Below are positions 1-60,317 of a DNA stretch of 60,317 nt, in pieces (the first letter of the stretch is position 1; the number at the start of each line of letters is the position of its first letter). The stretch is taken from assembly GCA_016788565.1 (NCBI GenBank), contig JAEUSP010000083.1, positions 1-60,317 on the forward strand, in the 5' to 3' direction. The stretch comes from Chlorobiota bacterium. GTDB lineage: Bacteria; Bacteroidota; Ignavibacteria; OLB7. The notes beneath the pieces are model-generated. The model had not been told where the DNA came from. It saw only the letters and a program-made list of their open reading frames with translations, and did no database searches. The translations under genes and the position numbers were made by a program.

Positions 1-78
1 CTCACTCTATTTCTTCACCACTGCCCAGCACTTCCACGCGATTGGCGTTGTATCTTTGGGGTTCCAAAAACCCAGGCC

Positions 79-2772
79 ATGAGCAAGCAACGCACGCCGC
101 TGATGCGGCAGTATCACCAAATCAAAGCCAAATATCCCGACACGGTTCTGCTGTTCCGATTGGGCGATTTCTACGAGACGTTCGAGGACGACGCCCGGAT
201 CACCGCGCGGGTCTGCGGCATCACCCTCACGCGCCGAAATAACGGTGCCGAGGAGGAAACCCCGCTTGCCGGATTCCCCTACCACCAGCTTGATAACTAC
301 CTTCCCAAATTGGTGAAAGCCGGATACCGCGTGGCCGTCTGCGAACAGCTGGAGGACCCAAAACTTGCGCGCGGAATCGTCCGCCGCGACGTGATTGAGG
401 TGGTGACGCCCGGCGTGGCCATGAACGAAAAATTGCTGGAAGCCGGGCGCAACAACTACTTGGCCTCGGTCTTTATCGAACGCGACCACGCCGGCATTGC
501 CTTCTGCGACATCTCCACCGGCGAGTTCTCCGCAACCGAAAACCACCTTTCCGAACTGAACGAAATTTTGGAGTCCATCGGCCCGGCCGAGATTATCGTC
601 AGCCGGGGACAGAAGGAGCAATTCAGCAACCGCCGAATCAGCAGCGAGCCACGCATCACCAAGCTGGAAGAATGGGTTTTTGACCACCACTACGCCAGCG
701 AACGCCTGCGCGAACATTTCGGGACTCACTCGCTGAAAGGGTTTGGGATCGAGGAGCTTCGGCTGGCAACAATCGCCGCCGGCGGGGCCATGCACTACCT
801 GATGGAGACGCAGCGCGCCCGGCTTAGCCATATCCGGCGCATCGGCCACTACGCCCACGGCGACTACATTGCGTTGGACCCCGCAACCAAACGGAATCTG
901 GAAATCCTTTTCTCCACCAACGACGGCGGCCGCCACGGGTCGCTGGTGGCGGTGATTGACCGAACCTCCACCCCAATGGGTGGCCGCCTGCTGAAACGGT
1001 GGATGGTTCACCCGCTGAAATCGCGCGAGCAGATTGAGAAACGGTTGAACGCCGTCGGGGCACTGTTCGATGACCCTTCGGTGGCCTCCGAACTGGAGAA
1101 AGAACTCCGCTCGGTCAGCGACCTTGAACGGATGATGGCGCGCGTTGCCACCGCCCGCGCAACCCCCCGCGATTTGGGAAATATCCGGATGACGCTGGAA
1201 CGGATTCCCCGGCTGACCGATCTGTTGGGGCGTTGCAACTCGGCCACACTTTCCACCATCAGCCGCGGGCTTCAGCACCCCGCCGAGCTTGTGGAACGGC
1301 TTGCCCACGCGCTTCCCGACGAAGCCCCCGCAACGCTGAACGATGGCGGGGCAATCCGCAGCGGCTACTCACCCGAACTTGACGAACTGCGCGACCTTCG
1401 CGCCAGCGGCAAAAGCTACATTGAAGGATTGCAGGAACGTGAGCGCGCCCGAAGCAACATCAACTCCCTAAAAGTTGGCTTCAACAACGTGTTCGGCTAC
1501 TACATCGAGATCAGCAACGCCAACCGCGATCGCGTCCCGAACGACTACACCCGCAAGCAAACCCTGGCCAACGCCGAACGCTACATCACCCCCGAACTGA
1601 AAGAGTACGAGGAGAAGGTGCTGCACGCCGAAGAAAAAATTTCCACGCTGGAACGGGAGTTATTCGCCGAGCTGCAAACCTACACGGCTGAGTTCAGCGA
1701 GCCGATTCTGCGGAACGCCCAGTTGCTGGCCATGCTGGATTGCTTTGTTGGGTTTGCGCGGGTTGCGCACGAGCGGGAATATACCCGCCCCCAGGTTGAT
1801 GACTCCACCCTGTTGGAGATCGTCGGCGGGCGGCATCCGGTGGTGGAAACCTTGCTTCCCCCCGGCGAACGCTACGTCCCGAACGACACACTGCTGGAAA
1901 CCGGCGGCGATATGATCGCCATTATCACCGGGCCGAATATGTCGGGCAAATCCAGCTACCTGCGCCAAACCGGGCTGATTGTGCTGATGGCGCAAGTCGG
2001 ATCGTTTGTTCCGGCCGTGCGGGCGCAGATTGGCGTGGTGGATAAAATTTTCACCCGGGTTGGTGCCCAGGATAACCTTGCCGCAGGGGAAAGCACCTTT
2101 TTGGTGGAGATGCACGAGGCGGCCAACATTCTGAACAACGCCACCAACCGCAGCCTGATTTTGCTGGACGAAGTTGGCCGCGGGACCTCCACCTTCGACG
2201 GCATCTCCATCGCATGGTCCATGACCGAATATCTGCATGAACGAATCGGCGCGCGGACGCTGTTCGCAACCCACTACCACGAACTGAACGCGCTGGCCGA
2301 ACGGTTCCAACATATCTGCAACTACAAAGTGGAGGTGCGCGAGCACGATGACCAAGTGATCTTTTTGCGGAAAGTCACCCCCGGATCTGCCGACCATTCC
2401 TACGGCATCCAAGTGGCGCAAATGGCGGGGCTGCCGGAAGAAGTCACACGGCGGGCAAAGGAGATTTTGGCGCAGTTAGAAAGTGCCTCGGAAGAAACAC
2501 CGATTGGCGGAACCGAGACGGCACTGGCCGCCGAGGTCCACATCCCCAAACGTGCAGAAAGCAACGGCCCAACAACGCGGCGCGCCCAAAGCGGAGCAAT
2601 CGCCACGCTGTCGCCGCAGGTTTCGCTGTTCGAGCTTGCGGCCCCGCCACCACCAACCGACCCAATCGCCCAGGAGCTTCGCCAGTTGCTGCAAGAGTTA
2701 GACATTTACTCCATCACCCCAATGCAGGCGATGATGGAGTTGGAGAAATTGCAGAAGAAGGCGAGGGGGTGA
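79..2772 (+). CDS. mutS: DNA mismatch repair protein MutS
   Basis: MutS is the cytoplasmic ATPase that recognises mismatches and small loops and recruits MutL. The 897-residue length is normal for a full bacterial MutS1. The mismatch-wedge motif F-Y-E is at residues 31-33 (GDFYETF). The Walker A loop GPNMSGKS lies near 618-625 and the Walker B/signature LLDEVGRGTSTFDG near 694-707. The C-terminal tail is low-complexity and then ends in a short helical segment (about 860-895) of the kind used for dimer/tetramer contact. The ATG at 79 has no obvious Shine-Dalgarno, but the N-terminus aligns directly with the family. It converges with the leftward gene at 2818-3483. The 78 bases to its left hold no gene I can support. 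Confidence 0.97.
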   Translation: MSKQRTPLMRQYHQIKAKYPDTVLLFRLGDFYETFEDDARITARVCGITLTRRNNGAEEETPLAGFPYHQLDNYLPKLVKAGYRVAVCEQLEDPKLARGIVRRDVIEVVTPGVAMNEKLLEAGRNNYLASVFIERDHAGIAFCDISTGEFSATENHLSELNEILESIGPAEIIVSRGQKEQFSNRRISSEPRITKLEEWVFDHHYASERLREHFGTHSLKGFGIEELRLATIAAGGAMHYLMETQRARLSHIRRIGHYAHGDYIALDPATKRNLEILFSTNDGGRHGSLVAVIDRTSTPMGGRLLKRWMVHPLKSREQIEKRLNAVGALFDDPSVASELEKELRSVSDLERMMARVATARATPRDLGNIRMTLERIPRLTDLLGRCNSATLSTISRGLQHPAELVERLAHALPDEAPATLNDGGAIRSGYSPELDELRDLRASGKSYIEGLQERERARSNINSLKVGFNNVFGYYIEISNANRDRVPNDYTRKQTLANAERYITPELKEYEEKVLHAEEKISTLERELFAELQTYTAEFSEPILRNAQLLAMLDCFVGFARVAHEREYTRPQVDDSTLLEIVGGRHPVVETLLPPGERYVPNDTLLETGGDMIAIITGPNMSGKSSYLRQTGLIVLMAQVGSFVPAVRAQIGVVDKIFTRVGAQDNLAAGESTFLVEMHEAANILNNATNRSLILLDEVGRGTSTFDGISIAWSMTEYLHERIGARTLFATHYHELNALAERFQHICNYKVEVREHDDQVIFLRKVTPGSADHSYGIQVAQMAGLPEEVTRRAKEILAQLESASEETPIGGTETALAAEVHIPKRAESNGPTTRRAQSGAIATLSPQVSLFELAAPPPPTDPIAQELRQLLQELDIYSITPMQAMMELEKLQKKARG

Positions 2773-2811
2773 GATGAGAGGGAAGGTGAGTAAAGCTGAT
2801 ACTTCACACAA

Positions 2812-2840
2812 AGAAGGCTATGCAAGTTGCATAGCCTTCT
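2812..2840. terminator. Near-perfect palindrome between convergent genes
   Basis: Two 14-base arms (AGAAGGCTATGCAA and its complement) are separated by one base, so the real loop will be several bases. It sits between the ends of mutS and the leftward epimerase gene and contains the epimerase stop codon. Neither side has a strong T-run, so bidirectional termination is likely but unproven. Confidence 0.45.
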
Positions 2841-3483
2841 GTTTAATCTGGGAAGCATCCACCACCACGGCACTTCCGGTTGGAGGCGGGTTTTCTACGG
2901 TGTGAAGAATCGCCCGTATCATCTGGTTCAGCGTCACCAACCCAAGCCGTTGCGCGCCGGGGCGTGTGGCGGGAAGTAGGGAAGCAACCGCGTAGATTGG
3001 CTTCAGGATGATTGCCCAGCGGTGGCCGGGGCCAAGCACGTACCACGGGCGCAACATTGTGGCGGTCAATCCCGCTTCCCGAATCAGCCGCTCCCCTTCG
3101 GCACGCACGGCAATGTACTCCTTCATCACCGGCGCGGGCTGGCCAACGCTTAGGTAGATAAACTGCGCCACGCCAACCGCAGCCGCAACCTTCACCGAAG
3201 CCTGGATAGATGCCAGATCAACCGCCACAAACTCTGCCCCTTTTCCTGGCCCCGGGTGTGGCGTGCCAACCAAGTGGATCACCGTTTCGCCGGGGCGGAT
3301 TGCGCCGGCAAACGTGCTGGCCTCCAGCGCGTTGCCAACCACCGGAACTGCCCCGTTACTCAGCTTGCTTGCCGATGATTCCCGCACCAGCGCACGCACG
3401 CTGTGGCCCCGCCGGATCAGCTCCGGAATCAGGCGGCTGCCAATGTAGCCGGTTCCCCCTGTGATAAAAATCTGTGCTGCCAT
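2818..3483 (-). CDS. NAD(P)-binding epimerase/atypical SDR
   Basis: The protein has 221 residues. It begins MAAQIFITGGTGYIGSRL, where the glycine-rich GGTGYIG binds the NAD(P) dinucleotide, followed by a short extended-SDR fold. It resembles NAD(P)H-binding and NDUFA9-like epimerases rather than a specific sugar epimerase. The usual catalytic YxxxK is not evident, so it may bind nucleotide without being a classical dehydrogenase. I chose the ATG at 3483 because a G-rich Shine-Dalgarno (AGGGGGGATC) lies just upstream; an upstream in-frame ATG at 3561 would overlap the preceding gene. It is the last gene of a leftward unit, 34 bases after the small lipoprotein. The substrate is unknown. Confidence 0.85.
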   Translation of the reverse strand: MAAQIFITGGTGYIGSRLIPELIRRGHSVRALVRESSASKLSNGAVPVVGNALEASTFAGAIRPGETVIHLVGTPHPGPGKGAEFVAVDLASIQASVKVAAAVGVAQFIYLSVGQPAPVMKEYIAVRAEGERLIREAGLTATMLRPWYVLGPGHRWAIILKPIYAVASLLPATRPGAQRLGLVTLNQMIRAILHTVENPPPTGSAVVVDASQIKQKAMQLA

Positions 3484-3517
3484 TGTGCTGATCCCCCCTT
3501 CTTTTTCTCGGTTTTTT

Positions 3518-4120
3518 TTACTCAGTGTCGGTGTTGAAATATGCCACGTGGCGCAGCTCAACCGTGCTTCCCGGAAGCGGCTCGAAGATCACGTACTCCG
3601 TTCCGGGAATGTCGGTGTCGTCCTGGTACAGTTGCTGGCAGTTGACCGAGACGGCAAGGCGTGCGGCCTCGTTGTACAGGCTGATAGTTCCGGTTTCGGT
3701 CTCGGCGTTGTACTCAATCGGGATTGTGCGGCCATCGGGGTAGCGTAGTTGGCAGCCATCAACGGCGTAGCGGAAGGCAATGCCGTGAGTGGAGTCGAAC
3801 TGGTAGGGGACGGTGCGCAAGTAGGCAGTAACCCCCTGGCCCGAAACGATGTTCACATCGAACTGCCCAAGGAATTCCGTCACCTCCAGCGTCTTGATTG
3901 CGAACCGCGCCCCAGGCTTCAGCACGATTCCGTTGCTGGTCACCTCAACATCATGTCGGTCGGAAAGGATGCGCCCGGTGTAGATGTCATCCCCCATGAT
4001 GATATCCACCCGCTCGTAATCGCGGCCAATGGTGGTGGGAAGATTGGCCACCTTGCATCCGGTTGCGCCAACCAGCAGAAGCAGAAAGCAAACACCCAAT
4101 TTTATCATATCTACCACCAT
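3518..4120 (-). CDS. Small hypothetical lipoprotein
   Basis: I do not recognise a family for this 200-residue protein. It starts with a hydrophobic signal (IKLGVCFLLLLVGATGC) with a plausible lipobox cysteine at residue 22, so it is probably an outer-membrane lipoprotein. The rest is predicted mostly beta and rich in Asp, Thr and Tyr, with three further cysteines. Its start overlaps the end of the previous gene by 10 bases, which suggests translational coupling. A second ATG four codons in (4108) is an equally good start. Function unknown. Confidence 0.75.
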   Translation of the reverse strand: MVVDMIKLGVCFLLLLVGATGCKVANLPTTIGRDYERVDIIMGDDIYTGRILSDRHDVEVTSNGIVLKPGARFAIKTLEVTEFLGQFDVNIVSGQGVTAYLRTVPYQFDSTHGIAFRYAVDGCQLRYPDGRTIPIEYNAETETGTISLYNEAARLAVSVNCQQLYQDDTDIPGTEYVIFEPLPGSTVELRHVAYFNTDTE

Positions 4121-5550
4121 TTCCTTACTTGATCCATGGTGAACAGCCCGTCGCCAATGCCGATTCCGAAACCAACGTAGGTTGTGGAGAAATCTTGCGG
4201 GGCAATCAAATCCTCGAACCCGGTCACCACGTCACTGTTCGCGCTGCCGTCAACAAAGCCGGCAATGGCGTTGATCCGCATCGGTATCGGGAAATTCAGC
4301 AACGGCATAGTCCACTCCGGCAACTTCACCGAAAGGCGTGCGGCAAGGTGGATGGTGGTTTTGGGGTAGTACATCGCCTCGGCGTATGGCTCCAACGTCA
4401 GGTCGTTTTTCATCAGGTTCATCCGGTAGCCGGCGCGCAGCGGAAGCCAACCAAGCGCAATCTCATCTTTGGAGATCACCATTGCGTTGAACAGTGAGGT
4501 CCCGACAAACACGTTGCCATCGGCGAAGGGAAGGGGATAGTTGGCCGAAGCAATTTTCATCACAAACCCGGTTGGATAGACGTTGCTTGCCGAACCGGTT
4601 CCCGGGTTGAACCACGACCCTGCATCGGTGTTGGTGGAATAGACCATATCGAAATTCACCGCGTTCACCTCGATAGCATTGTGCTTGTGATCCTTCCATT
4701 CAATGAACAGCTCGTCGGTTTTGTTCACAAAATCCAGCGCGGAAACCCCAACCCCGAAGTAAGGGAAGGTGACGCTGTAGTCGGCATTTCTTGGGTCGCT
4801 ATCCTCTTTCAACATCGCCGAAGTTCCACTGATGTAGCCGGCATAGGCCCGCAGATTGAAGCCACCAAAGGAGCCAACATCGAACGTTGCTCCCAGGTTG
4901 ATGTACTGGGAAGGGAGCAACCCAAAACCGACAAACGGAACCACCATCACGTACGGCGGTTGGTCGCGAAGGAAGAAGCGTTTGCGGAAGTAGGGGCTGG
5001 CAATTCCCACCAATCGCTCACCCGGGGCAGCTTCGGCACTGCTGTCGCGGCTGTTGGTGAAGATTTCCACCGCCGAAACCCCGAACGTCCAGTTGGGGGC
5101 ATCGTCGAACCAGCGCAGCCGCCACTCGTAGGGCATGAACCGGTACATCTGGGCGGTGAAGGTTTTGGTGTCGGTGGGGCGTTTCACCGTCAGCAGGTCG
5201 TACAACCCAAACAGCCCAAGCCCTGCCCCTTGCGTGCTTCCGCCGGTTCCAATAAAGCTGGCCGCCTCAATCCCGCCGTAGCGTAAGAAGGCCGGGTAGA
5301 ATCGTTCCACGGTGGAGTCGCGCTGCACATACGTCCGCGTGATCTCCACCTGGCGCGACGACGGATAGACCGTCCCGTTTTCCCGTTCGCCGGGCACATT
5401 CTGCGCGCTTTCGCGCACGGTGGTGTCGCGCTGGGTGACGGTGTACTTCTCCCGCTCCACCCGCGTAACGGTGTAGCATCCCCCCGCGGTGGAAAGCAGC
5501 AGAGCCAGCAACAGCAACTGCGAAAAACGATGGTTGTAGCGTTGTATCAT
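4111..5550 (-). CDS. Hypothetical outer-membrane lipoprotein, barrel-like
   Basis: This 479-residue protein has a lipoprotein signal with a cysteine at about 25 (LLLSTAGGC). A Thr/Arg/Glu-rich segment follows (TVTRVEREKYTVTQRDTTVRES), then a long Gly/aromatic-rich region of alternating strands typical of an outer-membrane beta structure. No named family is recognised. It is the middle gene of the leftward unit, 47 bases after the OmpA/PD40 lipoprotein and overlapping the next gene by 10 bases. A heptanucleotide repeat array lies six bases before its ATG. A role in envelope structure or T9SS-associated assembly is inference from the neighbours. Confidence 0.7.
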   Translation of the reverse strand: MIQRYNHRFSQLLLLALLLSTAGGCYTVTRVEREKYTVTQRDTTVRESAQNVPGERENGTVYPSSRQVEITRTYVQRDSTVERFYPAFLRYGGIEAASFIGTGGSTQGAGLGLFGLYDLLTVKRPTDTKTFTAQMYRFMPYEWRLRWFDDAPNWTFGVSAVEIFTNSRDSSAEAAPGERLVGIASPYFRKRFFLRDQPPYVMVVPFVGFGLLPSQYINLGATFDVGSFGGFNLRAYAGYISGTSAMLKEDSDPRNADYSVTFPYFGVGVSALDFVNKTDELFIEWKDHKHNAIEVNAVNFDMVYSTNTDAGSWFNPGTGSASNVYPTGFVMKIASANYPLPFADGNVFVGTSLFNAMVISKDEIALGWLPLRAGYRMNLMKNDLTLEPYAEAMYYPKTTIHLAARLSVKLPEWTMPLLNFPIPMRINAIAGFVDGSANSDVVTGFEDLIAPQDFSTTYVGFGIGIGDGLFTMDQVRKWW

Positions 5551-5556
5551 GGAATC

Positions 5557-5577
5557 GTCGGTTGTCAGTTGTCAGTT
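5557..5577 (-). repeat. Heptanucleotide repeat array before a start codon
   Basis: Three tandem 7-base units (GTCGGTT, GTCAGTT, GTCAGTT on the plus strand) end six bases upstream of the ATG at 5550. The period and placement match the larger array at 37374-37450. Confidence 0.7.
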
Positions 5578-5597
5578 ATCCAAATCTCTTGTGGGCG

Positions 5598-7310
5598 TTA
5601 TCTCACTTTAATCAGTTCCACACGGCGTAAGCGGGCGTGGTACTGGTCCTGGGATTCGTTGGCGCGTTGGGAAATCGGGCGGCGTTCTCCTTCGGTTCGG
5701 ACCGCCAGCAGCCGCTCGGGAACGCCCCGTTTGATAAGCTCGCGCCGGATAAATTCGGCCCGCCGCCGCCCCAACCCAATGTTGAACTCATCCGAGCCAA
5801 CCGGATCGGTATGCCCCACAATCTCAATTTTTGCCGTTGGCGCAGTGATGGTTCGCAGGAATCCCGCAGCGCGGTCAATCATATCCAACCACCGCTGGTC
5901 GCTGGGAAGCCCACGGTCGTCCAGGGTGAACTCGTAGGGGTCGGTGGCGTTGTTGAAAGGGAAGTTCACCCGGAAGGTGACGGTGTCGGGGATCACCACA
6001 TTCCGCACCACAACGGTGCTGTCGCTGTTGGCGGGAACGTTCACTTCCTGCTGGCCGAACAGGGTGCTGTCGGTTCCGGCGGTCAGCACGTAATCCTTCC
6101 CTTGCTCAATCTGGAACTCATATCCACCATCGTTTCCGCTGCGGGTGGAGTCCTTCCGCCCGGGAGGGTCTTTCTGTTCTAACTTCACAATCGCGCTATC
6201 CACCGGCTCCCCTTGCTCGGTCTCCACAGTTCCTTTCAGCCGCACCAATTTTGGGGGAAGCCCTTCGGCGATTTCCCCTTTCACCATCCGCTTCCGTTTG
6301 TGCAGAACATAGACATCGAACAGGCGCGAGCCTTCTTGGTCGGAGCTGTAATAGAGCAGAGTATCAGGATCGGCAGTGAACGGAGCCGACGGGAAAATTT
6401 CGTCGTTGGGGGTGTTGATTGGCTTGCCAAGATTTTGCACGCCGCCAAGCTGGTTGTTGCTGATCGGGGCGCGGAACAGGTCGTAGCCGCCAACAGTTTG
6501 GTGGCCCATCGAGGCGAAGTACAGCCACCGCCCGTTGCCGCTAACCCAGGGGGAAAGCTCGTCGCACGGGGTGTTGATTCCCGGGCCAAGATTTTTTGGT
6601 TCGGTCCAGTTGCCATCGCTTCCCAGTTGGCTTACCCAAAGGTCGCTGCCGCCGTATCCGCCCGGGCGGGTGCTGGCAAAATAGAGGGTGCGTCCGTCGG
6701 GGGTAAGCGCTGGCTGGGCATCCCAACTCACCACAGCGGAAATGGGATTGCGCGCCGCCGCCGATTGCGCCTGGGTTGCAGTTGGAACGGTGAACAGGTC
6801 ATAATCGCCAACAACGGATATGGCTTCAACTCCATCAACCACACCTGCCTGGCGCGCGGCAACGTGAAGCACCCCGCGAGCCGCCACGCCACGCCCCACC
6901 GAGCTGAAGCCCTCGCTTGTTGGGACGTTGGCTCCAACCGTGGCGTTGGTGATGGTGGAAAACGTAGCCGTCAGCAGTTGATTGCGGCGGTCGCCAGCGC
7001 GGCTGTTCCTGGTGGTGGCCATTGCGGCGCGGCCATCCCCTTCGTTCGGGAAGGCAACCCCGAACTCATCCGCTTCGGTGTTCAGCCCCTGCACCCGCAC
7101 AATGGAAAGGTAGTGCCGGGTTCGGATCAGTGGGCTGCTGCTGGTGTCAAGAATGGTTTGGTCGAACGCCCCCGGCTGGCAGATCACCGGCGGAACCGGA
7201 CACTCCAACTTGCCCCGCTCGCCAAACCGGGCAGTGGTAACGCACCCAGCAAACGCCAGCATAGCGATCAGGGCAAAAGAAGGAAGCTGCCAACGAAGCC
7301 GCACGTGCAT
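5598..7310 (-). CDS. OmpA-family lipoprotein with PD40 propeller repeats
   Basis: This 570-residue envelope lipoprotein has a good lipobox (MLAFAGC, Cys23). A PD40/WD40-like propeller segment covers about residues 190-340, with motifs such as PDGRTLYFAST and GRWLYFASMG. A small carboxypeptidase-regulatory-like beta domain follows (about 355-440). A C-terminal OmpA peptidoglycan-binding domain (about 450-570) carries EIVGHTDPVG and the LGRRRAEF helix. The same domain types in another order are found in PorE-like T9SS accessory lipoproteins, so anchoring an outer-membrane complex to peptidoglycan is plausible. It is the first gene of the leftward four-gene unit. The initiation codon is ATG, without a strong Shine-Dalgarno. 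Confidence 0.88.
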   Translation of the reverse strand: MHVRLRWQLPSFALIAMLAFAGCVTTARFGERGKLECPVPPVICQPGAFDQTILDTSSSPLIRTRHYLSIVRVQGLNTEADEFGVAFPNEGDGRAAMATTRNSRAGDRRNQLLTATFSTITNATVGANVPTSEGFSSVGRGVAARGVLHVAARQAGVVDGVEAISVVGDYDLFTVPTATQAQSAAARNPISAVVSWDAQPALTPDGRTLYFASTRPGGYGGSDLWVSQLGSDGNWTEPKNLGPGINTPCDELSPWVSGNGRWLYFASMGHQTVGGYDLFRAPISNNQLGGVQNLGKPINTPNDEIFPSAPFTADPDTLLYYSSDQEGSRLFDVYVLHKRKRMVKGEIAEGLPPKLVRLKGTVETEQGEPVDSAIVKLEQKDPPGRKDSTRSGNDGGYEFQIEQGKDYVLTAGTDSTLFGQQEVNVPANSDSTVVVRNVVIPDTVTFRVNFPFNNATDPYEFTLDDRGLPSDQRWLDMIDRAAGFLRTITAPTAKIEIVGHTDPVGSDEFNIGLGRRRAEFIRRELIKRGVPERLLAVRTEGERRPISQRANESQDQYHARLRRVELIKVR

Positions 7311-7418
7311 ATTCGCTTGAAGGAAAATGGAGGGTAGTTGCTCACAACCGGCGGCGAAGGTACGAAGGAGAAGAGAAAAGGGGAAAGGGAAAGTGTGGGA
7401 TAGGTCAACAGAAAATTA

Positions 7419-8798
7419 TTACTCACCCCCGGACATCTTCACCACCATTCCCAACCGAACGCCAACTGCGGTGAACGCAGCCTGGCCCGGCGTGCTGTAG
7501 TAGTGATACCGGTTTGCGTCGTCGGTGAAATCGAACCCGCGCCCCTGCTCTGGATAGGGGCGCACATAATTTGCCGCAGCAACCAACTCCAGCGATACCC
7601 TCTTGGCCAAATGATACCGCACCGGAAGCTCGGCTCCGACACGCCACGATGTTGCCGCAGCCCCGGCCACAACGCCCGGCGCAACCTCAAGATTACGGTA
7701 GAGTGCCACGCCGTAGTTGTAGCCCAAACCAATCCACGGATCGGAGCTTCCGGCCCCACGCTGCATGGCGGCTTTGCTGTCGCGTTGCAGCCCGCCGGTA
7801 TTTACCGACTCGGTGTTGTCGGCGGATGAGGTGGTTGATGTTGGTTGAAAGACCGCTGCCGCCGCAAGGGCATCATCCACCGTGCGCAGCCCCGGCGAGT
7901 AGCCGCCAACCAGCGAGATGGAGTGATGGTTGTTGAAGGCAATCGCCACTTTGATTGCCGTCTCCTGGCGTGTGATGCCGGCCCCTTTCAGCACGTACGC
8001 CACGCCGCTCGAGGCCGAGACGCTGATCCCCCCTTGCCCTTGCTGGCTCTCCTGAATCGCTTGGCTGATGGGCTGGTGCTGGGGCAGCTCAGATTTCGAT
8101 GTCGGCCCCATTTCTTGCTGTGATAATGCCGCCCCCAGCGTTGGCATCGCGATGGGCAAATCAGTTGTGGAATCTCCCCGCTCTCCGTCAATGGTACTGG
8201 CGATGGTGTTCGCTATCTGCGGCTGAGCCTGTTGGGCGACGGCTGGCTGTGATAGAGTTATCCGGTTGCCCCCCCGCGCAGTCTTGCTTCCTGACCTGAC
8301 CTCAGTCGGCGAACCAGCCAGCGGCAGCCCGGCGGGCCATTCCGCCAACTGCTGACCATGCGTAGCAACCGGCGGAACCACTGCGGCAATCGCCAACTCG
8401 CGGCCAGCGCGATTGATGGCGGAAGCGTTGAAAGCCCCGTTGAAATTGCTGTTGAAAGCTCCATCGCCAATAACGATTGCCGCAAACAACCCCAGCACCC
8501 CCGCCAGCACTGCGGTGCGGAAGTAGGGTGTGCGGCGGCGTTGCGGAGAAGCAGAAACCGGCAGCGGCTGGTTCAGCCCTTCGGCAGCAAGCCGTTGGAA
8601 TAACGCGCTCGTAACCTGGGGCAAGGGCTGGTGCAAGGCCGGGGTGCTGCGCGCCGCACGTGCGGTTAGCACAGCATCATGCAGCTGGGCGGCAAGCTGG
8701 GGCGATTCAGAAATTGCAGCGGTTAGCCAGGCCTGTTCGGCTGGCGTTAGTTCGCCATCAAGGTGGCGCGAGATGATATCGTCAAGGTTCGGTTTCAA
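7419..8798 (-). CDS. Anti-sigma factor fused to a barrel-like domain
   Basis: This 459-residue protein has an N-terminal anti-sigma segment (LDDIISRHLDGELTPAEQAW, residues 5-24) without zinc-ligand cysteines. A single membrane helix lies near 95-111. A long Ala/Gln/Ser-rich linker leads to a C-terminal region (about 270-459) of Gly/aromatic strands such as ISLVGGYSPGL and WRVGAELPVRYHL, which read like an outer-membrane porin-type sheet. It starts with TTG, six bases after the sigma-factor stop codon, so the pair is almost certainly co-transcribed and coupled. The barrel-like C-terminus could sense envelope state; that is inference. The boundary of the C-terminal domain is uncertain. Confidence 0.8.
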   Translation of the reverse strand: MKPNLDDIISRHLDGELTPAEQAWLTAAISESPQLAAQLHDAVLTARAARSTPALHQPLPQVTSALFQRLAAEGLNQPLPVSASPQRRRTPYFRTAVLAGVLGLFAAIVIGDGAFNSNFNGAFNASAINRAGRELAIAAVVPPVATHGQQLAEWPAGLPLAGSPTEVRSGSKTARGGNRITLSQPAVAQQAQPQIANTIASTIDGERGDSTTDLPIAMPTLGAALSQQEMGPTSKSELPQHQPISQAIQESQQGQGGISVSASSGVAYVLKGAGITRQETAIKVAIAFNNHHSISLVGGYSPGLRTVDDALAAAAVFQPTSTTSSADNTESVNTGGLQRDSKAAMQRGAGSSDPWIGLGYNYGVALYRNLEVAPGVVAGAAATSWRVGAELPVRYHLAKRVSLELVAAANYVRPYPEQGRGFDFTDDANRYHYYSTPGQAAFTAVGVRLGMVVKMSGGE

Positions 8799-8804
8799 CG
8801 TACT

Positions 8805-9467
8805 CTATCTGCGATTGCTCTCTTCCCCGGCGCGTCTTGTTCCCCGAAGCAGCGGCAGCAACGCGCTGCGGATTGCGCTGCGTGCGCGGCTTAACCGCAT
8901 TCGTGCGGCTTCCTGGCTGCACCCCATCAGGCTTGCTGTTTCCTGGTAGCTTAGCCCGTTCACCTCACGCAGGACAAAGGCTTCGCGCAGATTGGTTGGA
9001 AGGGTTTTCACCACGGCATTCACCGCCTCCATCAGCACCGCATCGTCGGCGCGGTCGGCATACTCGCCAAGCAGAGTTGGGAAGGCTTCCTCAATCGGGA
9101 CAAGCAAGCGTTCATCAAACGAGGCATCAAGCTCGGCAAGGTAACGGCGGGAGCGGAGATGATTCAGCATCAGATTCCGCGCAACCCGGAACAACCAGCC
9201 ACCAACATTGCGGATCGGTTGGGGCGGGTTTGGCACGTCGTAGTTTTTTCGCTCGCGGAACAACCGCAAGAACGCTTCTTGGAAAATGTCATCGCAGGCA
9301 AACTCCGATTCCCCCAGAATGGAGTGAATGTAGCCAAGCAAGCGTGCCGCATACCGGTGATAGAGTGCGGTGAACGCTTCGTCGCGGTGAGCAAGGAACT
9401 GCGCAAACAGCTCCGCATCGCTAAGGGCCTGCAACGGCTGATTGGTCGGGAACGTCGGGCTTGACAT
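8805..9467 (-). CDS. ECF-type RNA polymerase sigma factor
   Basis: A 220-residue sigma-70 family protein with only regions 2 and 4, as in ECF sigma factors. Region 2 covers about 30-105 (core-binding CDDIFQEAFLRLF, then GWLFRVARNLMLNHLRSRR). Region 4 covers about 150-210 (LPTNLREAFVLREVNGLSYQETASLMGCS, helix-turn-helix). It is transcribed leftward ahead of its likely anti-sigma partner. The ATG at 9467 has no clear Shine-Dalgarno. The 424-base space to its right, shared with a divergent peptidase gene, contains a MITE-like element that may carry or separate the promoters. Confidence 0.93.
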   Translation of the reverse strand: MSSPTFPTNQPLQALSDAELFAQFLAHRDEAFTALYHRYAARLLGYIHSILGESEFACDDIFQEAFLRLFRERKNYDVPNPPQPIRNVGGWLFRVARNLMLNHLRSRRYLAELDASFDERLLVPIEEAFPTLLGEYADRADDAVLMEAVNAVVKTLPTNLREAFVLREVNGLSYQETASLMGCSQEAARMRLSRARSAIRSALLPLLRGTRRAGEESNRR

Positions 9468-9584
9468 AGGCTTCGACCAGCGTGAGTCGTGTGGGAAGGA
9501 ATGGCTCCGGGGTCAAGATAGAAACCTCAGAGACGACTCAGCCCATGACACAGGACTCCAGTGGAAGTAACGGGGCAAAAAAAC

Positions 9585-9793
9585 TTGGCTCATTTTTGGT
9601 GAATGTGCAACCACCACCGAACATCGCCCCCGCTCATGCTGAGCCCCGTCGAAGTATGAGCGGAGGCCACCGGACCTCGAACACTCGCCCCCCTGCTTCG
9701 CTCTGGCGAGCTTCGCGTCCCCCCAATTCTGGGGGGAAAAGGATAGAGGGGGATGGCGTTTCCCACTTTGCATACTCACTTGAGATGAGCCAA
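9585..9793. mobile_element. MITE-like element, TTGGCTCA family, copy A
   Basis: This fills most of the 424-base gap between the sigma factor and the M61 peptidase. It begins TTGGCTCA and ends TGAGCCAA (fuller right end CTTGAGATGAGCCAA). Inside, 9608-9672 matches the complement of 49518-49595 closely (shared ACCGAACATCGCCCC, GCTCATGCTGAGC and TCGAAG...TGAGCGGAG). A C6/G6 palindrome lies at 9719-9736. No coding sequence is supported. A non-autonomous transposable element is the best reading. The ends were found by eye. Confidence 0.55.
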
Positions 9794-9891
9794 AAATTCT
9801 TCCGTGCGGATTACTCCGTTGCACAACGAACCGCGTGCTTCCCCGATATTTGGGGAATCTTTCAACTCAACAACGCATCAATAACGCGCAC

Positions 9892-11718
9892 ATGCTGCAG
9901 TACTCACTTGACCTTACGCGCCCCTCCACACACCTGTTTGGGGTTTCCATCACCGCCCAAACCAACGGGGCCAAACACCTTGATTTGGAGTTTCCCGCTT
10001 GGTCGCCCGGGCGATATTACATCTACGACTTCGCCCGCAATGTGCAAGATTTGCGCGCCACCAATGCTGCCGGCGACGAGCTTCGGATTGAACGGATGGA
10101 GAAAGGGAGGTGGAGAATCCAGACATCGGGGGCCGGCGAGCTAACAATCCACTACCGGATGTTTGGCGACACCCTAAGCGGGACCTTCAGCCAGCTTGAT
10201 GACCGCCACGCCGCAATCAATGGGGCCTCGGTGTTCGGGTACATTGTGGGGAGGAAGGAAGAAGCGATTGAGTTGGAGATTGCAGCCCCCGCCGGCTGGA
10301 AGGCTTACTCATCGCTGAAACCCCGCCGACGCGCCAGACGGAACCTGCTGGTTGTGGCCAACTACGACACCCTGATTGATTCCCCAATCGAAGTTGGGAC
10401 ACCAACCGTTCGGAAGTTCACGATTGAGGGGATCACCTACTGGATAGTGATTGATAACGCCAGCAGCCAAACCACCCGCACCAGCCGCCAGCTTGCCGAA
10501 CGGATTGACCAGTTTGTGGCCGACACCCAGCAGACCGTTGCCGCCCACGTTTCCACCTTCGGCAAACCTGAGTTCGATGCGTACTGGTTCTTGGTTAATC
10601 TGGACCCCTACGCCCCAAACGGCGATGGGATGGAGCACCTTGCTTCCACACGATTAGTGATCAACGGGCATATCACCGAGCGCGACAACTACAATGATCT
10701 TGTTGGAGTGATGTCGCACGAGTTCTTCCATATCTGGAACGTGAAGCGGATGCGCCCCGCCGAGCTTGGCCCGTTCGACTACACCCGCGAACAACACACA
10801 ACCCTGCTTTGGCTGGCCGAAGGGTTCACCCAATACTACGGCCACCTGATGCTCCGCCGCGCTGGGGTGTGGGATAGCCGCCAATTTTTCAAGGAGTTAG
10901 CTGCCGAAATCAACCGTGTGGATCGCTCCCCCGGGCGGTTTCACCGGAACCTGCGCGAGTCCAGTTTCGACACATGGTTGATGGCCGGTGCGCGCAGCCC
11001 AATGGCCAGCGTCAGCAACTTCCGCAACACCTACGTGAACTACTACTTCAAAGGGGCGGTTGCCGCGCTGCTGCTGGACCTTGAGCTTCGCCAGCTAACC
11101 CGCGACCGCTACTCGCTGGATGACCTGATCCGTAAACTCTATCAACAAACCTATGCCGAACAACCCACCGAAAGCTACTTCCTGCGGGGAAACGGCTACA
11201 CCGAACGCGACGTGCGCGATGCCGTCCGGAGCATTGCCGGGGTGGAAGCGGAGTTGTACCTGCTGTGGCTGATTGATAGCCGCGAAGAGTTGGAGTATGC
11301 CGAGCCGTTGGGGCGGGTGGGGGTAAATATCAAGCGTGGGCGCGAACCGAAACCGGGCGAGCCGGAACCATCCAAACTCTTCACCGGAATGGTGATGCCG
11401 GAACGGAAGCACGGAAGCCATGAGTTTGTGGGACTGACCAACGTGCTCCCAAACTCCCCTGCCGAAATTGCAGGGCTAAGCGCAGGCGACACCGTGATTG
11501 CCATTGATGGTGAGCGAGTAGATGCCGACACACTTACGCCAGTGCTGGAGCTGAAACGCCCGGGCGACACGCTGGAAATAACGGCATTCCGCGGCGCGCG
11601 GCTGCGTACCTTCACAATCCGCACCACCGAGCAGGACACCCGCCCCTTCCGAATGGAGCTGAACAAAGAAGCAACTGCCGCCCAAAAAAAATCTCGCAAA
11701 AAATGGATGGGTGAGTAG
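9892..11718 (+). CDS. M61-family metallopeptidase with PDZ domain
   Basis: This 608-residue protein matches the M61 glycyl-aminopeptidase family: an N-terminal beta domain, a thermolysin-like catalytic core and a C-terminal PDZ domain (about 495-590; LPNSPAEIAGLSAGDTVIAIDG). The zinc motif HEFFH is at 276-280 and the third ligand is probably Glu310 in LLWLAEGFTQYY. Family members trim small N-terminal residues from peptides. There is no clear signal peptide, so it may act in the cytoplasm. I start at the ATG at 9892 (MLQYSLDLTRP), where family similarity begins; an in-frame ATG at 9835 would add 19 unlikely residues. It converges with glmM. Confidence 0.93.
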   Translation: MLQYSLDLTRPSTHLFGVSITAQTNGAKHLDLEFPAWSPGRYYIYDFARNVQDLRATNAAGDELRIERMEKGRWRIQTSGAGELTIHYRMFGDTLSGTFSQLDDRHAAINGASVFGYIVGRKEEAIELEIAAPAGWKAYSSLKPRRRARRNLLVVANYDTLIDSPIEVGTPTVRKFTIEGITYWIVIDNASSQTTRTSRQLAERIDQFVADTQQTVAAHVSTFGKPEFDAYWFLVNLDPYAPNGDGMEHLASTRLVINGHITERDNYNDLVGVMSHEFFHIWNVKRMRPAELGPFDYTREQHTTLLWLAEGFTQYYGHLMLRRAGVWDSRQFFKELAAEINRVDRSPGRFHRNLRESSFDTWLMAGARSPMASVSNFRNTYVNYYFKGAVAALLLDLELRQLTRDRYSLDDLIRKLYQQTYAEQPTESYFLRGNGYTERDVRDAVRSIAGVEAELYLLWLIDSREELEYAEPLGRVGVNIKRGREPKPGEPEPSKLFTGMVMPERKHGSHEFVGLTNVLPNSPAEIAGLSAGDTVIAIDGERVDADTLTPVLELKRPGDTLEITAFRGARLRTFTIRTTEQDTRPFRMELNKEATAAQKKSRKKWMGE

Positions 11719-11748
11719 CCGCAAACGGAAGCAAACGGCAAAAAAAAG

Positions 11749-11800
11749 AAGGGGGCAGCAACAGGCGCGATGAAGGCATCGCTGCTTGTTGTGTCCCCTT
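11749..11800 (-). terminator. Rho-independent terminator of glmM
   Basis: A long hairpin has outer arms AAGGGG/CCCCTT and inner arms GCGATG/CATCGC around a four-base loop. Read leftward it is followed by TTCTTTTTTT, so it ends glmM transcription. It lies between convergent genes and may also act weakly on the M61 gene. Confidence 0.8.
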
Positions 11801-11831
11801 CAAGGTTCTCACTATTTGGCTGGCCGGTTTC

Positions 11832-13226
11832 TTACTTCGCCGCCATTTCTGCCGCAATTTTTTCGGTGTGGCGAAGGTATTTGCTGGCAAGCTGTTCGGC
11901 CTCCTTGGCGGTGGCGGCTTCGGCAATCACCCGGATGATCGGCTCGGTGTTGGAGCCACGCAGGTGCACCCACGATTGCTGGAACTCTAACCGGAGTCCA
12001 TCCTGCCCATTCCAGGCTGCGCCGTTAGCATGATTCCGCAGCACACGTTTCAGCACGTCCACCGCTTTTACGTTGGCTGGGCGTTCGGCCCGCTTCTTCA
12101 CAATCTCATAGCTTGGCAACGATTCCCGAAGCTGGCTAAGCGTTCCCCCACGTTGCAGCAGGTGGCTTAGCACAATGGCAATCCCCACCAGCGCATCCCG
12201 GCCGTAGTGGGATGCCGGAAGTATCACCCCGCCGGAGCCTTCGCCGCCGATAATCGCGCCAACTTCCCGCATCTTCTTGGCCACGTTAATCTCCCCAACC
12301 GGCGTGCGGAACACTGCGGCTCCGTAGCGTGCGGCAACGTCCTCCACAGCGCGCGTTGTGGAAAGGTTAATCACTGCCGAAAGGTTGGAGATGGGATCGC
12401 GTTGGCGTTCCCAGCCAAGCACAAAATCAACAACAGCGGCGATTGTGTATTCCTCCCCGATTGGGTTTCCTTTTTCATCAACCAGCACCAGGCGGTCGGC
12501 ATCGGGGTCCACCGCAATGCCAAGATCGGCACCGTTGGCAACCACTGCTTCGCTCAGAGCGGTCAGGTTTTGCGGAAGCGGTTCGGGAAGGTGGGGGAAT
12601 ATCCCCGTGCCATCGCAGAACAAGCGGACAACACGGCAGCCGCAGGCTTCCAACAAGGCCGGAACCACCCACGATCCGGCAGCATTCACGGCATCCACCA
12701 CCACCGTAAATGCCCGCTGGCGCAACCCTTCAAGATTGATAAACGGAAGGGTCAGAACCGATTCAAGGTGGCGTTCCACCCCGCCGGTGATTTGGTGGCG
12801 CGGAGCCACGGGGGTATCGCTGCTTGGCTTCACGGGGCCACGGTCGGCCACCGTAAAAAATTCACGGCAAGCATCGCTATCCAGGAATGTTCCGTCGCTG
12901 CCCAGAAACTTCAGCCCGTTCCACTCGGCCGGGTTGTGCGACGCGCTGATGGAAATTCCCCCCGCTGCGTTGGAGTGCTGGGTCACGAACTGAACGGTTG
13001 GGGTCGGCACAATTCCCAGGGTCCAAACGGGGATTCCGCGTGCGCGTAGTGTTCCCACCACAATTTCTTCAATCCACTCGCCGCTTGGGCGGCCATCGCG
13101 GCCAACCACAACCGGGCCGCTGCCAAGATATTCGGAAAACGCCGCTGTGTAATGGGAGACAGTGATGGGTGTAAGGCCATCGCCAAGCGTGCCGCGCAGG
13201 CCAGAAATTGAACGAATAAGCGCCAT
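11832..13226 (-). CDS. glmM: Phosphoglucosamine mutase-type phosphohexomutase
   Basis: A 464-residue alpha-D-phosphohexomutase. The phosphoserine loop GGISISASHNPAEWNG is at about 89-104 with catalytic Ser96, the magnesium loop is DPDADR, the sugar-specificity loop is GGEGSGG, and the phosphate-binding loop near the C-terminus is HLRGSNTEP. GlmM interconverts glucosamine-6-phosphate and glucosamine-1-phosphate for peptidoglycan and LPS precursors. The GEGSGG loop favours the glucosamine group, but phosphomannomutase/phosphoglucomutase activity cannot be excluded. It is monocistronic by spacing, with a strong terminator just downstream. The ATG start gives MALIRSISGLRGTLG, typical of the family. 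Confidence 0.85.
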   Translation of the reverse strand: MALIRSISGLRGTLGDGLTPITVSHYTAAFSEYLGSGPVVVGRDGRPSGEWIEEIVVGTLRARGIPVWTLGIVPTPTVQFVTQHSNAAGGISISASHNPAEWNGLKFLGSDGTFLDSDACREFFTVADRGPVKPSSDTPVAPRHQITGGVERHLESVLTLPFINLEGLRQRAFTVVVDAVNAAGSWVVPALLEACGCRVVRLFCDGTGIFPHLPEPLPQNLTALSEAVVANGADLGIAVDPDADRLVLVDEKGNPIGEEYTIAAVVDFVLGWERQRDPISNLSAVINLSTTRAVEDVAARYGAAVFRTPVGEINVAKKMREVGAIIGGEGSGGVILPASHYGRDALVGIAIVLSHLLQRGGTLSQLRESLPSYEIVKKRAERPANVKAVDVLKRVLRNHANGAAWNGQDGLRLEFQQSWVHLRGSNTEPIIRVIAEAATAKEAEQLASKYLRHTEKIAAEMAAK

Positions 13227-13527
13227 GTTGAAGGATCGTCAGGTTATGAACTGTTGGTAAGGGTCAGTTTGCTGTTGATGGTGGTGGCCGCAAAATCAGC
13301 CAAGCCAATCATCAAGGCACGAAGATACGGGGGAATGGCTTGTGGCGAATGTCAAATGTGGAATCAAATACGATTCGCGATCACCAAAAACTTTGGCACG
13401 GCAATGCGACATTGCAAAGTTTGGGGAATCTTGTTAGACACAACGGCAGGATGCACCAGCAAATTTGCCAGGATACTGCTTCTGCTGTTGGATAACATCA
13501 TTCATCTGCATTCATGGAGCCAATGCC
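13227..13527. other. Divergent intergenic region with compound hairpin
   Basis: This 301-base gap separates glmM (leftward) from the small OmpA gene (rightward) and must hold both promoters. The only structure I see is a nested inverted repeat at 13388-13422. Outer arms AAACTTTG/CAAAGTTT enclose inner arms CAATG/CATTG with a three-base loop. It has no T-run, so an operator or leader structure is more likely than a terminator. Confidence 0.45.
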
Positions 13528-13992
13528 ATGGTATCCTTGCGCTCTGTCTGGTTCGCCGCTGTGGCCATCTTGTTCTGCTCAGCTTTCACGGTGGTTGCGC
13601 AAACAGCCGCACCAAACAACGCCCCGTGCGGGCGGCTTGTTGGGCGGTATTCACTGATATTATTCGATTTTGACAGCGACCGAATTGGAGCAATAAACCA
13701 GCGAATTTTGCAGGAGCATATTTACCCCGATATTCGGCCCGAAACAGCGATTGAGGTGATTGGCCACACCGATATTGTCGGTTTGGATGACCACAACTTG
13801 CAGCTGACCAACGCCCGCGCAACCAACGTAGCCCGCAAAATTCGGAGCACGGGATTTGCCGAAAACAGGGCAACGCTATCGGTGCAAGCTGTTGGCGAAA
13901 GCGCGCCAATTTATACTAACTTGCTTCCCGAAGGGCGATTCTACAACCGCACTGTTCAAGTGCTTACCGACGCGCCCGCAGATTGCCCGTAG
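13528..13992 (+). CDS. Small OmpA-family protein
   Basis: A 154-residue protein with an N-terminal signal peptide (MVSLRSVWFAAVAILFCSAF, likely cleaved after VVAQ). The remainder is one OmpA-like domain with LILFDFDSDRIG, IEVIGHTDIVG and the helix QLTNARATNVARKI. Such domains bind diaminopimelate in peptidoglycan. There is no barrel, so it is a periplasmic OmpA-C-only protein. I chose the ATG at 13528 because it starts the signal peptide; an upstream ATG at 13465 adds a Cys-rich stretch unlike a leader. A good terminator follows at 14071-14106. Confidence 0.88.
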   Translation: MVSLRSVWFAAVAILFCSAFTVVAQTAAPNNAPCGRLVGRYSLILFDFDSDRIGAINQRILQEHIYPDIRPETAIEVIGHTDIVGLDDHNLQLTNARATNVARKIRSTGFAENRATLSVQAVGESAPIYTNLLPEGRFYNRTVQVLTDAPADCP

Positions 13993-14070
13993 ATATTGCC
14001 CATTGTCATTTTCCGTAGCCTACGCTAACACGTCAATTTCATCCCTGTAGGCCAACACCCCCTCCAAGAG

Positions 14071-14106
14071 AAAGCGGGTCACATTTTTTGTGGCCCGCTT
14101 TTTTGT
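14071..14106 (+). terminator. Rho-independent terminator of the small OmpA gene
   Basis: Stem AAGCGGGTCACA with TGTGGCCCGCTT (one G-T pair) and a T-rich loop, followed by TTTTTTG on the plus strand. Confidence 0.85.
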
Positions 14107-14130
14107 TCATTGAGCAGATATTGAAAGCTC

Positions 14131-14159
14131 AAAAAAAATGGATTGCAGCGGCTGCAACC
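14131..14159 (-). terminator. Rho-independent terminator of the peptide-import operon
   Basis: Read leftward, GGTTGCAGC pairs with GCTGCAATCC (one mismatch near the base) and is followed by ATTTTTTTT. It lies 28 bases after the last ATPase gene. Confidence 0.8.
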
Positions 14160-14186
14160 CATTTCATTATTCGGGATATTTGTCAA

Positions 14187-15194
14187 TTACTCAGTGTACG
14201 GACAAGCCACATAATGCCCTGATCCCATCTGGCGAAATGGTGGGAAATTATTGGCGCAATCTGGGCGAGCAATGGGGCAGCGTGTGCGGAATGGGCAGCC
14301 GCTTGGTTTTGCAAGCGGGGTTGGCACATCCCCTTGCAGGGCAGTACGGTTGCCACGGCCACTATCGGGATTTGCAACCGGCACGGCCGATAGCAGTGCG
14401 CGACTGTACGGATGCTTCGGTTCAAAAAATACTTGCTCCGCCGCGCCATACTCCACCATATTCCCCAAATACATCACCGCAATCCGTGCGCTGATGTGCT
14501 CCACCACAGATAAATCGTGGGCAATAAACAGGAACGACACCCCAAATTCATCTTGAATATCCTGCATCAGATTAATCACCTGCGCTTGGATGGAGACATC
14601 AAGCGCCGAAACGGGTTCGTCGCAGACAATTAAATCAGGGTTGGTGGCAAGTGCGCGGGCAATTCCAACGCGCTGGCGTTGCCCGCCGCTAAATTCGTGC
14701 GGATAACGCCCGGCTTGCTCCGGCTGCATTCCCACTTTATTTAGCAACCACATCACCCGCTCCTTCATTTCCGATTTCGACATCTGCGTATGGATTCGCA
14801 GCGGCTCCTCGATAATCTGCGCGACCGTCATACGGGGGTTCAGCGAACTGAATGGGTCTTGAAAAATCATCTGGATGCGGGAGCGGTAGGGGCGCATCTC
14901 ACTTTTTGAGAGCTTGGCAAAATCCACCACTTTTCCGTCGGGCAAATGGAAAAGGATTTCTCCTTCTATCTGCACATCGGGGCTCATAATTTTTGTGATG
15001 TTAATCAACGCACGGCCAACGGTGGTTTTGCCGCACCCGGATTCTCCCACCAGCCCCAGCGTCTCCCCACGGCGCATCGTAAACGAGACACCATCCACTG
15101 CTTTAACGGTGGCAACCTTCCGTTGGAAGATGCCCCCAAAAATAGGGAAGTGAACTTTTAGATCTTTGACTTCCAGCAGAATATCGTTGGTCAT
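14187..15194 (-). CDS. oppF: Peptide ABC transporter ATPase, OppF type
   Basis: This 335-residue nucleotide-binding subunit energises peptide uptake at the inner face of the membrane. Walker A GESGCGKT is at 50-57, the Q-loop region reads [13 protein letters not shown], the ABC signature FSGGQRQR is near 168, and Walker B is [13 protein letters not shown]. The C-terminal oligopeptide-transporter extension carries the cysteine pattern GCPFRTRCP...C...ACPY seen in OppD/DppF proteins that may hold an iron-sulfur cluster. It is the fifth and last gene of the operon, 94 bases after the OppD-type gene, with an efficient terminator beyond it. Base composition is closer to that of the surrounding chromosome than the permease genes are. 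Confidence 0.92.
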
Positions 15195-15288
15195 GGGAAG
15201 GGAACAGTATCAGTGGGCTGTTGCAAAAAAGATGTTGGAGCTTAGCCGTTCATCAACAAGTTGGGGAATAATTTCTTTCCCAATCACT

Positions 15289-16266
15289 TTAATATAAATG
15301 GCATCGGACAAAATGCCCTGGCTCCATTTCAATCAATGGCGGTTCCTCGGCAAAGCATTTATCGAAAGCGCGTTCGCAGCGTGTGTTGAATTTACAGGCG
15401 GCGGGCATTTGCAAGATATTCGGAACCATCCCCGGAATTGCCTTCAACCGATGCTCACGATGCCCCTTCACGGGGTGTGGGATGGAAGCCAACAACCCTT
15501 GCGTGTAGGGGTGCAGCGGATTATTAAAAATCTGCCGCACATCTCCAACTTCTTGGATTTTCCCGCCATACATCACAATCACCCGGTTGCAGGTTTCGGC
15601 AACAACGGCAAGGTCGTGGGTAATCATCACAATGGCGGAATCTCTCCGTTCCTCCTTTAGCCGCATCATCAATTCCAGAATCTGGGCTTGGATGGTGACA
15701 TCAAGTGCGGTGGTTGGCTCGTCGGCAATCAGCAGTTGTGGGTTGCAGCTTAATGCCATTGCAATCATCACCCGCTGGCGCATTCCGCCGCTGAATTGGT
15801 GGGGATAATCGTCCATCCGTTTGCGTGCATCGGGGATGCCCACAAGCTCCAGCATTTTCACCCCTCGGTCAAACGCTTCCTGCTTGCTGACGGGTTCATG
15901 GTTCAGGATTGTTTCCATCACCTGAAATCCAATTTTGAACACTGGATTTAGCGAGGTCATCGGCTCCTGAAAAATCATACCGATGTCGTTGCCACGCATT
16001 TTCCGCATTTCCGGCAGCGATAATTTCAGCAAGTCTTTACCGTGCATGGTAATTGACCCGCCAACAATATCGCCGGGAGGGCTTGGGATCAAGCGCATCA
16101 GCGACAACGCAGTCACCGATTTACCGGAACCGGATTCCCCAACAATTCCAAGGACTTCATCCTTGAAGATATCAAACGTGACCCCATCCACCGCTTTAGC
16201 AGTGCCGCCACCGGTCTTGAAATAGGTCCGTAGATCACGGACTTCGAGAAGTTTTTCCTGGGTCAA
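15289..16266 (-). CDS. oppD: Peptide ABC transporter ATPase, OppD type
   Basis: A 325-residue ATPase partner of the OppF-type subunit. Walker A GESGSGKS is at 43-50, the Q-loop [12 protein letters not shown] is near 106-117, then signature FSGGMRQRV and Walker [13 protein letters not shown]. The C-terminal peptide-transporter domain has [14 protein letters not shown] and a final CHLY. It begins with TTG at 16266; no ATG fits the N-terminus ([15 protein letters not shown]), and no clear Shine-Dalgarno is visible. Two separate ATPases here replace the single fused ATPase of enterobacterial YejF. A sampled line (15721-15780) is 57% GC, unlike the AT-rich permeases next door. Confidence 0.92.
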
Positions 16267-16350
16267 GGTAGTATCCGGACAGAAGTAGAAGGAAGAGTTC
16301 TGCTGTAATTCATCATGTGTTCGGCATGTTGAAGTGTACTCCCCAAATGT

Positions 16351-17469
16351 TTATCGAAGCCGCGAGTATTCTTTGGGATCAAAGGCTTCACGGAGTGCTT
16401 CGCCGATGAAGGTCATCAACAGCAGCGTGATAAACATAGCCCCAATTGGAGATAAAAGCAGCCATAAATGTTCTTTATTATCATTGCCGATTTGTAGCAT
16501 TTCGCCCCAACTTGGCAGTTTTCCTTGTAGGCCAAACCCTAAGTAATCTAATCCAACCAAGGTGCTAATCCCTCCAATAATGGCAAAAGGAAGCGTAGCA
16601 ATAATTGGGGTTAGTGAGTTTGGCAGAATATGTTTAAAGATAATCTGGCGGTCGCTTGCTCCTAAAGAAATAGCTGCCGACACATAGTCTTTAGCTTTTT
16701 CTCGGAGGAATTCTCCACGCATCAGATAACTCATACCAATCCAGCCGAATAATGAAAGAAGAAGAATCAGAATAATAAAACTGGGCTGAATAATGGAACT
16801 AACGATCAGTACTAAAAAGAAGAACGGGATGTTGCTCCAAACCTCTAGCAGGCGTTGACCGAAAAGGTCTATTTTTTTACCATAATATCCCATAAGTCCA
16901 CCAAGAGCAGATCCCAAGGAATAATTAATAATCGTTAGAAGTAAAGCAAACGAAATGGATACGCGGAACCCGTATGCCATACGAGCAAAGACATCACGCC
17001 CGGAAGGATCCGTGCCCAACCAGTGTATTGATGAAGGTGGGTATGGATAATTCACTGTTTCTCCAGCTTCATCAACTATTTTGGTTTCTTGGTCACGTTC
17101 ATCCGGATCCCAAGGATATGGTGGCATTACCAACCAGTTATCCCCATTCTCTTGTTCAAATTTTGCCTGTAGTTTTCGAAAATTCACCGGAGCATCACCA
17201 TCCTCTGTCATTCCTAATGTCTTAGCCGCAACATACTCCTTGAACACTGGGAAATAATACTCCCCATTATAGTGAACAACAAGTGCTTTGTTATTGATAA
17301 AGAACAACAGAATAAACGAAAACGCATATAGGCCCAGCACAATCAAAAAAGAATAATATCCTCGCTTCAGCGATTTAAATTTCTTAATCCGCCGTTGTAG
17401 CAAAGATGTAGATTTCCCCTGTTCTTTGGGTGCTCCCGTTGGTGCGTTGTTTGCTGCTGGTGAAGCCAT
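16351..17469 (-). CDS. yejE: ABC transporter permease, YejE/OppC-like
   Basis: A 372-residue inner-membrane permease with a cytoplasmic lead, a first membrane helix near 40-58 and a large periplasmic insert (VVHYNGEYYFPVFKEY ... WLVMPPYPWDPDE). Five more helices carry the inner-membrane EAA-type loop (ISLGASDRQIIFKHILPNSL). The insert is characteristic of the YejE group (microcin C and oligopeptide import) rather than plain OppC. WLGTDPSGRDVFARM is the standard entry motif. It lies 37 bases downstream of the YejB-like gene. The coding sequence is noticeably AT-rich compared with flanking genes. Confidence 0.88.
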   Translation of the reverse strand: MASPAANNAPTGAPKEQGKSTSLLQRRIKKFKSLKRGYYSFLIVLGLYAFSFILLFFINNKALVVHYNGEYYFPVFKEYVAAKTLGMTEDGDAPVNFRKLQAKFEQENGDNWLVMPPYPWDPDERDQETKIVDEAGETVNYPYPPSSIHWLGTDPSGRDVFARMAYGFRVSISFALLLTIINYSLGSALGGLMGYYGKKIDLFGQRLLEVWSNIPFFFLVLIVSSIIQPSFIILILLLSLFGWIGMSYLMRGEFLREKAKDYVSAAISLGASDRQIIFKHILPNSLTPIIATLPFAIIGGISTLVGLDYLGFGLQGKLPSWGEMLQIGNDNKEHLWLLLSPIGAMFITLLLMTFIGEALREAFDPKEYSRLR

Positions 17470-17506
17470 AGGTTATAGTCGAAATTAATATGGTTATGCT
17501 GGATGA

Positions 17507-18535
17507 TTACCGGAAGCGAATGCGAGGATCAACAGTAGCATAAAGCAGATCACTAAATATGTTCCCGGTTAGCTGAATTGTCACACCTATAACAGTTAAA
17601 GCCATAATCACTGTGTAATCGCGGTTCAGCACAGTCTCATACTGAAGCATGCCAATCCCTGGAATGCCAAATGTTTTTTCGATTAGCAGTGAACCAGCCA
17701 ATAGCAGGCCAAAAGCGTGGCCAAGCCCAGTGACAATGGGAATTAATGAATTTCGTAAGGCATGAATAAAGATCACTCTTCGCTCCGTTAGTCCTTTTGC
17801 AAATGCCGTACGTACATAATCTTGGCCTAAATTTTCCATTAAAGAATTTTTCATAATGACAGTTAACGTTGCAAAACTGCCAATCATATAACAAATAATT
17901 GGTAGAACAGTATGATGTAGCTGGTCAACTATTTTATCCCATGTTCCCAGATATTCCCAACCTTCGGAACGGAACCCACCAATGGGGAACCAACCAAGCT
18001 GGCGACCGAAAATAGCCAGTAGCAATGCACCGAATGCAAAACCTGGGATAGCATATCCAATAAATACTAATAATGACGAGCTGATATCGAATACTGAGTT
18101 GTGTTTAATGGCTTTATACAGGCCTAACGGAATGCAAACTGCATATCCCAACACAAAACCAATTACACCAAAATAGATAGAGACTGGAAAACGTGATGAA
18201 ATAACGGTAATTGCTGGCTCGCTATACTTATACGATTCACCAAAATCTCCAGTCATCACATTTCCGAACCAATATAAATAGCGCAAATGCAAAGGCTTAT
18301 CTAAATTAAAATACTTTTTTAATGCCTCTTTGGCTTCTTCAGGAATCTGTTGTCCTCCTTTATCACCACCGCCACTGCCCCCTGCTTCTGACACCTGTTG
18401 TTGCTGCTGAGCACTCATGATAGCCTGATCGAATGGCCCTCCCGGTGTAACCTCAATAATAAGGAACACCACTATCGTACAAGCGATAAAGGTAGGGATC
18501 ATTAGCAGGATGCGACGAATGAAGTATTGGAACAT
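17507..18535 (-). CDS. yejB: ABC transporter permease, YejB/OppB-like
   Basis: A 342-residue permease, longer than OppB (about 306). The first membrane helix is at the N-terminus (RRILLMIPTFIACTIVVFLI), followed by the PGGPFDQAI motif. A Gln/Gly-rich insert (about 40-62; a run of five Gln, then GGSGGGDKGG) precedes YFNLDKP. YejB proteins carry a comparable glycine-rich insert at this point, which supports the assignment. The EAA-type loop reads TAFAKGLTERRVIFIHALRNSL. With the YejE-like protein it forms the membrane channel. A sampled line (17521-17580) is 25/60 GC (42%), far below the local norm. A hairpin precedes it in the operon (18570-18611). Confidence 0.88.
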   Translation of the reverse strand: MFQYFIRRILLMIPTFIACTIVVFLIIEVTPGGPFDQAIMSAQQQQQVSEAGGSGGGDKGGQQIPEEAKEALKKYFNLDKPLHLRYLYWFGNVMTGDFGESYKYSEPAITVISSRFPVSIYFGVIGFVLGYAVCIPLGLYKAIKHNSVFDISSSLLVFIGYAIPGFAFGALLLAIFGRQLGWFPIGGFRSEGWEYLGTWDKIVDQLHHTVLPIICYMIGSFATLTVIMKNSLMENLGQDYVRTAFAKGLTERRVIFIHALRNSLIPIVTGLGHAFGLLLAGSLLIEKTFGIPGIGMLQYETVLNRDYTVIMALTVIGVTIQLTGNIFSDLLYATVDPRIRFR

Positions 18536-18569
18536 GAGCGAGGTAGATGGTTGTATGAGTCAGGTAAAG

Positions 18570-18611
18570 AAGGGCATTCGAGCAATAGTATGATCTTACC
18601 CGAATGCCCTT
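18570..18611 (-). terminator. Intercistronic hairpin, possible attenuator
   Basis: Eleven-base arms AAGGGCATTCG/CGAATGCCCTT enclose a 20-base loop between the binding-protein gene and the permease gene. The leftward tail is TCTTTACC, only weakly T-rich, so partial termination or 3'-end protection of the binding-protein message is more likely than a full stop. Confidence 0.6.
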
Positions 18612-18622
18612 TTATTGTACTG

Positions 18623-20656
18623 TTATTTCATCGATGGTTTGGTACTATCGCTTGCGGTACCGTTAGCTGACCCTTCTGTTTTTTTCTCCGCACTAAAATC
18701 GGAGACCATAACAATTGGGTGTTGCTTGTTATACTCAGGCCAGAATTTGATTTCCAATGGCCCAACCTCTAGTTTCGCACCGCTCTTCTTTGCTTCAGCT
18801 AATTTCGAAGCTTTTTCAGCATCATACCACCAACTACCAATAATTGACTTGTAATCCCCCAGCTTACCAATATACCACTGTGGATGTCCGAATTTATTCC
18901 AATAAACATAGCGACTGAATGGCGCATACCAATTCAAAGCATAATGCTTTGAAGCAACCAAAATGCTATCTAACTCTTGAAGCAAGCGAATGCGTTTAGC
19001 TGGATCGAACGTGACCTGCTCTTCTGCACATATTGCGTCAACTCGTGGGTTTTTGATTCCAGTCACATTGTTTGTGTTGGGCTTGTCCGCAAGGTCGCTT
19101 TTAAAGGAGCTAATTGGATTGGGAAAAAGCAGCCCTCCCCAACTTGTATAGATCATATCAAAGTTGCGATCGTTCATCAGTTTGAACTGTGTCACCCCGT
19201 CAACATAGCGGATATTCAGCTTTACCCCGGCTTTTCGGAAGTCTTCCTCAATTGGAGTGATAACATGCGAAAGTTGTTGCATAGTTGGGAAATCAATCAC
19301 AAATGGCTTACCATTCTTCATACGAATTCCTTCAGCATTCCGCTGTGTATAACCAGCCTCATCCAATAATTGGCCAGCACGATCTGGGTTGTAATCTAAG
19401 TGTGGATTTCTAGGATTTTCGTACGGAGAGTTTGGATAATAAGAGTAGTTGATTAAGTACTCATTATAAAGCACTTTTTCAACAATTTGCTTGCGGTTGA
19501 ACAGCAGGGTGATTGCTTCACGAATGCGTTCGTCGTTGAAAGGCTCCTTCCGGGCATTAAATGCTAAACCACCAAAACCGACTGGATCATCGGTGAATAC
19601 CTTACGTTTCTGGATCCATCCATTCTTGATTTCATCAAAATTGAATTTGGTGTGCCACCACTGTGCGCGGCCTACAACCATAAAATCCAGCTCGCCAGCA
19701 CGAAATTTTTCATACGCTAAATTTTCATCTTGAATGATGAGAATCTTAACCTTATCGAAATTATTTGATCCACGGCTTAAAGGATCATCTTTCCCCCAAT
19801 AATTTGTACGCCGTGTTAAGGTGATAGACTGTCCTTTCTTTATGTCTTCTGGTAGTACCACATAGTTACCCGTTCCTGGTGGCATGTCATATTGATATTT
19901 TTTCAGATACTCTTCCCCCTTAATGCCACCAATAACATGGGCAGGTAGAACTGTCATACCTCCGAAATACAACATATTTTTCCAGTTTTTCTCTTTTGAG
20001 CGAACATGGAAAACATACTTGCTAACCACCACAGGGGTATCAAACCCAGCATAAAACGAATTAGTGTATGGAGAAAGTATCCCTGGATCAAGCCCTAGTT
20101 TATAGGTGGCCATAACATCTTCCGTAGTAACAGGATGCCCGTCGCTGAATCGTGCGCGTGGGTCAATACGGAACCAATAGGTTTGTCCGTCTGAGCCTAC
20201 TTTCCAGTGGGAGGCTAATCCGGGAAGGAACTCATAATTCAGTGGGTTCACGCCTATTAAATTCTCATAGACCATGCCGTAGATAAATCGGGTTGCTTCT
20301 GTATTCTCATCTTTTCCCATAGCACGGAATGTTGCAGGGAACTCGGTCATATGGAAGGTCACTTGCCCGCCTTTTACTGCGTTAGTATCGGAAATCAGGC
20401 TGAATTGATCCGGTGTCATGGTGTTGGTCTTCCACCCACTATCCGCCGCAATCTTCTCAAAACCGTTGCCGCCAAGTTCGGCACTGACGCTGGGGTCGGC
20501 ACCTGGGGGAACCTTGAACTTATCCTCGGTGGTGATGGCCATTGCTGCGCCACCTTTGGCCGGGGGAGTGCTGCCGCCATCGCAGCCGGCGATTGCTATG
20601 CCTGTTAGGAGCAATGCCGCAAGCCATGCTCCGCTGTTCCATACTGTTCGCTTCAT
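18623..20656 (-). CDS. Peptide-binding lipoprotein, family 5, YejA-like
   Basis: A 677-residue extracellular solute-binding protein (SBP_bac_5 fold), longer than OppA (about 540). The lipoprotein signal ends at Cys25 (LTGIAIAGC). Family landmarks include FSDGHPVTTEDVMATY, a central GRAQWWHTKFNF segment as in YejA-type proteins, LAFNARKEPFNDERIREAI and the late WYAPFSRYVYWNKFGHP motif. It captures peptides outside the inner membrane and passes them to the permeases. It is first in the operon. The coding sequence is AT-rich (line 19381-19440 has 24/60 GC), except for roughly its first 250 bases. Ligand (general peptides or peptide antibiotics) unknown. Confidence 0.9.
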   Translation of the reverse strand: MKRTVWNSGAWLAALLLTGIAIAGCDGGSTPPAKGGAAMAITTEDKFKVPPGADPSVSAELGGNGFEKIAADSGWKTNTMTPDQFSLISDTNAVKGGQVTFHMTEFPATFRAMGKDENTEATRFIYGMVYENLIGVNPLNYEFLPGLASHWKVGSDGQTYWFRIDPRARFSDGHPVTTEDVMATYKLGLDPGILSPYTNSFYAGFDTPVVVSKYVFHVRSKEKNWKNMLYFGGMTVLPAHVIGGIKGEEYLKKYQYDMPPGTGNYVVLPEDIKKGQSITLTRRTNYWGKDDPLSRGSNNFDKVKILIIQDENLAYEKFRAGELDFMVVGRAQWWHTKFNFDEIKNGWIQKRKVFTDDPVGFGGLAFNARKEPFNDERIREAITLLFNRKQIVEKVLYNEYLINYSYYPNSPYENPRNPHLDYNPDRAGQLLDEAGYTQRNAEGIRMKNGKPFVIDFPTMQQLSHVITPIEEDFRKAGVKLNIRYVDGVTQFKLMNDRNFDMIYTSWGGLLFPNPISSFKSDLADKPNTNNVTGIKNPRVDAICAEEQVTFDPAKRIRLLQELDSILVASKHYALNWYAPFSRYVYWNKFGHPQWYIGKLGDYKSIIGSWWYDAEKASKLAEAKKSGAKLEVGPLEIKFWPEYNKQHPIVMVSDFSAEKKTEGSANGTASDSTKPSMK

Positions 20657-21067
20657 AACTGGTATCCCAGGAAAATTGGTTCGGGTTGTCTGTACTGCTA
20701 CTTAGGTTGTTGCTCTATCAGATTTCTTGCTATCCAAGAAATGGATATTGCTCAATCGGGGAAGGAGGCCTGCTGGCCATGAAGAATCGCCGCGTATTGC
20801 CAAGAACCGGCGAGAATGCCAGCCTTACTGACCCTGCAAACGCGGGACTCAATATAACGAAGTCGAACGCACATACACACGCCCGAAAAGAAAGCAGGGA
20901 GGGAAAATTGTGAACGGAAGCCCCCTGTTCGCGCTTCGTAGGGGGGAAGTTGCGGGTTCTGCGAAGATCGCAATATCGAAGAAGTTAGGGCTGGTTTCCC
21001 CTGCTTTTGAGAATAGCGCAGGACGGGAGCCGCTCTTTGGAGTAAGCCGCTGAATAGGTTCCCGCCA
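20657..21067. other. Intergenic region upstream of the peptide-import operon
   Basis: This 411-base gap lies between the S41 protease stop codon and the binding-protein start, both leftward. It should contain the operon promoter. The only structure I see is a CCCCCT/AGGGGG inverted repeat around 20929-20947 that could fold after the protease message; it has no T-run. No gene or RNA is recognised. Confidence 0.4.
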
Positions 21068-22738
21068 TCACCGCACCGCCAGCAACCGACGATAGACCTT
21101 CCCGCCGGAACGGAGCAGGCCGATGGCTGCCGCGATTTGGCGGTCATCGGGAATTGCTTTTGCGGTACGGTCGTGTTGGCTTGAAAAACGTGCGGTGATT
21201 TCATCACGTAGCCAGCGGCGCACTTCCTCGCGGTGCCGCTCCATCTCACTTTTTTGATCCGCTTTTGCTACGCTCCGCAGTTTCTCAATCTGCTCTATCA
21301 CCTGCGTGCTGCGCCGTGCACGCCGCGCTGCGTCTCGTAGCTGGTTAACATCGTCAATCAGTGGGTCCGGTGTCTCCGATTCGTTCAATTCCTGGGTGGA
21401 AAACTGCACGAAGGCTTGCAGCAGCGAATCGCTTACGGCAAACCGCTGGGGCAACGCACGCATTCCCGAAGCAAACTGGCTGGCAAAACGGAAAAACAGG
21501 TTGGACTCCACCAGCCGAACAATAATCGCTGCGGTATCTGGCAACTGCACCAGCGTATCGGGTTGCACGCCGCCGTGGTCAAAAACAGGCCGCCCGCCAC
21601 GGGTTCGGAATAAACGATGGTTGGTATCCAGCTTTCGGCCAGCGCGCTCGTTGGTGTAATCTATTTTCTGGATGCAACGCCCCGATGGAGTGTAGTAGCG
21701 GGCAGTGGTCATCTTCAGCATGTTGTCGTCGGGAAGCAATCGGGTGGATTGGACTAAGCCTTTCCCGAAACTGGGGAGCCCCATCACCACGCCAACATCA
21801 AGGTCTTGCATTGCTCCGGCCACAATCTCGGCGGCTGATGCGGAGTATCCATCCACCATAATCACTACCGGCAAGCCTTGCGCGATTGGCTCCTCGGTGG
21901 AACGATATTCCTCACTTTCGGCGGTGTCGCGGCCACGTGTGGAAACGATTACGCTGCCGGAAGGGACAAATTTGGCGACGACATCCACCGCTGCCTCTAA
22001 CACGCCGCCGGGATTATCACGCAAGTCAAGAATCAACCCACGCTCCATTCCCCGGCGTTGTAAATCAAGGATTGCGGCGCGCATCTCGTCGCCGGCGTTG
22101 GTGCTGAACCGGGTTAGCCGCACGTAGCCAACACTATCGGCCACCATCCCGCTGTAGCTGACGCTGCGGACGCGAATCGCCTCGCGGGTGAGGACGAAAT
22201 GGAGTAGTGTATCCACGCCGTCACGCTGGATGGTGATCGGGACGGTGGTGTTTGGCAAACCGCGTGTTTGCTCGCGCAAGCGTTCGATTGGCCCGTTCAG
22301 CATCCGCACGCCGTTAATCTCCATGATCCTATCCCCAATCCGAATCCCTTCGCGCTGGGCGGAGTAGCTGTCCATCACATCGGTGATCGTCACCATGCTG
22401 TCGCGCATGCCAACGCTTACCCCAATCCCCCCGTACGAGCCGCTGGAGAGTAGCTCTATCTCGCTGGCAGCATCCTTGCGCAGATATTCGGTGTAGGGGT
22501 CCAGTTCTTCCAGCATTCCATCAATCGCGGCGGTAATCATTTCCTCGGGGTCAAGCCGATCCACGTAGCTGCGCGAGAGTTCGCGGTACGTTTCGCCGAA
22601 CACCTCCAACTGAGTATTGACTTTGTAGTAGTAGTCTTCGTCGTCCGGGAGCATAAACGCGGCAAGCACAATCGCGGAAGCAAGCAGCATCAGCAACGTG
22701 CGTGGCGGAATCGGGAGGTTGGAATGCGGTCTGTTCAT
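21068..22738 (-). CDS. S41 C-terminal processing peptidase
   Basis: A 556-residue tail-specific protease with an N-terminal signal-anchor (LLMLLASAIVLAAFML). A short helical lead with LDPYTEYL precedes a PDZ domain at about 100-190 (GIRIGDRIMEINGVRM) and the S41 catalytic core. The Ser-Lys dyad is predicted at Ser301 in GYSASAAE and Lys326 in FGKGLVQ, matching the 25-residue spacing in E. coli Tsp. It acts in the periplasm on protein C-termini. I chose the ATG at 22738 (MNRPHSNL); an upstream ATG at 22801 only lengthens the leader. A strong hairpin upstream (22818-22851) separates it from the preceding gene. Confidence 0.93.
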   Translation of the reverse strand: MNRPHSNLPIPPRTLLMLLASAIVLAAFMLPDDEDYYYKVNTQLEVFGETYRELSRSYVDRLDPEEMITAAIDGMLEELDPYTEYLRKDAASEIELLSSGSYGGIGVSVGMRDSMVTITDVMDSYSAQREGIRIGDRIMEINGVRMLNGPIERLREQTRGLPNTTVPITIQRDGVDTLLHFVLTREAIRVRSVSYSGMVADSVGYVRLTRFSTNAGDEMRAAILDLQRRGMERGLILDLRDNPGGVLEAAVDVVAKFVPSGSVIVSTRGRDTAESEEYRSTEEPIAQGLPVVIMVDGYSASAAEIVAGAMQDLDVGVVMGLPSFGKGLVQSTRLLPDDNMLKMTTARYYTPSGRCIQKIDYTNERAGRKLDTNHRLFRTRGGRPVFDHGGVQPDTLVQLPDTAAIIVRLVESNLFFRFASQFASGMRALPQRFAVSDSLLQAFVQFSTQELNESETPDPLIDDVNQLRDAARRARRSTQVIEQIEKLRSVAKADQKSEMERHREEVRRWLRDEITARFSSQHDRTAKAIPDDRQIAAAIGLLRSGGKVYRRLLAVR

Positions 22739-22817
22739 GGCAATCAGTGAAGCGGAAAGCTGGGACTTCGTTGGGTAAAATAGTGGTTCATGTTGGAGCA
22801 ATCAATCCCCAAAGCAA

Positions 22818-22851
22818 CAGCCCCGTTTCAACTACTGCTGAAACGGGGCTG
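22818..22851 (-). terminator. Hairpin after the T9SS cargo gene
   Basis: Perfect 13-base arms CAGCCCCGTTTCA/TGAAACGGGGCTG enclose an eight-base loop. It lies 26 bases after the gene at 22878-23909. The leftward tail (TTGCTTTGG) is only weakly T-rich. Confidence 0.7.
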
Positions 22852-22877
22852 CTGTATGCTTCCCAGCGAATTGATTT

Positions 22878-23909
22878 TTAGTGAATCACCCGCATTGCTT
22901 TGGAATAGACCATCTCACCTTTGGCTGTTGCGACGGTAAGGTGGTACAAGTAGCTTCCGGTTGCAAGCTCCGAAACATCAACGGTGATGCTGTGGTCGCC
23001 GGCGGCTTGATCGCTTTGATCCATCGTGCGGATCAGCCCACCGTTGGCATCATAGATGCGCAACATCACCTTGGATGCTGGCTCGGTTAGCACGTAGCCG
23101 ATGGTGGTGGTGGTGGCCGCTGGGTTCGGGAAATTCTGCTTCAGCGTCATGCTTTCCGGCAGCTCGAATCCGGTGACCGGTTTTGGCAATCCCAACGATT
23201 CGCTGAACAACGCCCGAAGATCAGCCCCGTTGAAGAGCATAATCAATGGCTCGATAGCGAAATCATACACCTTCCCAATTTCCTGCTGCCCCTTCTCCGA
23301 TTTCAGGTCGGCCATGGTCTCGTTAAAATCGTCGCGGTCGTCAATAAGCTGGCGTTTTGCTTGCGGGTCGGCCATGATTGCTTTCTTGTTCGCAGCAACG
23401 TAGCGGTCGGCCTGCGACTGAAGCTCGCCCAAGAATGTGGCAAGGTCGCCAATCACCCCTTCTTTCAGCCCATCCAGCGGCGCGCGGTAGCGTCCCGACA
23501 TCTCCATTGCTGTTCCGAAAATGGCGAACACTTCGGTCAGTTTGTCCATCCCTTCTTCCTCAATCCCCAACTCAGTTGTGGTGTTGTCCTGCTCCACTTC
23601 GGTAGCTTCTTTGCTTGCTTTCTCCAGCATCTCGCTGGTCAGAATGCTCCAGCGGACGCGAAGGCGGTTTAAGGTTTCAAGGTCGGCAGCCGAAAGGGTG
23701 CGGTCAATCTGTTGTTTGTAGTCGCTAAGTTTTGCAGTCCAGAAATTGAGTGCGGTCTGGCCAATCTGGTTTTCCAGTTGCTGAACCAACGGCGATTTCC
23801 CGTGGGCTTGTTCAGCGTCAATGGTTTGTTGAGCGGTTAGCGGCGCGGCGGCGGCCAGCAAGGCAACGCAAGCAGCGGCAAGGCGTGCGGTGGTTCGGCG
23901 TATGGTCAT
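22878..23909 (-). CDS. Helical secreted protein with T9SS sorting domain
   Basis: A 343-residue protein with a signal peptide (AAACVALLAAAAPLTAQ) and a central region of about 230 residues that looks almost entirely alpha-helical. The C-terminal domain has T9SS type A sorting features: LKQNFPNPAATTTTIGY near residue 265, a beta sandwich, SYLYHLTV and a final strand. The C-terminus would direct it through the type IX system to the cell surface. The ATG at 23909 has a strong Shine-Dalgarno (CTGGAGGAACC), a firm start call. No family is recognised for the helical part. Confidence 0.85.
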   Translation of the reverse strand: MTIRRTTARLAAACVALLAAAAPLTAQQTIDAEQAHGKSPLVQQLENQIGQTALNFWTAKLSDYKQQIDRTLSAADLETLNRLRVRWSILTSEMLEKASKEATEVEQDNTTTELGIEEEGMDKLTEVFAIFGTAMEMSGRYRAPLDGLKEGVIGDLATFLGELQSQADRYVAANKKAIMADPQAKRQLIDDRDDFNETMADLKSEKGQQEIGKVYDFAIEPLIMLFNGADLRALFSESLGLPKPVTGFELPESMTLKQNFPNPAATTTTIGYVLTEPASKVMLRIYDANGGLIRTMDQSDQAAGDHSITVDVSELATGSYLYHLTVATAKGEMVYSKAMRVIH

Positions 23910-24231
23910 CGGTCGGTTCCTCCAGGGAAGTTGGTTGTCGTTCATTGGGCTATTCAGGCATTGGGCTATTCAGGAAAGTAAATCGGCATCGGCGGAGCGG
24001 CGGTTGGCGCGGCTGAAAACAGCCGCAAACAGCAATCGCGCCGAACAGACGACGCACCCCCGGCAAAGTTGCAACAGCGCAAGGAAGCCAGCAAGTGGGA
24101 GGAAAGGGGGAACGGAATTTTTTCTGCGACCGTAGAAAGGGGTCGGCAGAAGATTGCTACATTGAGGGGGCAAACGCAACCGTACCAAGTGTATTTCTGG
24201 ATTTATACGAGTAGGCAACGAAGATTCCTGC
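23910..24231. other. Divergent intergenic region with 16-bp tandem duplication
   Basis: The gap between the T9SS cargo gene and the helicase holds both promoters. At 23943-23974 the 16-base unit CATTGGGCTATTCAGG occurs twice in exact tandem, inside the upstream region of the leftward gene. The helicase leader is about 250 bases long and could be a regulated 5' UTR, as in some cold-shock helicases, but I see no conserved element. Confidence 0.5.
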
Positions 24232-26484
24232 ATGACCAACAACACAACACCAACAGTCCTTGCCGAGCCGGAAAACCGGCTTCCCGATTTCGCATTCCAC
24301 CAGCTTCCCGAACCATTAGCCAGCAATGTTGCGGCCATGGGGTGGAAGCATCCAATGCCGGTACAGGTGAAAGCTGTCCCGTATCTGCTTTCCGGACGGG
24401 ATATGATTGTGCAATCGCACACCGGTTCCGGCAAAACCGGCGCATTCCTGATCCCACTGCTACAACGGCTGGACCCCAACCTTCGCTCACCACAAGCACT
24501 GATCTTGGTCCCCACGCGCGAGCTTGCCATGCAGGTTTATGAGGAGTTCGTGGCCTTGTCGGAAGGAACCGGCTTGCGCGGCGCGTTAATCTACGGCGGC
24601 GTTGGCTACGGCCCGCAGCTGCAAGCCTTGCGCGACGGAGCGCAAGTCATCATCGGCACGCCCGGACGCATCACCGACCACCTGGGCCGCCGCTCGCTGA
24701 ATTTCAACAACCTTCGTGTGCTGGTTTTTGATGAAGCCGATGAGATGCTCTCGATGGGCTTCTACCCAGCAATGATCGAAATTCGTTCGTGGCTTCCCCG
24801 CAAGCGAATCTCCTGGATGTTCTCGGCCACCATGCCCTACAAGGTCCAGCTGCTGGCCGAAGAGTTTCTCACCAAACCAGAATTCCTGACCCTGAGTGCC
24901 GGCCACGAAACCGTCAGCACCATGGAGCACCGCTGGTACATGGTCCCGCCGATGGATAAGGACCTGATGCTGATGCGGTTGATTGAGCTTGAAAATCCCG
25001 AATCGGCCATCATCTTCTGCAACATGAAGTCCGATGTGGAATACGTTGCCGGCGCGCTCCGCAGCCGCGGCTACAACGCCGATTTGCTGTCGGGGGACCT
25101 TAGCCAGAAGGAGCGCGAAACAGCAATGCGCCGCATCAAGAATCACGAAGTCCGATTCCTTGTTGCTACCGATGTTGCCGCCCGCGGCATTGACATCAGC
25201 GACCTTGCCTACGTCTTCCAGTATGATGTCCCCAAAGATTCCGAAAGCTACCTGCACCGCGCCGGACGCACCGCACGCGCCGGAAACACCGGCGTTGTGG
25301 TCACGCTGGTGGCCAACATGGCCGACAAAACCGACCTGAACAAAATTGCCCGCCGCTACAGCGTTGATTTTGTGGAGATGAAGTTGCCAACGCAGGAGGA
25401 GATGGAGCAGCGGATTGCCGAACGATTGATAAACCTGCTGGAAGAGCGGATGCGGAAGATCACCAAGCAAGTTCACCGCGAACGGATTGCCCGGTTTGAA
25501 TCGCTGGTGAAAGGGTTGGCGCAAACCGAAGATGAGTGGATGCTGGTGGCGATGCTGTTCGATGAAATTTATCAACATGAATTTCACGCAGCGGCAGTAA
25601 CTGCTGGGCCAAAAAGCAAGCACTCCGGCGCGGCTACTCCAATGGTTACTCCATCGGCCACGCCACCACCGCAGCAGGCATCGGCTTCGCACAAAGGGGG
25701 GACACCGCCACAAACGGCGGCTTCGCACAAACCAGAGCGCGCCCAGCAGCCGGAGCAGCAGCAATTTTCCGCTACGGCAGATCTATCCGCACAGCCCCAG
25801 GACGTTCCGCAGGAGCCGGCCAAAAAGAAAAAGAAGAAAAAGAAACGCCGCCGCAATCGTGGTGCCGAACAATCCGCAGCCAGCACAACCTTGCAAGAAA
25901 TCGGAAGTGATGCCGCAGCCAGCATTGCCGATTCCATCACTGATTCCGCTACTCACCCAACCGAGCAGCAGGACGTTACGGAGATGGAGGTGGCGCAACC
26001 TGAGATAACGGCTGAAGCGGCCCAAGCAGCCAAACCAGCAACGCCCGCAGCCAAACAGAAAACTCCACGCCGAAAAGCCACGCGGGGCGCAGCCGCCGAA
26101 CCAGCCAGCGAACCAACCGCTGCGCCCGCTGACGTAGCGGCAACGCCAGACATTGTCCCGGAAATTGCGGCAACAACAGCCCCAACCGAACAGCCGAAAA
26201 AGGCATCAGCAAAACGGGGCGCGAAGCCCACAAACACAACGGTTCAGGCGGAATCAACTCCGGCAGAAGTAACTCCCGCGGCGGCAAAACAAGCCCGACG
26301 CAAAAAGGGAGCCAAGCCTGCGGAACTGGCGGAGCCACCGGCCACAGAAGCCAACGCGGAACCCACGCCAGCAACGCCCAAACCAACGCGGAAAACCGGG
26401 GCAAAGAAAGCCAGCAAAGAAGCCCCAGCTTCCGAGCCGGTGCAAGAAGCTGCGCCAAAACCAAAGCGGCGGAAAAAGGAGTAG
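24232..26484 (+). CDS. DEAD-box ATP-dependent RNA helicase
   Basis: A 750-residue cytoplasmic helicase that unwinds structured RNA, as in ribosome assembly and RNA decay. The Q motif is near 22-45, motif I HTGSGKTG is at 64-71, Ia is PTRELA, DEAD is at 167-170, III is SAT and VI HRAGRTARAG begins at 342. A helical region runs to about 460. After about 470 the protein is low-complexity, rich in Ala, Pro, Lys and Gln, with a run of basic residues (KKKKKKKKRRRN) near 525-540. Such tails bind RNA non-specifically and can drive condensation. The tail makes up over a third of the protein. DeaD/CshA/RhlE group membership cannot be fixed by eye. Confidence 0.95.
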   Translation: MTNNTTPTVLAEPENRLPDFAFHQLPEPLASNVAAMGWKHPMPVQVKAVPYLLSGRDMIVQSHTGSGKTGAFLIPLLQRLDPNLRSPQALILVPTRELAMQVYEEFVALSEGTGLRGALIYGGVGYGPQLQALRDGAQVIIGTPGRITDHLGRRSLNFNNLRVLVFDEADEMLSMGFYPAMIEIRSWLPRKRISWMFSATMPYKVQLLAEEFLTKPEFLTLSAGHETVSTMEHRWYMVPPMDKDLMLMRLIELENPESAIIFCNMKSDVEYVAGALRSRGYNADLLSGDLSQKERETAMRRIKNHEVRFLVATDVAARGIDISDLAYVFQYDVPKDSESYLHRAGRTARAGNTGVVVTLVANMADKTDLNKIARRYSVDFVEMKLPTQEEMEQRIAERLINLLEERMRKITKQVHRERIARFESLVKGLAQTEDEWMLVAMLFDEIYQHEFHAAAVTAGPKSKHSGAATPMVTPSATPPPQQASASHKGGTPPQTAASHKPERAQQPEQQQFSATADLSAQPQDVPQEPAKKKKKKKKRRRNRGAEQSAASTTLQEIGSDAAASIADSITDSATHPTEQQDVTEMEVAQPEITAEAAQAAKPATPAAKQKTPRRKATRGAAAEPASEPTAAPADVAATPDIVPEIAATTAPTEQPKKASAKRGAKPTNTTVQAESTPAEVTPAAAKQARRKKGAKPAELAEPPATEANAEPTPATPKPTRKTGAKKASKEAPASEPVQEAAPKPKRRKKE

Positions 26485-26652
26485 CACACGGCTACTCCTT
26501 CCCGATGCTGTGAGCCTGATGGAGTAAGACAGTTCAGACACTTGCTCAACTTCTTCCAGTCGTCACGGCGATTCTTTTTCCGGCAGCCATCTCTCCGGTG
26601 GCTTTCTCTCTCTTCCTGAAACAGCCCTCCATCGTTCACAAGATTCAGTTTC

Positions 26653-28401
26653 ATGCACGGACACACCGACCTTCTTGCCAGCATCGGCATCTGCGTGGCT
26701 GCTGCCGCAGTGCTGGCTTTTGTTGCTCACCGAACCAAACAGCCACTCATCCTTGCGTACCTGCTTGCCGGGGTGCTGATTGGCCCAGAAGTTGGGTTCA
26801 AGTTGGTGGAGGATCGCGACAGCATCCACACCGTTGCCGAGATTGGGTTGATCCTTCTGCTGTTCATCATCGGCCTTGAGATTGACCTGAAAAAATTGCT
26901 TGCCGCCGGCAAAGCGGTGATCTTGCCCGGCATCTTTCAGTTCCCGATCACGGTGGGGCTTAGCCTTGGATTTTTTGCCTTGCTGGGATATGGGATGGGG
27001 GAGGGAAACTTCAGCCTACTCTATCTATCAATCTGCCTGGGGTTAAGCAGCACCATGATTGTGGTGAAACTGCTCTACGACAAATTCGAGCTTGACACCT
27101 TGCCCGGGCGGATCACCCTGGGGGTGCTGGTGTTCCAGGACATCTGGGCAATCCTTGTGCTGGCGTTGCAACCCAACTTGCTGAACCCAGAATTGCTTCC
27201 TCTGCTGAAATCGGTTGGGATGGGAATTCTGCTGGTGGTGGTAGCGTTGGGGGCAAGCAAGTACGTGCTGCCAACGCTTTTCAAATCGGTGGCAAAATCG
27301 CCGGAGATTGTTTTGGTGGCCTCGCTGGCGTGGTGCTTTATTCTGGCGGGGGCGGCCAACTACGCCGGCCTCTCGCGCGAGATGGGGGCGTTGATTGCCG
27401 GCGTTAGCATCAGCACCTTCCCCTACAACTTGGATGTGATCGCCAAAGTTCTCAGTATCCGCGACTTCTTCGTGACACTCTTCTTTGTGGCGTTGGGGAT
27501 GCAGATTCCAATTCCAACGGCCGAGATGATTGTTGTGGCACTGGCCGCTTCGCTCTTCCTGATCCTGACCCGTTTTCTTAGCGTCTTCCCAATTTTGTAC
27601 CGCTTGAAAATGGGGCATCGGGTCAGCATTATCCCTTCCATCAACCTGTCGCAAATCAGCGAGTTCGCCATTGTGATTGCATCGCTTGGATTAGCCTTCC
27701 AGCATATTGATAGCGGCATCGTCAGCATCATCATTTTCATCTTTGCCTTCACCTCGGTTGGCTCCACCTACTTAATCGGCTACAGCCACCGCCTGCAGGA
27801 AACCATCTCCCGCTGGATGAAGCGAGTGGGGATGCACGATCTGGACGACAACAACGCCAGCGGTGAAGATGAGGAGGAGACCAGCGAGCGTTCGATTATC
27901 ATGCTCGGTTTCTTCCGCCAAGCCAGCGCGCTACTGCATGAATTGGAGAAGCGAAGCAGCGACGACGGGCGAAGCCCATTGGTGGAGAAGCTGCTGGTGA
28001 TTGACTTCAACCCGCAAGTGATTAACGAGCTGAACCGGCGCAATGTGGCCTGCCTGTACGGCGACGTTGCCCACATGGACACGCTGCAACATGCCCATAT
28101 CGAACATGCCGACCTTGTGCTTTCCACCATCCCCGACACCATCCTGAAAGGGACCAACAACCTGCGGATTCTGCGGACAGCGCGGCAACTATGCCCGCAC
28201 GCAGCGGTGATTGTTGCCGCCGACCGCATCAGCCAAGCATTGGACTTGTACAAAGCCGGTGCTGATTTTGTGTTCGAGGTTCACGTCTATTCCGCATCGC
28301 AAATGGCGGGGATTATTGAGCAGGGATTGCGTGAAGGATTCGAAGACCTACGGGCGGCGGCACTGGAAGAATTAGACCAGCGGAATGAGGTGTTGGGATA
28401 G
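26653..28401 (+). CDS. CPA2-type monovalent cation/proton antiporter
   Basis: A 582-residue inner-membrane protein with about 12 helices of the Na+/H+ exchanger fold (LAYLLAGVLIGPEVGF, LLLFIIGLEIDLKKL, LGLSSTMIVVKLL) and a cytoplasmic TrkA-N/RCK domain at about 415-545. It is KefB/KefC-like and probably exchanges K+ or Na+ for H+. In the RCK domain the nucleotide-binding GxGxxG is replaced by LGFFRQAS, although the later acidic strand (LLVIDFNPQVINEL) and GDVAHMDTLQHA remain. Dinucleotide regulation may therefore be altered. The start ATG is taken at MHGHTDLLAS. It lies 168 bases after the helicase gene. Confidence 0.92.
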   Translation: MHGHTDLLASIGICVAAAAVLAFVAHRTKQPLILAYLLAGVLIGPEVGFKLVEDRDSIHTVAEIGLILLLFIIGLEIDLKKLLAAGKAVILPGIFQFPITVGLSLGFFALLGYGMGEGNFSLLYLSICLGLSSTMIVVKLLYDKFELDTLPGRITLGVLVFQDIWAILVLALQPNLLNPELLPLLKSVGMGILLVVVALGASKYVLPTLFKSVAKSPEIVLVASLAWCFILAGAANYAGLSREMGALIAGVSISTFPYNLDVIAKVLSIRDFFVTLFFVALGMQIPIPTAEMIVVALAASLFLILTRFLSVFPILYRLKMGHRVSIIPSINLSQISEFAIVIASLGLAFQHIDSGIVSIIIFIFAFTSVGSTYLIGYSHRLQETISRWMKRVGMHDLDDNNASGEDEEETSERSIIMLGFFRQASALLHELEKRSSDDGRSPLVEKLLVIDFNPQVINELNRRNVACLYGDVAHMDTLQHAHIEHADLVLSTIPDTILKGTNNLRILRTARQLCPHAAVIVAADRISQALDLYKAGADFVFEVHVYSASQMAGIIEQGLREGFEDLRAAALEELDQRNEVLG

Positions 28402-28419
28402 GGGGAAGGCACGGCAGCA

Positions 28420-28881
28420 TCATCGCGGGCGGAACCGGAAACCGCTGATGACGGTATCGTTACGGCTATCGCCACGGCTGATGGTGAGTTGGCAGAGATA
28501 GGAGAGCTGGCGGCTATCGGGGAAGGTGATGCGGTACTGAAGGCGGTGATGCTCAACCCCGGCTTGCGATTCATCGGCGGCAACTTCATTGCTGGTTAGC
28601 TCAACCGATGCTGGCTGGCCGCCGTTGAAATAGGCAAAGATCACGTTCAGCGAATCGGGCGATGCCGAAGGTTTTGCACCCTCGCTTAAGGCTTGGCCAA
28701 TCATCCCGGTGTCGCGCTGGATGACGCTGTGCAGAAACTGCCGTGCGATGCTATCCACCGGCGACGCACCACGGGTGTACTCAGGGTCCGAGCAACCAGC
28801 AAGCAACGCTATCAGCAGTATGAGTTGTGGGAATCGCAAACGTGAGGGGAAATCGTTCTTCAGTTGGGGGGAATTTAACAA
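28420..28881 (-). CDS. Hypothetical lipoprotein, possibly TTG-initiated
   Basis: A 153-residue protein with a classical lipobox (LLIALLAGCSDPE, Cys30) and a compact domain of mixed alpha and beta after it. It resembles small NTF2/DUF4878-like lipoproteins only vaguely, so I assign no family. There is no ATG near the N-terminus. The TTG at 28881 follows GGGGTGAG, an acceptable Shine-Dalgarno; another TTG 14 codons in would still leave a signal. It lies downstream of the tryptophanase gene on the same strand but is separated from it by a hairpin. Confidence 0.7.
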   Translation of the reverse strand: MLNSPQLKNDFPSRLRFPQLILLIALLAGCSDPEYTRGASPVDSIARQFLHSVIQRDTGMIGQALSEGAKPSASPDSLNVIFAYFNGGQPASVELTSNEVAADESQAGVEHHRLQYRITFPDSRQLSYLCQLTISRGDSRNDTVISGFRFRPR

Positions 28882-28898
28882 CTCACCCCACGTGAAAA

Positions 28899-28960
28899 CA
28901 AGCGGTGCGCACCGTCAGTATGACCGTCAGTATGACCGTCAGTGTGTGCCGCACCGCTTG
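28899..28960 (-). terminator. Hairpin enclosing three 12-bp repeats
   Basis: Perfect 11-base arms CAAGCGGTGCG/CGCACCGCTTG enclose a 40-base loop. The loop contains three tandem copies of ACCGTCAGTATG (the third has one change) at 28911-28946. On the minus strand the stem is followed by TTTTCACG, so it could end transcription of the tryptophanase unit. Confidence 0.55.
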
Positions 28961-28995
28961 CAAGAAACCTCACTGCTGCCTGTTTTCCCGCCCCC

Positions 28996-30372
28996 TTACT
29001 CCGCCACTTGCTGGAACCGTGCGGTAAAATGCCGCAGCACTGCCGGGGCCGAAGTGATGCGATACCCCCGCAACGATTCGCGCATCTTCGCCACATGGAT
29101 AATCGCCTCGGCAACATAGTCAATGTGCGATTGCGTGTAGAGCCGGCGGGGGATTGCAAGGCGCACAAGGTCCATCGCCGCAGGTTTTTCGGTGCCGTCC
29201 GGCTGCAAGCCAAACATCACCGTGCCGATCTCGCAGGCGCGGATACCCGCCTCGGTGTACATCGCCGTCGTCAGCGCGATTCCGGGATATTGCTCCGGCG
29301 GGATGTGTGGCAGCATTGCGCGTGCGTCAATGTACACGGCGTGTCCCCCCGGCGGACGCACAATCGGAACATCGGCGGCGATAAGTTTTTCGGCCAGATA
29401 TTCGATTGAGCGGATCCGGTAGCGCAGATAGTCTTCATCCACAACCTCCTCCAACCCCCGCGCAATCGCTTCAAGGTCGTATCCGGCAAGCCCACCGTAG
29501 GTTGGGAATCCTTCAGTTAGGATCAGCAGGCTTCGGCAACGCTCGGCCAGCGCGTCGTCGTTCATGGCAAGGAATCCGCCGATGTTGGCCAGGCCATCTT
29601 TCTTTGCCGACATTGTGCACCCGTCGGCCAGCGAAAACATCTCCTGGGCGATTTCAAGCGGTGTGCGTTCCTGCTGTCCCGGCTCGCGCTGTTTCACAAA
29701 CCAAGCGTTCTCGGCAAATCGGCAGGCATCAAGGAAGAACGGTTTGTTGTAGTGGTGGGCAATCTGGCGCACCTGCCGCAGATTCTCAATCGAGACCGGC
29801 TGGCCACCGCCGGAGTTGTTCGTGACGGTGGCCATCACCAACCTCACTTTTTCCCCTTCTTCATCCAGCGTCTGCTCAAGCCGCTCCAAGTCCACATTTC
29901 CCTTGAACGGGTGCAGCGATGACGGCTGGCGACCTTCGGCAATCACGATGTCGCGCGCCTCGGCATTCTGGACTTCGATGTTGGCGCGTGTGGTGTCGAA
30001 ATGGGTGTTGTTCAGCACGATGTCGCCAGGCGCAAGCATCGTGTGGAACAGGATGCGCTCGGCAGCGCGCCCCTGGTGGGTGGGGATGATGTGGCGGAAC
30101 CCGGTGATGTTCTGCACAACCGATTGGAATCGGTAGAACGATCGGCTTCCGGCGTAGGACTCATCCCCCTGCATCAACGCCCCCCATTGGGAAGCGGACA
30201 TTGCGCCGGTGCCGGAGTCGGTCAGCAGGTCAATCAACACATCTTCGGCGTGCAGCAAAAAGATGTTGTTGCCGGCGCGCTCCAATGCCTGGATGCGATC
30301 TTGGCGTGAGGTGAACTTTATCGCCTCGACCGACTTGATGCGGAAAGGCTCGATGATGGTGTTGAAGTCCAT
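28996..30372 (-). CDS. tnaA: Tryptophanase
   Basis: A 458-residue PLP-dependent beta-eliminating lyase that splits L-tryptophan into indole, pyruvate and ammonia. The PLP lysine is in SAKKD (Lys258 by alignment with known sequences), preceded by FLDACRFAENAWF. Ile382 in ACEIG sits where tyrosine phenol-lyase has its phenol-binding arginine, which argues for tryptophanase. TVTNNSGGGQPVS and the ending LRHFTARF also match TnaA. One change is THQGRAAE instead of the usual THQGRGAE. It is transcribed 113 bases downstream of its paralogue tpl. No leader peptide like E. coli tnaC is visible in that gap. Confidence 0.88.
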   Translation of the reverse strand: MDFNTIIEPFRIKSVEAIKFTSRQDRIQALERAGNNIFLLHAEDVLIDLLTDSGTGAMSASQWGALMQGDESYAGSRSFYRFQSVVQNITGFRHIIPTHQGRAAERILFHTMLAPGDIVLNNTHFDTTRANIEVQNAEARDIVIAEGRQPSSLHPFKGNVDLERLEQTLDEEGEKVRLVMATVTNNSGGGQPVSIENLRQVRQIAHHYNKPFFLDACRFAENAWFVKQREPGQQERTPLEIAQEMFSLADGCTMSAKKDGLANIGGFLAMNDDALAERCRSLLILTEGFPTYGGLAGYDLEAIARGLEEVVDEDYLRYRIRSIEYLAEKLIAADVPIVRPPGGHAVYIDARAMLPHIPPEQYPGIALTTAMYTEAGIRACEIGTVMFGLQPDGTEKPAAMDLVRLAIPRRLYTQSHIDYVAEAIIHVAKMRESLRGYRITSAPAVLRHFTARFQQVAE

Positions 30373-30485
30373 GAGTTGTTTATTGAATGTGTGCCACCAA
30401 CTGATATTCCACGTGGCAGCGGCGATTGCTTTGATGATCTATTCTTGATTATCCACCGCGTGCGGCTGGCAATCCCCGCTACCGG

Positions 30486-32107
<1,622 letters not shown>

Positions 32108-35100
32108 TCATCTTGCTGTTGTTGCCGCAGCATTCAGTTCCTTGATCCGCTGGCGATAGGCGTGCTTCGGACTTTTCTCTATCAGCTGTTCATACTGGCG
32201 TAGAGCTTCGATGCGAACTCCATCATTTGTCCCAGTAATCTTCCAAAGCCAATAGTGTAGCTCGGCACGTTGCTCATCATCGCCAGCTTCATGCAGCATG
32301 GTGGAAAGGCTTTGCACAGCTGTATCCCGATTGCCCTGGGCTGCATTGATGCGTGCGAGCAATATCTGGATTCTGAAAATGGAGTCAGGCTTCGATAGTT
32401 GATGTGAGATTGACAGCCCCTCGTCGGCATACGTGCGCCCCCCCAGAAGCACCAATGCACGCCACGTTTCGGGGGTCGCACCCGGAAGGTAGGATTCCAG
32501 AAATTCCGGAATCTTGGCATCAGCGGAAGTGGTTCTGCTGGCTGAGTCGAGAAGCTCAAGGAACACCTGCACAATCCCTTCAATCGCCATAACCAAGCCG
32601 AGACGGTGTTGGATGCTTCGGCTTTCCGAGCTGGCAGAGCTGAAGCAACTCAATGCTTTGTCAAGCTCTCCTTCGGCTAAGTGGACGCTGCCGCGATTGC
32701 AGAGGGCATCGGCAAAACTCAAGCGATCGCCCAGTTCCTGCGCGATTTGCTCATGCTCGAAAAAACAAGCGGCGGCATCGGCATATTCGCCACGGTCTAA
32801 ATGGAGTAGCCCCCGATTACCGACGCATGCAGCAATCCCAGCACGGAATCCAAACTGGCGCACAATCCGCTCCTGTGTCCGGTAGCATTCGACTGCATCA
32901 TCGTGCTTGCCGCAGTAGGTGTAAATGATGCCACGTTCGCCAGCAACATCGGCAATGGTCAGGTGATCTCCCTGCTCGCGTGCAATCGCTTCCCTCTCTA
33001 GACAACAGTCAAGCGCTTTGTCGTATTCGCCACGATCCAGATGGATATAGCCTCGGTTGCCAAGTGACAAGGCAAGGCTGCGGCGGTCGTCAAGCAAACG
33101 CGCAATCGCCTCAGTCTCGGCAAAACACGCAAGGGCTGCGTCATATTCGCCACGCTTGGCAAGGATGGTTCCGTGCTGGCCAACCGCCATTACAATGCTT
33201 GGGTTATCGCCCGTCTTGCGTGCGGCGGCCTCGGCTTCTGCCGCCATGCGCTCGGCATCCTCCATCCGTCCAAGCCTACGCGCTATCCCAGCAAGGTATG
33301 CCAGTGCTTGCACTTCGTGTATGCGATCGCCCAGCACGCGCAGCAATTCAATGCGCTCAAGCTGAAGTTGCTCTGCTTCCTGCCATGCCCCTATCTGAAC
33401 GAACAACTGGGCAACGGCATCCAGTGCCTGGGCTTTCTGTTGCGGCTGCGCCCACTGCTGCCACTGCTGAAGCCCAGCGGAATACGCAGCAGTTACTGTT
33501 GCCCGCTCTTGTTCAGACCACAGCCTCAGCACTTCCTGCTTCTCGGCCACCCACAATTCTTGGAAACGCTCAATGTCTGACAACACCAAATGCAGCCGCG
33601 CCCGCGCACCAAGCAGATCTAATGCGTGCAGCAACTCCAACGTGGCACGCAGCGACACAGGCTCGCCCTGGAAATATCTGGCCAAGCGTTCAAACACTCG
33701 GTGCTTCTTCGGTGTGTCGTCCAGATATCGCTTCTGGACTGCGCTCCGTAGATACTGATGAAAGAAATCCAGCAGGCCTTGATTTCGCTTTAGGTGGTAG
33801 TCAAGCCCGACAAGAAAGGTTGATAATTCCAACCGGGTAACATTCCTAATGGCGGTCCCCTGCTGAAACTCCATGCTCATCAGCTCAAGCATCTCCGTTT
33901 CGGTCAGCCCCGCGCGCGATGCCCAAATTGCCTCCATTGTCAGTTGAACTACATCCACACCGTGGTCGTGCTCCATTCGCTCAAGCACTCGCTGAAATAG
34001 GTCGTCCAGGTCAACAGCATCCATGTAATGCTCAATCCGTGTATCCAATTCCTCATGAACGCCAAACACCCGAAGCTCCTCAAGCACTGTGCGCAGGAAC
34101 AGGGCATTGCTGCATTTCTGGTCATCGGCAATACGCGATAGCTTTTCGGAGCCAAGTTTTTTGTGGTATTCGGCAAGGTAGCGTTCAATCACCGCGGCGC
34201 GCTGGGTGTGGCTTAGCGGCTGAACCTGAACTTCGGCATAACCGCACTGGCACAATGTCGCCAGCAATGGCCCTTCGGTGGTAGTGAGAACTACCTGAAT
34301 ATCAGGCGGAATGAAGTTGGGTAGCCAGTGCAGCGATTGCCCAGGTTCCGGCAACTGATTCACAGCATCAATAATCAGCAGCAACTTCCGGTTGCGGACG
34401 TATGCCAGCCATGCCGGAAACTGTTGTTCGATGTTCCTGGCAGTATCCGGCACATCTTGGGCAACGGAGTACAGCTGCTTGATCTCCCTGATGATATGGA
34501 GCATCAGCCCGATGTGATCGCGCGCCGACGCGCTTGCCCCCACGTAGTGCGTAACCATTGCCTGCCCCGGATGGCTTGCTTGGTGAAGCAACGACCAGTA
34601 CGCGATAAGCGCGCTTTTCCCCATTCCTGATTGAGCGGTGATGACAATCTTCTGCTGACCCGATTCCACAACGTCACTCAACAGCTTCACGGTGGATTCA
34701 TTGCGGATGTACGCCTGCCGGCGCGATTGGGCAAATGCGTTGTGTGCCGTTCGCTCCTGTTCAAGCAGGCTGGGCGCAGCCTCCAGCGGGAATCGTTTCT
34801 CGATCAGGTCCCGAAGGTCTTTGTGAATCTCTGCGCCAAGCTCCTGCGGCGTTGTGAATCCTTCGCGCACGGGATACCCGCTGGCACGGATATCCTCTTT
34901 CAACCGCTGTAGCTTTGCTTGCAGCACGGGGTCGGTCTCGGCAAATATTGCGGGCGTTGCCGATTGGTGGCGGAAGTAGAAACTGGCATCACTCTCCGGC
35001 GAAACCACCCGCCGTGTGGCTCCATGCTGAATTTCCATCTCGGTGATGCTTGCTCCATCGGTCACCGCATCGGTTAGATCCGGGAAGTCACTGATAAGGT

Positions 35101-35389
35101 GTGCGATAGCCGAAGCAGGGGGCATCCAGCCGTAGCGCTCGCCAAGGATGCCGATAAAGAACGGTCGGCAACGATCAATCTCCTCCAGACAGATGCGGAT
35201 AATGCCGTCACGTTCGGCCTCTTCTTCCGTGATGCCCCAGCGAAGGTCTATCTCCGTAAAGGTCACGCCACGTTGGCGGCACATCGCACGAATTTCCGGG
35301 AAGACCTTCTTCACCAGATACTCACGTTCTTCCTGTAGGTCACGAAACGTTGAGGAGATAAAAACCCGAAGCTCGTTACTCTGCGGCAT
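32108..35389 (-). CDS. DUF4062-STAND ATPase-TPR protein (NLR-like)
   Basis: A 1093-residue signal-transduction ATPase. Residues 1-100 form a DUF4062-type domain (LRVFISSTFRDLQEEREYL, RCRPFFIGILGERYGW), a TIR-like fold. A NACHT/STAND module follows with Walker A AQSGMGKSAL at about 252-261 and Walker B KLLLIIDAVNQL at about 335-346, then a winged-helix-like region to about 640. From about 660 to 1085 there are tandem TPR helices (GNRGYIHLDRGEYDKALDCC, GNRGLLHLDRGEYADAAACF). The order matches eukaryotic NPHP3- and NWD1-like proteins and bacterial NLR-type sensors: effector, oligomerising ATPase, sensor. It has a strong Shine-Dalgarno (GGAGGGATCAAC). No partner gene is adjacent. Antiphage or stress sensing is inference. 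Confidence 0.9.
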   Translation of the reverse strand: MPQSNELRVFISSTFRDLQEEREYLVKKVFPEIRAMCRQRGVTFTEIDLRWGITEEEAERDGIIRICLEEIDRCRPFFIGILGERYGWMPPASAIAHLISDFPDLTDAVTDGASITEMEIQHGATRRVVSPESDASFYFRHQSATPAIFAETDPVLQAKLQRLKEDIRASGYPVREGFTTPQELGAEIHKDLRDLIEKRFPLEAAPSLLEQERTAHNAFAQSRRQAYIRNESTVKLLSDVVESGQQKIVITAQSGMGKSALIAYWSLLHQASHPGQAMVTHYVGASASARDHIGLMLHIIREIKQLYSVAQDVPDTARNIEQQFPAWLAYVRNRKLLLIIDAVNQLPEPGQSLHWLPNFIPPDIQVVLTTTEGPLLATLCQCGYAEVQVQPLSHTQRAAVIERYLAEYHKKLGSEKLSRIADDQKCSNALFLRTVLEELRVFGVHEELDTRIEHYMDAVDLDDLFQRVLERMEHDHGVDVVQLTMEAIWASRAGLTETEMLELMSMEFQQGTAIRNVTRLELSTFLVGLDYHLKRNQGLLDFFHQYLRSAVQKRYLDDTPKKHRVFERLARYFQGEPVSLRATLELLHALDLLGARARLHLVLSDIERFQELWVAEKQEVLRLWSEQERATVTAAYSAGLQQWQQWAQPQQKAQALDAVAQLFVQIGAWQEAEQLQLERIELLRVLGDRIHEVQALAYLAGIARRLGRMEDAERMAAEAEAAARKTGDNPSIVMAVGQHGTILAKRGEYDAALACFAETEAIARLLDDRRSLALSLGNRGYIHLDRGEYDKALDCCLEREAIAREQGDHLTIADVAGERGIIYTYCGKHDDAVECYRTQERIVRQFGFRAGIAACVGNRGLLHLDRGEYADAAACFFEHEQIAQELGDRLSFADALCNRGSVHLAEGELDKALSCFSSASSESRSIQHRLGLVMAIEGIVQVFLELLDSASRTTSADAKIPEFLESYLPGATPETWRALVLLGGRTYADEGLSISHQLSKPDSIFRIQILLARINAAQGNRDTAVQSLSTMLHEAGDDEQRAELHYWLWKITGTNDGVRIEALRQYEQLIEKSPKHAYRQRIKELNAAATTAR

Positions 35390-35718
35390 GGTTGATCCCT
35401 CCGGTGTAGAATGCAGAAAGGGTTCAAAAGAATGAAAACATCACACCCCGAAAAGCAGGGGCGCGGTCAATCCAAACTTAAGGGACGTAGGAAGCAAGAG
35501 GAGCAGAAGGACGGGAAGAGGCGAATGGAGAATGGAGATTAGAGAGTTGGAGCAGACAGGGGAAGAAGAGATGAGGAACACCTCATTTCATTCCCCTGTG
35601 CATCGCAGCCGCCAACTGTTTGCAGGCTTGTTTTGGTAGGCTTCGCCAAGCTCCTCTCTAAAAACGAAGACTCAGTGGAAGATTCTTCACTCGACATTTG
35701 ACACTCAGCACTCGGCAC
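35390..35718. repeat. Intergenic region with two heptad arrays and a hairpin
   Basis: The 329-base gap between the STAND gene and nusB has no gene. It contains four 7-base units at 35523-35550 (GAATGGA twice, then GATTAGA, GAGTTGG). An imperfect hairpin lies at 35558-35597 (AGGGGAA...ATGAGG around a short loop). Five 7-base units based on ACTCGGC lie at 35689-35723, running into the nusB stop codon. Confidence 0.6.
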
Positions 35719-36213
35719 TCACTCCTCCCCCAACAATCCCCGCCCCGATTTTTTGAACCGCCCTTCTTTTTTCAGCTTGGCCAACACGCCATCCAGCACG
35801 CCGTTCAGGAAGATTCCGGATTTATCGGTGGAGTAGCGTTTGGCGATTTCTATCACCTCGTTGATGGTGACGCGGGCGGGGATTTCGGGGAAGTACAGAA
35901 TCTCGGTGATCCCCATCCGAAGCAGAACTTTGTCAATCGGGGCAATCCGGGAGAAGTCCCAATTCTCGGCCAACGAACGGATGATACTGTCAAGCTCTGC
36001 CAAGTTGTTCAGTACCCGCCGCATCAGGTCCTGGGCGAACTCCATCAGGTCGCTGTTCCCTTTCAGTTCCGGTTGCACTATCTGCGCAGCAAGGAACTCC
36101 ACCGTCTCACCACCGTGCGCGTGGCCAAGCTCGTAGGCATACAACGTCTGCATTACCCGCTCGCGCACCAATCGCCGTGTGGGTGGGGTGCGTTCAATGT
36201 CGCTGTCGTTCAT
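35719..36213 (-). CDS. nusB: Transcription antitermination factor NusB
   Basis: A 164-residue all-helical RNA-binding protein that joins NusE on boxA RNA to promote antitermination of rRNA operons. Family landmarks are RRLVRERVMQTLYAYEL at the N-terminus, NWDFSRIAPIDKVLLRMGITEIL and the C-terminal INEVIEIAKRYSTDKSGIFLNGVLDGVL. The ATG at 36213 (MNDSDIERTPP) and the one six codons upstream (36231) are both possible; neither has a good Shine-Dalgarno. It is separated by 88 bases from the dehydrogenase upstream. Confidence 0.95.
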   Translation of the reverse strand: MNDSDIERTPPTRRLVRERVMQTLYAYELGHAHGGETVEFLAAQIVQPELKGNSDLMEFAQDLMRRVLNNLAELDSIIRSLAENWDFSRIAPIDKVLLRMGITEILYFPEIPARVTINEVIEIAKRYSTDKSGIFLNGVLDGVLAKLKKEGRFKKSGRGLLGEE

Positions 36214-36301
36214 CAGTGAGTATGGTGTCAAGGGTTCTGCTTGGTTAGTTGTTGCCGTGCATCAGTTGGTAGGAATCTCTGTGGATGGAGCGCGATGCCC
36301 G

Positions 36302-37366
36302 TTACACGTGCCGCTGTTTAATGTGCCCAATCGCGTTGATCCGCTCCTCTGCTAAACGATCGGAAGCCTGGACGGTTAGTATGCTTTGGGCTTCGCTCAG
36401 CTTCAGGATATTCTCCACAATGCCGTAGATGCTTTCGGCGCGCTGCAACGCACGCTCGCGCGAGTAGCCTTCCAGCTCCAACGCCACGTTCATCAGCCCA
36501 CCAGCGTTGATAACATAATCGGGGATGTACAGGATACCGCGCTCGCGCAAAATTGGGGCGTGGCGGTCGGGATCATCCAACTGGTTATTGGCCCCGCCAG
36601 CAATCACCCGTGCATGAAGCCGTGGGATGGTGTCGTCGTTGATGCAGGCCCCAAGCGCACACGGCGCAAAGATGTCGCACTCAACATCGTAGATGGCATC
36701 CGGCTCCACCGTGGCAACGTTGTGGTCGGCAACCAGCTGCTGAACCTTGTCGTCGTAGATGTCGGAAACGGTGACCTTCGCCCCTTCGTGAACCAGATGC
36801 GCCACCAAATGGCTGGCAACATTCCCGGCCCCTTGCACCGCAATTTTGCGACGGCTAAGCGAGTCGTTGCCGAACGCTTTTTTTGCTGCCGCTTTTATTC
36901 CGTGATACACGCCATACGCCGTGAAAGGGGAGGGGTCGCCGCTGCCGCCGGCGTTGTTCACGCCGGTCACGTGTTTGGTTTCCATCCGCACCCACGCCAT
37001 GTCGGCAACGGAGGTCCCAACATCTTCGGCGGTGATGTAACGCCCGCCAAGGCCTTCCACAAACCGCCCGAACGAGCGGAAGAGCGCTTCCGATTTATTC
37101 CGCCGTGAGTCGCCAATAATCACCGCTTTTCCCCCGCCCAGATTCAGCCCCGCAATGGCCGCCTTGTAGGTCATCCCACGCGATAACCGCAGCACATCTT
37201 CGCGGGCCGCGCTGTCGGATTTGTACTGCCACATTCGGGTTCCGCCAAGCGCGGGACCCAGCGTGGTGTTGTGGATAGCGATAATCGCACGCAACCCAGA
37301 AACAGGGTCCGAGCAGAAGACCACTTGCTCGTGGCCGTACTCCATCATTGAATCAAGAAGAGCCAT
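36302..37366 (-). CDS. Leucine/valine/phenylalanine dehydrogenase family
   Basis: A 354-residue NAD-dependent amino-acid dehydrogenase that oxidatively deaminates branched-chain or aromatic amino acids. With the ATG at 37366, Lys68 (GMTYKAA) and Lys80 (LGGGKAVI) fall at exactly the positions known in Bacillus leucine dehydrogenase, which fixes the start. The Rossmann loop is [15 protein letters not shown] and the domain end reads ANNQLDDP. A longer in-frame ORF to 37480 only translates the heptad repeat array and is not real coding. Leucine versus phenylalanine preference cannot be read by eye. Confidence 0.9.
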
Positions 37367-37373
37367 GCTGATT

Positions 37374-37450
37374 GTTGGGAATTGGGTTTCGGTTGTTGGG
37401 AAACGGGTGTCGGGTATCGGGAGTCGGGAGTCGGTTGTTGGAAGTCGGCA
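37374..37450 (-). repeat. Eleven-unit heptanucleotide array in a 5' leader
   Basis: Eleven consecutive 7-base units with plus-strand consensus GTCGGGA (for example GTCGGGT, ATCGGGA, GTCGGGA, GTCGGTT) begin seven bases upstream of the dehydrogenase ATG. The phase holds throughout without indels. The array lies within its untranslated leader or promoter. Confidence 0.85.
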
Positions 37451-37580
37451 CTGGGGACGATAGCGGTTGGCGTTGGCCATGATACTCTATCTGCCGATTG
37501 GTTGTGCAAGATACTTCCGGGAAGTTGCTGGCATCGGTTTGCAGGAACAATACGAAAGAACGGCGAACCTATCATATTTC

Positions 37581-38951
37581 TTACTGCAATTGCAGTAGTT
37601 GGTGCGGGAAATCTGGGGGTAGCATGAAGTACACCAGCTTACCGATTTTTTGCTTTGTCAATAGCCCCTGGCCCACCAATTTCAGCAGATCGGTACGTGC
37701 GGTTAGGTAGGTGACACCATGGGCGCTCATGTGAGTGTGGATGGTGTAGTTTGCGTTTGGGTGAGTCATTGCGTGGGTCAGCAACGCAATCTGGCGTGGG
37801 TTCAGCAACCGTGCCACTTGGTTCATTTGCTGCAATGCTGCGGTTGCTTGCTGTGTGGCTTCGGATTGCTGCTTTAACCTTCTGTGCAAATCATGAATTG
37901 CCCGCTCAATCACGCCAAGCTGCGCCAGCACAAAGTAGGTGGTATCGTTGTTGTCGGTCTCGGTGTATAAAAAGGATTGGACGTAGCGCGCGGGCGCTTT
38001 GGTCAGAATGGCGGAGATGGTCAAATACTCACAGAGCCAATATCCACGATGCGCCATGGACCAGTAGAACAACGCCCGCGCTGTCCGCCCGTTGCCATCC
38101 ACAAACGGGTGGTCGTAGGCCAACCAAAAATGGAGTAGGATGGAGCGAACAACGGGATGGAAGTAGATTGCGTTTGGCGAAAGATCATCCCGCTGGTTTG
38201 CGAAGTTGCACAACTGCTTTACCCGTTCGTGTAGCTCGGAAGCATCAGGGGGAATATGGAGTTCTTCGTTATCACGCCTATCCACCACAGTTATCTGCTC
38301 ATCTGGCCGCCGAAAACGCCCCGCAGCGGAATGGTCATCAAGGGTGTCGTGGGTTAGTATCCGTTGCAGTTCCAGAATCATCGCGGGTGTCAACGCCTCA
38401 TGCTTTATCCGGCCGATGAACTGCATGGCGTTGTAGTTGTTCAGGATCATCTGCTCCGAGCGGTCACGGGGTTTGCGTTCGGTGGTAAGCATCTTCTTGG
38501 CCACGGCGTGTGTTGTGGCCGCCCCCTCAAGCCGGCTTGATTGAATCGCTTCCTCAATCAGCGACCGCTTGATGTGGCGTTCCCGCTCAGGTTGGCTCAG
38601 CAATGCTTTTGGGCTGTCAATCGCGCCGCTTGCTTGGCTATCAATAAACCGCAAGTAGTATAATCCCGGGTCGGTCATGGTGAAGGAAAACGGCTGGCCG
38701 TTGCCATCGCGTATCGGCAGCGTGCGGCTTAGCGACTGCCGCGCCATGCGGATACCAAGCCACCATTCTTCCACGGTAAAACCTTCTGGCGGCTCCACGT
38801 GCCGCAAGGTGTCCCAGTGGCGATATTGATGATCTGGCGCAGGGCCAAACTGCGCCATGGCAATCTGAAGAATCCGTTCTATCCCTTTGCTGCCCGTGCC
38901 TAACTTGCCGATAATATCTGCCGGGTTTGGCGGGGTTGCTGGTAGTTTCAT
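37581..38951 (-). CDS. Fic-domain AMP transferase with winged helix
   Basis: A 456-residue protein with an N-terminal helical domain, a Fic core and a C-terminal winged-helix segment (about 380-450; LNPRQIALLTHAMTH, TYLTARTDLLKLVGQGLL). The Fic active site HPFVDGNGR is near 281-289, complete with catalytic His. An inhibitory SxxxEG motif (SSRLEG) near 138-143 places it in the class with an N-terminal inhibitory helix. Such proteins usually AMPylate a partner protein; the target is unknown. The ATG at 38951 is preferred; a TTG seven codons earlier (38972) is possible. An iterated palindromic operator lies 35-80 bases upstream, so self-regulation by the winged helix is likely. Confidence 0.9.
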   Translation of the reverse strand: MKLPATPPNPADIIGKLGTGSKGIERILQIAMAQFGPAPDHQYRHWDTLRHVEPPEGFTVEEWWLGIRMARQSLSRTLPIRDGNGQPFSFTMTDPGLYYLRFIDSQASGAIDSPKALLSQPERERHIKRSLIEEAIQSSRLEGAATTHAVAKKMLTTERKPRDRSEQMILNNYNAMQFIGRIKHEALTPAMILELQRILTHDTLDDHSAAGRFRRPDEQITVVDRRDNEELHIPPDASELHERVKQLCNFANQRDDLSPNAIYFHPVVRSILLHFWLAYDHPFVDGNGRTARALFYWSMAHRGYWLCEYLTISAILTKAPARYVQSFLYTETDNNDTTYFVLAQLGVIERAIHDLHRRLKQQSEATQQATAALQQMNQVARLLNPRQIALLTHAMTHPNANYTIHTHMSAHGVTYLTARTDLLKLVGQGLLTKQKIGKLVYFMLPPDFPHQLLQLQ

Positions 38952-38985
38952 AACAGGCGGTTGGTTGTTCAACGGCCACCAACAT

Positions 38986-39030
38986 AACGTTTATAATTTA
39001 TAATCATGTTATAAACGTTTTATAAACGTC
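38986..39030 (-). promoter_or_regulatory. Iterated operator upstream of the Fic gene
   Basis: AACGTTTATAA at 38986-38996 is mirrored perfectly by TTATAAACGTT at 39009-39019. It is followed by a second copy TTATAAACGTC at 39020-39030 and a weaker TATCAACGTC at 39031-39040. The AT-rich DNA also suits a promoter. The pattern suggests cooperative binding of a winged-helix dimer. Confidence 0.65.
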
Positions 39031-39135
39031 TATCAACGTCCACCGGCTTGGTGTAGATTGCTTCCCCGCCTTGCCTGGCAAGGGCTGTGGCAACCGAACA
39101 AGCAACGCAACAATGGCAAACGCACCAGCAATGAA

Positions 39136-39432
39136 ATGACCGAAGAACTCTCCACACCTGCACCACCCACGGCCTGCCGCGTTGGCTGCGGTGCCTGCTG
39201 CATTGCCCCTTCCATCACCTCACCGATTCCAGGAATGCCCAATGGAAAGCCCGCCGGGGTTCGGTGCATCCAGCTAACCGCCGACAACCGCTGCACTCTG
39301 TTCGGCCTGCCGGAACGCCCTGCGGTTTGCTTGGGGCTGATGCCATCGCCGGAAATGTGCGGCAGCAGTGACCAGGAAGCCTTCCGCTACCTGGCCCAAC
39401 TGGAAGTTCTCACGCAGCCGCGCCGCAAATAA
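39136..39432 (+). CDS. YkgJ-family cysteine-cluster protein
   Basis: A 98-residue protein with the cysteine pattern CRVGCGACC ... RCIQL ... RCTLFG ... RPAVC, as in the YkgJ (zinc- or iron-sulfur-binding) family. Function unknown for the family beyond metal binding. I chose the ATG at 39136 ([11 protein letters not shown]); a longer in-frame start at 39058 adds a basic stretch that overlaps the Fic regulatory region. It lies 87 bases before ppgK in the same direction. Confidence 0.85.
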
Positions 39433-39519
39433 TCCCCGGCAGTAATTGGCCATTTCACGGTTAGATTGTTTCTTTGCCACAGCAGCTATTCTTGCATCAC
39501 TGATGAATCGGGCAAAACC

Positions 39520-40221
39520 ATGAACATCCTATCCATTGATATTGGCGGAAGCGGAGTGAAAGGGGCGGTGCTGGGGGAAGACGGAGCAATGCTTACCGAG
39601 CGGGTTCGAATCGAAACGCCACAGCCCTGCACCCCCGACGCATTGCTGGAAACCATCACCCAACTCGTACAACCGCTGCCCCCCTTTACTCACATTGCCG
39701 TTGGTTATCCCGGGGTGGTGCGGGGCGGGGTGATCCGCACCGCCGCCAATTTGGATGAGTCGCTGATTGGGTTCAATCTGGTCACGGGGCTTCAGATATT
39801 GCTGGGGCAACCAACACGTGCCGCCAACGATGCCGATATGCAAGGGCTGGCCGCCATTGAAGGGAAGGGAGTGGAGATGGTGGTCACGCTGGGAACGGGG
39901 TTCGGAACATCGTTGTTTGAAAATGGCCGGCTGGGGCCGCATCTGGAGCTTGCCCACCACCCATTCCGAAAAGGGGAGAGCTACGAGCAACAGCTTGGAA
40001 ACCCCGCGCGGAAAGAATCCGGCAACGGCAAATGGAACCGCCGGCTGGAACAGGCCATTGCCACACTGCGAACCCTAACCCATTTCGACCACCTCTATCT
40101 TGGCGGCGGCAATGCCAAAAAAGTGACGCTGGAGCTTCCCCCCGATGTCTCCATCATCTCCAACGTAGAAGGCATTCGCGGCGGATACTGGTTGTGGAAT
40201 CAGCGGAGCCAGGAAGAGTAG
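39520..40221 (+). CDS. ppgK: Polyphosphate glucokinase
   Basis: A 233-residue ROK-type sugar kinase that phosphorylates glucose with polyphosphate or ATP. It matches Mycobacterium PPGK: nucleotide loop DIGGSGVKGAVL, TPQPCTPDALLETI, GYPGVVRGGVIRTAANLDES, ANDADMQGLA (catalytic Asp) and TLGTGFGTSLFENGRLGP. The ROK zinc motif CxCGxxGC is absent, as in PPGK. The usual glucose-contact GH is AHH here (ELAHHPF). The ATG at 39520 sits directly before MNILSIDIGG. The gene is not preceded by a clear Shine-Dalgarno. Confidence 0.85.
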   Translation: MNILSIDIGGSGVKGAVLGEDGAMLTERVRIETPQPCTPDALLETITQLVQPLPPFTHIAVGYPGVVRGGVIRTAANLDESLIGFNLVTGLQILLGQPTRAANDADMQGLAAIEGKGVEMVVTLGTGFGTSLFENGRLGPHLELAHHPFRKGESYEQQLGNPARKESGNGKWNRRLEQAIATLRTLTHFDHLYLGGGNAKKVTLELPPDVSIISNVEGIRGGYWLWNQRSQEE

Positions 40222-40246
40222 AAGAAGCCGCTGTCGGCTCTTCTTG
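40220..40246 (+). terminator. Weak hairpin after ppgK
   Basis: AGAAGAAGCCG can pair with CGGCTCTTCTT with one bulge, starting at the ppgK stop codon. There is no T-run directly after it, so its function is doubtful. Confidence 0.3.
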
Positions 40247-40335
40247 CCACACCAGATTTTCGTATTATCGCCCTGCATTTTCTGCTGAAGGTCCCTCAAC
40301 ACACGTTCCTCCAGTTCCCGAATCAACGATTCATC

Positions 40336-42075
40336 ATGGCTACCGCAAACCTATCCTTGCGATTCTCGGTTATCCTTCCCTTGCTGGCAGTGTGGCTTGC
40401 GTTTGCGATGCCCGCGCTGGCGCAAAGCTCAACAGGGATTCCACGCATTGATTACTCCCTTTCCAACGAGTTCCGCTACGGCATTGGGGAACGGTACGAA
40501 GGGGAAAACCCATTCCGCAAGGAGTATCTGGAAAACCTTTTCAACACCCGGTTGTTTGTGGGGGATTTCACGCTTGGATTTCGGGCGCAAATTGACAAAC
40601 CACGCGAGTACGGGCGCGACACCGTCGGCATTAAAGAATACTACGTTGAGTTCCGCCGCGACGGCCTTAGCGCACGTGCCGGCAACTTCTACAACCTGAT
40701 TGGGCGCGGGTTGGTGATGAACTCCTTCGAGAGCCGCCCCATCGGGTTCGATGCCCCAACGCTGGGTGCAAAGTTGGGCTACGAGGATCAGGACCTATCC
40801 GCCCAAGTTTTTGGTGGCATGATGGATTTTGCCGACATCCTAAGCAACACCCGTGTTGAGCAATACTTGCTGCGGGGTGCTTCCGGCGAGATTCGCCCCA
40901 CAACCGGAGTTGGGGTTGGCACAACCTACCTTGCCGTCAGCGGGCAGCGCACACCAAACGGTTTCCGCAGGTCGTTCGATTCCTACCTGCGCGAAGTTTT
41001 TACCCGCCTGAACTACAACCAATTCAGCGCCTATCTGAACTATGCCGACAAACGGAACCAGATCAGCGACTTTGTGCGGCAAACTGGTGACTCGAACGAA
41101 CGGGGGAATGGGTGGTACGGGATGCTGGGTTATGTGGGGGAGATGGTGAGCGTGACAGCACAGTACAAAAGCTATCAATTCGATTTGGTGAAGCCAAGTT
41201 TCCAAAGCACCAGCGACCGCCAGTCGCGCGCGTTGCCGTTCCAGAACGCGCCAACGTTGGTGCCGGAGTACAGCAAAGCACTGCTGGACAGGAACCCACA
41301 CCCTGTTGATTTCAGCGATGAAGTCGGCTTCATGGTGGACATTATGGCAACACCGATGGAGGAACTTACCGTGACGATTCAGGGGGCCGGTGCCAGCCGC
41401 CACAACGCCTGGCAGACGATGTTCATCCCAAAAGACACAACCCCCAACTCCAAGGACCGCACCGAATATCTGCGATTGAACGAATCTCCCCTGAAGTTCC
41501 CTTCCCTGAGCGACATCACCTACTCACCCTACTGGGAACTATCCGCCCATGCCGAGTACGATGCCACCGAGGACCTGACGCTTGGCATGGCACTGCAACG
41601 CCGCGACAACCGCACCTACCGCGAAGGGGACGGCAAGCTGATTGCGCCACACTCCGAAGACTACACCGCATCAACGGTGATGCTGGAGTCGGAATATGCG
41701 TTTACCCAGCGCGACAACTTGCACGCAATTTTCGAGGTTCAGGATGTGTTCGATAGCAAGAAGAAAACCACAGCAAACGACAGCTTAGGGATTAAAGCCA
41801 GCGATGGAACCTTTAACAACGTTGCCCTGACGGTGGAATACACCCGCTCCCCCAAATGGTCCGTTGCCGGGCGGTTTGAATACACCACCACCGAAAGCGA
41901 ACAAGGGGGCCAGCAACTGTGGGGAACCCTGAGCGGAACCTACCGCATTGGCGATGCCCACACGCTAAGCCTGGAGTACGGCTCCACCCGTGCCGGGATT
42001 GTCTGCACCGGCGGCGTTTGCCGGCTGGTGAACTCCTTCACAGGGTTCAGGCTTGGGGTGGTGAGTAAACTCTGA
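40336..42075 (+). CDS. Outer-membrane beta-barrel protein (DUF6029-like)
   Basis: A 579-residue protein with a signal peptide (LPLLAVWLAFAMPALAQ) and a large body of alternating amphipathic strands with Tyr/Phe at strand ends, ending in FRLGVVSKL. Segments such as ARAGNFYNLIGRGLVMNSFE and YYVEFRRDGL are reminiscent of the Bacteroidota DUF6029 barrels. It is probably an outer-membrane protein of unknown cargo. It leads a set of three rightward barrel-like genes with gaps of 99 and 88 bases. Confidence 0.75.
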   Translation: MATANLSLRFSVILPLLAVWLAFAMPALAQSSTGIPRIDYSLSNEFRYGIGERYEGENPFRKEYLENLFNTRLFVGDFTLGFRAQIDKPREYGRDTVGIKEYYVEFRRDGLSARAGNFYNLIGRGLVMNSFESRPIGFDAPTLGAKLGYEDQDLSAQVFGGMMDFADILSNTRVEQYLLRGASGEIRPTTGVGVGTTYLAVSGQRTPNGFRRSFDSYLREVFTRLNYNQFSAYLNYADKRNQISDFVRQTGDSNERGNGWYGMLGYVGEMVSVTAQYKSYQFDLVKPSFQSTSDRQSRALPFQNAPTLVPEYSKALLDRNPHPVDFSDEVGFMVDIMATPMEELTVTIQGAGASRHNAWQTMFIPKDTTPNSKDRTEYLRLNESPLKFPSLSDITYSPYWELSAHAEYDATEDLTLGMALQRRDNRTYREGDGKLIAPHSEDYTASTVMLESEYAFTQRDNLHAIFEVQDVFDSKKKTTANDSLGIKASDGTFNNVALTVEYTRSPKWSVAGRFEYTTTESEQGGQQLWGTLSGTYRIGDAHTLSLEYGSTRAGIVCTGGVCRLVNSFTGFRLGVVSKL

Positions 42076-42174
42076 CCGGGCGCACGGGGGGGGAAGGATG
42101 AAGGGAAAAGTCACGGCAGCAACATCAAGCATAACCGTTCAACAGAATACACAGAACGCTCCACACAAGTATCC

Positions 42175-42924
42175 ATGAAACACAAACAACTACTACTTCT
42201 TGCGGCCCTTCTGATTGCTGGGCTTAGCAGCACCGCGCAACTTCACGCCCAAACCGATTACTCCTACCGTGGCGCGCTTAGCCGCTTGGGGATTGGGCTT
42301 GGCGCAAGCATGGGATTCGCCGTGCCAGTTGGCGACCTGAACGACACCTTGATGCAAGGCACCCCGGGCCGCAAAATTGACGAAGCCGCTCCGGGCATCG
42401 CCTTCCGGTTTGGGCTGAACGCCTCCTACCCTTTCACACGCACCGTGCGCGGAACCATTGCCACAGGGCTTGACATCCGCAACGTCGGCAAAAAGCTGCG
42501 CGAAGAGGATGGAACCGGAACCGAGCTTGACTCGCGCGGCTACAACCTCCAATACTTCTACATCGAGCCTGGGGTTAGCATCAGCGCGTTCCGGTTGGCA
42601 CTGAACATTGGAATGCCGATGAGCGGCTCGCAACCCGTTCCGCCACCATTGGGGAAAGCTGGCGAATCCATGGACATCGTCAGCGATAACTTGGAGATGA
42701 TGCTGGAGCCACGGATTGGAGCAACCCTGGTGCTGGTTGATGAAGAGGAAGGGTGGATGGGATTAACCATTGATCTTGGCTTCCCGCTGAACAAAATTTT
42801 CAAGGAAACAACGCCAAGCGTTCCCGGTGCCTACGTTGCCGGCGACATCCCTGCAACCCGGATTTTGAACGGCCATTTGGGGCTGACCTATCAGTTCGGG
42901 ATTCCCGGAACTGGAGGGCAATAA
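42175..42924 (+). CDS. Outer-membrane beta-barrel protein, PorT-like fold
   Basis: A 249-residue protein with a cleavable signal (QLLLLAALLIAGLSSTAQLHAQ) and an eight-stranded-barrel-like pattern (LGIGLGASMGFAVPVGDL, FRFGLNASYPFTR, YFYIEPGVSISAFRLALNIG, LTYQFGI). Small barrels with this layout are common in the Bacteroidota; no exact family is recognised. It is the second of three clustered barrel genes. Confidence 0.7.
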   Translation: MKHKQLLLLAALLIAGLSSTAQLHAQTDYSYRGALSRLGIGLGASMGFAVPVGDLNDTLMQGTPGRKIDEAAPGIAFRFGLNASYPFTRTVRGTIATGLDIRNVGKKLREEDGTGTELDSRGYNLQYFYIEPGVSISAFRLALNIGMPMSGSQPVPPPLGKAGESMDIVSDNLEMMLEPRIGATLVLVDEEEGWMGLTIDLGFPLNKIFKETTPSVPGAYVAGDIPATRILNGHLGLTYQFGIPGTGGQ

Positions 42925-43012
42925 CCAGCCAGGAAGCAATGCCCGCGCACACGCACGGCAACCGAAACAATCACCGAACTGACAGCACGACACAATCACA
43001 GGAATTTCTCCC

Positions 43013-43825
43013 ATGCGTTTCCCGATTGCACGCATCGTAACCCCGTTGCTACTGGCACTGATCACCTGCGTTGCGGCTGTGGCCCAGGACACCACGGACT
43101 TGTTCAACTTCGACGACATCCCCATTGACGACGAAGGCCGCCTGCCGTACGTCGGCATTGGCGGGGGGTACTTGGGGATGATGCAGTTTATGAACTTCGA
43201 CCAACTGAACGCCCTAAGCAGCACCCTGCGGACCGGAACGTTTGATGGCCAGATGCTGCTGCATGGCGGTGGCGGAATTGCCTCCGTGATAATCATCCCC
43301 AACCTGCGGCTTGGTGCGTTTGGGCTTGGTGGATCGGTTGAACGAACCAACACCGAACCGATCGTTATCAACAGCGAAAACTACAACCGCACACTCCGGT
43401 TCGATGTTGGGATCACCGCCGCACAAATTGACTACGCCATTCCCCTCTCAAAAAGCCTCACCCTCTTCCCTGGGGTGATGCTTGGCGCCGGCAGCCATGC
43501 GATTGAGCTAACGCAGCACCGCGCTGGCGGCAGCCTGTTGTTCCCCGAAGTTCTTAGCGATACCATTTTCAGCGGATCAACCGCGCCCGGTGCTTTTAAT
43601 CGCTCGGCGCGCATCTCCACCGGGGGAATCTACTACCAGCCAATGGTGAACATCGAGTACGTGACCATCTCCATCCTGATGCTCCGGCTGGGCGTTGGCT
43701 ACAGCGGCTTTGCCATGGGGGATTGGACCAACGCAGCCGGGGTTGCTGTTAGCAACGCCCCCGACATTAAAGCCGATGGGCTAACCGCACAGTTAGGAAT
43801 TTCTGTTGGACTGTTCCAGCATTAA
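43013..43825 (+). CDS. Hypothetical outer-membrane protein
   Basis: A 270-residue protein with a signal peptide (ARIVTPLLLALITCVAAVAQ) and a Gly-rich beta pattern (YVGIGGGYLGMMQFMNFD, VMLGAGSHAIEL, LGVGYSGFAMGDW), ending in LGISVGLFQH. It shares the overall style of the two upstream barrel proteins but is not an obvious copy of either. Family unknown. A bidirectional terminator follows. Confidence 0.7.
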   Translation: MRFPIARIVTPLLLALITCVAAVAQDTTDLFNFDDIPIDDEGRLPYVGIGGGYLGMMQFMNFDQLNALSSTLRTGTFDGQMLLHGGGGIASVIIIPNLRLGAFGLGGSVERTNTEPIVINSENYNRTLRFDVGITAAQIDYAIPLSKSLTLFPGVMLGAGSHAIELTQHRAGGSLLFPEVLSDTIFSGSTAPGAFNRSARISTGGIYYQPMVNIEYVTISILMLRLGVGYSGFAMGDWTNAAGVAVSNAPDIKADGLTAQLGISVGLFQH

Positions 43826-43857
43826 CACCACCCCGCGCCGCAGGCCGCAAAAAAGAA

Positions 43858-43887
43858 GGGAGCCATACTCACCTCAGTATGGCTCCC
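43858..43887. terminator. Bidirectional terminator between barrel cluster and argS
   Basis: Perfect 12-base arms GGGAGCCATACT/AGTATGGCTCCC enclose a six-base loop. Leftward it is followed by TTCTTTTTT, a good argS terminator. Rightward, a T8 run appears about 16 bases later. Confidence 0.85.
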
Positions 43888-43919
43888 TTGCCGTTTCATG
43901 CCGTTTTTTTTGAGCTTCT

Positions 43920-45683
43920 CTACATCCGTTCCGGAACCTCCATTCCCAGCAATTCCAACGTTGTGGTAAGCTGATCCAAGCAGAGTTTCACCAGCGCCAA
44001 CCACGATCCCCGCAACGCCACGTTTTCCTCGCGCAAGATGTGGCAGCGGTCGTAAAACCGGCTGAAGGCTTGGGCAAGATTGTAGGCGTACTCGCACAAA
44101 TAGTTCGGGGCGCGGCGGTCGGCGGCGTACTCCACTTCGTCGGGAAGCCGCGTTAGCAGCAGCGCAAGCTCGCGCTCGGCATCGGTGGGAGGAAGAATTT
44201 CTCCCGGAGCAAAGCCCTGGTCGGCAGCTTTCCGCAAAATGGATTTCATCCGCACCGCAGCGTACAGCAGGTACGCCCCGGTCTTCCCCTCGAACCGCAC
44301 AAACTTTTCGGGATCGAACACATAATCGCTGGTGCGGTGGTTGCTTAGGTCGGCATACTTCAGCGAACCAACCCCAACCATCCGAACAATCTCCTCACGC
44401 TCCTGGTCGGGATATTCTGCACCAATCTTCGCTTCCTCCATTTTTTGGATTGCCTCGGTTTGGATAAGCTCCACCAAATCATGCAGCTTCATCGTTCCGC
44501 CGGCGCGGGTCTTGAACGGGCGGCCATCGGTTCCGTTCATGGTGCCGAATGTAAGGTGTTCCAACTTGGCGTGCCCAGCAATTCCGGTGCGGCGTGCGGC
44601 GCGGAACACTTGCTCGAAATGAAGCGATTGCCGGGCATCCACCACGTACAAAATCCGGTCGGCATAAAGCTCTTCCACACGCAGTTGGATGGTGGCAAGG
44701 TCGGTGGTTCCGTACATCGCCCCGCCGTCGGATTTCACCAGAATCAACGGTGGGATTTCCCGCTCATCTTCGCTTGCTGGTGGAAGCTGAATCACCTCGG
44801 CTCCCTCGCTCAATTCGGCAAACCCAGCCGCGCGCAGTTGCTGAACCATGGTGGGGATTTGGGGTTGCGCGTCGCTTTCCCCCAACCACAAATCGAACGT
44901 CACCCCCAGGCTGCCGTAGTCGCGCCGAAGCACCGCAATGGAGACCCCCACAAAATGCAGCCACAACGCCAGATACCCAGGCCGCCCGGCCTGAAGTTCG
45001 GCGGTGGCTTGGCGCGATTGCTCCATTGCTTCCGTGTCCGACTTTGCCCGCGCCGATGCCGCCGGATAAAGTTGCTCAAGGTCCTCAATCGTGACCGGGG
45101 ATTCTTCAGGATATGGCCCGCTGAACTCTGGATTGAAATAGGGGAGGTCGGGCTGGTGGCGGCGAAGCTCCGTAATCAGCATCCCCATCTGAAGCCCCCA
45201 ATCGCCAAGGTGAACATCGCCAAGAACGTTGTGCCCCGTGAACCGCAAAATCCGCTTGATGCTTTCGCCAATAATCGCCGAACGCAAGTGGCCGATGTGC
45301 ATTGACTTGGCAACGTTCGCGCCGCCGTAATCCACCACAATGGCTTCCGGGTGCGGGGTGGCTTCGCAGCCAAGCCGTGCGTCGGCAGCCGCCGCACGCA
45401 GCCGCTTGGCGACGAACTGGTCGGTAAGGGTAATGTTGATAAAACCGGGGCCGGCCAACGATAGGTCGGCAAAAATTTCACGCGGGGAAACGTTGGCCAA
45501 AACGGACTCGGCAACCGCACGTGGGTTTTGCCGTGCGGCCTTTGCTGCGGCCAACGCGCCGTTGCATTGGAACTGGCCAAGATCGGCCCGCGCCGAGATG
45601 ACTACGTCGCCGTAACTGCTATCCATCCCAGCTTGCTGGAAGGCATTGCCAAAAATCTCCGAAAGGTATCTGAGCAGCGATTG
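43920..45683 (-). CDS. argS: Arginyl-tRNA synthetase
   Basis: A 587-residue class I synthetase that charges tRNA-Arg. The HIGH motif is in AKSMHIGHLRSAI near 130-142, HLGDWGLQMGMLITEL follows, and the usual KMSK region is the ArgS-type variant GRPFKTRAGGTMKL. The C-terminal DALR anticodon-binding domain ends in LELLGMEVPERM. I start at the GTG at 45683, preceded by GTGGGAGAG, which gives an N-terminus aligning with E. coli ArgS (MNIQALLSEK). A TTG at 45731 would extend it by 16 residues without family support. Confidence 0.93.
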   Translation of the reverse strand, partial: QSLLRYLSEIFGNAFQQAGMDSSYGDVVISARADLGQFQCNGALAAAKAARQNPRAVAESVLANVSPREIFADLSLAGPGFINITLTDQFVAKRLRAAAADARLGCEATPHPEAIVVDYGGANVAKSMHIGHLRSAIIGESIKRILRFTGHNVLGDVHLGDWGLQMGMLITELRRHQPDLPYFNPEFSGPYPEESPVTIEDLEQLYPAASARAKSDTEAMEQSRQATAELQAGRPGYLALWLHFVGVSIAVLRRDYGSLGVTFDLWLGESDAQPQIPTMVQQLRAAGFAELSEGAEVIQLPPASEDEREIPPLILVKSDGGAMYGTTDLATIQLRVEELYADRILYVVDARQSLHFEQVFRAARRTGIAGHAKLEHLTFGTMNGTDGRPFKTRAGGTMKLHDLVELIQTEAIQKMEEAKIGAEYPDQEREEIVRMVGVGSLKYADLSNHRTSDYVFDPEKFVRFEGKTGAYLLYAAVRMKSILRKAADQGFAPGEILPPTDAERELALLLTRLPDEVEYAADRRAPNYLCEYAYNLAQAFSRFYDRCHILREENVALRGSWLALVKLCLDQLTTTLELLGMEVPERM

Positions 45684-45731
45684 CACGTGTTGCGCTCTCC
45701 CACTGAATAATTGTGAACGTTTGATGAACAA

Positions 45732-45914
45732 GGCGAATATACACCACCGCGCCAGTGGCGATTGGTGAGCGGTTGTTGAAAACCAGGGCCGGGGGAAATC
45801 GGCTGAAGCGGTTGCCCGGAATATCCCCTTTCCAGATTCCTGATTCGCGACGTATCTTGCCCCCGTATTTCACGGAATACTTCAACACTTTCCCTCGGCC
45901 AATAACACACACAC
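45732..45914. promoter_or_regulatory. Divergent promoter region
   Basis: The gap between argS (leftward) and a T9SS cargo gene (rightward) must hold both promoters. I see no strong palindrome or riboswitch. Confidence 0.35.
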
Positions 45915-46871
45915 ATGAGACTTTTTCTGCTTCGCATTGCACTGACCGCAAGCACGTTGCTGCTGCTGATTCTTGCAGGAACCGAACGCGCCGCCGCGCA
46001 AGCCTACCCGATGAAAGAAGGCCTCCCTGCGGCCACAAAAAAAGCCCAAGACACCCTGGCAAAAGATGCCATTCTGGTTGGGGTTGGAACAGTGGGCAAC
46101 TTGGATTTTTCAGGGATTAACCTCACGTTCGATCTTTCCAGCGGGAACGCTACGGCATGGGTCTATCTGTTCTACTCACCCTCGCTGCAAAAAAGTTTGC
46201 CGATAGCGGTGATTAAGCTCTTGATTATCTACCAAGCGGTTGGCATTGGCGAAATCCCGCTTCCCATTCCCGATGGGCTTACTGACACTCTAGACTTGGA
46301 TGGCCAAACTTCCAACAGCAACCAGATGGTGAAACGGCTGGAGACCGACACCGCCTACCAACGATTCCGCACTGAGCTTCCCGGGGCAAAACCAAATTTC
46401 CTGAGCTTGGCCGAGCTTGGCGATTTCTCGCAGCTTCCGGGTGACTTCCCGCTGAACCAGCCGATCTGGAGCATCTTCTTCACCGGCGAACAAGATTCCA
46501 CAATGAGTTGTTTTGTGGGGGCCAACAGCGGCAACGTTTTTTGCCGCCGTGTTAGCCTTCCAACCAGCGCGGTGCCGGGTTCCAGCATTCCCGGAAGCGA
46601 CATGAGCCTATCGGTGGTGCCAAACCCTGCGAACAGTTCGCTCAGCGTTGGCGTTCGGATTCCCGATGGGAAAATGCTTCCGGCAGATGCGCGCATGGGG
46701 CTGTACAATCTGCGCGGCGAACAGGTGCTGGACCTAAGCTCCACACTTGCCGGAAACAACGGGCTGCCGCTCACCTTCTCAACCGACGCGCTCCCTTCCG
46801 GCAACTACTACATCCGCCTGCATGGCCAGGGAATCCAGCCGATGACGATTCCGGTGGCGGTGGAGCATTGA
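45915..46871 (+). CDS. Secreted protein with T9SS sorting domain
   Basis: A 318-residue protein with a signal peptide (RLFLLRIALTASTLLLLILA) and a central region of about 190 residues of unknown fold with two cysteines (MSCFVG, VFCRRV) that could form a disulfide. The C-terminal T9SS-type sorting domain begins MSLSVVPNPANSSLSV near 230, with the later strands SGNYYIRL and MTIPVAV. It should be exported and processed at the C-terminus. Function unknown. Confidence 0.82.
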   Translation: MRLFLLRIALTASTLLLLILAGTERAAAQAYPMKEGLPAATKKAQDTLAKDAILVGVGTVGNLDFSGINLTFDLSSGNATAWVYLFYSPSLQKSLPIAVIKLLIIYQAVGIGEIPLPIPDGLTDTLDLDGQTSNSNQMVKRLETDTAYQRFRTELPGAKPNFLSLAELGDFSQLPGDFPLNQPIWSIFFTGEQDSTMSCFVGANSGNVFCRRVSLPTSAVPGSSIPGSDMSLSVVPNPANSSLSVGVRIPDGKMLPADARMGLYNLRGEQVLDLSSTLAGNNGLPLTFSTDALPSGNYYIRLHGQGIQPMTIPVAVEH

Positions 46872-46939
46872 TGCTGATCGGGTGCGGATTGCCCCGCACC
46901 GCGGTGCGCCATTTGCCTGCCATTGTTCCGTAACCACAC

Positions 46940-46977
46940 CAACGCTGCCGGGGTCACACGTACCTGCGGCAGCGTTG
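46940..46977 (+). terminator. Hairpin between the two T9SS cargo genes
   Basis: Perfect 11-base arms CAACGCTGCCG/CGGCAGCGTTG enclose a 16-base loop, followed only by CGTTTACG. It is a probable but weak terminator of the 318-residue protein gene. Confidence 0.5.
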
Positions 46978-47046
46978 CGTTTACGTGAGAAGGCAGAGCG
47001 AGAGAGCCTCTCCGAACAACTCTCCACCAACACAATCCTTCCTCCC

Positions 47047-49422
47047 ATGCGCTCACTTCTTCAACTCTTTTTTTTGCAACTGCTTCTTGTTGCCGTTGCG
47101 GTGGGGCAGCCGCGCGGTGGGCCTGTTGCCAACCTTATTGCCAACAATGGCCAGTGGCCCGCCGAAGCCCGCTATCTGCTCCGTTCGGCGGGGATGGATA
47201 GTTGGCTAACGGATCAGGGCATCCTGCTGGACCGATACTCCATCACCAGCAACGGCACCAGCAACGCCACCAGCAACGGCACGCAGCGGCGTGGCCATGT
47301 TGTTCGGATGGAGTTTGTTGGGGGGAATCTGGCGACATCAACCCCGGTTGGCCAACTGCAAGCCCGCCACAATTATCTGATTGGCAACAACCCCGCCGCG
47401 TGGGTTACTGGCGTGGCGGCCTACCAGCAGGTCCGCTGCGCCAATGTGTATGCTGGGGTGGACGCGCTTTTCTATCAAGATGCCGGCCAGCTTCGCTACG
47501 ATCTGGTGGTGAACCCGGGGGCGGACCCCTCGGCAATCCGGCTGCGGTTCACCGGCGCGACCACGCTTCACCACACCGGCAGCGCGCTTCAGATTGGGAC
47601 AACGTTGGGGGTGATTGAGCAATCGGGATTGGTGGCCTACCAAGTGGCCGATGGAGTTCGGCGCGTGGTTCCCTGCTGGTTTGTTCAGCACAGCGATGGC
47701 ACCGTTGGATTCCGTGCCGAACAGTACGACCGAACCCAACCGCTGGTGATTGATCCCCTGATCTACTCAACATTTATCGGCGGTTCCGGCAGCGATAACA
47801 TTGCCGGGCTTGCCGCCGATGCCGACGGAAACCCGGTGGTGTGCGGAAGCACCGTCTCGCTTCTGTTCCCCACCACAACCGGGGCGTACAACACCGCCAA
47901 CAACGGAATTCAGGATATTGTTGTGGTGCGGCTGGACAGCAGCGGCAGCGCGGTGATCTACTCCACCTACATCGGCGGCGCGGGGTTGGACGCAGGCAAA
48001 TCGGTTGAATCAACCCCGGACGGAACCGCGTGGATTACCGGCTACACCGACTCGCAAGATTTTCCCACCACCACCAACGGAGCGCAGAAATCGAGCGGGG
48101 GGGAACGGGACGCTTTTCTGCTTGCGCTGAACCCTGCGGGGACTGCGCTGAGTTACTCCACCTATCTGGGGGGAAGCGTCCTTGATGAAGGGGAAGGGGT
48201 GGCCCTGGACAGCAGCGGCAGTGTTGTTGTTGTTGGCACAACTTCCTCCCCCGATTTTCCAACCACGCCCCAGGCATACGACAAAGCCAAGAGCACGAAC
48301 ATCTTCGACACTGATCTGTTCATTGCCCGCATTGGCAGCGATGGAGGGGTGCGGTTTGCCAGTTTTTTGGGGGGAGAGCAGATGGAGCGTGGGGCGGTGG
48401 TGGCAACCAACAGGGAAGGGGATATTCTTGTTACTGGCCAGACCAGTTCGCCCGATTTCCCAACCACCTCCACCGTTGCCGACAACAGCCACAACGGCAA
48501 CGCCGATGCCTTCCTTTCGCGGTTGGATAGCAGCGGCACACAGTTGCTGAACTCGGGCTTCGTTGGTGGCGAGCAGGACGATGCCGGCTACGGCATTGCA
48601 ATCGGCCCCGACGGTAACCCGTACCTGTGCGGCTACACCCGTTCCGACAGCTTCCCCACCACGTTTCTTTCTGCCGATACCGTCTTCAACGGCAACACTG
48701 ATGCCTTTGTGGTCCGATTCAATAACGACGGCAGCCGGATGCGCTACGGGTTGTTCTTGGGCGGAGTGCAAGGTGAGGTGGCAACGGCAATTGCTGTGGA
48801 TTCACGCGGCAGCGCGCACGTTGTGGGGGGAACGTACTCCCAGTTTTTTCCGGCTGGCGGCGCTGTGTTCGATCCAGATTTCAACGGCACCGCCGATGCC
48901 TTCTTGGTGAAATTTTCTCCGTTCGGCGGAAGCAGAGCCTACTCCACATTTATCGGCGGAACGCAGGAAGATTATGCTTATGGAGTTCGGCTGGATCGAG
49001 AGGGGAACGCCATTGTGGCTGGGCGAACGCAATCGCTAGAATTCCCAACAACGCCCAACGCAGCCGACACCGGATTTAATGGCAGCTCCGATTTTTTTAT
49101 CACCAAGCTGACGATTGAAGATGAAACCGTTGGGGTGGAGGATGACAACAACAGCAATGGGATCAACGGCGCGGCGGCGGAAATCACCATTGCCCCAAAT
49201 CCTTCATCCGGCTTGCTTCAGATTTCCATCCCACCCGGCATTGCCGTTGCGCAAGTTCAGTTGTTCAATGCTGTTGGAGTGCTGCTGATGCGTCATCGGC
49301 TGGGGGGAGACTACCGGGCGGGGCTAACTCTGGATTGCAGCCGATTCCTACCCGGGCTGTACTTGGTGGAGATAAGCACCACCAACGGAAAAATAGAACG
49401 CCGACCGGTGATGCTTCAGTAG
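47047..49422 (+). CDS. SBBP beta-propeller T9SS-exported protein
   Basis: A 791-residue surface protein. The signal peptide (LLQLFFLQLLLVAVAVGQ) is followed by an N-terminal domain starting NLIANNGQWPAEARYLL that typically precedes SBBP repeats. About eight SBBP repeats then run from 240 to 690, each with YSTFIGG-like and DFPTT-like anchors (YSTYIGGAGLDAG, YSTYLGGSVLDEG, YSTFIGGTQEDYA). The C-terminal T9SS sorting domain begins ITIAPNPSSGLLQI. A small Asn/Gly/Ser/Thr stretch near 70-80 is encoded by a 12-base repeat. I chose the ATG at 47047, which opens the signal peptide; the frame stays open upstream to 46882 but runs through a hairpin. A cell-surface adhesin or scaffold role is inference. 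Confidence 0.88.
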   Translation: MRSLLQLFFLQLLLVAVAVGQPRGGPVANLIANNGQWPAEARYLLRSAGMDSWLTDQGILLDRYSITSNGTSNATSNGTQRRGHVVRMEFVGGNLATSTPVGQLQARHNYLIGNNPAAWVTGVAAYQQVRCANVYAGVDALFYQDAGQLRYDLVVNPGADPSAIRLRFTGATTLHHTGSALQIGTTLGVIEQSGLVAYQVADGVRRVVPCWFVQHSDGTVGFRAEQYDRTQPLVIDPLIYSTFIGGSGSDNIAGLAADADGNPVVCGSTVSLLFPTTTGAYNTANNGIQDIVVVRLDSSGSAVIYSTYIGGAGLDAGKSVESTPDGTAWITGYTDSQDFPTTTNGAQKSSGGERDAFLLALNPAGTALSYSTYLGGSVLDEGEGVALDSSGSVVVVGTTSSPDFPTTPQAYDKAKSTNIFDTDLFIARIGSDGGVRFASFLGGEQMERGAVVATNREGDILVTGQTSSPDFPTTSTVADNSHNGNADAFLSRLDSSGTQLLNSGFVGGEQDDAGYGIAIGPDGNPYLCGYTRSDSFPTTFLSADTVFNGNTDAFVVRFNNDGSRMRYGLFLGGVQGEVATAIAVDSRGSAHVVGGTYSQFFPAGGAVFDPDFNGTADAFLVKFSPFGGSRAYSTFIGGTQEDYAYGVRLDREGNAIVAGRTQSLEFPTTPNAADTGFNGSSDFFITKLTIEDETVGVEDDNNSNGINGAAAEITIAPNPSSGLLQISIPPGIAVAQVQLFNAVGVLLMRHRLGGDYRAGLTLDCSRFLPGLYLVEISTTNGKIERRPVMLQ

Positions 49423-49461
49423 CCAACCGGCTGTGCCTGCTCCGCTTGGGAAGCAAGCCCC

Positions 49462-49615
49462 TTCGGCTCATCTGCAGTTAGCGCGCTCGGGAGGTGTGCA
49501 TCAATAGCTTCTCAATTCGGTGGCTCCGCTCACTGCTTCGACAAGCTCAGCATGAGCGGCAGCATAAGCGGGGCGATGTTCGGTGGCTGTTGCAGACTAC
49601 TTTGAGGTGAGCCAA
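49462..49615. mobile_element. MITE-like element, TTGGCTCA family, copy B
   Basis: The right end is TGAGCCAA (49608-49615), matching copy A at 9585-9793. A degenerate left end TTCGGCTCATCT begins at 49462. The core 49518-49595 is the inverted counterpart of 9608-9672. It fills the space between two convergent genes and codes for nothing. The left boundary is approximate. Confidence 0.5.
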
Positions 49616-49627
49616 CTCATCTTCAAC

Positions 49628-50392
49628 TCACCCTCCTGGGCCCGGCGGCGGTTGTGATGATGGTGGTTGCGATGATGGAGATTTCGGTGCTGGTTGTGGC
49701 GGAGATTGCGGCGGTTCCGGCAATGGAGGTTGCGGGGTGATGCTGACCGACACGTTATCCAACGCCCAGCTTTCGTTGGTGATATCTTGGCCGGGGTCAT
49801 CCAAAAAAACGTTGAAACCGAAGCGAACGGTTGGGGCGGTGTGCAGCACCGTTCGGGTGATCCGGTAGGTCGCATCCATCGGCCCAATGAACAGGCCCGG
49901 TGCGCGCCAGATATACCCCAGTGAGTTGAACGCAATCGCGCCGGTGCGCGCCGGGTGGCTTGCGGGATACCCGCTTGGGAACGATTGCCGGTAGCTGGTG
50001 TTGCTGAAGCTGGAGCGGAACAACAACGTGTCATCAACCTTGAACTCCAACAGGTCAGGGCCATACAAACTGCTGTTCCCATCCCAAGAGCGAATCGTGA
50101 TGAAGTCGAAGGTGATCGTGATGGAGTCGTGGGGGGGAAGTTCCCCCAACCGGAGCGTCACCCGTTGGTCGCCGAAATCCCCCAGAACCCGCTCGGCAGC
50201 ATTCCCAGTGAACCCAACCCGCACCCGGCGTTGCCATTCGGGGTCAACGATTGTGGTGTGCCAGTTGGCGGTGTCGCCGGTGGTGAAATCGTTCTTGTAG
50301 ATCGTCACGGCTGGGGGTTGCGCCAACGCGGCCAAAGGCACCACACAGCACCCCCACAACCATCCAACAATGTTCCGATAGAGTTCCCTCAT
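49628..50392 (-). CDS. Secreted protein with jelly-roll domain and proline-rich tail
   Basis: A 254-residue protein with a signal peptide (IVGWLWGCCVVPLAALAQ) and a domain of about 190 residues rich in beta strands (YKNDFTTGDTANWHTT, ITFDFITIRSWDGNSS, RFGFNVFLDDPGQD, SWALDNVSVSI). This layout resembles secreted jelly-roll/lectin-like modules. The last 35 residues are almost all Pro, Ser and Gln (PPLPEPPQSPPQPAP) up to the stop codon. There is no T9SS tail. I chose the ATG at 50392, two bases after the stop codon of the upstream GIDE-type gene, implying translational coupling. Function unknown. Confidence 0.72.
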   Translation of the reverse strand: MRELYRNIVGWLWGCCVVPLAALAQPPAVTIYKNDFTTGDTANWHTTIVDPEWQRRVRVGFTGNAAERVLGDFGDQRVTLRLGELPPHDSITITFDFITIRSWDGNSSLYGPDLLEFKVDDTLLFRSSFSNTSYRQSFPSGYPASHPARTGAIAFNSLGYIWRAPGLFIGPMDATYRITRTVLHTAPTVRFGFNVFLDDPGQDITNESWALDNVSVSITPQPPLPEPPQSPPQPAPKSPSSQPPSSQPPPGPGG

Positions 50393-50394
50393 TC

Positions 50395-51186
50395 TTACTT
50401 CAGCAGCTTGGCCAAGATGAACACCGCCCCGATTACGAACGCAGCAATTGCCCCGTACAAATACCACTTGATGCTCCCCTTTGCCCCACGCACAAGCTCC
50501 TCTTCTGTTTTTAGTGAGATGATGAACGGCTTTTTCTCGCGTGGTTTCTGCACCGTTAGCTGGCCGCTGGTGTCGGTGGCTTCGCCAAGAAGGTAGAGTT
50601 GGGAATCGAGCGGAAGGATCGCTTCGGTGTAGTGGTATCCCAACACCCTGCGCCCCCCAAGCCCAACGCCAACCTGCAACACAAACCCACCCATCGTGAT
50701 TGACGGCCCGCCAGCGAATGGCTCGAACCGGCTAACGGTTTGCCGTGGGTGAATCTCGGCCCCGGTTGGGTTCACGTCAAGTTCCCCGGTTGCGTCGTGC
50801 AGCTGGAACAATGCCGACTGGGTGTTGCTGGCCACAATGTTGCTTCCGGTGCGAGTGGCGGTGCGGGTTCCCCCTTCGCCATCTTGTTCTTGGTAGGTTT
50901 CTTCGTAGCGTTCCTCCACGCTCATGGTGTAGTAGGCGCATGGCTGGCCGGAGAGTTCGGCGGTAAGGGGGGCGGCGCAGCGGAGCTTCCCTTTCAGCTC
51001 AACAAATTGGCTGAACCCACCGGCCCCAAGTTCGGCAGCAATCTGCGCGTGAAGGTCGCGAACCTCCTGGGCGGTTACGGTTTCCGTGAACCCAATTTCC
51101 AGCAACCGCCCTTCGGCGCGGCTCCGCAAGTAGAGAAGCAATCCGCCCACCGCAACCAGCAGCAGGCCAATAATGAGCAATGCCAT
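50395..51186 (-). CDS. GIDE-domain membrane protein
   Basis: A 263-residue protein with membrane helices at both ends (MALLIIGLLLVAVGGLLLYL; WYLYGAIAAFVIGAVFILAK). The central domain has the GIDE pattern: FVELKGKLRCAAPLTAELS, CAYYTMSVEERYEE, FQLHDATGELDVNP and a late GEATDTSGQL. GIDE is the membrane portion of eukaryotic MULAN/MAPL ubiquitin ligases; bacterial members lack the RING domain, as here, so it is not a ligase. The start has a very good Shine-Dalgarno (CCGGAGGGCATTATC). It is coupled to the proline-rich secreted protein. Role unknown, probably in the inner membrane. Confidence 0.8.
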   Translation of the reverse strand: MALLIIGLLLVAVGGLLLYLRSRAEGRLLEIGFTETVTAQEVRDLHAQIAAELGAGGFSQFVELKGKLRCAAPLTAELSGQPCAYYTMSVEERYEETYQEQDGEGGTRTATRTGSNIVASNTQSALFQLHDATGELDVNPTGAEIHPRQTVSRFEPFAGGPSITMGGFVLQVGVGLGGRRVLGYHYTEAILPLDSQLYLLGEATDTSGQLTVQKPREKKPFIISLKTEEELVRGAKGSIKWYLYGAIAAFVIGAVFILAKLLK

Positions 51187-51211
51187 GATAATGCCCTCCG
51201 GTGTTTTGTCG

Positions 51212-51329
51212 TTATACTCAGAGCAAATTGGTTTGCGAAATTCTACTCAGCTAGGTGTGCTATGGATTCCCGCTTTCGCGGGAATGACAGTGATTGAGTT
51301 TTTCGCAAACCACTCTGTTTGGAGTATAA
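51212..51329. mobile_element. MITE-like element with TATACTC ends
   Basis: A 118-base element flanked by imperfect 29-base inverted repeats. The left end reads TATACTCAGAGCAAATTGG and continues TTTGCGAAA; the right end is its complement variant ending in GAGTATAA. In the middle a perfect palindrome (51256-51275; arms ATTCCCGC/GCGGGAAT) has a four-base loop. The termini are compatible with a TA target duplication, as in IS630/mariner-type elements. A related end occurs at 59952. Confidence 0.7.
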
Positions 51330-51341
51330 AACAAAGATAAC

Positions 51342-51382
51342 GCCAACAAGCCGGAACCAAACAGTTGGCTCCGGCTTGTTGG
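51342..51382 (-). terminator. Terminator of the TonB-receptor gene
   Basis: A long stem pairs CCAACAAGCCGGA with TCCGGCTTGTTGG, extended by CCAA/TTGG. It lies 62 bases after the receptor stop codon. The leftward tail is moderately T-rich (TATCTTTGTTTTATA). Confidence 0.7.
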
Positions 51383-51444
51383 TTGCTCTCTCACTCTCCC
51401 TTCTTGAATGAAGGTTCCTCTCCCTTCCCCTTTCTCACAAGCAA

Positions 51445-54189
51445 TTAAAACGACAGGCTTCCGCGAAGAAGAAGGCTGCGGCCAATGGCTGGCGCGCCGA
51501 AGGACTCCTGATGAACTTTGTTCAGCAGGTTCTGTGCCGATAGCGTTAGGTCAAGTCCATTCAGCCCGGCAACCCGGTAGCCAAGCGTCAAATCCACAAG
51601 GCCGTAGGATGGAATCTCACCTTCATACACTCCGCTTTTCATGCGGAACCCTTCGGTGTAGCGGTAGCGGCTTTCGGCGCGGAATCCAGCGGCAGTGTTG
51701 GAGTAGCGCAACGCCAGCGAGCCTTTGTTTTTTGGTGCGTTCAGCGAAAGGTCACCCGCGCCTTCCAGATTTTCAAAGTAGTTGTTGCTCAGATAGCTGT
51801 ACGTTGCGCCAACTCCCCACTGGTCGTTGATGCGGTAATTGGCCGCAAGGTCAACCCCGGTGACGCTTACTTTGCCGTAGTTGCGTGGGGCGGCAATCAG
51901 TGCTGTTGGGTCGGGCGAACCACCTTCGGGGCCAACGGTTCCCAGCGGCAACGCGCCAATCGTTCCCCCCATCATTGCTGCCTGTGCCGTGGCGATGGAG
52001 TCGGCCATATCCTGCGGAAGCCCCTGCTGCTGCAATCCACCGCTGATGAACGGCTGCACGTAGGCCGCTATCTCGGCCCCGTTCAGAAATGCGTTCGGGG
52101 TGATAATCTGGGTTGCCGTGAAGTTCTCAATCTGCGACCGATAAAGGTCCACCGCCAGCTCAAGCCGGTCGGCGATTGCCCCTTTGTAGCCCACCTCAAT
52201 CGTCTGCGTGGTTGTTGGTTTCAGCCGTTGGATGTTGGTTGGCGCGGCAATCGGCTTGAACGGGTTTTGCGCGTCGTTCGGGTCCAGCAACGCCATGAAA
52301 CTGTGGACCTGTTCCTCGGTTGGTGCGGGGATGGCCGAGATATCTACCCCTTGCGCAGCAAGCACCCCAACGGCAATCGGCCACAATGCTGCGGTGCTTA
52401 CCGGTAACGCCTGCGACGGGTCGGCAAACTTGGAGTGCATCATGTACGCCCCGTTGCTTTGGTTGAAGGTGAACCCGGTTTCGGGAACGCCAACGGTCCG
52501 CAGATCAACGCCGTAGGCTGTGCCGAACTCTGGGCTGATTGCCCCAAACCCGAACACGTCGCGCTGGAACACCAGATCCAAAAACAGGTCGTTGGTGGTG
52601 GGTGTGTTGTAGGCGGTGTTGAACGTCAGCCGAACGCTCTGGTTCTGATCCGGCTTATACACCAACGCCGCTCGCGGCGAGAACACAGGGTCTTCCAGAC
52701 GGTTGTTCAGATCAAGGCGACCGGTCAACAGAAGGTCTAATTTATTCTCCAGCAGATGCGCTTCCGTCTGCAGATATGCGCCGAACTCGGTGATGTTGTC
52801 GTCATCTTCATTCCGCCCTGTCAGGGTTCCTTCGGTCTCCGGCTGGGTCAGGAAAAGGTCGCCACCGTAGGTGAAGCCAAGCTGGTCGCCCAGTGTGGTG
52901 GAGTGCTGCACACGCCCCACAATCTGCTGCGAACGATCCACGATGGAGTTGCCACTGCGAAGCAGATAGGTCTGGCCAGCATCGCTTTTGTTCAGGAAGC
53001 CTTGCACCAACAACGCCCCCCAGTTCAGCCGCGCCCCGGCGTGCGCAAAACTCCATCCTTTCCCCTGCGCCGCCCCCAAGTCGGTTAGCTCGATGCCGTT
53101 CATCAATTGGTCGTATCCACCGTTCAGGCTAAGGGTGGCGTTGTCGTTCAGCATCAGGTCCACGCGGCCATCAAGCCCAAACCGCTCAACGTTTTTTTCC
53201 CGTTTTCCAATTTTCAGCGTGTCGGCCCCGCTGCCGGCGGCAATGGCACTGGCGCGGGCTTCGGTTTCCACGGGGTCGCTGAAGCTCCAATCTTCGCCAC
53301 CGGAGTACTGGCCGGAGATTTTGTACCCAACGTTTTCGCCAATCAACCCGGCGTGGCGGATTGCGGCCTGCATCACCGGGCCGATTGCTGCCGAAGCCGA
53401 GTCGCTGATGAACCCGCTTCCAAGCTCAACGGTTGTCCCCTGGGAAGCCAGCGGGGATTTGGTGATGATGTTCAGCACCCCCGCCGAAGCGTTTGGGCCG
53501 TAGAGTGCCGAACCCGGGCCGCGCACCAACTCCATCCGTTCCATATCGCTGTTGGTGGTCGGGACCAGCGTTGGGACGTTTGCGCGAAGCGAGGGGAGCC
53601 CAGCGTTGCGGCCATCCACCAGCGTCAGAAGCTGGCCGCTGAAAACGTTGCTGAACCCGCGCGTCACCATCTCGAATTGCGCCAACCCTTTCTGCGCAAT
53701 GTCCACCCCGGCAACGCCACGGAAATGCTCAACATGGGTAAGCGTTGGGGTGGATTGAATTGCTTCGGTGCCCAGCACCGTTACCGATGCCGGGGCCTCC
53801 AACGCCTTCTCCACCTTGCGCGAAGCGGTCACCGTTACGCTGTTCAGCATCAACGATTCTTCTTGCAGTGTGGCGTTCAGCGTTGCGGTTTGCCCATCTT
53901 CCACCGTCACGGTTTGCGGCGGCATTGGGCGGTGTCCGATTGATGTCACGGTTGCCCGCCAGCGTCCGGCCGGAATCTGGCGCACGGCAAATTTTCCCTG
54001 CGGGGTGGTATAGGTCCCGCGTAGTTGTGTGGTGTCTTGTTCGCTCACCAGCCGCACCGTTGCGCCGCTGATTGGCGCGCCCGTTGCCACATTTGTTACC
54101 GTACCAGTCACCGTCCCGGTTTGCGCTTGTGCAGCGGCGGAAAGGATGACAAAACCGAGCAGTGAAATTGCTGTAAGAGAGGTTTTCAT
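51445..54189 (-). CDS. TonB-dependent receptor
   Basis: A 914-residue outer-membrane active-transport receptor. The signal peptide (LTAISLLGFVILSAAAQAQ) is followed by a carboxypeptidase-regulatory-like domain (GTVTNVATGAPISGATVRL), a plug domain (about 120-230; PTLVPTTNSDMERMELVRGPGSALYGPNA) and a 22-strand-type barrel ending in RGSLSF with a terminal Phe. No SusD-like partner is adjacent, so cargo such as a siderophore, cobalamin or peptide cannot be named. The ATG at 54189 follows AAAGGGTTCTG; an upstream ATG at 54246 would break the signal peptide. Confidence 0.93.
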   Translation of the reverse strand: MKTSLTAISLLGFVILSAAAQAQTGTVTGTVTNVATGAPISGATVRLVSEQDTTQLRGTYTTPQGKFAVRQIPAGRWRATVTSIGHRPMPPQTVTVEDGQTATLNATLQEESLMLNSVTVTASRKVEKALEAPASVTVLGTEAIQSTPTLTHVEHFRGVAGVDIAQKGLAQFEMVTRGFSNVFSGQLLTLVDGRNAGLPSLRANVPTLVPTTNSDMERMELVRGPGSALYGPNASAGVLNIITKSPLASQGTTVELGSGFISDSASAAIGPVMQAAIRHAGLIGENVGYKISGQYSGGEDWSFSDPVETEARASAIAAGSGADTLKIGKREKNVERFGLDGRVDLMLNDNATLSLNGGYDQLMNGIELTDLGAAQGKGWSFAHAGARLNWGALLVQGFLNKSDAGQTYLLRSGNSIVDRSQQIVGRVQHSTTLGDQLGFTYGGDLFLTQPETEGTLTGRNEDDDNITEFGAYLQTEAHLLENKLDLLLTGRLDLNNRLEDPVFSPRAALVYKPDQNQSVRLTFNTAYNTPTTNDLFLDLVFQRDVFGFGAISPEFGTAYGVDLRTVGVPETGFTFNQSNGAYMMHSKFADPSQALPVSTAALWPIAVGVLAAQGVDISAIPAPTEEQVHSFMALLDPNDAQNPFKPIAAPTNIQRLKPTTTQTIEVGYKGAIADRLELAVDLYRSQIENFTATQIITPNAFLNGAEIAAYVQPFISGGLQQQGLPQDMADSIATAQAAMMGGTIGALPLGTVGPEGGSPDPTALIAAPRNYGKVSVTGVDLAANYRINDQWGVGATYSYLSNNYFENLEGAGDLSLNAPKNKGSLALRYSNTAAGFRAESRYRYTEGFRMKSGVYEGEIPSYGLVDLTLGYRVAGLNGLDLTLSAQNLLNKVHQESFGAPAIGRSLLLRGSLSF

Positions 54190-54438
54190 CAGAACAGAAC
54201 CCTTTGTGTGTGTGTGACAGAATTGGCCTTGCAAGGACTGCTGCAAAATTATTGGGGAAGCAATCCGGGCTTGTCAGCATTGGGTTCTGTTGTTGTCAGG
54301 AAAATGTCAGCGGGGGATTTCCCCAGGGTTGTTGCTTGTTTTTTTGGTGGGAAGCGGTGGATTGAGTTTACCGAAACGATAGTGCAATTATTCATCCCCT
54401 TGCTAACATTTGGAAGAATGCCTGTGTTAGCAGTGTAT

Positions 54439-55761
54439 ATGAAACAGACCCGTATTGCTCTGCTTGGTGGCGGCATCGCCGGGGTGGTTCTGGCCCGCGA
54501 ACTGGCCCGCCGGGATGACCTTCAGGTTACGTTGATTGAGAAGGAGGGGCGGCTGGGTGGCCTGCACCGCAGCCACACAATCAATGGCCTAAGCTACGAC
54601 ATTGGCGCGTTCGTTTTCGACGCGCAACATCAGCTGTTCCGCACCTTTCCGGAGCTATCGGCATCGTTCCACAAACAACCTCACTTCAGCCAGTCGGTAA
54701 CTCCGGAAGGGACGCTGGATAACTATCCGCTAACCCTGGGTGGATATGTGCGAGACCATGGGGCGGTGGGAACATTGCTGGCGGCAATCAGCCTTTGTGC
54801 GGGCCGGGTGCGCCACTACCGGCGCGATACACTAGGGGGATTTATTCGCTGGCATATCGGCGACCGGATGTACCGCCACAGCGGACTGCAACGTTACCTT
54901 GAACGATTCTACGGCGTGCCAGATGCGGCCATTGACGTTGCCTTTGCCCGGCAGCGATTGCAAGAAATGTTCGACGGCTACACCAGCAAGCAACTGGCAA
55001 AAAAAATTGCTGCGCGGCTTATCGCTCACCTTCCCGGAAGCCACCACACCAGCGGCCATTGGGTTGGTTGGGTTCCCCCCAGGGAAGGTTTTGGCGCAGT
55101 CTATTCAACAATAGAAACGTTGCTGAACGCCGATGGAGTGGATGTGAAAACCTCGGCATCCATCCAGCAGATCACGCGGCATGGCAATCAATTCAACATC
55201 ACCACCACTGGCGGAACCGAGCAATTCGACAGGGTGATCTCCACCATTCCCATTCCATCAGTGTTAGAGTGCTTGGGGATCCAGCCAACCTTCAAGCTCC
55301 GCTATCTGAAGCTCCTGTCGCTCTTCTATCGGCTTCGTGGCCAGGTTGGCTACAACGGGGCATTCCTCTACAACTTCACCCCCGACGGCCCCTGGAAACG
55401 GATCACCACGTTCAGCAAATACTTCGGGGAGCAGCGGGGCGATCATTACTTCACGGTGGAGTGCACCGTTCCCGATAACGACCAAAGCAGCGTTGCCGAA
55501 AAACAGCATGATTTTGAGGAACATATCCAGCGGCTTGGACTAATGCGCGGAACCTTCCATCGGGAAGGGGAAACCACCACCGCCAACGCATATCCGATAT
55601 TCGAGCAAGGCAAAGGTGAGTCCATCCGGAAGCTGCGCCAGTTGGTGTTGGATTCCGGAATTGAGATAGCCGGACGGCAAGGGCAATTCCGCTACATCCC
55701 CTCCGCCGTTGTTGCCAAAGAATCGCACCAACTTGCCGCGCAGACGCGCGCCGTGGCGTAG
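54439..55761 (+). CDS. FAD-dependent oxidoreductase, amine-oxidase type
   Basis: A 440-residue flavoprotein. The FAD dinucleotide loop LLGGGIAGVVLARELA is at about 8-23, followed by TLIEKEGRLGGLHRS, which is typical of the flavin amine oxidase/protoporphyrinogen oxidase/UDP-galactopyranose mutase superfamily. The C-terminal portion has the GESIRKLRQLV helix. The substrate is unknown. The ATG at 54439 places the GxGxxG motif right at the N-terminus; the ATG at 54418 is possible. It is followed 146 bases later by a Rieske oxygenase in the same direction, so the two may act in one pathway. Confidence 0.85.
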   Translation: MKQTRIALLGGGIAGVVLARELARRDDLQVTLIEKEGRLGGLHRSHTINGLSYDIGAFVFDAQHQLFRTFPELSASFHKQPHFSQSVTPEGTLDNYPLTLGGYVRDHGAVGTLLAAISLCAGRVRHYRRDTLGGFIRWHIGDRMYRHSGLQRYLERFYGVPDAAIDVAFARQRLQEMFDGYTSKQLAKKIAARLIAHLPGSHHTSGHWVGWVPPREGFGAVYSTIETLLNADGVDVKTSASIQQITRHGNQFNITTTGGTEQFDRVISTIPIPSVLECLGIQPTFKLRYLKLLSLFYRLRGQVGYNGAFLYNFTPDGPWKRITTFSKYFGEQRGDHYFTVECTVPDNDQSSVAEKQHDFEEHIQRLGLMRGTFHREGETTTANAYPIFEQGKGESIRKLRQLVLDSGIEIAGRQGQFRYIPSAVVAKESHQLAAQTRAVA

Positions 55762-55779
55762 CTGTGGTGGGTCGAAGCA

Positions 55780-55806
55780 GTCGAAGTATGAAGCAGAGCC
55801 ACCGAA
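55780..55806. repeat. Fragment resembling the TTGGCTCA-family core
   Basis: GTCGAAGTATGAAGCAGAG followed by CCACCGA resembles 9649-9674 of the element at 9585-9793. No ends are recognisable, so it may be a remnant. Confidence 0.35.
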
Positions 55807-55907
55807 CCATGAAGTTGCCCCCAGTGTATTTTGCACGGAACGTTCACGAACCTGGCCAGATGCCTGCCGCCGTGGGCGCAGCGTTCTACCGTGCATCCAA
55901 ACCTGCC

Positions 55908-57026
55908 ATGAGCAATCTGAAAAACTTCCCAACCCTTACCGAGCAAACGCTGGCGGTTTCCCCGATTGAGCGTTCGCAGACCATCCCCTCCGATTGGTAC
56001 ATCAATCCAGAGTTCCACCAGATTGATAGCCAAGCCGTTTTCTTGCAAACATGGCAGTGGGTTGGGCATCTGGGCCAGGTGGCCAACCCGGGCGATTACT
56101 TCCTTGCTTCCGTTGCCGATAACCCTTTGATTCTGCTTCGCGACCGCGATGATGCCTTGCGTGGATTCTACAACGTCTGCCGCCACCGCGGCGGGCCGTT
56201 GGCCACCGATGAATCAGGGAACTGCACGATGCTGCAATGCAAGTACCACGGCTGGACCTATCGCTTGGATGGAGCATTGCGCGGGGTGCCAAAGTTCGAC
56301 CGGGTGGAGCTGTTCAATCGGGATGACTACGGGTTGATTCCGATAGCCGTGGCGGTGTGGGAAGGGTTGATCTTTGTGCATCTGGGGGAGCAGCCCCCGC
56401 CGATTTCCACAGTGCTGGAAGGAATCGCCGAACGGATTGCGCCGATCTCACTTCTCACCAAACGATTCTTCCGCAGGGTGGAGTACCGGGTGGAGTGCAA
56501 CTGGAAAATCTACATTGACAACTACTTGGAAGGCTACCACGTCCCGCTGGTGCATCCCGAGTTGATGAAGATGCTGGACTTCAACAGCTACATCACCGAA
56601 ACCGCACCCTGGTACTCGTTGCAGTTCAGCCCGATTCGCCCCGGCGGGGATCACCCCTACGGCGATGCCGCGGTGGAATCGGCGGCGGCGTTCTACTACT
56701 TCATCTACCCAAATTTCATGCTAAACATCTTGCCCGGACGGCTGCAAACCAACCTGGTGATCCCGGTATCGCACAACCGAACGTTGGTTCGGTTCGATTA
56801 TTTCTACGATGACATCAAGTCCCCGGAAGCTCTTTCATTTATTCAGGAAGACATTGCCAGCAGCGACCGCATCCAAGCCGAAGATATTGACATCTGCCAG
56901 CGGGTGCAGCGGGGCGTGGCTTCGCGGGCCTACGACCGTGGCCGGTTTTCGGTGGAGTGTGAGCAAGGGGTCTATCACTTCCAGTCGCTGCTGAAGGAGA
57001 GCTACCGGCGGTGGATCAGCCGATAA
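55908..57026 (+). CDS. Rieske-type ring-hydroxylating oxygenase alpha subunit
   Basis: A 372-residue mononuclear non-heme iron oxygenase. The Rieske [2Fe-2S] ligands are Cys91, His93, Cys111 and His114 (CRHRGG ... CKYHGW). The iron site is His211 and His216 in NYLEGYHVPLVHP, with a later Asp in AEDIDICQRVQRG. The residue that usually bridges the two metal sites is Asp, but here it is Glu208, as in CntA and choline-monooxygenase-type enzymes that oxidise quaternary amines. I chose the ATG at 55908 (MSNLKNFPTL). Upstream in-frame codons from 55764 cross repeat-like DNA. No ferredoxin reductase gene is adjacent. Confidence 0.9.
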   Translation: MSNLKNFPTLTEQTLAVSPIERSQTIPSDWYINPEFHQIDSQAVFLQTWQWVGHLGQVANPGDYFLASVADNPLILLRDRDDALRGFYNVCRHRGGPLATDESGNCTMLQCKYHGWTYRLDGALRGVPKFDRVELFNRDDYGLIPIAVAVWEGLIFVHLGEQPPPISTVLEGIAERIAPISLLTKRFFRRVEYRVECNWKIYIDNYLEGYHVPLVHPELMKMLDFNSYITETAPWYSLQFSPIRPGGDHPYGDAAVESAAAFYYFIYPNFMLNILPGRLQTNLVIPVSHNRTLVRFDYFYDDIKSPEALSFIQEDIASSDRIQAEDIDICQRVQRGVASRAYDRGRFSVECEQGVYHFQSLLKESYRRWISR

Positions 57027-57037
57027 ACGCCGGGCGG

Positions 57038-59851
57038 TTATTTCCCCTGGATCAACTCCCACAAGTTGTCAGTCCCCTTCATGCAGAACTCCTCATGCTC
57101 GTGGAAAATGGTGCTAGTTTCCACCGATGTTTTGGGGTCAATCCGCAGCCGCATGTCGTCGGGGTCGCGGTCGCGGTCAAAACGGATCACACCATCCACC
57201 ACCGATTTCTGGCAGACCGCATACACCGACAACGGGTCGGCGTTGAAAATCGCCAGGTCGGCCTCCTTCCCCACCTCAATCGAGCCGACGCGCCCCTCAA
57301 TCCCCAACTGTTTGGCGGGGTTGATGGTGATCAATTTCACCGCTTCATCGTGGGTTAATCCGCCGTAGCGCATCGTCTTGGCTGCCTCGTGGTTCAGATG
57401 CCGGTCAAGCTCGGGCGAGTCGGAGTTGATGGAGGTGGTGACGTTGTTCCGGGTAAGGACTGCGGCGTTGTAGGCGGTGGAGTAATAGACCTCGAACTTG
57501 TAGGCCCACCAATCGGCGAACACCGAGGCCATCGCGCCAAAGTCGGCAAGTTCGGGGGCCACTTTGAACCCTTCGTTGACGTGCTGGAAGGTGAGTTTTT
57601 TGATGCCGAAATCGCGGAAGACCCGCATCAGCATCAGGATTTCATCGGCGCGGTAGCTGTGGCAGTGGACCAAAATTTCCCCCCGCAAAATCCCCGCAAG
57701 CGTTTCCAACCGAAGGTCGTATTCCGGTGGCGTTGCCCGCTGATCTTTCCCTTGCTCATACTGCTCCTTTGCGGCCATGTAGCGTTGCGCTTGGGTGAAG
57801 GCATCGCGCATCACTTGCTCAACCCCCATGCGTGTTGCCGGGCGGACGTTGAACCCGCGCCCATGCACCCGGGTTGGATTTTCCCCCAGGGCAAACTTGA
57901 TGGTTCGGGGGGCGTTTTCCATCACCAATCCTTCGGGGTCGGCTGTGCCGTAGCGCATCTTCATGGTTTGGCACTGGCCGCCGATTGCATTTGCCGATCC
58001 GTGCATCACGTGGGCAATGGTTTTGCCGCCGGCAAGGGCGCGGTAGATAGCAATGTCGTAGGGGTCAATCACATCGCGGATTGCAACTTCGGCGGTGACG
58101 GGGTTGGTCCACTCGTTCACGTCGGTGGTGGCAATGTGGCTGTGGGCATCAATGATTCCAGGCATCACAAATTGCCCGGTGGCATCAATCGTGTCGGTTC
58201 CTGCCGGGGCGGCCAGCCCCTGGCCAATGGCTGCGATGATCCCGTTTTTCACCAAGATGTCGGTCCGCTCCAGCGTCCCGTTTGTCACCGTCAGCACCGT
58301 GCCGTTGCGCACCAGAAGGTTCCCACGTTTGGCGGCATCGCGCCGCAACGCAAGCGCAGGGTTCAGCATCAGCGTGTCGCCAGCGGTAGCGGTTGGGCTG
58401 GCGGTTGGAGTAACGGATGGAGTAGCGGTGTCCCCTTTTTTCTCTTTCGTTTGCTGCGGCTGGTACTCATACTTCCGGCCATCAACAAACACGTAGCGGA
58501 CGGGGCTATCCTTCGCAAACCATGATCCTTTTGTCACCACAAGGTTGGCGATTTTCCCGGGGTCAACCGTTCCCAAACTCTGCTCCAATCCAAGCATCCG
58601 TGCCGGTTCGGTGGTGAGCGCGGCAAGCGCGGCATTTTCCGGCAGCCCGTGCTCAATTGCGGTGCGGACGTTCTGGCGCAGCTTCCCCGCAGCGGCCCCC
58701 AGCGTGCTGAACCCGAACTTCACCCCCGCACGGTTCATCCGCGCAGCATTGGCGAAGAAGGTTGCGCGGCTGCTGGCCTGTTTTGTTTTCAGAATCTTCT
58801 GCTCCATTGCCACATCTTCTGGCCTCTGGGTCCGGTGCCAAAGGTTGAGCGGTGTGGAGGCGATAGAGTCGGCGGAGCTGGATAACGAATCAGCATTGCC
58901 CTTCTCTTTCTTCTCCGTTTCGGCTTGTGGGAAATCGAGCGAGAGGAAGAGGGGGAGCTTGGAATCTTTCAGCACCTGTTCGGCATCCCACCCCTCTTTC
59001 AATCCGGCAAGCATCAACCGGAAGCCCAGGTCCTTCTGCAGATGGAGCGCGCGGCGAACGTCCAGCGCATCCTCCACACGGAACAGCACCGGCTGCGCGC
59101 CGGCCACCACCGGGAAGAACGCGGCGGTGGTTGCGTCCCATGCTGGGCGTTCCATTCCGTTGGAGTTTTTGCCGTACGATTCCGACTGTGAGCGGCGTTG
59201 CTTGGCGTTAGTAAACAGGTTGCGCCACTTGGCCATGATGGCAAAGGTGGTTGCCGGATAGACATCGTTCACCGCCGGAACAAACTGCGCAAACAGTGCC
59301 GAGCCGCCGCGAATCACCATGCCGTCTGGCGAATCGCCCCCCAGGCTGATGATTGCCCCAGCCCCCGGAAGCATCTGGCCACGCGGGACCGTCTGCGCCA
59401 CGGTGAACCCAACCTCACGAAGCGAATCAAGCAACGGGTCCTGGTTGGTGAGCATTGCGCGGACATCACGCTCCGGCTGGATTCCGGCACGGGCGTTTGG
59501 TGGGTTTCCGGGGCGCGGAACCCTGTCATATTTTGGTTCATCGGCTGGCTTGGCCACGCCAGCGTTCGTCATCCCGTCAATAAATCCGGCATAGACTGTC
59601 ATCGAATCTCCCTCGATGATTTCAGCATCGAACGGGATAGCGATATTGGCCCCCACGGCGGTAATCAATCCATCACGAATCAGCAGCGTGCCACGCTCGA
59701 TAACCCGCCCCGGCCCCTGCACAATGCGGGCATTGCGGATAGCAAACGTGCGGGTAACAGGGCCAACTTCGGGTTGCGGATCGCGCGGCTGGGCAAGCAG
59801 CAGCAACGGCGTAGCAACCAGCACTGCAAGAAGGAAGAAGAATCGGGTCAC
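57038..59851 (-). CDS. Amidohydrolase with degenerate N-terminal copy
   Basis: A 937-residue secreted protein with a signal peptide (FFFLLAVLVATPLLLLAQ). Two amidohydrolase-like halves are joined by a Pro/Thr-rich linker (TPSVTPTASPTATAG) near 480-495. The second half carries the metal motif IIDAHSHIA (His570, His572) and HCHSYRADE. It also has a long-range INSDSPELDRH near the C-terminus and LGIEGRVGSIEVGKEADL. In the first half the equivalent HxH is GFIDGMTNAG, with Met94 and Asn96 replacing the histidines, so it is probably not catalytic. Members often act on imidazolones, dipeptides or cyclic amides; the substrate is unknown. It converges with the Rieske gene 11 bases away. Confidence 0.9.
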   Translation of the reverse strand: MTRFFFLLAVLVATPLLLLAQPRDPQPEVGPVTRTFAIRNARIVQGPGRVIERGTLLIRDGLITAVGANIAIPFDAEIIEGDSMTVYAGFIDGMTNAGVAKPADEPKYDRVPRPGNPPNARAGIQPERDVRAMLTNQDPLLDSLREVGFTVAQTVPRGQMLPGAGAIISLGGDSPDGMVIRGGSALFAQFVPAVNDVYPATTFAIMAKWRNLFTNAKQRRSQSESYGKNSNGMERPAWDATTAAFFPVVAGAQPVLFRVEDALDVRRALHLQKDLGFRLMLAGLKEGWDAEQVLKDSKLPLFLSLDFPQAETEKKEKGNADSLSSSADSIASTPLNLWHRTQRPEDVAMEQKILKTKQASSRATFFANAARMNRAGVKFGFSTLGAAAGKLRQNVRTAIEHGLPENAALAALTTEPARMLGLEQSLGTVDPGKIANLVVTKGSWFAKDSPVRYVFVDGRKYEYQPQQTKEKKGDTATPSVTPTASPTATAGDTLMLNPALALRRDAAKRGNLLVRNGTVLTVTNGTLERTDILVKNGIIAAIGQGLAAPAGTDTIDATGQFVMPGIIDAHSHIATTDVNEWTNPVTAEVAIRDVIDPYDIAIYRALAGGKTIAHVMHGSANAIGGQCQTMKMRYGTADPEGLVMENAPRTIKFALGENPTRVHGRGFNVRPATRMGVEQVMRDAFTQAQRYMAAKEQYEQGKDQRATPPEYDLRLETLAGILRGEILVHCHSYRADEILMLMRVFRDFGIKKLTFQHVNEGFKVAPELADFGAMASVFADWWAYKFEVYYSTAYNAAVLTRNNVTTSINSDSPELDRHLNHEAAKTMRYGGLTHDEAVKLITINPAKQLGIEGRVGSIEVGKEADLAIFNADPLSVYAVCQKSVVDGVIRFDRDRDPDDMRLRIDPKTSVETSTIFHEHEEFCMKGTDNLWELIQGK

Positions 59852-60179
59852 GGTTCAGAGCGGAAGGTTGTTTGGATTGGCATATCTCAGCGGCCAAAAC
59901 TGCCAGCTTCAATTTGGCTGGCAATCTACGGCTATGGCATTAATTGTTGGCTTATACTCCGAACAAATTGGTTTGCAAGAATCAAGGGATTGTTCTCCCA
60001 AATTCACGCACCGTCATCGCCCCGACGGGTCGGGGTCTTTGGACAAGGAGTCTTCGACGAAACGATCCCGTGCGTTTCTGGGAAGTCGTCGCACACCATC
60101 CTGGGTGCGAGATGGGCTTCGCCGTAGCTTCACGGTGCCACGTCGCTATCGCTTCTTGTCGAAGCCCCCGACCTGTCGG
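59852..60179. other. Intergenic region with repeats
   Basis: The promoter side of the amidohydrolase gene. It contains a small hairpin at 59901-59922 (TGCCAGC/GCTGGCA). One end of the TATACTC MITE family follows at 59952-59981 with no matching second end. A large imperfect inverted repeat has arms 60024-60058 and 60158-60177 (GACGGGTCGGGG and its complement-like partner). No gene is seen. Confidence 0.5.
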
Positions 60180-60317
60180 CAGGGCTGTTAAGTGTTCAAA
60201 GAAGGAGTAAATTGCAGGCCAAAAACAGATGGAACAAACACTGGTAGCATATCTGCGAACCGTCCCGGACTTCCGAAGCGCGCATGGGAAGCGCTATCAA
60301 CTCGATCACCTGCTGCT
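60180..60317 (+). mobile_element. Left end of an insertion sequence, truncated by window edge
   Basis: CAGGGCTGTTAAGTGTTC at 60180-60197 is a plausible terminal inverted repeat of an ISAs1-type element, because the transposase reading frame starts 49 bases further on. The right end is outside the window. Confidence 0.5.
60229..60317 (+). CDS. Transposase N-terminus (ISAs1-like), partial
   Basis: An open frame from the ATG at 60229 to the window edge encodes 29 residues, MEQTLVAYLRTVPDFRSAHG and onward to KRYQLDHLLL. This matches the DDE-transposase-associated N-terminal pattern (DxR..G..Y.L..lL) of ISAs1 family transposases. The DDE residues would lie to the right, so intactness cannot be judged. 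Confidence 0.6.
   Translation, partial: MEQTLVAYLRTVPDFRSAHGKRYQLDHLL

Follow-up and report, generated by a model that had tools for sequence, protein, structure and literature searches.

Does an AMP transferase control its own production through repeats that lie in front of its gene? The question is raised by a contig of a Chlorobiota bacterium (JAEUSP010000083.1; the whole stretch of 60,317 nucleotides that was analysed is referred to as the window), in which a gene coding for a Fic protein is preceded by an inverted repeat and further repeat copies. A preliminary description of the window proposed that this Fic protein, which appeared to end in a winged helix, may bind the repeats and repress itself. 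Here we describe candidate operator sites that, in many groups of bacteria, vary together with the DNA-binding tail, which suggests that the Fic enzyme would control its own production.

The fic gene and its product

The fic gene (encoding P0001, 456 aa) is an open reading frame transcribed leftwards (37581–38951, minus strand) with an ATG start at 38951 and an in-frame TTG at 38972. The start at 38951 matches that of the orthologues, M1 being the same in all 25 rows of the alignment. P0001 matches the Pfam Fic model (E 1.8e-15), as do all 25 rows, and contains the Fic motif HPFVDGNGRTAR (residues 281–292; 38076–38111, minus strand), which agrees with the pattern HxFx(D/E)GN(G/K)R and in which H281, F283, D285, G286, N287, G288, R289 and R292 are invariant in 25/25 rows. 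A class II inhibitory motif, SSRLEG (residues 138–143; 38523–38540, minus strand), is located N-terminal to the Fic motif and agrees with (S/T)xxxE(G/N), and its S138, E142 and G143 are invariant in the same 25 rows. By its motifs P0001 is thus a class II Fic/FIDO AMP transferase, with AMPylation as its predicted activity.

The C-terminal part of P0001 matches no Pfam model at E 0.001. An AlphaFold model (25-row alignment, mean pLDDT 86.2, block pLDDT 77–91 over residues 391–450) contains helices at 385–396, 404–411 and 415–427 and strands at 432–436 and 439–443, and residues 367–456 align with 2d1h_A (ST1889, a solved archaeal protein; Z 12.9, rmsd 1.9, 88 aligned residues), which we take to be a winged helix. 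Model and alignment agree on a winged helix at residues ~381–445 (37617–37811, minus strand), as the preliminary description had supposed. Residues Y415 and L416, whose codons are at 37704–37709 (minus strand), open the recognition helix (415–427).

The next gene on the same strand starts at 37480, 100 bp downstream, and codes for a Glu/Leu dehydrogenase; the criterion for a toxin-antitoxin system of the Sofic-AS1 kind is a small antitoxin gene directly downstream. A comparison of reading frames of at least 110 codons at 81 loci identified no neighbour gene common to the family, the largest cluster of neighbour genes spanning 11 loci and several clusters coming from a single group of related loci only. 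In about ten loci (L047, L048, L052, L056, L067, L077, L082, L104, L106 and others), mostly from Planctomycetota by record title, neighbour genes are common around fic, so the place of fic is stable in that mostly Planctomycetota clade, unlike elsewhere. The window also contains, at 32108–35389 (minus strand), a gene for a 1093-aa protein in which DUF4062 is accompanied by an AAA-like region, TPR repeats and an NWD1-like winged helix; the protein resembles STAND-type sensors.

A four-site array upstream of fic

Read in the direction of the gene, positions 39030–38986 consist of GACGTTTATAA-AACGTTTATAA-CATGATTATAA-A-TTATAAACGTT, an array of four 11-bp half-sites in which three are in tandem and one is inverted, and in which the last pair forms a 23-bp dyad (11+1+11). 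Half-site 1 (39020–39030, minus strand) matches at 10 of 11 letters, half-site 2 (39009–39019, minus strand) is exact, and half-site 3 (38998–39008, minus strand) is degenerate (8/11) and is the dyad partner of the inverted half-site 4 (38986–38996, minus strand). Half-site 4 is identical in L035, the closest orthologue (protein 82% identical), and the equivalent place of half-site 3 in L035 is occupied by a perfect AACGTTTATAA.

The perfect 11-base inverted repeat reported in the preliminary description is present, with AACGTTTATAA at 38986–38996 on the plus strand and its exact reverse complement at 39009–39019. Of the two additional half-site copies listed there, the one at 39020–39030 stands (10/11), whereas the one at 39030–39040 has only 8 of 11 letters by an eye count and is one base out of register; half-site 3 at 38998–39008 had been overlooked. 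Because of this half-site, and its perfect form in L035, the functional dyad is probably the 23-bp pair (38986–39008) rather than the 34-bp pair (38986–39019).

The 11-bp arm is the longest exact inverted repeat in the 200-bp region, compared with arms of 5–10 bp in 200 dinucleotide shuffles, and a default repeat search of the region was blank because its minimum arm is 12 bp. The four-site array scores 55 of 66, a value reached by none of 1000 dinucleotide shuffles (maximum 36), and the next-best place in the window scores 39. Single half-sites with up to two mismatches are found 11 times across the window against 7.2 expected; they are unenriched by themselves, so the significance of the array rests on its arrangement. 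Between the window and L035 the array is identical at 40/45 positions, compared with 17/35 columns in the stretch from the array to the ATG and 34/60 upstream. Among the orthologues the exact half-site letters of the window recur upstream of L035 only, and these letters therefore rest on two related genomes of one genus.

Array geometry is shared by orthologues

A scan of genome contigs yielded 362 relatives, of which 80 were kept, and the relatives span 15 named phyla by record title, although titles of metagenome records can be wrong. Members of the family (E up to 1e-60) were found in 26/288, 12/296, 9/345, 36/321 and 5/301 genomes of five groups. The upstream regions of the orthologues are rich in TACTAAT/ATTAGTA half-sites instead of the window's letters. 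The preliminary description had made the presence of the repeat upstream of orthologues a test of its proposal, and the result is divided: the letters differ in all but one orthologue, whereas the geometry of the array is kept.

Geometry was examined in 147 non-redundant orthologue rows, using exact inverted 7-mers with AA at positions 5–6. Inverted 7-mers most often span 23 bp (62 rows) or 34 bp (32 rows), and no further span is found in more than 5 rows; direct pairs are most often separated by 11 bp (34 rows), with the runner-up distance at 11 rows. A letter-free score for a dyad plus a third half-site is at least 11 in 81 of the 147 upstream regions (1.1% of 735 shuffles) and at least 10 in 108 (7.2% of shuffles). 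The other 39 rows score below 10, some of them through divergence or misplaced starts, and they include YATAR rows in which an array is visible by eye but misplaced by the scan. In the 96 rows that reach a score of 10 and have a clear half-site, four or more half-sites are present in 74 (2 of 96 shuffled regions), with mostly 3–6 half-sites per 160 bp as opposed to mostly 0–2 after shuffling; arrays often contain 4–7. Two further loci, L227 (YETAR, TACTAAT) and L228 (NQTAR, TCCTAAT), are in line with the family by eye. At L055 there is a second perfect 23-bp dyad ~80 bp 3′ of the fic stop codon (G1621:C1:1029380-1029402, a position reckoned by hand).

Copies on viruses and plasmids are few, comprising two viral-contig loci and 19 plasmid and three phage records, all with less than 60% identity. 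By eye, a plasmid relative from Vibrio (L229) has no clear array, and one from Klebsiella (L230) has an inverted repeat, AACTCAATTTT/AAAATTGAGTT, immediately before the gene. More distant Fic relatives (L003–L030) have a usable reading frame at 27 of 28 loci, and at seven of these 27 the longest upstream inverted repeat exceeds those of all 30 shuffles, with other letters and another geometry. The seven (L006, L013, L014, L015, L019, L024 and L028) represent other subfamilies of SoFic-like Fic proteins, from organisms related to that of the window, and L019 has several AAAGTAAACTTA-like copies upstream.

Half-site letters covary with the recognition helix

Each column of the protein alignment was compared with each half-site base by mutual information, with the register checked by bases 5–6 only. 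Among 442–443 columns, the top rank for base 2 goes to column 415 and that for bases 3 and 4 to column 416, and the ranking holds at score thresholds of 12, 11 and 10 (54, 72 and 86 rows, respectively). Because ancestry is common to all columns, the ranking has a control for relatedness built in. At threshold 11, CT accompanies Q416 in 56/56 rows, TC or TT accompanies A416 in 10/10, and base A accompanies Y415 in 57/57. H415 pairs with A, C, G or T at base 2, so there is no simple rule for residues other than tyrosine at this position. Since the letters AACGTTTATAA are carried only by the window and L035, their pairing with L416 is without an independent replicate.

These rules were fixed before new loci were examined. 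Of 66 test rows, with start codons chosen by rule, 24 were usable at score 10, and here the 416 rule held in 19/19, made up of 13 Q and 6 A rows, and the rule for Y415 in 10/10; a constant guess of CT would be correct in 13/24. At score 9 there were 30 usable rows and the 416 rule held in 22/23, the miss being the divergent L142. A further candidate rule, that H, R or P at 415 specifies G, was rejected, as it held in only one of four test rows (L133 and L135 have C and L150 has A). Locus L189 (RATAR) has TGTCAA by eye and would unite both changes, but the scan did not locate the array at that point. Six loci of the Gammaproteobacterial class sample (L177, L183, L186–L188 and L192) have YDVAR or YDIAR, with the usual T417 replaced, and by eye have TACTTG half-sites, in which bases 5–6 are TG instead of AA.

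A quick tree built from the Fic part only, with the winged helix left out, places six A/Q changes at residue 416 and six changes at base 3, and 3/3 well-supported independent pairs are concordant. Residue 415 changes 11 times and base 2 ten times, with about three of five pairs concordant and none opposite; three and five well-supported pairs are not enough for a sign test to reach significance. That the half-site letters covary with residues 415 and 416 gives strong inferential support to the proposal that the Fic protein may bind here.

We propose that P0001 uses its C-terminal winged helix to occupy the 11-bp half-sites in front of fic, most probably with dimers on the 23-bp dyads and also at the adjoining tandem half-sites, which, being 11 bp off, would point to almost the same side of the DNA helix, and that the fic promoter would thereby be blocked. 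Y415 and L416 would read AACGTTTATAA in the lineage of the window, and Y415 and Q416 would read TACTAAT in most relatives. With half-site letters and recognition helix changing in concert, each lineage would have a private lock and key.

Promoter overlap and private location

A promoter-like pair, TTGATA (39036–39031) and TATAAC (39013–39008) separated by 17 nt (39008–39036, minus strand), overlies half-sites 1–3. It is weak (10/12 letters in our own scoring), and a stricter scan of the window reported no promoter at this place. Promoter-like pairs with at least 10/12 letters are present in 38 of the 147 orthologue rows compared with 15 shuffled, and with at least 11 in 8 compared with 0. Where both such a pair and an operator are present (31 rows), the two overlap in 27, with 15.6 expected. 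Given the overlap of half-sites with promoter-like boxes in orthologues and the precedent of the Yersinia Fic protein CccR (PMC9755527), we grade the proposal that the protein may repress itself as likely.

The preliminary description had also envisaged that copies of the half-site elsewhere in the genome could reveal other targets, and this was not borne out: with up to one mismatch the single half-site is found 38 times in the genome, compared with 51 for a reversed control. The 23-bp dyad, with up to three mismatches, occurs once in the window's genome. In carriers of TACTAAT the dyad (up to one mismatch) is present at the fic gene in 25 of 25 genomes, and of 44 dyad places in these genomes (positions reckoned by hand from contig ranges) 40 are just upstream of the fic start and four are elsewhere, with 13 places for the reversed control. 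No regulon was found in either the window's genome or the 25 TACTAAT-carrier genomes. The single dyad in the window's genome and the 40/44 dyads at the fic start indicate that the operator is private.

Taken as a whole, it is very probable, judging from these sequence comparisons, that P0001 binds the fic promoter via a private operator, represses it and is thus an autorepressor. Computation shows the array with its conserved geometry, the covariation, the fold of the winged helix and the integrity of both the catalytic and the inhibitory motif; binding, its dimeric form, and repression rather than activation are what we infer.

Other explanations of the array

The protein could bind the array for a mainly enzymatic purpose, with the operator as an allosteric partner that keeps it idle or deAMPylating and with repression as a secondary effect. 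Random DNA dimerises CbFic2 of Coxiella burnetii and stimulates its deAMPylation (as reported in PMC10628234), and the high half-site number of many arrays and the absent regulon would be consistent with such a role, but one or two copies of the operator per cell would hold few protein molecules, and we think this improbable as the main purpose.

It is very unlikely that some other general host regulator binds the array and that the winged helix of the Fic protein serves elsewhere, for example in the regulation of toxicity as for Sofic. The C-terminal domain of E. coli Sofic does affect toxicity (PMC12249575), and DNA binding by SoFic was undemonstrated as of PMC10628234. However, two residues of the recognition helix of the Fic protein itself rank first of the 442–443 columns, with parallel changes on the tree, and a shared regulator would imply a regulon, yet the dyads are concentrated at fic. 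Pairing of the inverted repeats in RNA is conceivable, and the array is AT-rich, but that the repeats act in RNA as leader hairpins, or are a chance pattern of AT-rich sequence, is hardly credible: the spacing (11-bp tandem, 23- and 34-bp inverted) follows the DNA helix repeat, shuffles fall short of the array, the letters covary with a protein helix, and a search for a terminator-like stem found none.

Relationship to known Fic proteins

Autorepression by a Fic protein with a helix-turn-helix is already known. CccR of Yersinia pseudotuberculosis represses its own gene via a footprinted inverted repeat and requires its C-terminal HTH to do so (PMC9755527). P0001 resembles CccR (PDB 7XUX), which likewise joins class II Fic features to a C-terminal HTH and has an inverted repeat in the promoter region of its gene (PMC9755527), and the two are related in sequence (E 4.4e-5 for 7xux_A) and fold (Z 26.7, rmsd 9.4, 330 aligned residues). 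They differ in the operator, as the CccR footprint contains two 10-bp repeats 26 bp apart (PMC9755527), whereas here there are 11-bp half-sites, 23-bp dyads and tandem copies with other letters; the CccR geometry (46 bp in all) is not among the 12 commonest spans in the 147 orthologue rows. CccR is also a T6SS effector (PMC9755527). P0001 and its operator are thus best read as a variant of the autorepressor theme with a readable recognition code.

CbFic2 (PDB 8CIL) likewise combines a class II Fic domain with a C-terminal wHTH (fold Z 28.0, rmsd 5.8, 335 aligned residues). DNA binding alters its dimerisation and (de)AMPylation, as described with random DNA only, and its authors call for a specific binding sequence (PMC10628234). 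CbFic2 has no known cognate site, whereas for the P0001 clade one is predicted.

In the anti-phage toxin Sofic, toxicity is governed by the C-terminal domain (PMC12249575); in a term search of PMC12249575, HTH, DNA-binding and transcription go unmentioned. The PADLOC SoFic model PDLC03963 matches residues 119–438 of P0001 (E 1.1e-41, 141.5 bits), but P0001 scores 32.3 bits with the NCBIfam SoFic model NF046030, an equivalog with a cut-off of 550 bits, and we therefore regard P0001 as SoFic-like and not as SoFic. The Fic + wHTH layout is the same (P0001 versus 3eqx, Z 27.2, rmsd 5.4, 331 aligned residues), and P0001 has ~80 extra N-terminal residues compared with SoFic.

Residues of transcription factors have likewise been correlated with operator bases by comparative genomics in the LacI (PMC2978694) and GntR (PMC4494728) families. 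Those are dedicated transcription factors, whereas here the regulator is an AMP transferase. In the open-access literature we found no description of this clade, of the iterated 11-bp array or of the recognition code.

Implications

The coupling of AMPylation to DNA binding, envisaged in the preliminary description, is here a proposal only, with a precedent on random DNA in CbFic2 (PMC10628234). A stronger version, which we consider rather unlikely, is that the operator acts as a 'DNA antitoxin', in which cooperative binding at multiple sites would hold the Fic dimer idle or deAMPylating. If so, loss or breakage of the DNA (such as degradation of the host chromosome by a phage) or titration would free an active AMP transferase and open its promoter, and the recognition code would have been selected to keep the toxin on its own gene and nowhere else. 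Matched and mismatched operators make switching between AMPylation and deAMPylation by specific DNA testable. The residue-base rules offer a natural set of repressors with differing specificities, and for a clade of AMP transferases reported under 15 named phyla the cognate DNA would be predictable from two residues.
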